Shown piece by piece: positions 1-40,015 of a DNA stretch of 40,015 nucleotides. Within the stretch, counting starts at the first letter, position 1. The number at the start of each line of letters is the position of its first letter. The position numbers and the translations under genes are program-made. Below the pieces are notes generated by a model. It saw nothing but the letters and a program-made list of their open reading frames with translations, had not been told where the DNA came from and searched no databases. Source of the DNA: Oscillospiraceae bacterium (GTDB lineage: Bacteria; Bacillota; Clostridia; Oscillospirales; Acutalibacteraceae); the NCBI GenBank assembly GCA_031290595.1, contig JAITNG010000194.1, positions 1 to 40,015 on the forward strand, given 5' to 3'.

Positions 1-1353
1 GGGGTTCTGCTGGTGGCCGGTCATGCCGGTGATGCTGTTATCCAAAATAATCACAACGGAATTGCTTTGATTATAGGCGATGTTGATCAGCCCTGTCACC
101 CCGGAATGGATGAAGGTGGAGTCGCCAATCACCGCGACGCTCTTCGCCGCGCCCGCCGGGTCGGCCTTGTTGCGCCCGTGCAGCGCGGAAACGGACGCGC
201 CCATGCAGATGCAGGTATCCATCCTTTCGATGGGCGGCAGCGCCCCCAGGGTGTAGCAGCCAATATCGCCGCTGACGAAAACGCCGCATTTTTTGAGGGC
301 GTAAAACAGCCCCCTGTGCGGGCAACCTGCGCAAAGCACGGGCGGGCGACCCGGGATCGGCAGATCCAGCGCCTGCACCGGCGCCGCTTCGCCCAGGATG
401 GCTTTGCGCAGCAGGTTCTGCGAAAATTCACCCAGGCGCGGCAGCACATCCTTGCCATGCACGGCCAGACCCAGCGCACGGCAGTGCTGTTCGATGAAGT
501 CGTCCAGATCCTCGGCCACATAGACGGTTGCGCACGCGGCGCAAAAATCCCGCAACGCCTGTTCCGGCAAGGGATACACGCAGCCGAGCTTAAAATACGA
601 AGCGCGCGCGCCCAGCGCCTCTTTGGCATATTGATAATTGATACCGGCGCAGATCACGCCGATTGCTTTGTCGTTGTATTCCACCCGGTTGAGGGGCGTT
701 GTTTCCGCCCAGGCACGCTGCTTTTCGATGCGCTGTTCGACCACCACATGCCGCCCCCTGGCCATGGCGGGCATCATCACATATTTGCCGGGGTTTTTGG
801 CGTAGGGCTTTGCCGCCGGTTCGCTGCGTTCTTCCAGCGGCGCAAGGCTGCGGGAATGGGCGATCCGGGTACTCAGCCGCAGCAGCACCGGCGCGTCAAA
901 GTCCTCCGAAAGGCCGAAGCCCAGCTTGGCAAAGGCCTTGCATTCTTCGGAATCCGACGGCTCCAGCATCAGCAGCTTGGCCGCGCGGGCGTACTGCCGC
1001 GAATCCTGCTCATTTTGGGAGGAGTGCATCCCCGGGTCATCCGCCACGCCGATGAGCAGCCCCGCGTTGATGCCGGTGTAGGATGCGGTGAAGAGCGGGT
1101 CGGCGGCCACGTTCAGGCCGACGTGCTTCATCCCGCAAAAGGAGCGCACACCGGCGATGGCCGCGCCCAGGGCGGCTTCCATGGCGACTTTTTCGTTGGG
1201 CGCCCATTCGGCGTCGATTGCGGCGTATTCCGCCGCAACCTCGGTGATTTCGGTGCTGGGCGTGCCGGGGTAACTGGAAATGAAGCGGCACCCGGCTTCC
1301 CAAAGCCCGCGTGCGACGGCCTCATTGCCCAAAAGCAATTGCTTTTCTTGCAT
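1..1353 (-). CDS. iorA: Indolepyruvate ferredoxin oxidoreductase alpha subunit, C-terminus cut by window edge
   Basis: Own reverse-strand translation MQEKQLLLGNEAVARGLWEAGCRFISSYPGTPSTEITE...; TPP motif GDIGCYTLGALPP...; open at the window edge, so absent from the ORF track. Confidence 0.9.
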   Translation of the reverse strand, partial: MQEKQLLLGNEAVARGLWEAGCRFISSYPGTPSTEITEVAAEYAAIDAEWAPNEKVAMEAALGAAIAGVRSFCGMKHVGLNVAADPLFTASYTGINAGLLIGVADDPGMHSSQNEQDSRQYARAAKLLMLEPSDSEECKAFAKLGFGLSEDFDAPVLLRLSTRIAHSRSLAPLEERSEPAAKPYAKNPGKYVMMPAMARGRHVVVEQRIEKQRAWAETTPLNRVEYNDKAIGVICAGINYQYAKEALGARASYFKLGCVYPLPEQALRDFCAACATVYVAEDLDDFIEQHCRALGLAVHGKDVLPRLGEFSQNLLRKAILGEAAPVQALDLPIPGRPPVLCAGCPHRGLFYALKKCGVFVSGDIGCYTLGALPPIERMDTCICMGASVSALHGRNKADPAGAAKSVAVIGDSTFIHSGVTGLINIAYNQSNSVVIILDNSITGMTGHQQNP

Positions 1354-1356
1354 AGC

Positions 1357-1815
1357 TCATTTCTTCTCCTGCAACAATTTCGCCAGTTCATCCATAAAGG
1401 TATTAATGTCTTTGAATTCACGGTAGACGGAGGCGAAGCGGACATAGGAAACCTCATCCACCCGCTTGAGCTGCTCCATCGCCAGGCTGCCGATGGCTTC
1501 CGTGGGGATCTCGCGTTCCATGGAATTGTGCAGCGTCTGCTCGATGTCGTCCACGATTTGCTCCAGCTCATCCACCGAAACCGCGCGTTTATCACAGGCA
1601 CGGCGCAGGCTGTTGAAGAGCTTTTGCCGGTCGAAGGATTCACGCGATTTATCCTTTTTGATGACGATCAGCGGCACGGTTTCAATGATTTCATATGTTG
1701 TGAAGCGCTTGCGGCACTCCGTGCATTCCCGCCGCCGCCGGATGCGTTCGCTGAAATCCGTCGGGCGCGAATCGATCACCTTGCTCTCTTCACAGGCGCA
1801 ATAGGGGCATTTCAT
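1357..1815 (-). CDS. nrdR: Transcriptional repressor NrdR (Zn ribbon + ATP cone)
   Basis: [42 protein letters not shown]. Confidence 0.97.
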
Positions 1816-2750
1816 ACGTGATTCCTCCTGTTTTTCTGTTCGTTCTCTTCTTTTAGGTGGCTGCGGATCGCCAAATAATTTTCATAACGGCTGCCGGGGA
1901 TCTCCCCCGCTTCCGCAGCGGTGCGGACGCCGCAGCCCAGTTCTTTGGCGTGGGCGCAATCCTGGAAGCGGCACCCCCCCAACAGGGGCGCGAATTCCCG
2001 GAAGGCCAGCGGCAGGTTTTCCTTCGTCAGTGCGGCCACGCCCTCGGCTTCCAGGGCGGAAAATCCGGGCGTATCCGCTACCCAGCCCCCCGCGACGGGG
2101 AACAGCTCCACATGGCGGGTGGTGTGCCGCCCGCGCCCCAGCTTCTGGCTGATCTCCCCCGTGGGCAGCCGGAGTTCGGGCGCAAGGCGGTTGAGCAGGG
2201 TGGATTTGCCCACCCCGGTGTTGCCGCAAAAGGCGCTGATTTTGCCGCACAGCAGCGCCCGGAGTTCCGCAATCGCATCTTCTGAGGCAGGTACAACGGC
2301 GTGCGCGCTGAATCCGCAGGAGCGATAGAGGTTCACCAAAGAATCCGCCGGGGAAAGGTCGGCTTTGGTGAACACCAGCACCGGCTCAATTTCCGCGGTT
2401 TCCGCCGCCGCAATCAAAAGATCGAGCAGACGCAGGTTGGTCTTGGGTTCCACGGTGGAACACACGAGGAAGAGCTGATCGAGGTTGGCCAGGGGCGGGC
2501 GTTCCAGGCAATTGCGGCGGGGCAGCAAATCAACAACGGTGCCGGTGTTATCCGCCTGCACCAGGATGCGCACCCAATCCCCCACCAGCGGGGTGCGGCC
2601 TTCCTTGCGGAAGAGGCCGCGCGCGCGGCATTCCACAATGTTCATGCCCACGCCCATGCCCATGCCGCCCAAAGCAATTTCGCGCATGCTATCGGTCGTG
2701 ACAGTAAAAAATCCACCTAAAGAACGGATGATTCTTCCTTCCAATTCCAT
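1812..2750 (-). CDS. rsgA: Ribosome small-subunit-dependent GTPase A
   Basis: Circularly permuted GTPase; [21 protein letters not shown]-terminal Cys/His zinc site. Confidence 0.95.
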
Positions 2751-2752
2751 AT

Positions 2753-4939
2753 TTATCTGTTCACGACCAGCACGATTTCCACATCGGCCGGGTAAGCCAA
2801 AATCGGCACGGGTCGTTGGGCGGCCACAACGCCGCTCTGCGTGAACAGCCCCAAAAAGGGCGCGTCCTGGTCCTCCCTGGTGATGTGATCGGCGCTGAAC
2901 CCGGCTTCCACCAGAGCAATCACTGCGTCTTCATAGGTTTTGCCCAGAACGCTCGGCATGGTGTAAGTCACCGGCTCCGGCGGCTTCTGCTGGATTTCAT
3001 TCACCTGCGGCGGGGTTTTGGTGAAGTCGATTGTCGCTTCATAGATGGTTTCGTTATCCTGCGTCACCAGCAGCTTTTGCCCTGCGCCGTTGCCTTCCAC
3101 CTGGAAGGAATAGCTGCCGCTGCTTTGCAGGACGACCACTTCGTTTTTCTTTTCGCTATCCAGATAGATGCGCAGCGTCGCGTCCGCCCCGCCGTTGTTG
3201 GCCACCTGCACGGTGATGCTGGCCTTTTGCGTTTGCGGGATGCCGGAGCTGATGTGCACCTGGATGGAGGTGCCCATATAGGCCTGGGTACCGGCTTCAA
3301 TCCCCTGCCAGGTGATCTGCCCTTTGGGCTTGCTACTGGCTTCTTCAATGATTGACTTTTCATTCACGGTGAAGCCCAGGGGCGCCAGCGCCTCTTTTGC
3401 CTGTTCCACCGTCCAGCCGATAATATCCGGCACTTCTTTCATCAGCTTTGGGTCCTCTTTGACCGCAACATACACGATCACGGTTCCCTTCGTTTCCAGC
3501 TTGTTTCCGCCGGTCGGGTCGGTGCGGATCACCTTCTGCGCTTCCATATCCAGCCGGATTTCATATTTTACTTCGACCGTGAAGTTCTTCTCAAGCAGAC
3601 GAACCGCTTCCTCCTCACTCTTGTAGCGGACGTCCGGCACCGTGAGCCACGCATCGGCCACCTTGAGCGTCACTTTGACCTTGCCGTCTTCGCCGGGCTT
3701 GCGCTTGGCGCCCTTTTCAGGATCCTGGCTGAAAACGCTGCCCAGGGGGTAGTTGTCATTGATTTCGGTTACAAATTCGAACTCGTATTTGGCTTTGTAC
3801 TCTTCGTTTTCCATGATTTCGGCTCGCTGCTGGCCAAAGAAGTTATCCACCTGCACAGTAGGATCCCCTTTGTTCAGCATGATCACCACCAGGGCGATTG
3901 CGCCAAACAGCACGATGACGCCAATGATGATCCCCAGCATCATCGGCACCACATGGCTGCGTTCCTCTTCCTCTTCGCCGCCAGCCACCGCCACGTGGGC
4001 GGGCGCCACCGCCGCCGGAGCTGCGGGGCGTGCGGCACGCTGGCGATCCATGGGCGAAACATATTTGGTCGGCTCGCGGTCCACAAAATACGAATATTCA
4101 AAGCGGATCAGCGGGTTGCGCTTGAATTCCTCAAGATCCAGCAGCATTTCGGCTGCGGATTGGTAGCGGTCGGCGGGGTTCTTCTGCATTGCGCGGATTG
4201 TGATCTGTTCCAGCCCCAGGGGGATGGCGTCGTTGATTTCGCGCGGACGGCGGGGTTCGCTTTGCAGCTGCATAATCGCCACCGAAACCGTGGAATCCGA
4301 CTGGAACGGCAGTTCGCCGGTCAGCATTTCATAGAGCACCACGCCGACGGAATAAATATCGGTTTTTTCATCCGTGAAGTCGCCTCGCGCCTGTTCCGGG
4401 CTGATGTAATGCACGGAACCGATGGCGTTTTCGCTCATGGTGCGGGTTTCGCTGCGGCTGAAGCGGGCGATGCCGAAATCCGTCACCTTGATGTTGCCGC
4501 TGTGCAGCAGCATGATATTTTGCGGCTTAATATCCCTGTGCACCACGCCGCGGTCATGCGCGTGCTGGAGCGCACGCAAAATCTGCGTGAGGAAATGCAC
4601 CGCTTCCTTCCAGGGGATCACGCGGCGCTGCTCAATATATTCCTTGAGCGTGATGCCTTCCACGTATTCCATGACGATATACTGTAGCCGGTCGCCATAG
4701 CTGACGTCATACACCTTGACGATGTTGGGGTGCGACAGCATCGCAATGGCCTTGGATTCGTTTTTGAACCGCCGCCGGAATTCCTCGTTGGCCAGGTATT
4801 CTTCCTTGAGGATCTTCACCGCCACAGGCCGGTCGTCAATGTTGTCATACGCCCGGTAAACAACGGCCATGCCGCCGATGCCCAGCACCTCCTGTATTTC
4901 ATAGCGCCCGTCAAGTATTTTCCCTACATAGTAATCCAT
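2753..4939 (-). CDS. prkC: PASTA-domain Ser/Thr protein kinase (PrkC/PknB type)
   Basis: HRDIKPQN, DFGIARF, TM segment, about four C-terminal PASTA-like repeats. Confidence 0.95.
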   Translation of the reverse strand: MDYYVGKILDGRYEIQEVLGIGGMAVVYRAYDNIDDRPVAVKILKEEYLANEEFRRRFKNESKAIAMLSHPNIVKVYDVSYGDRLQYIVMEYVEGITLKEYIEQRRVIPWKEAVHFLTQILRALQHAHDRGVVHRDIKPQNIMLLHSGNIKVTDFGIARFSRSETRTMSENAIGSVHYISPEQARGDFTDEKTDIYSVGVVLYEMLTGELPFQSDSTVSVAIMQLQSEPRRPREINDAIPLGLEQITIRAMQKNPADRYQSAAEMLLDLEEFKRNPLIRFEYSYFVDREPTKYVSPMDRQRAARPAAPAAVAPAHVAVAGGEEEEERSHVVPMMLGIIIGVIVLFGAIALVVIMLNKGDPTVQVDNFFGQQRAEIMENEEYKAKYEFEFVTEINDNYPLGSVFSQDPEKGAKRKPGEDGKVKVTLKVADAWLTVPDVRYKSEEEAVRLLEKNFTVEVKYEIRLDMEAQKVIRTDPTGGNKLETKGTVIVYVAVKEDPKLMKEVPDIIGWTVEQAKEALAPLGFTVNEKSIIEEASSKPKGQITWQGIEAGTQAYMGTSIQVHISSGIPQTQKASITVQVANNGGADATLRIYLDSEKKNEVVVLQSSGSYSFQVEGNGAGQKLLVTQDNETIYEATIDFTKTPPQVNEIQQKPPEPVTYTMPSVLGKTYEDAVIALVEAGFSADHITREDQDAPFLGLFTQSGVVAAQRPVPILAYPADVEIVLVVNR

Positions 4940-4967
4940 ATGCTCCGCCTTTCAAAAAGCTCTAAGA

Positions 4968-5699
4968 TCATTCGTTGGCAATGGCGACCACGGTGATGTT
5001 ATCCGGCCCGCCGTTTTCGTTTGCCAGCGCCACCAGCGCTTCCGCGCAAGCGGCAAACCCGGCCAGCTGCATCGTGCGCTGCATCTGCTCCGGCTCCACG
5101 GCGTTGGTCAGCCCGTCGGTGCAAATCAGCAGAACGTCGCCCGGCTCAAATTCCTCTTCGCAGTAATCCACATCCAGGCTTTCACCGACCCCCAATGCGC
5201 GGGTGATCAGGTTCTTGCGCGGGTGCGTCTTCGCTTCGGTTTCCGTGATCTGCCCCGAATCCAGCATCGCCTGCACCACGGAATGATCCTTCGTCAGCTG
5301 AAGCAGACGCTGTTCGGCAAAGATATAAGCGCGGCTGTCGCCCGCATGGGCGATGTAGACCGTGTGGTGCGCCACCAGCGCGGCCACCACGGTGGTACCC
5401 ATCCCGCTCAGGCTTTCGTTGGCGACGGAGAGGTCATAGATCCGCATGTTTGCGTTATCGACCGCCGCAATCAGCAGGTTCCGGATGGAGCGGCTGCTCA
5501 TCTGCTCCTGATAGGATGCGCTGATGCTCTCCGAAATCAGTTTGACCGCCGTCTGGCTGGCGATGTTCCCGCCCGCCGCGCCGCCCATCCCGTCGCAGAT
5601 CACAGCCCAAACCATGCCGTTAGGAAGTTCCCCGACGCTGTAACAATCCTCGTTCATCTGGCGAACCTGGCCGGTGTCGGTCTTTGCAGCAACGCGCAT
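4968..5699 (-). CDS. PP2C-type Ser/Thr phosphatase (Stp/PrpC)
   Basis: MRVAAKTDTGQVRQMNEDCY, CDGMGGAAGG, HAGDSRAY, GGPDNITVV; next to the kinase. Confidence 0.95.
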   Translation of the reverse strand: MRVAAKTDTGQVRQMNEDCYSVGELPNGMVWAVICDGMGGAAGGNIASQTAVKLISESISASYQEQMSSRSIRNLLIAAVDNANMRIYDLSVANESLSGMGTTVVAALVAHHTVYIAHAGDSRAYIFAEQRLLQLTKDHSVVQAMLDSGQITETEAKTHPRKNLITRALGVGESLDVDYCEEEFEPGDVLLICTDGLTNAVEPEQMQRTMQLAGFAACAEALVALANENGGPDNITVVAIANE

Positions 5700-5796
5700 G
5701 GAATCATCCCTCCTGTCATTTTATGTTGCGCCGCCGGCGCATAACCATCTATATTTATAATTCACCGCCCACGCTTGCCAACCACAGTGCAGCGAA

Positions 5797-6834
5797 TTAA
5801 GTTCTTTTTGTTTGATTGCGCAGCTGCCCGCAGGCCGCTTCAATCCCCCCGCCCAGGCTGCGGCGCACGGTCGCGTTGATCCCCCGCCGTTCCAGTGCGC
5901 GGGCAAAGGCTTGCACAGCGGCCGGTTCACTGCGGGCAAAGCCGCGTTCCGGCACCGGGTTGCCCGGGATCAGGTTGACGTGGCAGAGCATCCCCCGCAG
6001 CCGCCCGGCCAGCTCTTCAGCACAGGCGACGCTGTCGTTGACCCCGCGGAACAGCGCATACTCAAACGAAACCCGCCGGGAACTGCTTTGCGCATAGCGT
6101 CTGCACGCCGCCAAAAGCGCTTCCACCGGCCAGCGGCGGTTGACGGGCATCAGCGCACTGCGGATCGCATCGTTGGGCGCGTGGAGCGAAACCGAAAGGG
6201 TCAGCCCAAGGTGTTCGCCTTGCAGGCGGTCAATCTGCGGCGCCAGGCCGCAGGTGGAAAGTGAAATCTTCCGCTGGCCGATGTGCAGCCCCTCCGGGTG
6301 CGAAGCCAGGCGGAGAAAGCGCAGCACGTTTTCATAATTATCCAGCGGTTCGCCCGTGCCCATCAGCACGATGTGCGAAATTTCGACACCCAGGTCGCGC
6401 CGCGCCGCGTGGATTTGCCCCAGCATCTCGCCGGGCAAAAGGTTCCGTGTGAGGCCGTGCAGCCCCGAGGCGCAAAACGCGCAGCCCATCCGGCAGCCCG
6501 CCTGGGTCGAAACGCAGAGCGTGTTGCCGTATGCATAGCGCATGACGACGCTTTCAACAGTTTCGCCGTCTTCCAGGCGCAGGAGGTACTTTACCGTTCC
6601 ATCCCGTTCGGCGGCCTGTTTGTTTGCGATTGCGCAGGGGGCGATGCGGAAGTGTTCGCCCAAAAGCGCACGGTCGGCCTTGGGGATGTCCGTCATTTCC
6701 CCCAACTGTTCCGCGCCCCTGCGCTGGAGCCAGCCGAAGATTTGGCGGCTGCGGTAAGCTGGCGTCCCGAAGGGTTCCAGCGCTGCGGCCAGTTCTTCCG
6801 GCAGCATGGAACGCAGATCAAGCAATGCTGGCAT
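5797..6834 (-). CDS. rlmN: 23S rRNA (adenine2503-C2)-methyltransferase
   Basis: Radical SAM motif GCRMGCAFCASG; GEPLDNYENV. Confidence 0.95.
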   Translation of the reverse strand: MPALLDLRSMLPEELAAALEPFGTPAYRSRQIFGWLQRRGAEQLGEMTDIPKADRALLGEHFRIAPCAIANKQAAERDGTVKYLLRLEDGETVESVVMRYAYGNTLCVSTQAGCRMGCAFCASGLHGLTRNLLPGEMLGQIHAARRDLGVEISHIVLMGTGEPLDNYENVLRFLRLASHPEGLHIGQRKISLSTCGLAPQIDRLQGEHLGLTLSVSLHAPNDAIRSALMPVNRRWPVEALLAACRRYAQSSSRRVSFEYALFRGVNDSVACAEELAGRLRGMLCHVNLIPGNPVPERGFARSEPAAVQAFARALERRGINATVRRSLGGGIEAACGQLRNQTKRT

Positions 6835-8182
6835 GTGTGTTCCTTTTCGTGAATTTGGCGATGAAGAAGCCGTCCGCCCCGTTGATGTGGGGCATCAGGG
6901 TCAGCCACGGCTCCCCTTCCCTGCGGTAGCCCGGAACCTCCGGCAATACGCTTTCCGCCGTGAACGCCGGGTGTTCTTGCAGGAAGCGGCGGCACAGTTC
7001 TTCGTTTTCCGCCGGGTGCAGCGTGCAGGTGGCGTAGACCAGCGTTCCGTCTTCCCGGAGGCATTCGGAAGCGCTACACAATATATGGTACTGCATTTTT
7101 GGCAATTTGTCAATATCCGTCTGCGTTTTCTCTCGAATATCGGGCTTTTTTCGTAGCACTCCCAGCCCGGAACACGGCACATCGCACAAAATTCGCGCCG
7201 CTTTGCCATGATTTGCCAGGATTTTTGCTGCGTCAGCGGCGTCCCCCTGCTCGGCGGCGACGCTGCGCAGACCCAAACGCTGCGCACCCTCGGCGATCAG
7301 CGCAACCCGTGCGGGGTGCAACTCCATGGCCACCACCCGGCCTTGGTCCTCCATCATCTGCGCCAATGTGAAACTTTTGCCCCCCGGCGCGGCGCAGAGA
7401 TCAAACACCGTTTCGCCCGGCTCCGGCGCAAGCGCCCGGCAGCAGAGCTGCGCGGCGGTATCCTGCACATGGAACCAACCCTCGCCAAACCCCGGCAGCT
7501 GCGGGATTGCGCCGCTCTTTGGCAGCAGCAGGGCTGCGGGCAGCCACGGGCTGGCTGCACAGGCGACCCCTGCGCCTTCCAGGCGTGCGCGCAGCTGCGC
7601 CGGGGTGCAGCGCCGGGTGTTGACCCGCAGCGCCAGGGGCGCTTGTTCCAGCGCTGCGGCCAGCAGGGCTTCCGCCGTTTCGCCGCCGTAGCTTTCCACC
7701 CAAAGGCGGCAGAGCCATTCCGGGCAGCTGTAGCGGATACTTAGCCAGCGCAGCTCGTCCTCCCCCCGCACAGGCAAGCGAAGTTCGCGCCCGGCGGCGC
7801 GGCGCAGCACTGCGTTGACCATCCCCGCCGCAAAAGCGGCCTTGCCGTGCTTGACCAACTCCACACTTTCGTTGATGGCGGCGTGCGCGGGGATGCGCTG
7901 CATAAAATACAATTGATACAGCCCCAGTTCCAGGGCGATTTTGGCTTCGGGCGGCAGCTGGCGCAGCGGTTTGCGGAGCAAGTCTTCCAGCTGGTATTCC
8001 AGGGTGCGGCGGCGTTCCGCCACGCCATAGACCAGCGCTGCGCAGAGCGCGGAATCCGCTTCGCTTAAATTTTCGCGCCCCAGGGCGGAATCCAGCGCCA
8101 GGTTGGCATATGCCCCGTTTTGTTCCATGCGGCGCAACAGGCGGAAGGCCACCAACCGGGGCGTTGCATGCCCGCCCATCAA
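6818..8182 (-). CDS. rsmB: 16S rRNA (cytosine967-C5)-methyltransferase
   Basis: NusB-like N-terminus; DLCAAPGGKSFTLA and DVPCSGLGVLRKKPDI. Confidence 0.95.
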   Translation of the reverse strand: MMGGHATPRLVAFRLLRRMEQNGAYANLALDSALGRENLSEADSALCAALVYGVAERRRTLEYQLEDLLRKPLRQLPPEAKIALELGLYQLYFMQRIPAHAAINESVELVKHGKAAFAAGMVNAVLRRAAGRELRLPVRGEDELRWLSIRYSCPEWLCRLWVESYGGETAEALLAAALEQAPLALRVNTRRCTPAQLRARLEGAGVACAASPWLPAALLLPKSGAIPQLPGFGEGWFHVQDTAAQLCCRALAPEPGETVFDLCAAPGGKSFTLAQMMEDQGRVVAMELHPARVALIAEGAQRLGLRSVAAEQGDAADAAKILANHGKAARILCDVPCSGLGVLRKKPDIREKTQTDIDKLPKMQYHILCSASECLREDGTLVYATCTLHPAENEELCRRFLQEHPAFTAESVLPEVPGYRREGEPWLTLMPHINGADGFFIAKFTKRNTHASIA

Positions 8183-8889
8183 TTCCGCCGCCGATAGCGC
8201 AGCACCAGCCGCAGCAGGTTCGCCAGCGAAACCACCAACGCCGCAACATAGGTCATCGCCGCCGCCCGCAGCACGGCGCGCGCGCCCTTGTATTCCGCGC
8301 CACTGAGCAGATCCTGCGCTTCAATCGCCTTGAGCGCTCTGCTGCTGGCGTTGAATTCCACCGGCAGCGTCACCAATTGGAAGATCGCCACCAGGCTGAA
8401 CAAAATCAGCCCCAGGGTCACAAGCTCAAACATGCCCACGGCAAAGCCAATCACCACCAGCGGGAACCCCAGCGTGGAGCCGATGTTGCACGCCGGGAGG
8501 ATCGCGTTGCGCACCTTGATGGGTACGTAGCTTTTGGCGTGCTGCACGGCGTGACCCGCTTCGTGCGCGGCGATGCCCACCGCCGCCACGCTCGCGGAAG
8601 AATAGACGCCTTCCGAAAGGCGGATTGTGTTGCTGCGCGGGTCAAAATGATCGCTCAACTGGCCGCGCGTCGCTTCGATGCGCACGCCATCCACGCCGTT
8701 GCCTTGCAGCACCCGCGCCGCCGCTTCCGCGCCGGTCAAATGCCGCCCGTTTTGGATGCGCGACATCTTGCTGTAGGTGTGCTTGACCATCAGCTGCATG
8801 ACCAGCGAAAAGAGCATGGCAGGGATGATCAGCAAAATAAAATACTGGTCGATGAAGCTATAGCTGCTATAGCCAAGGTGTAGAAACAT
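8179..8889 (-). CDS. Membrane zinc metallopeptidase (COG2738/YugP-like)
   Basis: HEAGH motif with multiple TM segments; conserved position between rsmB and fmt. Confidence 0.9.
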   Translation of the reverse strand: MFLHLGYSSYSFIDQYFILLIIPAMLFSLVMQLMVKHTYSKMSRIQNGRHLTGAEAAARVLQGNGVDGVRIEATRGQLSDHFDPRSNTIRLSEGVYSSASVAAVGIAAHEAGHAVQHAKSYVPIKVRNAILPACNIGSTLGFPLVVIGFAVGMFELVTLGLILFSLVAIFQLVTLPVEFNASSRALKAIEAQDLLSGAEYKGARAVLRAAAMTYVAALVVSLANLLRLVLRYRRRN

Positions 8890-8901
8890 GGAAAACCTCC
8901 T

Positions 8902-9846
8902 TTATTTCGGCGGGCAATCGAAGCGCAGCGCACCTTCCCGGTGCAGACCGCGCATGAATTCCGCCGCGGGCATGGCGCGTTTGCCTTCGGGTTGGAGTTC
9001 GAGCAGTTCAAGCGTTCCGCTGCCGCAGGATACCAGCACGCGGCCGCCTTCCACCCATACCGTGCCGGGTGCGCGGTCGGCGTTGGCTTCGCTTGCGGCA
9101 CGGCTCTTGCGGAGTTTCAGCCTCCTGCCGCCCAAAACAGCTTCTGCGCCCGGCCAGGGGTGCAGGCCGCGCACCTGGTTGTGCAGCGCTGCGGCCGGCC
9201 GGTTCCAATCCAAAGGCGAAAGCGCCTTGCTGAGCATCGGCGCATAGGTGGTCTGCGCATTCCCCTGGCTTTGGGGAACCAACGCCCCTGCCGTGAGCAG
9301 ACGCAGGGTTTCGGCCAGGGCATCCGCACCCAAAACAGAGAGCGTCTTGTGGAGTTCCCCCGCATCCGCGTCTTCCGGGATCCCACAGCGCCTTTGCAGC
9401 AGCATATCGCCTGTATCCAGCCCTGCGTCCATCTGCATGGTGGTGACGCCGCTTTCGCTTTCGCCGTTCAGCAGCGCCCACTGGATGGGCGCCGCGCCCC
9501 GGTATTTGGGCAGGAGCGAAGCATGGACGTTGATGCAGCCGTGTTCCGGCAGCGCCAAAACTTCCGGCGGCAGGAGCTTGCCGTAGGCGACAACGACGAT
9601 CAGTTCCGGGGCATAGCCGCGCAGCTTGGCGAGCGCTTCGCCGCCGCGCAAAGCGGCGGGCTGTTCCACCGGGATCCCCGCCGCCCGGGCGCATTCCTTC
9701 ACCGGCGGCGGCGTCAGGAGCATCTTGCGCCCCTTGGGTTTATCCGGCTGGGTGAAGACGGCGGCGACTCCATGCCCGTCATGCAGCAGCCGTTCCAGGC
9801 AAGGGACGGCAAACTCTGGCGTCCCCATAAAAACAATTCTTTTCAC
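8902..9846 (-). CDS. fmt: Methionyl-tRNA formyltransferase
   Basis: MKRIVFMGTPEFAVPCLERLL; INVHASLLPKYRGAAPIQWA. Confidence 0.97.
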   Translation of the reverse strand: MKRIVFMGTPEFAVPCLERLLHDGHGVAAVFTQPDKPKGRKMLLTPPPVKECARAAGIPVEQPAALRGGEALAKLRGYAPELIVVVAYGKLLPPEVLALPEHGCINVHASLLPKYRGAAPIQWALLNGESESGVTTMQMDAGLDTGDMLLQRRCGIPEDADAGELHKTLSVLGADALAETLRLLTAGALVPQSQGNAQTTYAPMLSKALSPLDWNRPAAALHNQVRGLHPWPGAEAVLGGRRLKLRKSRAASEANADRAPGTVWVEGGRVLVSCGSGTLELLELQPEGKRAMPAAEFMRGLHREGALRFDCPPK

Positions 9847-9855
9847 TGTGTTGAA

Positions 9856-10584
9856 TCAACCTTCTTTGAGATTTGCTTTTTGGGGTGCTATTTGGAGGGT
9901 GAACACATACACCAGCAGGTAGGCCATGGCGGTCAGCGTCGCAAAGAGAACCATCGTCATCAGCGCCCGGCGACCCAGCGCCTCCATGATATAGGCTGCC
10001 AAACGCCCGGGGCGGGTGAAAACATCCCAGCTGTTCAGGCGCAGACAGCGGCCGATCCACACCCCTACGCCGCTGAGGGCGCACACACCGCCCACAAAGC
10101 CCCAGCCCGCCAGGCTCCCGTGCCGCGTGCGCACAACGCTGTGCAGCAGCCGCAGCGAAAGCATCCCGACGGCAGCCCCCGCAGCCACGCCGGTGACCAT
10201 GTGCAAAAGCCCAAACCAGGCCACCGGGTTATCCGTGAAGCCCACGCCGCTGATATAAAATTCATACCAGCGCAGGTGAATCAAATCGGTGAGCATATAG
10301 GGCGCGTTGGGGAAGAAGAAAATCCACAGCAGCCACAGCGGCAGGGCAAGCAGCCGTTTGGCCTTGCCGCCCTGTTGCGCTTGCCAATAGAGGCCACAGG
10401 CGAACAAAAACGGAAGGCCGGAAAGGAAGATGTTCCACAGCATCATTTTGCGCATCGCCAGGCTGCTATAAAACAACACCAGCGTCCCCGTGACCGCGAC
10501 GGCCATGCACGCCAGCAGCGCCAGCGGGGCAAACAACGCTTCCGGGAGCCAGCGGGGATAGACCCTGTGCAGGATTTTGTTCAT
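9856..10584 (-). CDS. DUF1361-family integral membrane protein
   Basis: Multi-TM protein with FFPNAPYMLTDLIHL signature. Confidence 0.8.
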   Translation of the reverse strand: MNKILHRVYPRWLPEALFAPLALLACMAVAVTGTLVLFYSSLAMRKMMLWNIFLSGLPFLFACGLYWQAQQGGKAKRLLALPLWLLWIFFFPNAPYMLTDLIHLRWYEFYISGVGFTDNPVAWFGLLHMVTGVAAGAAVGMLSLRLLHSVVRTRHGSLAGWGFVGGVCALSGVGVWIGRCLRLNSWDVFTRPGRLAAYIMEALGRRALMTMVLFATLTAMAYLLVYVFTLQIAPQKANLKEG

Positions 10585-10595
10585 CGTATCGTTCC

Positions 10596-11042
10596 TCAGC
10601 CCTCCCGGATGACGCGGCTCTTGAAGGTGATGCCATCCAAGTGGTCGATTTCGTGGCAGAACGCCCTGGCCTTGAGGCCTTCGGCTTTATAGAAGCACCA
10701 GGTACCCTGCCGGTTTTGGGCGCGCACGCGCACCACCGCCGGCCGCCGGGTGATCCCGTGTTCCCCGGGGAACGAAAGGCAGCCCTCCTGCTCCTCCTGC
10801 TGCCCCTCCTGCCCGATGATCTCCGGGTTCACTAGCTCCAACAGACCGTCACCCGCGTCGATCACCGCCACGCGCCGGAGGACGCCCACCTGCACCGCCG
10901 CCAGACCGCAGCCTTCCGCGGCGCGCATGGTTGCGGTCATGTCGTCCAGCAACTGACCGAGGCGCTCGTCGAAGCGCTCGACCGCACGGCTCTTTTTGTG
11001 CAGCACGGGGTCGCCGTTTTTGATGATCTGACGCCTTGCCAT
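10596..11042 (-). CDS. def: Peptide deformylase
   Basis: GCGLAAVQVG, EGCLSFPGE, FCHEIDHLDG. Confidence 0.96.
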   Translation of the reverse strand: MARRQIIKNGDPVLHKKSRAVERFDERLGQLLDDMTATMRAAEGCGLAAVQVGVLRRVAVIDAGDGLLELVNPEIIGQEGQQEEQEGCLSFPGEHGITRRPAVVRVRAQNRQGTWCFYKAEGLKARAFCHEIDHLDGITFKSRVIREG

Positions 11043-11065
11043 GTTGCCACATCCTTACTACAATA

Positions 11066-13555
11066 CTATACTATCGTTTCCGGGTTCATATCCGCATATG
11101 CAGTGACCTTTGCGAAACGGCTTTCCTTCCCGAAGGCGGAAAGCACATCCGCAACCATCCTGCGGAATGCCGCGCTGCTGTGGCACTTGACCAGCAGCCG
11201 CCAGCGGAACCTGTTGCCCAGCTTGCTCACACGGGCGGGCATCGGCCCGAGTACAATGATCTTTTCGCCCGCAAAAGCGCCGTCTTCCGCCGTGCGCTGC
11301 CGCAGCAGTTCCAGCAGGTATTTTGCACCCTGCCGGGCGAGGGGTTCCAATTCAGCAACAACGCCGAGCAGACAAAAATCACAGTAGGGCGGGTATATCA
11401 GGAGCTTGCGCAGCCGGATCTCCGTCTGGAAAAAGGAGCGGTAGGCTTGCCGGGCTGCCAGGCGGATGATCTCGTTTTCCGGGTTGATGGTCTGCACCAG
11501 CGCCAGGCCGGGGTATTGCCCCCTGCCCGCCCTGCCCACCACCTGGGTCAGTAGCGCAAAGGCGCGTTCCTGGCTGCGGTAATCGTCGAGGTACAGCTGC
11601 TGATCGATGGAAAGCACGCCCACCAGGGTTACGTTCTCAAAATCCAGCCCCTTGGCCACCATCTGGGTGCCGAGCAGCACGTCGTATTGCTTCGCCGCGA
11701 AGCCGGAAAGCAGTTCTTCACGCGCACCCCGCGCCGCCGTGGAATCCGCATCCATGCGGGCGACGCGCAGCCCCGGCAGCAGACGGAGCAGCTCCTGCTC
11801 CAGCTTCTGCGTCCCCGCCCCGCCAAAGCGGACGGTGGGCTGGCCGCATTCCGGGCAAGCCGTGGGCGCCGGGCCGCTGAAGCCGCAATAATGGCACATC
11901 ACGCGCTCATTGGCCAGGTGATAGGTCAGCGAAATGCTGCACTGCGGGCAGGTGATCACGCGGGAACAGCTGTCGCAAGCCAAAAAAGTGTGGTAGCCCC
12001 GCCGGTTCATCAAAAGGATTGCCTGGTGGCCTTCGGCCAGCACGCGGCGCAGTTCTTCAAGCAGTTCCCCGCTGAGTAGGCGGTTCTCCCCCGCCCTGCG
12101 TTCCAGGCGCAGGTCAACGGTGCGCACCTCCGGCAGCGCGGCGGTTCCGTAGCGGTTTTCCAGCGTTTCAAGCCGATAACGCCCCCGGAGGGCGGCGGCG
12201 TAGCTTTCCACACCCGGCGTGGCGGAGGCCAGCAACAGCAGCGCGTGGTTTTGCGCCGCCCGCCGCTTCGCAACATCACGGGCATGGAAGCGCGGCGTCT
12301 GCTCCGATTTATAGGTATGTTCATGCTCTTCATCCATGACGATGAGGCCGATGTTTTCCAGCGGTGCAAACACGGCGCTGCGGGTGCCGAGGGCTATGGT
12401 GGCTCTCCCTTCCCGCAGACGGTTCCATTCATCCATGCGCTCCCCCATGGAAAGCGCGCTGTGCAGCAGCGCCACCCTGCTGCCATACCTTGCGGTGAAG
12501 CGCCCCAGCAGTTGGGGGGTCAAAGCGATTTCCGGCACCAGAACGACCACGCCGCGCCCTTGGGCAAGGGTTTCGTCAATCAGCCGGAGGTAGACGCTGG
12601 TTTTGCCGCTGCCCGTCACCCCAAAGAGCAGCGCCGTGCCGGGTGTTTCGCTTTGCATCGCCCCGCGCAGGTTATCGAAGGCCTGTTCCTGCTCTTTCGT
12701 CAGTGCAATTGGCGTGGCTTCCCCGGCCTGGTTTTCGGCCACGGGGCCGCGCCAGATTCGCTTTGCCCAGCTGCGCAGCACGCCCTTGCGCTCCATCGCC
12801 TGTGGCACCGCCGGGGATGCGCCGGTGTAGGTGCAAATTTCCTGCATCGAAGCCGCGCCGCACTGGGCGAGGAACGCCCACACCTCCCCCTGTCTGCCCG
12901 TCAGCTTCCCGCCGGCTTCGGCAGATTCTTCCGCCGGGGCAAATATGCGCTCGGTCAGTTCCCCCGCACCCCGCAGGGCGTCGGTGTTGCGCAAAAGGAA
13001 GCCTTTTTCCGCCAGCAGCTCCGGCAGCATGGAATCCACCGGCAAACCGCAGCTCTTGAGCAGCGTTTCCTTTGGGTGGTAGCTCTTCCGGCTGCGGGCG
13101 GTGCGCAGTTTTTCGAGGATCCGCCGCTCGTCTTCTTCCAGCAGCGCCTCCGGCGGGCAATGCTCCGGCGGCAGGGCGCTGAAGGTCGCGTGGATTTTTT
13201 GATGCAGCCCGGCTGGCACCATTGCGCGGAAGGCTTCGTAATAGGTGCAAAAGCAGTGTTCGCGCAGCCAGGGGATCAAGCCGACCAGCTCCGGCGGCAA
13301 CAGGGGCGATGCATCCAGGAGGATACGAAGGCTCTTCAGGCTGCCGTGCGCTTCCCCTGCCGTTTCGCGCAGTTCCAGCACCAGGCCAACACAATCCTTG
13401 CCACCGCTGCCAAAGGGGACGCGCACCCGGCAACCGGGCAAAACCGCGCCTTGCAACAGAGGAGGGATGGCATAGGTATACAGCTGGTCAAAATGGAAGG
13501 CTGCCCGTTCCACCGCAACAGCGGCAAAGCAGACCGCCCGCTCGTTTTCTATCAT
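11066..13555 (-). CDS. priA: Primosomal protein N' (replication restart helicase PriA); start uncertain (TTG at 13576 or ATG at 13555)
   Basis: GVTGSGKTSVYLRLI, DEEHEHTYK, Cys-rich zinc region CDSCSRVITCPQC...CHYCG...CPECG. Confidence 0.95.
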   Translation of the reverse strand: MIENERAVCFAAVAVERAAFHFDQLYTYAIPPLLQGAVLPGCRVRVPFGSGGKDCVGLVLELRETAGEAHGSLKSLRILLDASPLLPPELVGLIPWLREHCFCTYYEAFRAMVPAGLHQKIHATFSALPPEHCPPEALLEEDERRILEKLRTARSRKSYHPKETLLKSCGLPVDSMLPELLAEKGFLLRNTDALRGAGELTERIFAPAEESAEAGGKLTGRQGEVWAFLAQCGAASMQEICTYTGASPAVPQAMERKGVLRSWAKRIWRGPVAENQAGEATPIALTKEQEQAFDNLRGAMQSETPGTALLFGVTGSGKTSVYLRLIDETLAQGRGVVVLVPEIALTPQLLGRFTARYGSRVALLHSALSMGERMDEWNRLREGRATIALGTRSAVFAPLENIGLIVMDEEHEHTYKSEQTPRFHARDVAKRRAAQNHALLLLASATPGVESYAAALRGRYRLETLENRYGTAALPEVRTVDLRLERRAGENRLLSGELLEELRRVLAEGHQAILLMNRRGYHTFLACDSCSRVITCPQCSISLTYHLANERVMCHYCGFSGPAPTACPECGQPTVRFGGAGTQKLEQELLRLLPGLRVARMDADSTAARGAREELLSGFAAKQYDVLLGTQMVAKGLDFENVTLVGVLSIDQQLYLDDYRSQERAFALLTQVVGRAGRGQYPGLALVQTINPENEIIRLAARQAYRSFFQTEIRLRKLLIYPPYCDFCLLGVVAELEPLARQGAKYLLELLRQRTAEDGAFAGEKIIVLGPMPARVSKLGNRFRWRLLVKCHSSAAFRRMVADVLSAFGKESRFAKVTAYADMNPETIV

Positions 13556-13572
13556 ATTTTGATTCGGCGCCC

Positions 13573-13782
13573 TCAAAAATCCCGTATCTCTTCCGGCTCC
13601 AGGAGGGCATAGCGGCCTTCCAGGAAATCGTTCAGCGCCAGGGTGACGGGCTTGCCTTCCACCCAGACCTTGTCGCTATCGGCCTCGTTGACCAGTTCCC
13701 GCGCCCGCTTTGCCACGGCTGTGACCAGGGAATAGCGGCTGGTGTGTTTGCCCATGATGCTGCGCACGTCAATATTTAGCAT
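13573..13782 (-). CDS. rpoZ: RNA polymerase omega subunit
   Basis: SRYSLVTAVAKRARELV...; between gmk and priA. Confidence 0.9.
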   Translation of the reverse strand: MLNIDVRSIMGKHTSRYSLVTAVAKRARELVNEADSDKVWVEGKPVTLALNDFLEGRYALLEPEEIRDF

Positions 13783-13832
13783 TGATTGTACCCATACCTC
13801 TCTTATTTTATGAAAAAAACGCCACAGATGTT

Positions 13833-14453
13833 CTATTGGATTTTTGTGACCTCTTCAATCATATATTTCCTGCGGCAGGTGCGCTGGCGTTCCGCCCGGA
13901 TGATTGCGCGGAAGTCGCTGACCGCATAATCCAACTCGTCGTTGAGGATCAGATAATCGTAATCCGATGCGTGGCGCAACTCGTCCGCCGCAATCTCCAT
14001 CCGCCGCAGGATTTCCGATTCATCCTCGCTCTTGCGCCCAAACAGGCGCTGCGAAAGCACTTCCAGCGAAGGGGGGAGCAAAAACACGCTGACGCAATTG
14101 GGGTAAAGGCTGCGGATGCGCTTTGCGCCTTCGACTTCGATTTTCAGCACAACCGTTTTGCCGTTGGCAAGCCATTCATCCACCGTCGTCTTGGGCGTGC
14201 CGTAATAGTTCCCGCTGTAGCTGGTGTGTTCCAGCACCTCGCCGTCCTTGAGCTTCTGCTCAAAGTATTCCCGCGTCACAAAGTAATAATGCGTCCCGTC
14301 CGCTTCCCAGCTCCGGCGCTGCCGGGTGGTCAGGGAAACGGAAAACTCCAAATCGTCATCGGCATGGGCGGCCAGCTCGCTGAGCAGGGTATCTTTGCCG
14401 GAGCCGGACGGCCCCGAAAGAACGATGAGCAGACCCTCTCTGTTATTGCGCAT
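13833..14453 (-). CDS. gmk: Guanylate kinase; start trimmed to MRNNREGLLIVLSGPSGSGKDTL
   Basis: SGPSGSGKDTLL P-loop; guanylate kinase core SVSLTTRQRR...EADGTHYYFV. Confidence 0.95.
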   Translation of the reverse strand: MRNNREGLLIVLSGPSGSGKDTLLSELAAHADDDLEFSVSLTTRQRRSWEADGTHYYFVTREYFEQKLKDGEVLEHTSYSGNYYGTPKTTVDEWLANGKTVVLKIEVEGAKRIRSLYPNCVSVFLLPPSLEVLSQRLFGRKSEDESEILRRMEIAADELRHASDYDYLILNDELDYAVSDFRAIIRAERQRTCRRKYMIEEVTKIQ

Positions 14454-14715
14454 GATCTTCCTCCTCCACTTCTGTCGCCCCCTCGGCGTGCATACGGCTT
14501 GCGATGGTTTCCGTCTGGAGGTAACTGAGTACCGTGTGGCCGCTGTCGAGCAACAGCACGGCGCGGGTGCGCCGCCCACAGGATGCATCCACCAGGGTGC
14601 CGGCCGCCTTGGCTTCCTGCGCCAGGCGCTTGACGGGCTGGGAATCCGGCTGCAAAACCGCCAGAACACGCTCCCCGTTGAGCAGGTTGCCAAAGCCGAT
14701 GTTGACCAATTGCAT
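14443..14715 (-). CDS. remA: RemA/DUF370 family regulator
   Basis: MQLVNIGFGNLLNGERVLAVLQPDSQPVKRLAQEA; overlaps gmk start by 11 nt. Confidence 0.88.
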   Translation of the reverse strand: MQLVNIGFGNLLNGERVLAVLQPDSQPVKRLAQEAKAAGTLVDASCGRRTRAVLLLDSGHTVLSYLQTETIASRMHAEGATEVEEEDHAQ

Positions 14716-14732
14716 TGCTTGTTTCCCCCGTA

Positions 14733-15611
14733 TTATTCCAGGTTTTGAATCTGTTCGCGTATTTTTTCCACCAGCGCCTTGAGTTCCACCACCCGCCGGG
14801 CGATGGCAATATCCTGCGCCTTGGAACCGATGGTGTTGGCTTCGCGGTTGATTTCCTGCACCAAAAAATCCAGCTTGCGGCCGATGGGGTCCGGGCTATC
14901 AAAAAACGCCGCCAGCTGTTCCAGGTGACTGCGCAGGCGAACCGTTTCTTCCGCCACGGCGGTTTTATCGGCAAAAATGGCGGCTTCGGTCAGCAAACGC
15001 TGCTCTTCCACTTTGGCGTCGGCCAGCAGTTCGCGCATCCGCTGCGCCAGCTTTTCGTTGTATTCCAGCACGGTTTGGGGCGAGCGCTCTTCCACAAAGG
15101 CCACATGCTCCAGGATCTCCCCCGCCCGCGCCAAAATATCCGCTTGTAGGCGCAGCCCCTCGGCTTCGCGCATGGCCAGGAACCTTGCGGCGGCTTCCTG
15201 CACGGCGGGCAGCGCCGCTTCCCAAATCGCGGCTTCATCCGCCGTCCGTTTTTCCACTGTGAAAAGCTCCGGCAAGCGCAGCAGCGATGTTGCGGTGAGG
15301 TCGTTGCGCACGCCGTAGTCCCGCTCCATTTCCGCAAAGGCGTCCAGGTACCCGCGCAGCAGCGCCGGGTGCAGCCGCACCGCCAAATCCTGCTCCCGCA
15401 AGGATTCCAGCATCAGCCCGCACTCCACCTTCCCGCGGGAAATCAGGCCGCTGAGGAAGGTCTTGAGCTTTTCTTCCAAAAAGCCGCAGGAACGCGGCAC
15501 CCGTGCGGAAAACTCAAAATAGCGGTGGTTGACGCTCTTGATTTCGCAGACGGCACGGTATTCCCCGTTGCTGGTTTCCGCCCGGCCAAAGCCCGTCATA
15601 CTGCGCACCAT
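14733..15611 (-). CDS. yicC: YicC/YloC family endoribonuclease-like protein; start at MVRSMTGFGRAE
   Basis: MTGFGRAE N-terminus, C-terminal EINREANTIGSKAQD; an upstream ATG would overlap the promoter. Confidence 0.93.
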   Translation of the reverse strand: MVRSMTGFGRAETSNGEYRAVCEIKSVNHRYFEFSARVPRSCGFLEEKLKTFLSGLISRGKVECGLMLESLREQDLAVRLHPALLRGYLDAFAEMERDYGVRNDLTATSLLRLPELFTVEKRTADEAAIWEAALPAVQEAAARFLAMREAEGLRLQADILARAGEILEHVAFVEERSPQTVLEYNEKLAQRMRELLADAKVEEQRLLTEAAIFADKTAVAEETVRLRSHLEQLAAFFDSPDPIGRKLDFLVQEINREANTIGSKAQDIAIARRVVELKALVEKIREQIQNLE

Positions 15612-15646
15612 ATTGCAAAACCTCCCCATCCTCGCTCTATCGTATA

Positions 15647-15675
15647 ATTTTAGCACATTTCCGCCGGTTTGTCAA
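15647..15675 (-). promoter_or_regulatory. Sigma-A-like promoter for the yicC-to-iorA run
   Basis: Minus strand TTGACA-N17-TAAAAT, just upstream of the trimmed yicC start. Confidence 0.75.
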
Positions 15676-15754
15676 ATGAATTCGCATAGAATCCCGCGCC
15701 GCCGCATATATCTGCAATGCTTCCCTGTGCAAATCCTGCCCACTAGAAAGGCGC

Positions 15755-16255
15755 GTGAATTTTATGTTTGTGTATTCCGTCAAATCCTCCAAGCTCAAGC
15801 TGGCCGCCCTGCTCCTTGTGATTGCCGCCGCCGTGCTGGCGCTGGTCTTCCTCACCCGGGGCGAAAAAACGCCGGTGAAGGGCGGTAACATCCGCGTCGC
15901 CGCCTCCAATGCCGCCGAGCGCCTGGCCTTCCTTTCCCAATTCGGCTGGGAAGTTTCGGAAGACCCCATAGAGGTCAGCGAAGTGATCATCCCCGCAACA
16001 TTTGACGAAACCTACGAAAAGTATAACGAAATCCAAAAGGCGCAAAGCATGGATCTTGCCGCCGTGGCGGGCAAACGGCTCAAGCGCTGGACCTATGAGG
16101 TCAAAAATTACCCCGGCTTTGAAAATAAGCCCGGCGTGGTGCAGGCCAATTTGCTGATCGAAAACGGCGTCGTCATCGGCGGCGACGTCTGTTCGCTGGA
16201 ACTCGGCGGCTTTTTGCAGGGCTTCGACTTCCCCGCCGCCGTGCCAAAGAATTGA
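15755..16255 (+). CDS. DUF4830-like membrane-anchored protein
   Basis: N-terminal TM; NAAERLAFLSQFGWEVSEDPIEVSEVIIPATFDETYEKYNEIQKAQ; start GTG 15755 or ATG 15764. Confidence 0.7.
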   Translation: MNFMFVYSVKSSKLKLAALLLVIAAAVLALVFLTRGEKTPVKGGNIRVAASNAAERLAFLSQFGWEVSEDPIEVSEVIIPATFDETYEKYNEIQKAQSMDLAAVAGKRLKRWTYEVKNYPGFENKPGVVQANLLIENGVVIGGDVCSLELGGFLQGFDFPAAVPKN

Positions 16256-16324
16256 CAATGTATGCCCTCCCCCGTTTGCAGCATACTAATCCTGAAATGT
16301 GCATAAAAAAGGGGGAACGCAGCG

Positions 16325-17041
16325 ATGCAGTCGCCAAGCAACGATTATACGCCGCCCGAAGTGAACAACCCGGATCCCGACGGCGGCGACGATGAACCGC
16401 ACGAGCGTAAACAGAGCCAGGAAAACGGGAACATCACCCTGGAAGGGCGGCGGGGGCTGATCCACTGCCTGACCGTGATCGGGCAGATTGAGGGGCACAC
16501 CGAACTTTCGGCTGAAACGAAGACCACCAAGTATGAACACGTGATCCCGCAACTGGTGGCCATTGAAGAGAGCCGTGAGGTGCGCGGGATGCTGATCATC
16601 CTCAACACCGTGGGGGGCGACATTGAAGCCGGGCTTGCCCTGGCCGAACTGATCGCCGGGATGAAGACCCCCACGGTTTCGCTTGTGCTGGGCGGCGGGC
16701 ATTCCATCGGGGTGCCGCTGGCAGTGGCCGCCAGGCATTCGTTCATCACGCCCTCGGCCACCATGACCATCCACCCCGTGCGCATGAACGGCCTGGTGCT
16801 GGGCGTGCCGCAGACGCTTTCCTATTTTGAACAGATGCAGGAGCGCATCGTCCACTTTGTGGCGCAGAATTCCCACGTCCCCCCCGACCGATACCGCCAC
16901 ATGATGCTTGAAACCGGGGAGATGGCGATGGACTTCGGCACAGTGCTGACCGGGGAACAGGCGGTGCGCGAAGGCCTGATCGACCGCCTGGGCGGCCTTT
17001 CGGATGCACTCGACGCACTGTATGAGATGATCCCGGCATGA
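16325..17041 (+). CDS. tepA: ClpP/TepA-like serine protease
   Basis: NTVGGDIEAGLALAELI, GGGHSIGVPLAVAA, ATMTIHPVRMNGLVLGVPQT. Confidence 0.88.
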   Translation: MQSPSNDYTPPEVNNPDPDGGDDEPHERKQSQENGNITLEGRRGLIHCLTVIGQIEGHTELSAETKTTKYEHVIPQLVAIEESREVRGMLIILNTVGGDIEAGLALAELIAGMKTPTVSLVLGGGHSIGVPLAVAARHSFITPSATMTIHPVRMNGLVLGVPQTLSYFEQMQERIVHFVAQNSHVPPDRYRHMMLETGEMAMDFGTVLTGEQAVREGLIDRLGGLSDALDALYEMIPA

Positions 17042-17059
17042 GCTTCGCCGACAACAACA

Positions 17060-17089
17060 AGCCCCCATGCACCTTGGTGCATGGGGGCT
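17060..17089. terminator. 30-bp palindrome copy 1, possible bidirectional terminator
   Basis: AGCCCCCATGCACCTTGGTGCATGGGGGCT; 14-nt arms around TT; between convergent ORFs. Confidence 0.6.
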
Positions 17090-17110
17090 GCAAGTCCTTG
17101 TTCGGTTAAA

Positions 17111-17332
17111 TCATTCGGTCATCGTCCATTTTTTGAACGCCGGGCGGTGCGCTTCGGCGTATTCAGCAGAAGCGTTCAGCAATGCATCGACAGTCATATC
17201 CTCGAAAAGATTATCCCGTCGCCAATCCGTGTAATTGAATGGTTCTTCGGCTTTTAACGTGAACACAAACATCTCCGCACCTACCGTTCCTATAAGCATT
17301 ATTTTAAAGCTCCGGGCGACTGCTAATGCCAA
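17111..17332 (-). CDS. Short hypothetical ORF (73 aa), possibly a remnant
   Basis: MALAVARSFKIMLIGTVGAEMFVFTLKAEEPFNYTD...; TTG start, or ATG at residue 12. Confidence 0.35.
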   Translation of the reverse strand: MALAVARSFKIMLIGTVGAEMFVFTLKAEEPFNYTDWRRDNLFEDMTVDALLNASAEYAEAHRPAFKKWTMTE

Positions 17333-17361
17333 TCGCGGGTTGGATTGCTGTTTTTAGGTTG

Positions 17362-17537
17362 CCCGGCGCACTGCTAGTGCTGCCCTATGCAGCACCATGT
17401 TCACAAAACAAAGGGTATACCCGATTCATAATCGCCAAGGAAAGTAGATCAAAAACCTGCGTTGGGGGCTATGAGCCGGGAAAAACGTTGCGGGAATTCG
17501 CAAGCCGCTGATAGGGCAGCGCTATGAGCGCGCCGGG
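17362..17537. repeat. MITE-like element with imperfect ~27-bp terminal inverted repeats
   Basis: CCCGGCGCACTGCTAGTGCTGCCCTAT (17362-17388) against the reverse complement of ATAGGGCAGCGCTATGAGCGCGCCGGG (17511-17537): 23/27 identical. Confidence 0.5.
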
Positions 17538-17562
17538 GTCACACAAACTTGTGCATTAACGC

Positions 17563-17676
17563 ACCTGGACACGGCACGCCGTGTCCCTACAAACCGAGAT
17601 AAAACGCCAACGTGCCTCTGTATTTTTATGTACCTTTGTAGGGACACGGCGAGCCGTGTCCAGGTACATAAAAATA
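17563..17676. repeat. Compound inverted repeat with nested hairpins (REP/MITE-like)
   Basis: 17563-17593 against the reverse complement of 17635-17665: 30/31 identical; each arm contains GGACACGGC-NN-GCCGTGTCC; outer TATTTTTATGTACC/GGTACATAAAAATA stem. Confidence 0.7.
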
Positions 17677-17770
17677 AAGCATTGCTTTTAATTGCGGAAC
17701 AATATTAATTATAACATAGGTTCTCTGAAATAAAGAAGTTTTCAAATTTTGGGAATTTTGTGCAATTTCT

Positions 17771-17800
17771 AGCCCCCATGCACCTTGGTGCATGGGGGCT
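17771..17800. terminator. 30-bp palindrome copy 2, identical to 17060-17089; downstream of the YcaC-like gene
   Basis: AGCCCCCATGCACCTTGGTGCATGGGGGCT. Confidence 0.6.
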
Positions 17801-17820
17801 GCCGCTGCTGTGCTTGCAAG

Positions 17821-18498
17821 CTACACCTGCATTTTGGTCAGCTTCACCTGCGGCTGGGGCGGCTTTTGTGCCTGGGGTAGCATCGTTTCGCTGTATTCCA
17901 CGCCCAGGCCGTATGCGCCGCTGTGTTCCTTGACGATTGCCATCACTTTGTTGTAGGTGTCCTTGTTGTTCCAGTCCCGCTGGAATTCGAGCATCACCTG
18001 CTGCCATGTGACCGGCACCACGCCCGCCTGGATCATGCGCTGCATGGCCAGGTCGTGGGCTTCCTTGGTGGCGCCCCCGCAGGCGTCCGCCACGGCGAAG
18101 ACCTCGAAGCCGTCTTCGCGCATACTCAGCGCGGGGAAGGTGACGCAGGCCTCCGTCCAAAGCCCGGCGAGCAGCAATTTGCGCTTGCCCGTGCCGGTGA
18201 CGGCCTTTTTGAGGTTCTGATCCTCCCAACAGTTGATGCAGGTGCGGTCAACCGGCACGCTCTGGGGGTAGACGTTCTGAATCTTCTGCGCCAGATAGCC
18301 GGAAAACATCTGCGCTTCCACGGTGGTCAGGATGCAGGGGACGTTGAACGCCTGGGCGGCCTTGGCCAGGGCGGTGACGTTGTTGAGGATACAGGCGCGG
18401 TGGTGGCTCTCGACGCCGAAATACATCTGCGGCTGGTGGTCAATGATGATAACGGCGGCCTGGGTGGGGTCTAGCAAAGATTGCTGATAGTTGCGCAT
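17821..18498 (-). CDS. Isochorismatase-family hydrolase (YcaC-like)
   Basis: AVIIIDHQPQMYFGVES, LLLAGLWTEACVTFPALSM. Confidence 0.87.
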   Translation of the reverse strand: MRNYQQSLLDPTQAAVIIIDHQPQMYFGVESHHRACILNNVTALAKAAQAFNVPCILTTVEAQMFSGYLAQKIQNVYPQSVPVDRTCINCWEDQNLKKAVTGTGKRKLLLAGLWTEACVTFPALSMREDGFEVFAVADACGGATKEAHDLAMQRMIQAGVVPVTWQQVMLEFQRDWNNKDTYNKVMAIVKEHSGAYGLGVEYSETMLPQAQKPPQPQVKLTKMQV

Positions 18499-18584
18499 GG
18501 GGAAAACACTCCTTCGTTTTAAAATCAAAGGTAGTGTTTGCCGGGATGTTGCTCTCTATGCACGGTAAGTCTTAACAATCGCCG

Positions 18585-19787
18585 TCAGCCCGCCAGAGCT
18601 TTGGTTTCACGCGCAATCATGATTTCTTCGTTGGTGGGCAGCACAAAGACTTTCACTTTGGAACCCGGCGTGGTAAGCTCCCCCTCTTTGCCCCGGATCA
18701 TTGCCGCGTTAGCGGCGGGGTCAATTTCCAGCCCCAGGTAGCTGAGGTTGGCGCAAACATCCGCACGCAAATCGACGGTGTTTTCGCCGATGCCCCCGGT
18801 GAAGACGACGGCGTCCACGCCATCCATCGCGGCGGCAAATGCGCCGATGAACTTGCGCACCTGGTAGCGCTGTATCCTGCGTGCCAGCGCGGCGCGTTCG
18901 TTGCCCGCATCCGCAGCGGCCTTCAAATCGCGGTCGTCGCTCGATACGCCGGAAATCCCCAGTGCGCCGGATTTTTTGTTGAGAACGTCGCTGGTTTCAT
19001 CCGCCGTCCAGCCCTCCTTTTTTTGGAGGTACAGAATCGCCGAAGGATCCACCGCGCCGCAGCGGGTCCCCATCAGGAAGCCGTCGAGGGGGGTGAGGCC
19101 CATGGTGGTATCGATCACCCGCCCGTTTTGCACGGCAGTGATGGAAGAACCGTTGCCCAGGTGGCAGGTGATGAGCTTCAGCTCGCCAAGGGGCTTGTCC
19201 ATCACTTCGGCGCAGCGGTAGCTGACGAACTTGTGCGAAGTCCCGTGGAAGCCATAGCGCCGCACGTTGTATTTTTCGTAGTATTCATACGGGATGGGGA
19301 ACATATAGGCTTCCGGCGGCATGGTGGAATGGAACGCGGTATCAAACACCAGCACCTGCGGCACCGCCGTGCCGAACGCGGCCAGGCACGCGCGTATCCC
19401 CTGCACGTGGCCGGGGTTGTGCAGCGGCGCAAGGTCAGAGATGCGCACGAGTTCGGCAATGACTTCTTCTGTCACCAACATGCTCTGCTGCAAATGCGGG
19501 CCGCCCTGCACCACCCGGTGCCCCACGGCGTGGATTTCATCCAGCCGGTCGATCACCTTGCTTTCGCCTTCGGTGAGCGCCTGCTTCACCACATCAAAAG
19601 CAACCGTATGATCCGGCATCGGCGCCGTGCGCGTAAAAACTTCGCCGTTGGGGAGCTTTGCTTCCAGCTTGCTGCCTTCCAGCCCGATGCGTTCGCAGCC
19701 GCCTTTGGCCAGCACACGCTCGTGCTCCATGTCGATCAGCTGATACTTCAGCGAAGAACTGCCCGCGTTGATCACCAGAATATTCAC
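18585..19787 (-). CDS. ackA: Acetate kinase; GTG start with GGAGGG Shine-Dalgarno
   Basis: VNILVINAGSSSLKYQLID; GFHGTSHKFVS; HLGNGSSITAV; FTGGIGEN. Confidence 0.97.
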   Translation of the reverse strand: MNILVINAGSSSLKYQLIDMEHERVLAKGGCERIGLEGSKLEAKLPNGEVFTRTAPMPDHTVAFDVVKQALTEGESKVIDRLDEIHAVGHRVVQGGPHLQQSMLVTEEVIAELVRISDLAPLHNPGHVQGIRACLAAFGTAVPQVLVFDTAFHSTMPPEAYMFPIPYEYYEKYNVRRYGFHGTSHKFVSYRCAEVMDKPLGELKLITCHLGNGSSITAVQNGRVIDTTMGLTPLDGFLMGTRCGAVDPSAILYLQKKEGWTADETSDVLNKKSGALGISGVSSDDRDLKAAADAGNERAALARRIQRYQVRKFIGAFAAAMDGVDAVVFTGGIGENTVDLRADVCANLSYLGLEIDPAANAAMIRGKEGELTTPGSKVKVFVLPTNEEIMIARETKALAG

Positions 19788-19819
19788 CCAAAAACCCTCC
19801 TGCATCTTTCTTTATGTTC

Positions 19820-22276
19820 TTATTTTATGCTCTTCTTGATTGCCGCCAGGCCGCCCTTGGCCAGGGTCACGACGGATTTCAGGCGCTGTTCTTCGTTGAA
19901 GAGGTTGCACAGCGCATCCGCCATTTTGGCCGTGATCATCCCCTGCGACCAGGCCGCCATGGTGCGCACCGGCATTTCCATCGCGCCGGCCAGGATGGCG
20001 TCCACACTGCCCAGGTCGCCGAGGAACCGCCCGGCCAGGGGCAGCGCCTTGTTGAGCAGGTAGGCCACGCCGCGCCCAAAGCGGGTCTGCTGCGCGTCCT
20101 CCAGCGTGCTATCCCACCCCAAACGGTGGCCGCCTTCGGGGTAATGGCTCGGCGGGAGCCGGAAGCCGAGCAGAGCTTCAAACTCCGCCGCCTCCACCTT
20201 TTGGGCTTCGCCGGTGCGGTAATGCGGCAGCGGCAGCGCCGCATAGGGCGGAGGCGCGTCGATGCCGTTTTGCAGCCTGACCACAGCGCTCAGGCGCAGG
20301 TCGCGGCTCGAAGCTGCGGCAATGATGCGGTATTCGCCGCTTTCGCTGTACCAATCCCCCAGGCCGGTGTGGTAATAGGCGAAGGCGCGGGGTTCCAGCG
20401 TGAGCTGCACGCGGCGTTTTTCGCCCGCTGCAAGGAAGATTTTTTCAAACCCGGCCAGTTCCTTCGCCGGGCGGAAGGTTGCGCCTTCCGGCGGCGCAAC
20501 ATAGATTTGCACCACCTCCGCCGCATCAAAATCGCCGGTGTTCTGGATCGAAAGCGAAACCGTCAGCGCTTCGCCGGCGCCAATCCTTTTGGCTGAAAGT
20601 TTGAGGTCGGAATACGCAAACGTCGTGTATGTTAAGCCGTGGCCGAAGGGGAACAGCACATCCTTATCGGCGCTATCGTAGTAGCGGTAGCCGACATAGA
20701 TGCTCTCGCGGTATTCCACCGTCAGCGGGTTGCCCGGGAAGTTGGGGTAACAGGGGGTATCCTGGAGCCGGAGGGGAAAGGTTTCGGCCAGCTTGGCGCT
20801 GGGGCTGTAATCGCCATAGAGCAGGTCAATCTGCGCCGCGCCCACGGCTTCCCCGGCAAGGTAGGCTTCCAGCACCGCCGCCGCGCTGTCAATCCACGGC
20901 ATCCGCACTGCGGAACCGTTGTGCAGCACCACCACCAGGTTCGGCTGCACCTGCGCCACCTGATAGATCAGCTCCGCCTGGCAGGGCGGCAAATCGATGT
21001 GCGCACGGTCGGCGCCTTCGCTATCCATGCTCTCCGGCAAACCGGCAAATATCACCGCGACGTCGCTCCGCCCGGCCAGTGCAACGGCCTGTTGCGCCAG
21101 CACGGGGTCGTATTCATAATCCGCCGTGCCGTAGCCCTCGGCGTATTCCACATGGAGGCCGCCCCGCGCCGCCGCAGCTTCCAGAGCCGAAACAACTTGG
21201 AAGGAATTGACGTGCGAACTGCCGCCGCCCTGGTAGCGGGGCTGCTTGGCGAACCCGCCCAAAAAGGCCACTTTTTGCTCTTTTTTGAGGGGCAGAATCC
21301 CTTCGTTTTTGAGCAGCACCATGCTCTCGCGGGCAAAAGCGCGGGCGGTTTCATGATCCTGCGCCCAATCGGAGGGCGGGCATTCCACCGTCTGCGCCGC
21401 TTCCACGGCGCGCAGCACCAGCGCAAGCACCCGCACGCAGCAAGCGTCGATCTCGGCTTCGGTCAGTTCCCCGGCGTGGATGGCCGCGTGCAGCTTGCCC
21501 ATCTGCAAATCGCCGCTGCACGGCATTTCCAGATCCAGCCCGGCGGCAACGCCGTTTGCGCGGTTGCTCACCGCGCCCCAGTCGCTGACCACCAAGCCCT
21601 TGAAGCCCCATTCCTTGCGGAGAATATCGGTCAGCAGACGCTTGTTTTCAGAACAGTATACGCCTTCAAACAGGCGGTTGTAGGCGCACATCACCGTCCA
21701 CGGGTCGGCACGCTTGACCGTCTGTTCAAAGGCGGGGAAGTAGATTTCGCGCAGCGCACGCTCATCCACCACGGAGCGCACAGTCATACGCCGCTTTTCC
21801 TGGTTATTGGCCGCAAAATGCTTCAGGCTCACGCCCGTGCCGCGCGATTGCATCCCCTGGGTGTAGGCCACCGCCATTTCGGCTGAAAGGTAGGGGTCTT
21901 CCGAAAAATATTCAAAGTTCCGGCCACAGAGGGGGGAGCGCTTGATGTTGACCGCAGGTCCGAGCTGCACGGCGACGTTTTCCTTCCGGCATTCCGCACC
22001 CATGGTTGCGCCCAGCTTGTGGAGCATCCCCCGGTTGAAGGAGGCGGCCGTCCCCGCCGCCGTAGGGAAGCACACGGCGCGGATGCTGTCGCCCAGCCCC
22101 AGGGCGTTGGCGTTTTCGGTCTGCTTGCGCAGACCGTGGGGGCCGTCGCTGAACATGATGCTCGGCAAGCCAAGGTGTTCCAGGTCAAGGGATTTCCAGT
22201 AATCCTTGCCCATGAGCAGATGCAGCTTTTCTTCCAGGGTCATTTGCACCAGAATCGCGCGGATCTTTTCTTGCAT
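19820..22276 (-). CDS. Glycoside hydrolase family 3 (beta-glucosidase-like), no signal peptide
   Basis: MTLEEKLHLLMGKDYW; LKHFAANNQE; nucleophile motif LVVSDWGAV; C-terminal FnIII-like domain. Confidence 0.93.
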   Translation of the reverse strand: MQEKIRAILVQMTLEEKLHLLMGKDYWKSLDLEHLGLPSIMFSDGPHGLRKQTENANALGLGDSIRAVCFPTAAGTAASFNRGMLHKLGATMGAECRKENVAVQLGPAVNIKRSPLCGRNFEYFSEDPYLSAEMAVAYTQGMQSRGTGVSLKHFAANNQEKRRMTVRSVVDERALREIYFPAFEQTVKRADPWTVMCAYNRLFEGVYCSENKRLLTDILRKEWGFKGLVVSDWGAVSNRANGVAAGLDLEMPCSGDLQMGKLHAAIHAGELTEAEIDACCVRVLALVLRAVEAAQTVECPPSDWAQDHETARAFARESMVLLKNEGILPLKKEQKVAFLGGFAKQPRYQGGGSSHVNSFQVVSALEAAAARGGLHVEYAEGYGTADYEYDPVLAQQAVALAGRSDVAVIFAGLPESMDSEGADRAHIDLPPCQAELIYQVAQVQPNLVVVLHNGSAVRMPWIDSAAAVLEAYLAGEAVGAAQIDLLYGDYSPSAKLAETFPLRLQDTPCYPNFPGNPLTVEYRESIYVGYRYYDSADKDVLFPFGHGLTYTTFAYSDLKLSAKRIGAGEALTVSLSIQNTGDFDAAEVVQIYVAPPEGATFRPAKELAGFEKIFLAAGEKRRVQLTLEPRAFAYYHTGLGDWYSESGEYRIIAAASSRDLRLSAVVRLQNGIDAPPPYAALPLPHYRTGEAQKVEAAEFEALLGFRLPPSHYPEGGHRLGWDSTLEDAQQTRFGRGVAYLLNKALPLAGRFLGDLGSVDAILAGAMEMPVRTMAAWSQGMITAKMADALCNLFNEEQRLKSVVTLAKGGLAAIKKSIK

Positions 22277-22321
22277 GATCGTAGCTCCTCGCTCTGTTAT
22301 TTTTATGGTACCATTCTTAAT

Positions 22322-23791
22322 TTAAGCAAGCTGCACGGTGACCCGGTGTTCCCCCGCGCCGCCGCCGGTGAGCAAAAGCCGCAGCCCTGTGCCGCCGGGG
22401 ATCGCTTCTTCCCGCCAGGTGAAGCCCTCGGCTTCCACGCTTTTCAGCGCGCGGGGGAGGTAAAGCTCCGTGGGCAGCGCGGGGTCAGTTGCGGCGCTCT
22501 GGGTGAAATCCAGCGTAAAGCTGCCCGCTTCGGGCGCAGACTGGAAGCGCACAATTTCCCCGTTCACGGCCACCGGGTAGGGGCGCGAAAGCAGGCGCAT
22601 GATCGGCTGGTTGAAAAAGTTCTTGCCATAGGTAAAATAGACGTTGCTCCACTTGAAGGAATCAAAACGGTCGAGCAGGAAGGCGATGTGCGGGAAGAAA
22701 CTTTCGCCCTCGCCGCCGCCGCCCCATTCGCCCACCAGCACGGGGGTGTTCAGGCGTTCCTGCGCACGCCGCGCCTCATCAAACATGAAGCCCACGCGTT
22801 CGTTGCTTGCATATTGGTAGGCCGGTGTATCGACCGTAAAATCATAGGCGTGGGGCGAATAGACGACTTCCTCTTTTGCGCCCCCCTGCGTGGGCGCTTT
22901 GCCCGCAAACGGCACGCCCAGGTTGGAATAATAGCTATGTTCCATGAAGATAACGCCGTTTGGCGTGACCGCCCGCAGCGCATCGGTCATCCGCTGCACA
23001 AAGGGCGTGTATTTTTCGGTATCAAAACGTTGCACGAGCTTCCCCGCCGCCGTGGTCACTTTATAAAGCACATCGGTCGTCAAGACGTCCAAAGCCGCGT
23101 GGGGGCGCGTCGCTTTGTTGGCGCCCCCCTTGAGGAACTGCACCCGGTGCACCGCCGGGCTGACGGCGCACACGCGCACGAGCTTGCCCACCAGCTTGCG
23201 GAAGACCTTGCCGCCATCGCTGCCCGGGAAGGGTTCGTTGAGCAAATCAAAGCCGAAGAAGGCCGGGTGATGGGCATAGCGCTGCGCCAGGAACTGCCAC
23301 AGCTCCGCCATATGATCCTGCAAGCCCTTGCCCAGGGTGGGGTCGTTGTTCCAAAAATGATCGAACGCCGCATGGACTGCCTTGCTGAAAAAGTAGCCTT
23401 CCGCCCAAACGAGCCGGGCTTTTTCCGCCCGCTTGCGGCCGTCGGCCAGGGTCGCCCAGGCAGGTGCGCCGTCGCCGTTGCCCACGCCGAAGGAAGAATA
23501 CAAATCCTGGTGCAGATCCAAAAAGACATAGACGCCGTATTGCGCCGCCAAATCGAAAATCACGTCGATCTTGCGCAGCATCTCTTCGTTATACTTCCCT
23601 TTTTCCGGCTCCAGGTTCTCCCAGCAAGCCGCAAGGCGCAGGCAGTTGAAGCCAAGCGCAGCCGCGCGCCGGAAGAAGTCTTCATCCAGCAGCCCGTAGT
23701 TTTCGTAGCCCTTCAGGTTCACGCCATGGAAAATACGCTCGCGCCCCTGTGCATCCAGGAAGCGAAGCCCCTCTGTTTTGATTGACTGCAT
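22322..23791 (-). CDS. Glycoside hydrolase family 5, endoglycoceramidase-like, no signal peptide
   Basis: FHGVNLKGYENYG; FLDLHQDLYS; FWNNDPTLGKGLQDHMAELW; FGFDLLNEPFPGS; LVGEWGGGGEG. Confidence 0.82.
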   Translation of the reverse strand: MQSIKTEGLRFLDAQGRERIFHGVNLKGYENYGLLDEDFFRRAAALGFNCLRLAACWENLEPEKGKYNEEMLRKIDVIFDLAAQYGVYVFLDLHQDLYSSFGVGNGDGAPAWATLADGRKRAEKARLVWAEGYFFSKAVHAAFDHFWNNDPTLGKGLQDHMAELWQFLAQRYAHHPAFFGFDLLNEPFPGSDGGKVFRKLVGKLVRVCAVSPAVHRVQFLKGGANKATRPHAALDVLTTDVLYKVTTAAGKLVQRFDTEKYTPFVQRMTDALRAVTPNGVIFMEHSYYSNLGVPFAGKAPTQGGAKEEVVYSPHAYDFTVDTPAYQYASNERVGFMFDEARRAQERLNTPVLVGEWGGGGEGESFFPHIAFLLDRFDSFKWSNVYFTYGKNFFNQPIMRLLSRPYPVAVNGEIVRFQSAPEAGSFTLDFTQSAATDPALPTELYLPRALKSVEAEGFTWREEAIPGGTGLRLLLTGGGAGEHRVTVQLA

Positions 23792-23838
23792 GTTACTCCT
23801 CCATTTCCCCATAAACCGATAAATTTTTTTCAAAAATA

Positions 23839-23868
23839 TTATACAACAGATTCCTATGCGAACGCAAG
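23839..23868 (-). promoter_or_regulatory. Candidate promoter for GH5-GH3-ackA
   Basis: Minus strand TTGCGT-N18-TATAAT in an AT-rich gap. Confidence 0.5.
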
Positions 23869-23874
23869 CAAAAA

Positions 23875-25059
23875 TTATTCTTTTATCTTGATTTCCTGCT
23901 CCACCTGGTGATCAACCCCCGTGAACCAGGCCGTAATGCCGCCATTCAAAAATTCCAGCGCCGTCGCGGTGCAGCTGCCGTCCTTGCGCGCACGCAGCGG
24001 GCGCGCACCGATGAGCAGCGGGTAGTTCTGCCCCGCGCAGCCCCCGGCGGGGTAATAGGCCAGCAGATGCTCGTGGCCGGTGAGCGCCACGTCGATTTTC
24101 ATTTGATTGGCCAGTTCCACCCATTTTCGCTGCGTAGCCGAAACATCGCCCAAGGGGATGTGGACGACCAGCAGACGGTATTCCACCCCGGGCGCGTCAT
24201 ATTCATTGGCAGCGTTGGCTACCACGCGTTCAAAATAGGCGGTTTCCTTCGCCCGGTAGGCGTCAAAATCCGCCAGGCCGCTGTATTCCGCATGGCCGTC
24301 CTGCTTATCCTCGCCCGCGTCAAAGACGGCGAGCCACAGCGCCCCCAGCCGGGTGGTGAAATAATAGCGATCCGCGCCGGGCGTACCGACCCAGCGGCTC
24401 AGTTCCAGCGCATAATTGCTGCGGGTTTCATGGTTCCCGCGGGTGTAAAGCACGGGGCGCGTGCCGTGGGTGACGGCGGCGGCCAGCTCCAGCACGCCGC
24501 GGAGCTGGCCGCGGCTATCCACATCGCTGATAATATCCCCGTTGAGAATCAACAGATCGAGCTTTTCGCCCCAATACGCCGCCACCTGATCCGCCGGGCG
24601 CAAAAGGGAATGGTTATCCGAAATGTTATAGATTTGCAGCCCGTCGGTGAAATCGACGGGGCGGAAGGCATAGGCCTTGCGGATTTCCTTGCCCTGCAAG
24701 AACTTGTAGCCTTCGATGCGCACAATCATGTGGCGGTACTGGATCTCGTAGCCCCCGGCTGCATCCAGGGCGCAAAAGGGGACTTCCACTTTATGCACTT
24801 TTTGATCCCAGCGGATGTTCCCGGCCAAATGATCGGTGTAGCGCACCCCGCCCACGGTGACCCGGGCGGTGGATTTACGCGCAGTTTCCCACACAATCTG
24901 GTAGCCGTCTTCGGCAACAAAGACGGTCGGTTCCGTGCGGAGCCGGTTCGGCAACCAGCCGAGGCCGACAAACAGCGAAAGCGCCGCCCCGCGCACAAAG
25001 GCAAAGAATTGAAGAACCTGTTCACACCACATGGGGACGCCTCCTGCGTTCTTTTGCAT
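23875..25059 (-). CDS. Calcineurin-like metallophosphoesterase
   Basis: SDNHSL, LNGDIISD, TRGNHET, VVHIP, LTGHEH. Confidence 0.87.
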   Translation of the reverse strand: MQKNAGGVPMWCEQVLQFFAFVRGAALSLFVGLGWLPNRLRTEPTVFVAEDGYQIVWETARKSTARVTVGGVRYTDHLAGNIRWDQKVHKVEVPFCALDAAGGYEIQYRHMIVRIEGYKFLQGKEIRKAYAFRPVDFTDGLQIYNISDNHSLLRPADQVAAYWGEKLDLLILNGDIISDVDSRGQLRGVLELAAAVTHGTRPVLYTRGNHETRSNYALELSRWVGTPGADRYYFTTRLGALWLAVFDAGEDKQDGHAEYSGLADFDAYRAKETAYFERVVANAANEYDAPGVEYRLLVVHIPLGDVSATQRKWVELANQMKIDVALTGHEHLLAYYPAGGCAGQNYPLLIGARPLRARKDGSCTATALEFLNGGITAWFTGVDHQVEQEIKIKE

Positions 25060-26366
25060 CAGCCCAACATAATATCCGCTTCATGATCCGGGCTGTCGTC
25101 ATAGATGATCGAGAGCAGGAAAGCGGGCAGACTTTCCGCGCCGATTTTGCTCCACACCTTTTTCAGCGGGAGGTTGAGCCGCCCCGCGATGGCCAGCAAC
25201 GCCTTGCCGGTGTCGGTTTCCAGGCTGTAGTTCTCTTCCCCGGCATACATGTTGCGGATCAGTTCAAGGAACAGCTCCTTGAAGGAATCGCCCCGCACGG
25301 CTTTGGGGATTTTGTGGCGGCAGGCCAGCAGCGTGCCGAGGCCGCCGAGCGTGACGCGGTTGATGAACATCCCGGCCAGGTGCAGCGGGAACTTCAGCTT
25401 GTAGGCTTGCTCCGGGCTCATGCTCATGCCGCCGACGGAATGGGCGAAGCGGTCGTAATCCGCATCCATGCTTTCGACGATGTTGCGCAGCATAAAATCA
25501 AAATCCACCGTGACTTGCTCTTGCAACGATTTCCCTTCCCAGGTCAGTTCCGGCGGGCGACGGGTTTCCACATGCAACAGGCCGTTATCCGCCAGGGTCA
25601 GCACGCGGTAAAGCATGGGAAACTGCCCGATTGCGCCGGTGTTCACATCCCAGTAGGGGTTGCCTTCCGGCGTTGTGACGGGCGCAATGTTGTGCATGTG
25701 CGAATGCCCCGTGAACAACACGCGCAGCCCTGCGTTGGCCAGGCGGCGGGTGTTTTCTTCGTAATTGCCCAGCATGTCGCGCTTGGAAATCAGGGGATAC
25801 ACAGGGGAAGGCGGCTGCGACGGGTGGTGCGTCATGCCAAAGATGTATTGCCCCTCCGCCTTTGCTTTGGCGATCTGTTCCAGCGCCCAGGCCATCTGCG
25901 CTTCGTCAAAGCCGCAGAATTCACGGCCGTCGCCGTCGTCGTTGAGCGCCAGCAGACGTACATTTTCGCTCAGCTGCGCCACGTAGGAATTTTTCTCATA
26001 TTCCGCAATGGCCGTGCGGAAACCGAATTCGTCATACAGCCCGCGCAGGTCGCTTTGGTAGACCTTGCCGTCCGGGCGCCCCAGCGGGTCGCTGCCGTCG
26101 TCGGGGCAGGGTTGGAGGAAGCCCAGGCCATAGTCGTGCGTGGCGGTGATCACATAGACCCGTTTGCCCTGCGCCTGCACCCGGCGAAGGCGCGGGAGCA
26201 GCGCAGCGTGTTCCCTGGCGCGGCCATTGCTGCTCAAATCGCCCGAAATGAGCAGAATATCACAGTCCGCTTCAGCCAAAAAGGCTTCCAACACTGCGTC
26301 AAGCAGCACTGCGCTCCTGTCGCTCTCCGAAAAATGGGTGTCGGTCAGATGCCAAATTTTTAGCAT
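25059..26366 (-). CDS. Calcineurin-like metallophosphoesterase with atypical motif III
   Basis: LTDTHFSESD, LLISGDLSSNG, TATHDYG, MTHHPS, FTGHSHMH. Confidence 0.87.
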   Translation of the reverse strand: MLKIWHLTDTHFSESDRSAVLLDAVLEAFLAEADCDILLISGDLSSNGRAREHAALLPRLRRVQAQGKRVYVITATHDYGLGFLQPCPDDGSDPLGRPDGKVYQSDLRGLYDEFGFRTAIAEYEKNSYVAQLSENVRLLALNDDGDGREFCGFDEAQMAWALEQIAKAKAEGQYIFGMTHHPSQPPSPVYPLISKRDMLGNYEENTRRLANAGLRVLFTGHSHMHNIAPVTTPEGNPYWDVNTGAIGQFPMLYRVLTLADNGLLHVETRRPPELTWEGKSLQEQVTVDFDFMLRNIVESMDADYDRFAHSVGGMSMSPEQAYKLKFPLHLAGMFINRVTLGGLGTLLACRHKIPKAVRGDSFKELFLELIRNMYAGEENYSLETDTGKALLAIAGRLNLPLKKVWSKIGAESLPAFLLSIIYDDSPDHEADIMLG

Positions 26367-26393
26367 ACGGATACCGCCTTTCTTATTTTGCTA

Positions 26394-26422
26394 TTGACAA
26401 ATCGGCTGAAATTTGTTACGCT
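26394..26422 (+). promoter_or_regulatory. Candidate promoter for the isochorismatase gene
   Basis: TTGACA-N17-TACGCT; weak -10. Confidence 0.4.
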
Positions 26423-26459
26423 ACTTTTATCCCGTAAAACAGAAGAAGGAGCATACATC

Positions 26460-27200
26460 ATGCAATATGAATTCACACTGCACAGCGCGAACCTGGCCTA
26501 TGAGGACGGTCTGCGCGTTTGGCAAGGCAACGACCGCAAAGCGCAGTTCCGCCCCGAAGAGATCGCCATTGTGGTGGTGGATATGTGGGACCGGCACTGG
26601 AGCGCGGGCGCTACCCGCCGCGCCGCCGCGCTTGCGCCACAGATGGATGCAATCCTGCGCCGCGCCCGCCAAGACGGCGCACTGATCATTCACGCGCCCT
26701 CCGACTGCATGGAGTTTTATGCCGACCACCCTGCGCGCAAACGTGCGCTGGCGCTGGCGCCGCTACCCTTGCCCAACGTGGTAGAGGTACCGGACGTCCC
26801 CGCGCCCGTAGATGCGGGCGACGGCGGCAGCGACTCGGAGCGGGACGACTTTGAAGCCAACACAAACGTATGGGTGCGCCAAAACCCGGCTATTTTCATC
26901 GATGAAGCGCGTGACCTCATCAGCGACAACGGCGAATTGGTTTATGCCCACCTCAGGGCGCGGGGCATTGCCCTGGTGCTTTATGTGGGCGTGCACACCA
27001 ACATGTGCATTTTGGGTCGCTCGTTCGCCATCAAGGCGATGCGCCGCGCAGGGCTGCAAACCGCCCTGGTGTGCGATTTGACGGACGCGATGTATAACCC
27101 CGCAAGGCCGCCCTACGTCAGCCACGCAGAAGGCACCCGCCTGGTGATTGCGCACATCGAAAAATTCTATTGCCCCACCATCACAAGCGATCAGCTGTAG
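26460..27200 (+). CDS. Isochorismatase-family cysteine hydrolase
   Basis: IAIVVVDMWDRHW; LYVGVHTNMCILGR; AGAAGAAGGAG Shine-Dalgarno upstream of ATG. Confidence 0.85.
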   Translation: MQYEFTLHSANLAYEDGLRVWQGNDRKAQFRPEEIAIVVVDMWDRHWSAGATRRAAALAPQMDAILRRARQDGALIIHAPSDCMEFYADHPARKRALALAPLPLPNVVEVPDVPAPVDAGDGGSDSERDDFEANTNVWVRQNPAIFIDEARDLISDNGELVYAHLRARGIALVLYVGVHTNMCILGRSFAIKAMRRAGLQTALVCDLTDAMYNPARPPYVSHAEGTRLVIAHIEKFYCPTITSDQL

Positions 27201-27201
27201 C

Positions 27202-28347
27202 TCACCACTCCGCAACCGTGCCGTCAAAGTTGCGCCAAAGGGGATTCTTCCAGTTGTGCGGCGTTTGCGCGGCGCGGCGCACGGCTTCTTCGTCAATTTC
27301 CAGCCCCAGCCCCGCCCCTTGCGGGATCGTGATGAAGCCGTCCTGATACACATAGATGGACGGGTCTGCCAGGTAATCCAGCAAATCGCCGCCCTTGTTG
27401 TAGTGAATGCCCAGGCTCTGCTCCTGAATGAACACGTTGGGCGTGCAGGCGTCCAGTTGGATGCACGCGCCCAGCGCAATCGGCCCCAGCGGGCAATGCG
27501 GCGCAACGGCAACATCATAGGCTTCGGCCATGGCGGCGATTTTTTTGCATTCGCTGATTCCGCCCGCATGGCTGGGATCCGGCTGGATGATGTCCACATA
27601 CCCGGCCTCAAAGAGGTTCTTGTATTCCCAGCGGCTGAACATCCGCTCGCCGGTGGCAATGGGGGTGGAGGTGTGGTTCGCAATTTCGCGCAGCGCCTCG
27701 TTGTTTTGCGGCAAAACGGGTTCTTCAATGAACATCAGGTGATATTCATCCAGCGCCCGCGCCAGCACCTTTGCCATGCTTTTGTGCACGCGGCCATGGA
27801 AGTCCACCGCAATATCCAGCCCCGGCGCGGCCGCCTGAATGGCCGCCACACGCTCGCACACCGCCGTGATTTTGGCAAAGCTATCGATGTAATGCATCTC
27901 TTCCGTGCCGTTCATCTTGATGGCGCTGTAGCCCTGGGCTTGCGCTTCCCGGGCTGCGTTTGCAATATCCGCAGGCCGGTCGCCGCCAATCCAGCGGTAG
28001 ACCTTCAGTTTATCACGGCAAAGGCCGCCCAGCAGGTTATACACCGGCGTGTTAAAGAATTTCCCCTTAATATCCCACAGCGCCTGGTCGATGCCCGCAA
28101 TGGCGCTCATCACCTCCGCCCCGCCGCGATAGAATCCGCCGCGGTACATCGTCTGCCACAGATCCTCAATTTTCATCGGGTCGGCGCCCTTGAGCAGGGG
28201 CAAAAACTCCTCCACCGCCGTGCGCACAGCATCCGCCCGGCCTTCAATCACAGGTTCGCCCCAGCCGGTGATCCCCTCGTCGGTTTCCACCTTGAGGAAC
28301 AGCCAGCGCGGCGGCACTTTATAAAGCGTAATATTCGTAATTTTCAT
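27202..28347 (-). CDS. Enolase-superfamily sugar-acid dehydratase, D-galactonate dehydratase-like
   Basis: MYRGGFYRGGAEVMSAIAGIDQALWDIKGK; VDFHGR; EEPVLPQN; APHCPLGPIALGAC...FIQEQSLGIHYN. Confidence 0.87.
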   Translation of the reverse strand: MKITNITLYKVPPRWLFLKVETDEGITGWGEPVIEGRADAVRTAVEEFLPLLKGADPMKIEDLWQTMYRGGFYRGGAEVMSAIAGIDQALWDIKGKFFNTPVYNLLGGLCRDKLKVYRWIGGDRPADIANAAREAQAQGYSAIKMNGTEEMHYIDSFAKITAVCERVAAIQAAAPGLDIAVDFHGRVHKSMAKVLARALDEYHLMFIEEPVLPQNNEALREIANHTSTPIATGERMFSRWEYKNLFEAGYVDIIQPDPSHAGGISECKKIAAMAEAYDVAVAPHCPLGPIALGACIQLDACTPNVFIQEQSLGIHYNKGGDLLDYLADPSIYVYQDGFITIPQGAGLGLEIDEEAVRRAAQTPHNWKNPLWRNFDGTVAEW

Positions 28348-28754
28348 TTGACCACCCCTTTTTGAATCAAGATATTCGCCCCCGGCGTTGTATCCGCCGT
28401 GACGACAATGCCCACGGCGTTTTGGGCGCACGTATAGAAAGCAAAGCGCTCCACGCTTTTTATTTTCCCCTGCCCCGCCAGCGCCTCGTATTTGGCCAGC
28501 GCACCGCTCTCGGTCGCCTTTTGCATCACGGTGCAGGGCTGTTCCACGGCGGCGTCCAGCGGGTAAAAGCGCAGAATATCGCCCAGCAAAGCCGAAATGT
28601 CCTCCACGGGCAAATAAAGTATGGGAACGCCCCCGCGTGCATTTTGCACCGCGGGGTAATTTGCATCGGCCAACAGCAGCGTTTCGCCATGACCCATCGC
28701 CATCAACAAACGCAACAGATCCGGGGTAAAGATTTTGGGGATGTGCATCAGCAT
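28344..28754 (-). CDS. RbsD/FucU-family sugar mutarotase
   Basis: MLMHIPKIFTPDLLRLLMAMGHGETLLLADANYPA. Confidence 0.88.
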   Translation of the reverse strand: MLMHIPKIFTPDLLRLLMAMGHGETLLLADANYPAVQNARGGVPILYLPVEDISALLGDILRFYPLDAAVEQPCTVMQKATESGALAKYEALAGQGKIKSVERFAFYTCAQNAVGIVVTADTTPGANILIQKGVVK

Positions 28755-28779
28755 CGTTCTATTGCCTTTCTTTTGCAAA

Positions 28780-29796
28780 TTAAATTTGGGAATCCAACAA
28801 TTCTTCCACCAGGCACGCCGTCGCAAGGTCGGCCTGTGTGTGCGCAGCATCGTATTTGCCGCCTGCACGCACGGCTGTGATGAACAGCGCGTCCTCCTCC
28901 CGGTAGCCGTAATAGTCCTCGTAGCGGTCGCTGCCCGCAATGGCCTTGCCATCCAGGCGCAGCACCTCGGTTTCACCCGCCCCCATGGCGGAAAGGCTCT
29001 GCCTCCCCTGCCCTTTGGCACGCACGACGGTCGCCGCGCAGTCGTTTTCGGTCGAACCCAAATCCACAAAGGCGCTTGCGCCGGGGGCGTGGAAGGCAAA
29101 GCCGTGCGTCCGCCCCCCGGTGGAATAATGGGAGCGCACCACCCCTGCCGCGCCGTTTTCAAATTGCAGGATGCTGTGCCACGCATCCCCCTGCGCACTG
29201 GCAAGGGTGGCGCTTTTGGCGCTGCCGCCCGCCGCACCGCCACAGGCGGCGTGCCGCACCAGATCCACCACATGCACCACATCGCAGGTGAAAGCGCTGG
29301 CGCAGCCGCCATAAAATGCGGGGGAGCTGTTCTTATAAAACCAGCCCTCCGCCAGCGTGATTGCGCCCTGTTCGCGCACCAGGCGCAGCGCTTCGCTCAC
29401 CAGGGGGATGTAGCGCCGATTGTAGCCCACCTGGAGCAAACGACCCTGCGCCTCGGCCTGCGCTTGCAGCGTTTTGGCCTGGTAGGCCGTGACGCCCATC
29501 GGTTTTTCCATGAACACGGCCTTGCCCGCCGCCAGGCAATCGCTTGCCACGCGGAAGAGCGCATCCGGCTGGGTGAGGATGAACAGCGCATCAAGTTCCT
29601 CCCGCGCCAGCATTTCATAATACGACGTATAGGTATGCGCAAAACCGAAGCGTTCCGCCGCGCCCTGCGCACGTTCTTCGCGCAAATCGCACACGGCTTG
29701 CAGCTGCACGCCTTCCAGCCGCGCAAGCACCGGCAAGTGAATCCCGTTTGCGATGCCGCCCGCGCCGACTACGCCGATGTTCACTTTTTCCATCAA
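28780..29796 (-). CDS. Gfo/Idh/MocA-family oxidoreductase
   Basis: IGVVGAGGIANGIHLPVLARL; VFMEKPMGVT. Confidence 0.9.
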   Translation of the reverse strand: MMEKVNIGVVGAGGIANGIHLPVLARLEGVQLQAVCDLREERAQGAAERFGFAHTYTSYYEMLAREELDALFILTQPDALFRVASDCLAAGKAVFMEKPMGVTAYQAKTLQAQAEAQGRLLQVGYNRRYIPLVSEALRLVREQGAITLAEGWFYKNSSPAFYGGCASAFTCDVVHVVDLVRHAACGGAAGGSAKSATLASAQGDAWHSILQFENGAAGVVRSHYSTGGRTHGFAFHAPGASAFVDLGSTENDCAATVVRAKGQGRQSLSAMGAGETEVLRLDGKAIAGSDRYEDYYGYREEDALFITAVRAGGKYDAAHTQADLATACLVEELLDSQI

Positions 29797-30848
29797 AAGA
29801 TCCTCGAATCCCTTCGGTTTTCATAGTAATCCGCGCTGTCGCCGAGCTTTTGCCACACCGGCAGACTCAACGCGTCGATTTGCGCCGCCACCGCCTGTGG
29901 CAGGGCGATTTCGGTTGCGGCGATGTTTTCTTCCAGCTGCGCCACGGTGCGGCAGCCCGCCAGCGTGCTTGCGATAAAGGGCTTTTGCAGCACCCAGGCG
30001 ACGCTCAGCTGCGCCGTCGTGATCCCCTGTTCCGCCGCTATGCGTTGCAGTTCCGGCAGCAGCGCAAAGATTTCCGCTTCCGCACCCGCTTCGTTGTGGC
30101 GGCTATCCTGCGCCGGGTCGCCGCCGCCGACGCCGCGCGATTGTTGATAGTGCCGCGAATGCGCTTGCGGGGGCGGCACATCATCGGGCGCGGCAAAAGC
30201 GCCCGCCAGTAAGCCCTGCTGCAAGGCCATGGAGCCGACGACCGAAATATTTTTGGCAAGGCAAAGCGGCGCGATTTCCGCTTCAATTGCCCGCGAAACG
30301 ATGTTATACGCAATTTCGTTGATGCACACCGGGCAGCCGGTTGCAAGGGCTTCTTCCAGCTGGGTTTTGCCAAAGTTACTCACGCCGATGGCGCGCACCT
30401 TGCCTTTTTGCACCATGCGCTGCAAGGTATCAAAAATTTCGGATACCTGCGGCAGCCGCGCATCGCCTTCGCCGCCAAAGTGCTTGAGCGCCAGCGGGTT
30501 GACCGGCCAGTGCAGCATGTAAAGATCGACATAGTCCGTTTGTAGACGGCGCAGCGAAGCATCGAGGTGGCCTTCAATATCGCCACAGTTGGAGGGCGCA
30601 ATCTTGCTGGCCACAACCGCCTGTGTGCGCTTGCCCCTGAGCGCCACGCCAAGGGATGTTTCGCTTGTGCCGGCGTTGTAGACCTCTGCGGTATCAAAAA
30701 AATTCACGCCGCGCTCCAGCGCCGCCGCACAGATGTTGTTCACCTCCGCCTGGCTTTGCTCGCCCCAATAGGAACCGCCGCCAAAGGCCCAGGTGCCCAT
30801 GCCAAGCGGGTGGATTTTGATGCCGGAGGTTCCAAGTTCACGCAGCAT
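29793..30848 (-). CDS. Aldo/keto reductase
   Basis: GMGTWAFGGG; NFFDTAEVYNAGTSE; VDLYMLHWP; IGVSNFGKTQLEEAL. Confidence 0.92.
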   Translation of the reverse strand: MLRELGTSGIKIHPLGMGTWAFGGGSYWGEQSQAEVNNICAAALERGVNFFDTAEVYNAGTSETSLGVALRGKRTQAVVASKIAPSNCGDIEGHLDASLRRLQTDYVDLYMLHWPVNPLALKHFGGEGDARLPQVSEIFDTLQRMVQKGKVRAIGVSNFGKTQLEEALATGCPVCINEIAYNIVSRAIEAEIAPLCLAKNISVVGSMALQQGLLAGAFAAPDDVPPPQAHSRHYQQSRGVGGGDPAQDSRHNEAGAEAEIFALLPELQRIAAEQGITTAQLSVAWVLQKPFIASTLAGCRTVAQLEENIAATEIALPQAVAAQIDALSLPVWQKLGDSADYYENRRDSRIF

Positions 30849-31850
30849 TTACACGCCCTCCGCCAGCAGCGCCTGTGCCAAAATTGTTTCCGCAATCTTC
30901 ATGGTGCGCAGGTTATCCGTGAAGTTGCACTGCGGAACAACAGCTTTGCCCAGGCAAGCCAGAGTAAAATCCTTTGCCGCTTGCAGGACGCCGCTTTTGG
31001 CATAGGTTTCATCGCTGCCCGCGCTTTCGGCGCAGTCATAGACGGTGGGCGTGGTGCTGCCGTTTTCGTAAAGATAGCCCTTGGTTTCGTGTTCGGCTTC
31101 AACAAAGACGCCGGGCGCGTGCATCTCCACGGCAAAAATGCGTTTGCCGGAACTCCAGTTGTTCATCAAATGCCCCACCGCGCCGTTTTCAAAGGTCATC
31201 TGCGCCATGATGTAATTTATATCCACCGTGCCGACGCGGCGGCACACGCTATCGATGGATTTGATCTCCGACCCCACCATCCAGCGCAGGGTATCAATGG
31301 CGTGGACGGTGTCGTCCATCATGTGATCCCTTGCGCCAAGGAAATCATCCTGGTTGCACTTATAGAATTTGCACACCGCGTGGGTGACTTCGCCGTGTTC
31401 GCGCACCTTTTCGTGCAATTGCACGATCATGGGGCAGTGGCGGCGTTGCAGGCTCACCTGCGTCACCAGGTTGTTGCGCCGCGCAACGGCTTCCAGCGCC
31501 CGCGCCTGGTGGATCGACAAGGCAAGGGGCTTTTCAACATAAAGATGCAGCCCGTGGCTCAGGCACCACATCCAGATGTCATACATGATGTGCGGCTGAC
31601 CAATCACCACGGCAGCGTCCGGCTTTTGCTCCTCGATCATCTTCTGGTATTCATAGACATAGCGGTTGTCGCCATATCGGTTTTGGATGTTGTATTTATC
31701 CGCCGTTGTGTGCAAACGCTCCGGGTCGATGTCGCAGATCCCCACAAATTCAACAAGCCCCTGTGCGCTCAAATCCGCAAAGGAGGGGTAAATCACATCG
31801 TTTGCGCGGCCGCCCGCGCCGATCATCACAATTTTCAGCTTATCAGCCAT
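30849..31850 (-). CDS. Gfo/Idh/MocA-family oxidoreductase
   Basis: VMIGAGGRANDVIYPSFADL; LYVEKPLALS. Confidence 0.9.
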   Translation of the reverse strand: MADKLKIVMIGAGGRANDVIYPSFADLSAQGLVEFVGICDIDPERLHTTADKYNIQNRYGDNRYVYEYQKMIEEQKPDAAVVIGQPHIMYDIWMWCLSHGLHLYVEKPLALSIHQARALEAVARRNNLVTQVSLQRRHCPMIVQLHEKVREHGEVTHAVCKFYKCNQDDFLGARDHMMDDTVHAIDTLRWMVGSEIKSIDSVCRRVGTVDINYIMAQMTFENGAVGHLMNNWSSGKRIFAVEMHAPGVFVEAEHETKGYLYENGSTTPTVYDCAESAGSDETYAKSGVLQAAKDFTLACLGKAVVPQCNFTDNLRTMKIAETILAQALLAEGV

Positions 31851-32700
31851 TGTTGTTTTCCCCTTCCAAACCGGCTTTCACGGCAATCAAATCTTCCCGG
31901 GCAAACTGTTCCACATGCGCAATGGCGCTGTCGCTGTATTCTGCGGGCAGGCAAACCGTGCCGCTGTAGCCCCGCTGCCGCAAATAGGCAAGGGCGCCAT
32001 CCCAGTCGCACATGCCGTGCTTTGCCGTCGTCCAATAGGCGTCCCACTGCGCCGCTGCGGCTTCCGGCCCGTTTTTGCGCTGCCAATAGGCTTGCTTGAA
32101 ATTCACCATGCACAGGTGCTCCCACAGGCAATCCAGGGAATGCGCCGCATTTTCAAAGCAAAGCCCGCTGTGACCCGCATCCCACACCGCCGCAACATAG
32201 CGCGGGTCGTAATCCTTGAGCAAAATATAGCTGTCGTAGCTGCCGATCAGCCCTGTGCCGTGCATCATGTTGTGGTGCATTTGCACGCCGAGGCACACGC
32301 CGTATTTTTCGCCCAGCCGCGCCGCAACATCGTAGCGTGCTTTCAGGTGTTCAATATTTTCCCAAAAGCTCTTATCCTGATCAAAGCCCTGGCAGATGCG
32401 CAGGATGGGTACGCCCGCTTCTCCCATGGCGGCATAGAGCGCTTCCGTTGTGCCAACGGGTTCGCCGCGCCCCTGTTCCACCGCAACATCGATGCCCGCG
32501 GCCATGCTGGCGACCTTTACGCCATGCTTCCCCAGGTTTTTGACCAGGGCTGCGATGTCCTTGGGTTCCTGCGCCTGGTAGCCTTGCCGCAGCGGGAATT
32601 CCACCGCATCAAAGCCCATGGCGCGCACGGCTTCCCCCAATTCATCGACGGACTCCGTCTTCCACGGCTTTGTGAAGACTGCATACTGCAACTTGTTCAC
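31843..32700 (-). CDS. Sugar phosphate isomerase/epimerase-like TIM-barrel protein; GTG start
   Basis: VNKLQYAVFTKPWKTESVDELGEAVRAMGFDAVEFPLRQG; AAVWDAGHSGL. Confidence 0.85.
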   Translation of the reverse strand: MNKLQYAVFTKPWKTESVDELGEAVRAMGFDAVEFPLRQGYQAQEPKDIAALVKNLGKHGVKVASMAAGIDVAVEQGRGEPVGTTEALYAAMGEAGVPILRICQGFDQDKSFWENIEHLKARYDVAARLGEKYGVCLGVQMHHNMMHGTGLIGSYDSYILLKDYDPRYVAAVWDAGHSGLCFENAAHSLDCLWEHLCMVNFKQAYWQRKNGPEAAAAQWDAYWTTAKHGMCDWDGALAYLRQRGYSGTVCLPAEYSDSAIAHVEQFAREDLIAVKAGLEGENNNG

Positions 32701-32717
32701 GCAAAATCTCCTGTTCT

Positions 32718-33578
32718 TTATTTTGTGGCTTCCGCCCAATGCGGCACAATCGCTTTGCCCTTCACCGTGGGCAAAGCGCCCTTGCCCAGTTTCACCTGGG
32801 CTTCCGGCGCGAGGATGGTGAAATTTTCCAACAATTCTTTGTTTGTGCAAAGGTAAAACGCATAATCGCCGATGCTTTGCAGGGTGGAGGGCAGGGTGAG
32901 CTGTTTGAGTTCGTCGCACTGGATGAACGCATCGTTGCCAATCGCGGTCAGCCCCTCCGCAATGGTGATTTCTTCCACGGCGGAATGAATGAACGCGCTA
33001 TCGCTAATTTCGCGCAGGCTGGCGGGGAACGTGACCGCACGCAGCCCCTGGGTTTTCATGAAGGCGTTGTGGGCAATCGTCCGGGTTCCTTCCGGCACGG
33101 TGTAATCCGCCTTTTTCTCCAGGCTTCCGTTGCGCTCAAACACCACGTTTTGCCCATTGGGGTAGGCCACCAGCACGGTTTTATCCTTGCTGAACAGCAC
33201 GCCGTCCTCGTCGCAGTAATTCGGGTTATCCGCCGCCACAAAGATGTTCTTCAGGTGCTGGTTGAGGATGATCGCCCAATCCCGGATTTCCGTGACATTG
33301 GGGCCGATCACAATTTCCTCCAGGTGTTCTGCGCTCTGGATGGCGTATTCCCCAATCACCGTGACGGGCAACCCGTTGAACGCGTTGATTTCGAGCTTCG
33401 TGTAGTTCTGGGTGTCGCTAAAATACACCAGCGTGTAGGATTTCCCGTCCTCGTTCAGGGTGTATTCCGTGTGGTTTTGCTTGTCGCTTTCGCGGCCAAA
33501 GCAGCCGGTGAAGGTCAGCGCCATCAGTGCGCAGGCCAGCAGCAGCGCGGCAATGCGCTTGCAGTGGTTTGCTTTCAT
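32718..33578 (-). CDS. BspA/LRR_5-type leucine-rich repeat lipoprotein
   Basis: Signal peptide with lipobox LTFTGC; repeats such as LREISDSAFIHSAVEEITIAEGLTAIGNDAFIQCDELKQLTLPSTLQSIGDYAF. Confidence 0.83.
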   Translation of the reverse strand: MKANHCKRIAALLLACALMALTFTGCFGRESDKQNHTEYTLNEDGKSYTLVYFSDTQNYTKLEINAFNGLPVTVIGEYAIQSAEHLEEIVIGPNVTEIRDWAIILNQHLKNIFVAADNPNYCDEDGVLFSKDKTVLVAYPNGQNVVFERNGSLEKKADYTVPEGTRTIAHNAFMKTQGLRAVTFPASLREISDSAFIHSAVEEITIAEGLTAIGNDAFIQCDELKQLTLPSTLQSIGDYAFYLCTNKELLENFTILAPEAQVKLGKGALPTVKGKAIVPHWAEATK

Positions 33579-35266
33579 ACCAAATCGCCCCCTTCCGATT
33601 GTTCTGCAGCCGCAGCGCCCTTTGCCCGTTCCTCCAGATCCGCACGGATTTTTTTCAGCTTATCCGGCGTAAGATCCCAGAAGGCATAGGGGATGAGGCT
33701 CAGCACCGCGCCGATGATTTCCAGAAGGAGGAACAGGTTGATGTAGTTCGTGCGCATCGTGGCATTATACAGCAGGTCAAAATCGCCCAGGAAGCCGAGC
33801 TGCCGCATCAGGAAGGGCGCAACCGCGCTGACGGCAAAGCCGACGGGCGTTGAAATCAGGTTGAACAGTGCGCCGGAGGCTTCCATGCGCTCGCCGGTGC
33901 GCCACTGGTGATAATCCCACGTGTCGCATTCCATGGAACTGGTGATGGGGGTCGTGGCGCAGGCGAACAGGTTGCGCGCCCCGAGCATGACCAGGATGAG
34001 GACAATCTGCACCACGGTGGAACCGTTGATCCCTTGGCGGAAAGCGAACACCAGCGGGAGGGTCAGCAGTGTTGTGAGGGCGTTGAGCGTCAGCATCGCC
34101 CTGCGGTTGGACCAGCGTTTGGTGAACAGCGGGCCGAGCAGGTTGCCGGGCGTACTGGTGGGCAGCTTCATCAGGTTGAGCGCGATGCCAAACATCCATT
34201 CCATGCGGGAGCCGAAAATCAACATCAGCTTGATGATTTCCTCCGCGCCGCCGGCCACAAAGCTAAACCAACCCCTGAGCCGGAGCAGCCACAGGTATTT
34301 GTTGGTGAAAATCGTTTTAACCGAGCTGAAGAATTTGATTTGCGGCACATGCCCCGGCTCTTCGATCACCCGCTCCTTCACCTTCAGCACCGTGAGCAGG
34401 ATCACAAGAGAAACCCCGCCATAGACGGGGATCAGCGTGCGATAAATGCGGATGTCCCGCATCCCGCCGCCATAGAGGCTGGCGATGATGGGGAACAGGA
34501 TGCTGTAAAGCGAGGACGCCAGTCCGCTGATGATGGGGATAACGCTGAACATCCGCGTGCGTTCGCGCGGGCGGGTGCTGACGCGGATGTTCATATCGCC
34601 CATCGCTGTGGGCGACATAAAGCAGTTGACGAGGCCGGACATGAAGTGCGTGATCAAAAACAGGTTGTTGTAGCCCAGGGTTTTGTAAGGGATAAACGTC
34701 ATAAGCGTCCCCGTGAGGATCAGCAGGGGGCCGTAAATGATTTTGAAGGGCTTATATTTGCCGAAGCGTCTGCTGAACAGCCGCAGCACCACGGCGGTGA
34801 GCGCATTGCTGAACACCACAAAAAACAGGTTGATGGCGATGTGCTTAAAGAAATCCGGCATCAGGCTATCGAAGGTTGCGACGGGCAAGAACCAACAGAT
34901 GGCCGCAAGCCCCAAAATCCCCGCGCCGCCCAGGAGCAGCTTGCGGGTTGTTTTGCGCGGGAAGCGCCCCAGGTTATCCGTGATATACGGCGCAATGGGG
35001 GTGAACAAATACCCCACAATGCCGGTGACCACGCTGTTCATCCAAAAGTGCGTCAGGCGCAGGCCAAAGATCATAGAAGCCAGCATAGCGCCCTGCCCAA
35101 AGCCAAAATACCCGGTGATGGCCGTGAGCGCACGCGAGCCGAGGTTGGCGGTATTCAGCATCACAAGTTCCGAACCAGAAAGATCGTTGCCTTCTTTGGG
35201 GTGGCTCCAGTGCTGAAAGAATGCTTTGAACGGGTTTTGCTTTTGGGCTGTGGCTTGTTCTGGCAT
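33575..35266 (-). CDS. MFS/GPH-type sugar transporter
   Basis: ~12 hydrophobic segments; GSELVMLNTANLGSRALTAITGYFGFGQGAML; start at MPEQ. Confidence 0.8.
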   Translation of the reverse strand: MPEQATAQKQNPFKAFFQHWSHPKEGNDLSGSELVMLNTANLGSRALTAITGYFGFGQGAMLASMIFGLRLTHFWMNSVVTGIVGYLFTPIAPYITDNLGRFPRKTTRKLLLGGAGILGLAAICWFLPVATFDSLMPDFFKHIAINLFFVVFSNALTAVVLRLFSRRFGKYKPFKIIYGPLLILTGTLMTFIPYKTLGYNNLFLITHFMSGLVNCFMSPTAMGDMNIRVSTRPRERTRMFSVIPIISGLASSLYSILFPIIASLYGGGMRDIRIYRTLIPVYGGVSLVILLTVLKVKERVIEEPGHVPQIKFFSSVKTIFTNKYLWLLRLRGWFSFVAGGAEEIIKLMLIFGSRMEWMFGIALNLMKLPTSTPGNLLGPLFTKRWSNRRAMLTLNALTTLLTLPLVFAFRQGINGSTVVQIVLILVMLGARNLFACATTPITSSMECDTWDYHQWRTGERMEASGALFNLISTPVGFAVSAVAPFLMRQLGFLGDFDLLYNATMRTNYINLFLLLEIIGAVLSLIPYAFWDLTPDKLKKIRADLEERAKGAAAAEQSEGGDLV

Positions 35267-35323
35267 GATGTCCTCCTTCACGAATGTTTTTGCCCTGGGG
35301 ATTATTGCGCAATTCTGCCTTTT

Positions 35324-35352
35324 ATTTTAACATGTCTTGTTGGACTTTGCAA
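35324..35352 (-). promoter_or_regulatory. Candidate promoter for the transporter-led operon
   Basis: Minus strand TTGCAA-N17-TAAAAT. Confidence 0.55.
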
Positions 35353-35425
35353 GTCTTTCGTTGCAAAAATATGAAAAATTGTTTATTTTCGCTGGACAAG
35401 GGTTTAAGGTAGTGACAACCCAGAA

Positions 35426-35447
35426 GGGGCAGCCCGCAAGCTGCCCC
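35426..35447 (-). terminator. Hairpin downstream of the glycyl radical enzyme gene
   Basis: GGGGCAGC-N6-GCTGCCCC; the T-tract is stronger on the + side. Confidence 0.5.
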
Positions 35448-35467
35448 TGTGTTTTTGATACATGCAC

Positions 35468-37636
35468 TTAGTTTTGGATGATCCGCTCCACCACCAGCTT
35501 GCGGAAGTCCTTGGAAAGCGTGGAAAAATAGACCGAGAAGCCGGTGATGCGCACGATCAGGTCGGGGTATTTTTCCGGGTGTTCATAAGCGTCCAAGAGC
35601 TTGGCGGAATCGATGATGTTGATGTTGACCAGACTGCCGCCCAAATCGTTGCAATAGGTGAGCAGCCAGGCCAGGATGTTTTCGATGCCCTCTTCGCCCT
35701 TGGCCAGCACGGGGTCAATTTCCAGCTGGATGGGGGCGGTGTTGCCCCAGCGGGGCTGCACGGCGGCGACTGCCACGCCCATGGCCGTCAGTGCGCCGGA
35801 TTCGCGGAAGCCCGGTTCCGGGTTTGCGCCGTGGGTGACGGGTGTGCCGGATTTGCGCCCGTTGGGGGTGGCCATCACATCCCTGCCCATGCCGATGGTG
35901 TTGGCCCACGAGAACAGACCCGGGATCATGTTGAAGCCCATGGGGCTTTTGCTCTTTTTGGTGTGGTGCGTCAGGCGGTTGACGATTTCGACCGCATATT
36001 CATCCGCACGGGTGTTGCCAAAGCCGTAGCGCGGCGTGGCTTTCATATAAAGCCGCATGTCTTCCCGGCCCTCCCAGTCTTCCCGCAGGACGGCGAAGAG
36101 GTCTTCCCAGTTCATCACTTCTTCGTCTTCCACCGCGCGTTCCATCGAAGCGAAGCTGTCGGCCACCGTGCCGAGCGCCACAAAGTCGATGCAAAAGTTG
36201 TAATTATCCACACCGCCGTTGGAAACATCCAGCCCGCGCTCAATCGGCCCATGGCACATGAAATTCAGCGCCATTTCAGGCCGCATATAATGATAAAACT
36301 TATATTGCTGGTCAACGGTCTTTTTGATGACGTCAACGGCAACATCCAGGTGCTTGTCAAACAGCTCCCAGGCGCGCGCGACGGAAGGGGTTTTCTCTTC
36401 CATCAAATCGAGCATGGCGAGTTCAAAGAGCTTGCCCATGTTGATCTTGACGACGTCGTTGAGGGTGTATTCGGTGCCGGGCAGAGCGCACCAGTTGCAG
36501 CCGACCTTGGCGCGGGTACGGGCGACTTCGGCGGTGTAGCCGTTCTTCATGAAGCCTTCAACCATGCAGCGGTCGCCGATGTAGGAGGGATTGCCGCACT
36601 TATCCTCAAAGAGGTATTGCACGCTCTTGCGCAAAAAGGCGCGGTCGATGCCCTCGTGCACCCGCAGGCAAATCGCCGTGGGGATCTTGAGCCAGTGGGC
36701 GGCCTCAATGGCCATATAGCTGATCTCGTTGGTGCGGTCGCTGCCATCCGGCCAAACGCCGCCGATCTCGTAATACTGGGTATCCTTGAGGAACAGGCAC
36801 GCCAGGTGGTACGTCGCTTCTTCCTGCGTGATGCGCCCGGCGGCCAGGTCGTTGCGATAGAAGTCCGTCAACAGCTCTTCCAGGTTCCCGCCCGCGCCGG
36901 AGCCGTTGAAGATGCTCGATTGCACCAGGAACCAGGTCAGGAACTGACAGGCTTCCAGGAAGGTGGCGGGCGGCGCGTCGATCAGGCGGAAGTTGATCTC
37001 CGCCATGCGTTCCAGGTTGGCCTTCAGGTCGGGGTCGTCCTGCGCTGCTGCTGCGGTCTGCGCGGCTTCGGCGTTGTGGCGCACCCACAGTTGGATCCCC
37101 CGGATCACCTTTTCTTCGCCCTTGAGGAAGGCCAGCTTTTCCGCGTCGTCCTTGTGGACTTCCTGGTAATGGCGGATTTTTTCGAGCAGCCCCTGCCAGC
37201 CAAGCACAAAACCGATGTTCTTCACATCGTGGTGGAAGTGATGGCTCCCGCCCAGGCCGGAAACCAGGCTGTATTTTTGATGCAGCGCACGCAGTTCAGC
37301 CAGTTCCGGGGGGTTGAATTCCGGCTCCGGCCGCCAGCCGCCCCAGCTGTGCCACTCCAGTTTATCCATATAAGCGCCCGCCAGCGAGCAATAGGGGTCG
37401 ATGTAAGGCGGGTGCACGTCGAGCATCCTGTAAAAATTATCCGCCCATGCTTCCGCGCCAAAGACGCCGTTGGGGTGGTTGAACTCCATTTCAAATTTCC
37501 AGTCGTCCGGCGGAACCACCCAGCCTTTGTCGTCAGTATCAAAAAAGCCGGGGCGGGTGAACGTCTTGACCTTGCGTTTGGTTTCCTCCACCTTTTGTTT
37601 GCGGAGAACATCCACTTTTTCCTGATAGGTGAGCAT
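35468..37636 (-). CDS. Glycyl radical enzyme (PFL-like), uncharacterised subfamily
   Basis: Active-site loop KVGCNWCALPGTEYTLNDVVK; C-terminal glycyl motif VRITGFSVYFSTLSKDFRKLVVER; Shine-Dalgarno AGGAAGG before MLTYQEK. Confidence 0.9.
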   Translation of the reverse strand: MLTYQEKVDVLRKQKVEETKRKVKTFTRPGFFDTDDKGWVVPPDDWKFEMEFNHPNGVFGAEAWADNFYRMLDVHPPYIDPYCSLAGAYMDKLEWHSWGGWRPEPEFNPPELAELRALHQKYSLVSGLGGSHHFHHDVKNIGFVLGWQGLLEKIRHYQEVHKDDAEKLAFLKGEEKVIRGIQLWVRHNAEAAQTAAAAQDDPDLKANLERMAEINFRLIDAPPATFLEACQFLTWFLVQSSIFNGSGAGGNLEELLTDFYRNDLAAGRITQEEATYHLACLFLKDTQYYEIGGVWPDGSDRTNEISYMAIEAAHWLKIPTAICLRVHEGIDRAFLRKSVQYLFEDKCGNPSYIGDRCMVEGFMKNGYTAEVARTRAKVGCNWCALPGTEYTLNDVVKINMGKLFELAMLDLMEEKTPSVARAWELFDKHLDVAVDVIKKTVDQQYKFYHYMRPEMALNFMCHGPIERGLDVSNGGVDNYNFCIDFVALGTVADSFASMERAVEDEEVMNWEDLFAVLREDWEGREDMRLYMKATPRYGFGNTRADEYAVEIVNRLTHHTKKSKSPMGFNMIPGLFSWANTIGMGRDVMATPNGRKSGTPVTHGANPEPGFRESGALTAMGVAVAAVQPRWGNTAPIQLEIDPVLAKGEEGIENILAWLLTYCNDLGGSLVNINIIDSAKLLDAYEHPEKYPDLIVRITGFSVYFSTLSKDFRKLVVERIIQN

Positions 37637-37694
37637 GGGGAACCTTCCTTTCCTGCACTTCAATTTTAAAATCAAGATTTATGATGCTTTTAAC

Positions 37695-37723
37695 ACTATA
37701 CGCCGTTTTAACCCAAAAAGCAA
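37695..37723 (-). promoter_or_regulatory. Candidate promoter for the glycyl radical enzyme
   Basis: Minus strand TTGCTT-N17-TATAGT. Confidence 0.45.
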
Positions 37724-37783
37724 TAGTTTTTTGTTAATTTTTTGTGTTTCACAGCAAGTAAATACAAGTAAAACGAAAAATGC

Positions 37784-37812
37784 TTGACATTCACCCGTGC
37801 GGCTGTTATAAT
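37784..37812 (+). promoter_or_regulatory. Consensus sigma-A-like promoter for rplU-rpmA
   Basis: TTGACA-N17-TATAAT, exact consensus. Confidence 0.85.
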
Positions 37813-37819
37813 GTTTAGG

Positions 37820-37906
37820 CCGCATGTTCCTGGGTCTATCAAGCGTTGCGTTCCTTTGGGGATGCATCCACCCTTGGCAGCGAGTTCATAACGAGAGAGG
37901 TACCGC
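37820..37906 (+). ncRNA. Candidate ribosomal protein L21 leader
   Basis: ~90-nt 5' UTR before rplU; CGTTGC can pair with GCAGCG around an inner GGATGCATCC; not checked against a covariance model. Confidence 0.4.
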
Positions 37907-37912
37907 AAAACC

Positions 37913-38227
37913 ATGGCTTACGCTATTTTTGAAACCGGCGGCAAACAGCACAAGGTCGAAGTCGGCCAGGCGCTGTTTGTGGAAAAACTGGAGGTCGAGG
38001 AAGGCGCTGAGATCACCTTTGAAAAGGTTCTTGCCGTTTCCGGCGACGAAAGCCTCACAGTCGGCAGCCCCTATGTTGCGGGCGCAGTGGTGAAGGCCAA
38101 GCTGCTCAAGCATGGCAAGGGCAAAAAGATCATCGTGTTCACCTACAAAGCCAAAAAGAACTACAAGCGCAAGCAGGGGCATCGCCAGCCCTATTCCCAG
38201 ATTGAAATCACCGCCATTGAGGCCTGA
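37913..38227 (+). CDS. rplU: 50S ribosomal protein L21
   Basis: [31 protein letters not shown]. Confidence 0.97.
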
Positions 38228-38257
38228 ATTGACCCAAGATGAAAGGATGAAACTACT

Positions 38258-38515
38258 ATGGCACATAAAAAAGGTATGGGATCCACCCGCAACGGGCGCG
38301 ATTCCGCATCCCAGCGCCTTGGCGTCAAACGCGCCGACGGCCAATTCGTTCTGGCGGGGAACATCCTCATGCGCCAGCGCGGCACCAAAATCCACCCCGG
38401 CAACAACGTCGGCAAGGGGAAGGACGACACCCTCTTCGCCCTCATCGACGGCAAAGTGAAGTTTGAACGCCTGGATAAAAACCGTAAAAAGGTCAGCGTC
38501 TACGCCGCCGAATAA
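38258..38515 (+). CDS. rpmA: 50S ribosomal protein L27
   Basis: [48 protein letters not shown]. Confidence 0.97.
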
Positions 38516-38524
38516 CCCTTTGCG

Positions 38525-39262
38525 TTAAATTTGCAGGTATTTGCGCAGCACATACCCGCAGCAGTCTTCATGTTCGGCATATTGCCATTCGCCCTCCCGG
38601 TGCAGGAGCGTCAGCTCCGCCCCGTTGGGGATCGTTTGGAGCATTTCGGCTTCCTTGTGTGGCGCACGGCGCAACGCAAGGGAGCCGTTTGGCGTGCGCA
38701 CCACAGCGCTGCGCCCGGCAAAGGGGGAGACGCAGGGAACCCCGAACCACTGCGTCACCGCTTTGGCCAGCGCATGGGCAATCCCCCCGGTGGATTGCAG
38801 CATCCAGACCGCGTCTTCCGGGTGATCGCGGTACCCAAGGCGCAGTTGCACGGCGGGGCAGCGCGCCATGCGGAAATCCGGCAGCTGGGGCGACGGCAAC
38901 AGGCGCACCGCATCGGGCGACGGGGCGACGCACGCCAGGCTCCCCAGCAGACGTTCGGCCAGGGCGCGGCTGCGCTTGGCGGCGGGGTGGAAGCAAATAT
39001 CAGCCCCGCGCTGCTGCCCGGCCTGTTCCGGCGGCGCGGCGGAAGACCCCAGCAGGAGCAGCAAAGCGGCGTTTTCGCGGTTGGCGACGGAGGCCACGGC
39101 GTGGCTGGGCACCTGGGGCAAACGCAGAGCGGTCTGCAAGCCGCTGGCAAGCAAATATTCCGCCAGCCGGTTGAGGATCGCTTCCGTCACAGCGGATTCC
39201 GTCGCACCGTTGCAATATTCCGCAGCATCGTTGCCGCAGGAGGAAAGCAGAACGAATGGCAT
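38525..39262 (-). CDS. Amidase_3-like protein with C-terminal SH3b-like domain, divergent
   Basis: Architecture resembles Amidase_3 (ATESA...LAEYLLASGLQTALRLP) followed by VVRTPNGSLALRRAPHKEAEMLQTIPNGAELTLLHREGEWQYAEHEDCCGYVLRKYLQ. Confidence 0.55.
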   Translation of the reverse strand: MPFVLLSSCGNDAAEYCNGATESAVTEAILNRLAEYLLASGLQTALRLPQVPSHAVASVANRENAALLLLLGSSAAPPEQAGQQRGADICFHPAAKRSRALAERLLGSLACVAPSPDAVRLLPSPQLPDFRMARCPAVQLRLGYRDHPEDAVWMLQSTGGIAHALAKAVTQWFGVPCVSPFAGRSAVVRTPNGSLALRRAPHKEAEMLQTIPNGAELTLLHREGEWQYAEHEDCCGYVLRKYLQI

Positions 39263-39436
39263 CGGGCATACCCCTCTCTGATTCTGTCACATACGGGCAG
39301 TTGTTCAGCTATACATATGCCGAAAGCGCAAAAAACTTGCCTATTTCCGCACTTTTTCCTGCCGCATGGTATGCGCCGCGCAAAAATGCAGATAATACCA
39401 GCAAAGCCAACCGAGGGGAGCGTTTTTGTGGGGCAG

Positions 39437-39958
39437 ATGCAGCTTGTTGTTCTCTATGGTGATTTGCAGGATACCACCCTGACACTGCCGCTGTGCCGCA
39501 CGCTGGCGGCGCTGGGGGGCGTGCTGTATTGCGGCGATGGCTGCACCGCCGTGTGCGGCGACCCCGGTGCGGCAGGGCTGCGCTTTGTGCTGCTGGAAAC
39601 GGAGCGGCTGCGCAGCTGCGGGGCGGAAGACACCCTCGTGATCTGCAAGCTGGGGGCGGCGTTCCCGCAAAGCGCGGGCTTTGCCGAACGGCTTTACGCC
39701 CTGGCTGCGGCGCCGCCCCCGCCCCCCGCCGAAGGGCTGGAATGGCTCGGCTGCGCCTGCGGGGAAGAAAGCACGCTCGCGCTTTCCAGCCTGCGGGAAG
39801 AAAGCGCGGTGGTGGAACTGCGCCGCACGCTCCCCCTGCCCGGCGGCGGGGCGCTGGAACCGGGAGAATTCCCGGTGCGGCTCCGTGTGCCGACGGAAGG
39901 CTACCCCCTGCTGTGCTGCTGCGGGGTGGAACTGCTGTTCGGCGGCGGCGGGCGGTGA
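39437..39958 (+). CDS. Hypothetical protein
   Basis: MQLVVLYGDLQDTTLTLPLCRTLAALGG...; no overlapping better ORF. Confidence 0.5.
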   Translation: MQLVVLYGDLQDTTLTLPLCRTLAALGGVLYCGDGCTAVCGDPGAAGLRFVLLETERLRSCGAEDTLVICKLGAAFPQSAGFAERLYALAAAPPPPPAEGLEWLGCACGEESTLALSSLREESAVVELRRTLPLPGGGALEPGEFPVRLRVPTEGYPLLCCCGVELLFGGGGR

Positions 39959-39970
39959 GGTGAGGCTGTG

Positions 39971-40015
39971 ATGCTTGCCAAAATTAAAAGTTTATTTTCC
40001 ACCCCGGCGTGGCCA
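39971..40015 (+). CDS. Start of an ORF truncated by the window edge (MLAKIKSLFSTPAWP...)
   Basis: ATG shortly after the stop of the previous ORF; open to the window end. Confidence 0.35.
   Translation, partial: MLAKIKSLFSTPAWP

Follow-up and report, generated by a model that had tools for sequence, protein, structure and literature searches.

Clostridia glycyl radical enzymes with tryptophan at the catalytic glutamate position and a possible role in carbohydrate breakdown

We describe a glycyl radical enzyme (GRE) gene which, as judged from its sequence, is a member of a distinct Clostridia-wide clade for which we found no curated name. In this clade, the catalytic Glu of the GCxE loop that characterizes the GRE 1,2-lyases is absent, from the gene product studied here and from 53 of 53 clade members, all of which have Trp instead. 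The DNA studied, hereafter the window, is a stretch of 40,015 nucleotides from an Oscillospiraceae bacterium (GCA_031290595.1, contig JAITNG010000194.1, positions 1–40,015, forward strand). We are nearly certain that these GCxW proteins form a separate GRE clade with its own activase. A broader proposal, to which we give slightly less than an even chance, is that they represent a functionally new class of GRE in Clostridia that uses its thiyl radical to cleave a sugar or cyclitol intermediate, with no conserved Glu base, as part of a radical carbohydrate catabolism linked to Gfo/Idh oxidoreductases. To our knowledge, characterized GRE lyases have been described as dependent on the Glu beside the thiyl Cys. 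A clade in which that Glu is replaced in every member, and in which another Glu is invariant, offers a natural test of its role. About 8% of the genomes sampled from the class carry the clade, next to genes for sugar catabolism, so anaerobic carbohydrate breakdown may include a radical step that has been overlooked. No description of the GCxW clade was found in the full-text literature searched, which was mostly non-subscription, so an earlier description elsewhere is possible.

The window gene and its active-site residues

The gene occupies positions 35468–37636 on the minus strand. Its 721-codon frame begins at LTYQEK, and the protein is 722 residues long when the likely ATG at 37636 is counted, upstream of which lies a good ribosome site (AAGGAAGG). 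Residues are numbered here from the L of LTYQEK, and increase by one if Met is included. Both expected domains are matched, PFL-like (PF02901) at 276 bits, above cut-off, and Gly_radical (PF01228) at 57 bits against a cut-off of 22.2; PF02901 and Foldseek both place the thiyl-Cys finger loop within a PFL-like barrel. Downstream, a strong G+C hairpin (35425–35448, minus strand) begins 20 nt past the stop codon and is the likely end of the transcript, although no T run follows it on that strand. On the other side of the gene, a perfect TTGACA-17-TATAAT promoter is seen at 37784–37812 (plus strand), upstream of rplU/rpmA and divergent from the GRE.

The preliminary description had read a GCNWCALPG loop and a C-terminal RITGFSVYF motif from this DNA, and the minus-strand codons, the frame and the Pfam matches bear out both. 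From 36502 to 36476, the codons GGC TGC AAC TGG TGC GCT CTG CCC GGC encode G378-C379-N-W381-C382-A-L-P-G386, in which C379 is the predicted thiyl residue. The glycyl-radical motif (R695–F703; 35525–35551, minus strand) is read in the context VRITGFSVYF, and its G698, the predicted radical glycine, is conserved in the clade alignment. When the window loop, GCNWCALPGTEYTLND, is compared with those of glycerol dehydratase (GDH), GCVEPQKPGKTEGWHD, and PflD, GCVELSIPGRTYGLHD, the spacing is the same and no gap is needed. This alignment is anchored by Pro-Gly at C+6/7 and Asp at C+14, which places W381 on the Glu column, as had been proposed. The Trp is not there by chance, to judge from its invariance in the 53 clade sequences and from the 16-residue loop, which is identical wherever a genus orthologue covers it. 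The active-site His and Asp of the GRE 1,2-lyases are present as the invariant H132 (37238–37240, minus strand) and D393 (C+14; 36455–36457, minus strand), aligned with His164 and Asp447 of GDH. The roles of these two GDH residues, and of Glu435 in the column of W381, are those we take them to have in the GDH structure. Finally, E388 (C+9; 36470–36472, minus strand) is a clade-invariant Glu and a candidate replacement acid/base. At the level of sequence, then, a glycyl motif, a thiyl Cys, counterparts of His164 and Asp447, the Glu-to-Trp replacement, the C+9 Glu and a partner activase (see below) are established.

No family with a solved structure is close to the window GRE, and no curated model matches it above cut-off. 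NCBIfam GRE models do match, all far below their cut-offs: the best is TIGR01774, at 230 bits versus 678, and the equivalog models fall further below theirs; none for the 1,2-lyases (GDH, propanediol dehydratase, CutC, HypD, IseG, PflD) exceeds its cut-off. Pyruvate formate-lyase (TIGR01255) scores 80 bits against 994, with G-C found where that enzyme has Cys-Cys, and the arylacetate decarboxylases (HPAD/IAD) score 121.5 against 1150 (NF033715) and 130 against 1100 (NF033718). As the window member falls under every curated NCBI cut-off, such GREs are probably labelled merely as generic formate acetyltransferase or dehydratase.

Solved GRE structures can nevertheless be aligned across most of the protein. 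Using an AF2 model of the window GRE (mean pLDDT 76.7, with the Cys loop modelled at low confidence), Foldseek returned GDH, choline TMA-lyase and propanediol dehydratase on top, at 20–22% identity, with a probability of 1.00 for the GRE fold. GDH (1r8w) and propanediol dehydratase (5i2g) resemble the model in fold (TM 0.75–0.76), in the thiyl Cys, the His164/Asp447 counterparts and the radical Gly, and in having a PFLE/PFLC-type activase with a ferredoxin insert. They differ in that the window GRE is only about 22% identical to them, has Trp in the Glu435 column, is two residues shorter in the S282 region and at least about 65 residues shorter overall, and carries E388, E453 and H601, which are specific to the GCxW clade. 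PflD and YbiW were also among the Foldseek matches, through their complexes with 1,5-anhydromannitol- and 1,5-anhydroglucitol-6-phosphate (8id0, 8id7). These sugar-derived ligands make them the closest precedent for a GRE acting on a sugar, and the spacing in PflD from the loop to the PG and the Asp aligns exactly with that of the window protein. PflD, however, retains GCVE, has Thr at C+9 and is 18–20% identical to the window GRE; a PflD relative (L008) groups with PflD, outside the GCxW clade. CutC, HypD and IseG (C–N, dehydrating and C–S lyases, respectively) share the superfamily fold and the radical relay, and differ in using a Glu that deprotonates the substrate hydroxyl, a role that PMC6453916 assigns to the Glu of IseG on the analogy of other GRE lyases. 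The window GRE lies far under the equivalog cut-offs of all three.

A Clostridia-wide clade

Among 398 genomes of the GTDB family, relatives were recovered at 37–43% and at 30% identity, and from these a profile (A2) was built for searches of the class and phylum. Clade members were found in 30 of 391 sampled Clostridia genomes, about 1 in 13, representing 23 genera; two more, with the same loop type, were found in 399 genomes of the phylum. Near-full-length members score 595–1147 bits against A2, versus at most 368 for the other GREs in hand and at most 335 for GREs in the PDB. A maximum-likelihood tree that included five references from the PDB separates the 53 GCxW sequences, some of which are near-identical, from the rest by a branch with SH-aLRT support of 99; removal of the loop columns and of the longest outgroup rows lowers this to 97. 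One small group (L140, L141, L180, L181) is joined to the rest of the clade through long branches, and this join is less certain.

The clade loop has the invariant form G-C-x-W-x-x-x-P-G-x-E-x4-D. Trp at C+2, Pro-Gly at C+6/7, Glu at C+9, Asp at C+14, H132 and D136 are each found in 53/53 sequences, and E453 and H601 are typical of the clade (51/53). In 21 other GREs, the C+2 residue is Glu (16), Ser (3, all PFLs), Gln (1, the deposited E491Q mutant of CutC) or Val (1), and none of the 21 has Glu at C+9. The residue at C+3 is variable: Met in 27 clade members, Cys in 13, Val in 7, Phe in 3, Thr in 2 and Tyr in 1. The preliminary description stressed this second Cys, which does not survive the comparison as a hallmark of the enzyme. 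Present in only 13 of the 53, it is a local feature rather than part of the core chemistry. It is highly improbable that C382 gives rise to a new thiol or thiyl chemistry; C382 is invariant in the genus and the residue recurs in one further group (GCHWC), but 40 of the 53 members have another residue there and keep all other features. Cys also occurs at C+4 in 22 clade members, and neither position is Cys clade-wide. What does stand as likely, from the earlier suggestion of an uncharacterized GRE chemistry, attaches to the class-wide clade with its Trp and new Glu, and not to this one gene or to GCxWC.

With the narrow pattern GCNWCxxPG, the window was the sole match in 394 genomes of the order; the pattern is too strict, given that GC[NHQ]W[MVTFY] is what the relatives have. 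Searching 300 genomes of the phylum with a single protein returned only GREs of 28–31% identity, all without the Trp; it was the profile that recovered the two phylum members noted above. A scan of viral contigs with L019 found no match.

Several further gene arrangements were seen. Tandem GCxW GRE genes lie behind a single activase gene in two loci (L136, 5800–7992 and 8060–10234; L137, 3591–5774 and 5809–6912), and in a third, a GCxW GRE and a GRE with a GCGEY loop lie on either side of one activase gene (L134, 4073–6208 and 7030–9240). Four single ORFs of about 930–1120 aa (L020, 2328–5588; L021, 2852–6124; L022, 1–2781; L023, 8720–12076) seem to be fusions of an N-terminal GRE activase with a GCVEP GRE; they come from Oscillospiraceae MAGs, a proteobacterium and a Lokiarchaeota MAG.

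Genus orthologues and the partner activase

A scan of the genome collection identified orthologues of the window GRE, at 73–87% identity, in Oscillospiraceae MAGs (L012–L018) that may originate from termite gut, to judge from their isolate codes. The loop GCNWCALPGTEYTLND is found in every genus orthologue that covers this region. Among 14 genomes of the host genus, eight have the GRE, and most copies stand alone, with no sugar gene regularly adjacent.

The radical-SAM activase expected of a GRE was identified in the same genomes. An activase sharing at least 64% identity with the L014 copy, which adjoins the GRE there, is found in exactly the eight genomes that have the GRE and in none of the other six (Fisher p = 3.3e-4, uncorrected for kinship). 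The two genes are adjacent in L014 and L016 and 4 kb apart in a third genome (G692); in most of the others, including the window genome, they lie on different contigs. The activase of the window genome (contig C69) is 71% identical to the GRE-linked one. Outside the genus, 41 of 46 wider-clade loci contain an activase-family gene, usually next to the GRE. This pattern bears on whether the window protein is degenerate or non-catalytic, as loss of the canonical Glu might suggest. We find that idea barely credible, given that the GRE and its matched activase are retained or lost as a pair, and that a deep clade has conserved the thiyl Cys, the radical Gly, the His and the Asp.

The window genome contains four more GREs (L001–L004, on contigs C72, C138, C113 and C125), with the loops ACCVSP (a PFL), GCAEVRMP, SCVE and GCQEP, and only one full PFLE/PFLC-type activase was found in it. 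In one genus genome, the matched activase stretch (L084; G708, contig C156, 8082–8969) has a single in-frame TGA near its end, possibly the true stop.

Gene neighbourhoods and possible chemistry

Next to the GRE in the window lies a cluster of sugar genes, all on the minus strand: a GPH/MFS-type transporter, the first gene (33575–35281); a xylose-isomerase-like TIM barrel, IolE-like and below cut-off (31843–32700); two Gfo/Idh/MocA oxidoreductases (30849–31850 and 28780–29796) flanking an aldo/keto reductase (29793–30848); an RbsD/FucU-type mutarotase (28344–28754; scanned as 28359–28775); and a D-galactonate dehydratase, DgoD (27202–28347; 643 bits versus a cut-off of 311). The cluster also includes a BspA-type leucine-rich-repeat protein with a lipoprotein-like signal (32718–33578, minus strand). 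It looks like a separate transcription unit, since both the strong hairpin and a promoter-like site before the transporter gene (35352–35324) fall between it and the GRE.

It might be supposed that the GRE acts within this cluster, on galactonate or on the keto-deoxy sugar acid produced by DgoD. DgoD lies 7 kb from the GRE. A second type of DgoD, encoded next to the L014 GRE and divergently from it, occurs in 7/8 genomes with the GRE versus 1/6 without (p = 0.016). Nonetheless, we judge this role quite improbable in light of the hairpin and promoter-like site, the occurrence of the window-type DgoD-FucU pair without any GRE in another genome (G701), and our finding no DgoD near the GRE in L128–L141. 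The operon was rejected as direct evidence of functional context, as the genus orthologues lack the arrangement and the DgoD-FucU pair also exists where there is no GRE. The sugar-derived substrate proposed in the preliminary description remains plausible, but the argument for it rests on the neighbourhoods of the wider clade, because the window operon is not conserved in the genus and appears to be a separate unit.

Within 6 kb of the GRE, Gfo/Idh/MocA oxidoreductases are found in 25/46 clade loci, often three or four at a time, versus 2/20 control GREs (p = 6e-4, in a test that ignores the relatedness of loci). A TIM-barrel isomerase is found in 11/46 clade loci versus 0/20 controls, counts that likewise ignore relatedness. 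Loci of the L130 type have a phosphomannose-isomerase-like protein and a cupin; L140 and L141 have rhamnose-mutarotase-like, aldose epimerase and fucose-isomerase-like proteins, a split transketolase and a methylglyoxal synthase; and L136 has GH38 and GH29 glycosidases. Genes in the G+C-rich clade loci were called by codon scores. Most neighbour names are based on family matches under equivalog cut-offs, and so indicate a type of chemistry rather than a substrate. From the Gfo/Idh, TIM-barrel and other sugar genes, we consider it fairly probable that the substrate is of the sugar or polyol type. Some GCxW GREs are also adjoined by a family of 726–759 aa containing DFVMVYG, with no credible Pfam match (L135, 4595–6811; L136, 11369–13645; L137, 164–2437; L164, 11192–13384; L178, 8463–10640).

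Our preferred reading, held with a little better than even confidence, is that the window protein is a functional GCxW enzyme that carries out radical C–O cleavage of a sugar- or cyclitol-like substrate, with its acid/base groups rearranged. The activase would generate a radical on G698, which would pass to C379, and the C379 thiyl radical would take a hydrogen from a carbon of the polyhydroxylated substrate. A C–O bond would then break, through loss of a hydroxyl or ring opening, with acid help from H132/D393, and the hydrogen would be given back. W381 would occupy the place normally taken by Glu, perhaps packing on a face of the sugar; proton transfer could fall to E388 and/or to other clade-specific polar residues (E453, H601).

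How the missing Glu is compensated can be imagined in more than one way. In a classical dehydratase 1,2-elimination that has been re-wired, E388 would extend into the position vacated by the Glu and take over its proton transfer, and the Trp would merely shape the pocket for a larger substrate. The presence of E388 in all clade members and in none of the 21 other GREs is consistent with this idea, as is retention of the His164 and Asp447 counterparts. On the other hand, the predicted strand 388–398 gives E388 a parity opposite to that of D393, which would turn the two residues to opposite faces and speaks against a role of E388 as base; the loop is of low confidence in the model. We lean against this version while taking it as a real possibility.

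C–O lyase chemistry as such is about an even call, and C–C cleavage is a serious rival. A C–C lyase would not need the Glu base: it might cleave a free ketose, in PFL-like or ketol-type fashion, or act as a decarboxylase. PFL, itself a GRE, likewise lacks Glu at C+2 (Ser), and the GRE of L140 and L141 lies beside a fucose-isomerase-like protein and a split transketolase, with no kinase or aldolase recognized among the neighbours. Against this, the Cys-Cys of PFL is replaced by G-C in the window GRE, and the clade profile scores 129 bits for PFL and 194–257 for the aryl decarboxylases, under the 1,2-lyases, making this set of reactions unlikely in our view. Nor do the X-succinate synthases TutD and MasD, although GREs, come closer, at 167–194 bits, again below the 1,2-lyases, and with a GCxS motif in place of which the window GRE has W. 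For CutC, propanediol dehydratase, GDH and PflD the clade profile scores are nearly equal, and hence do not point to one reaction.
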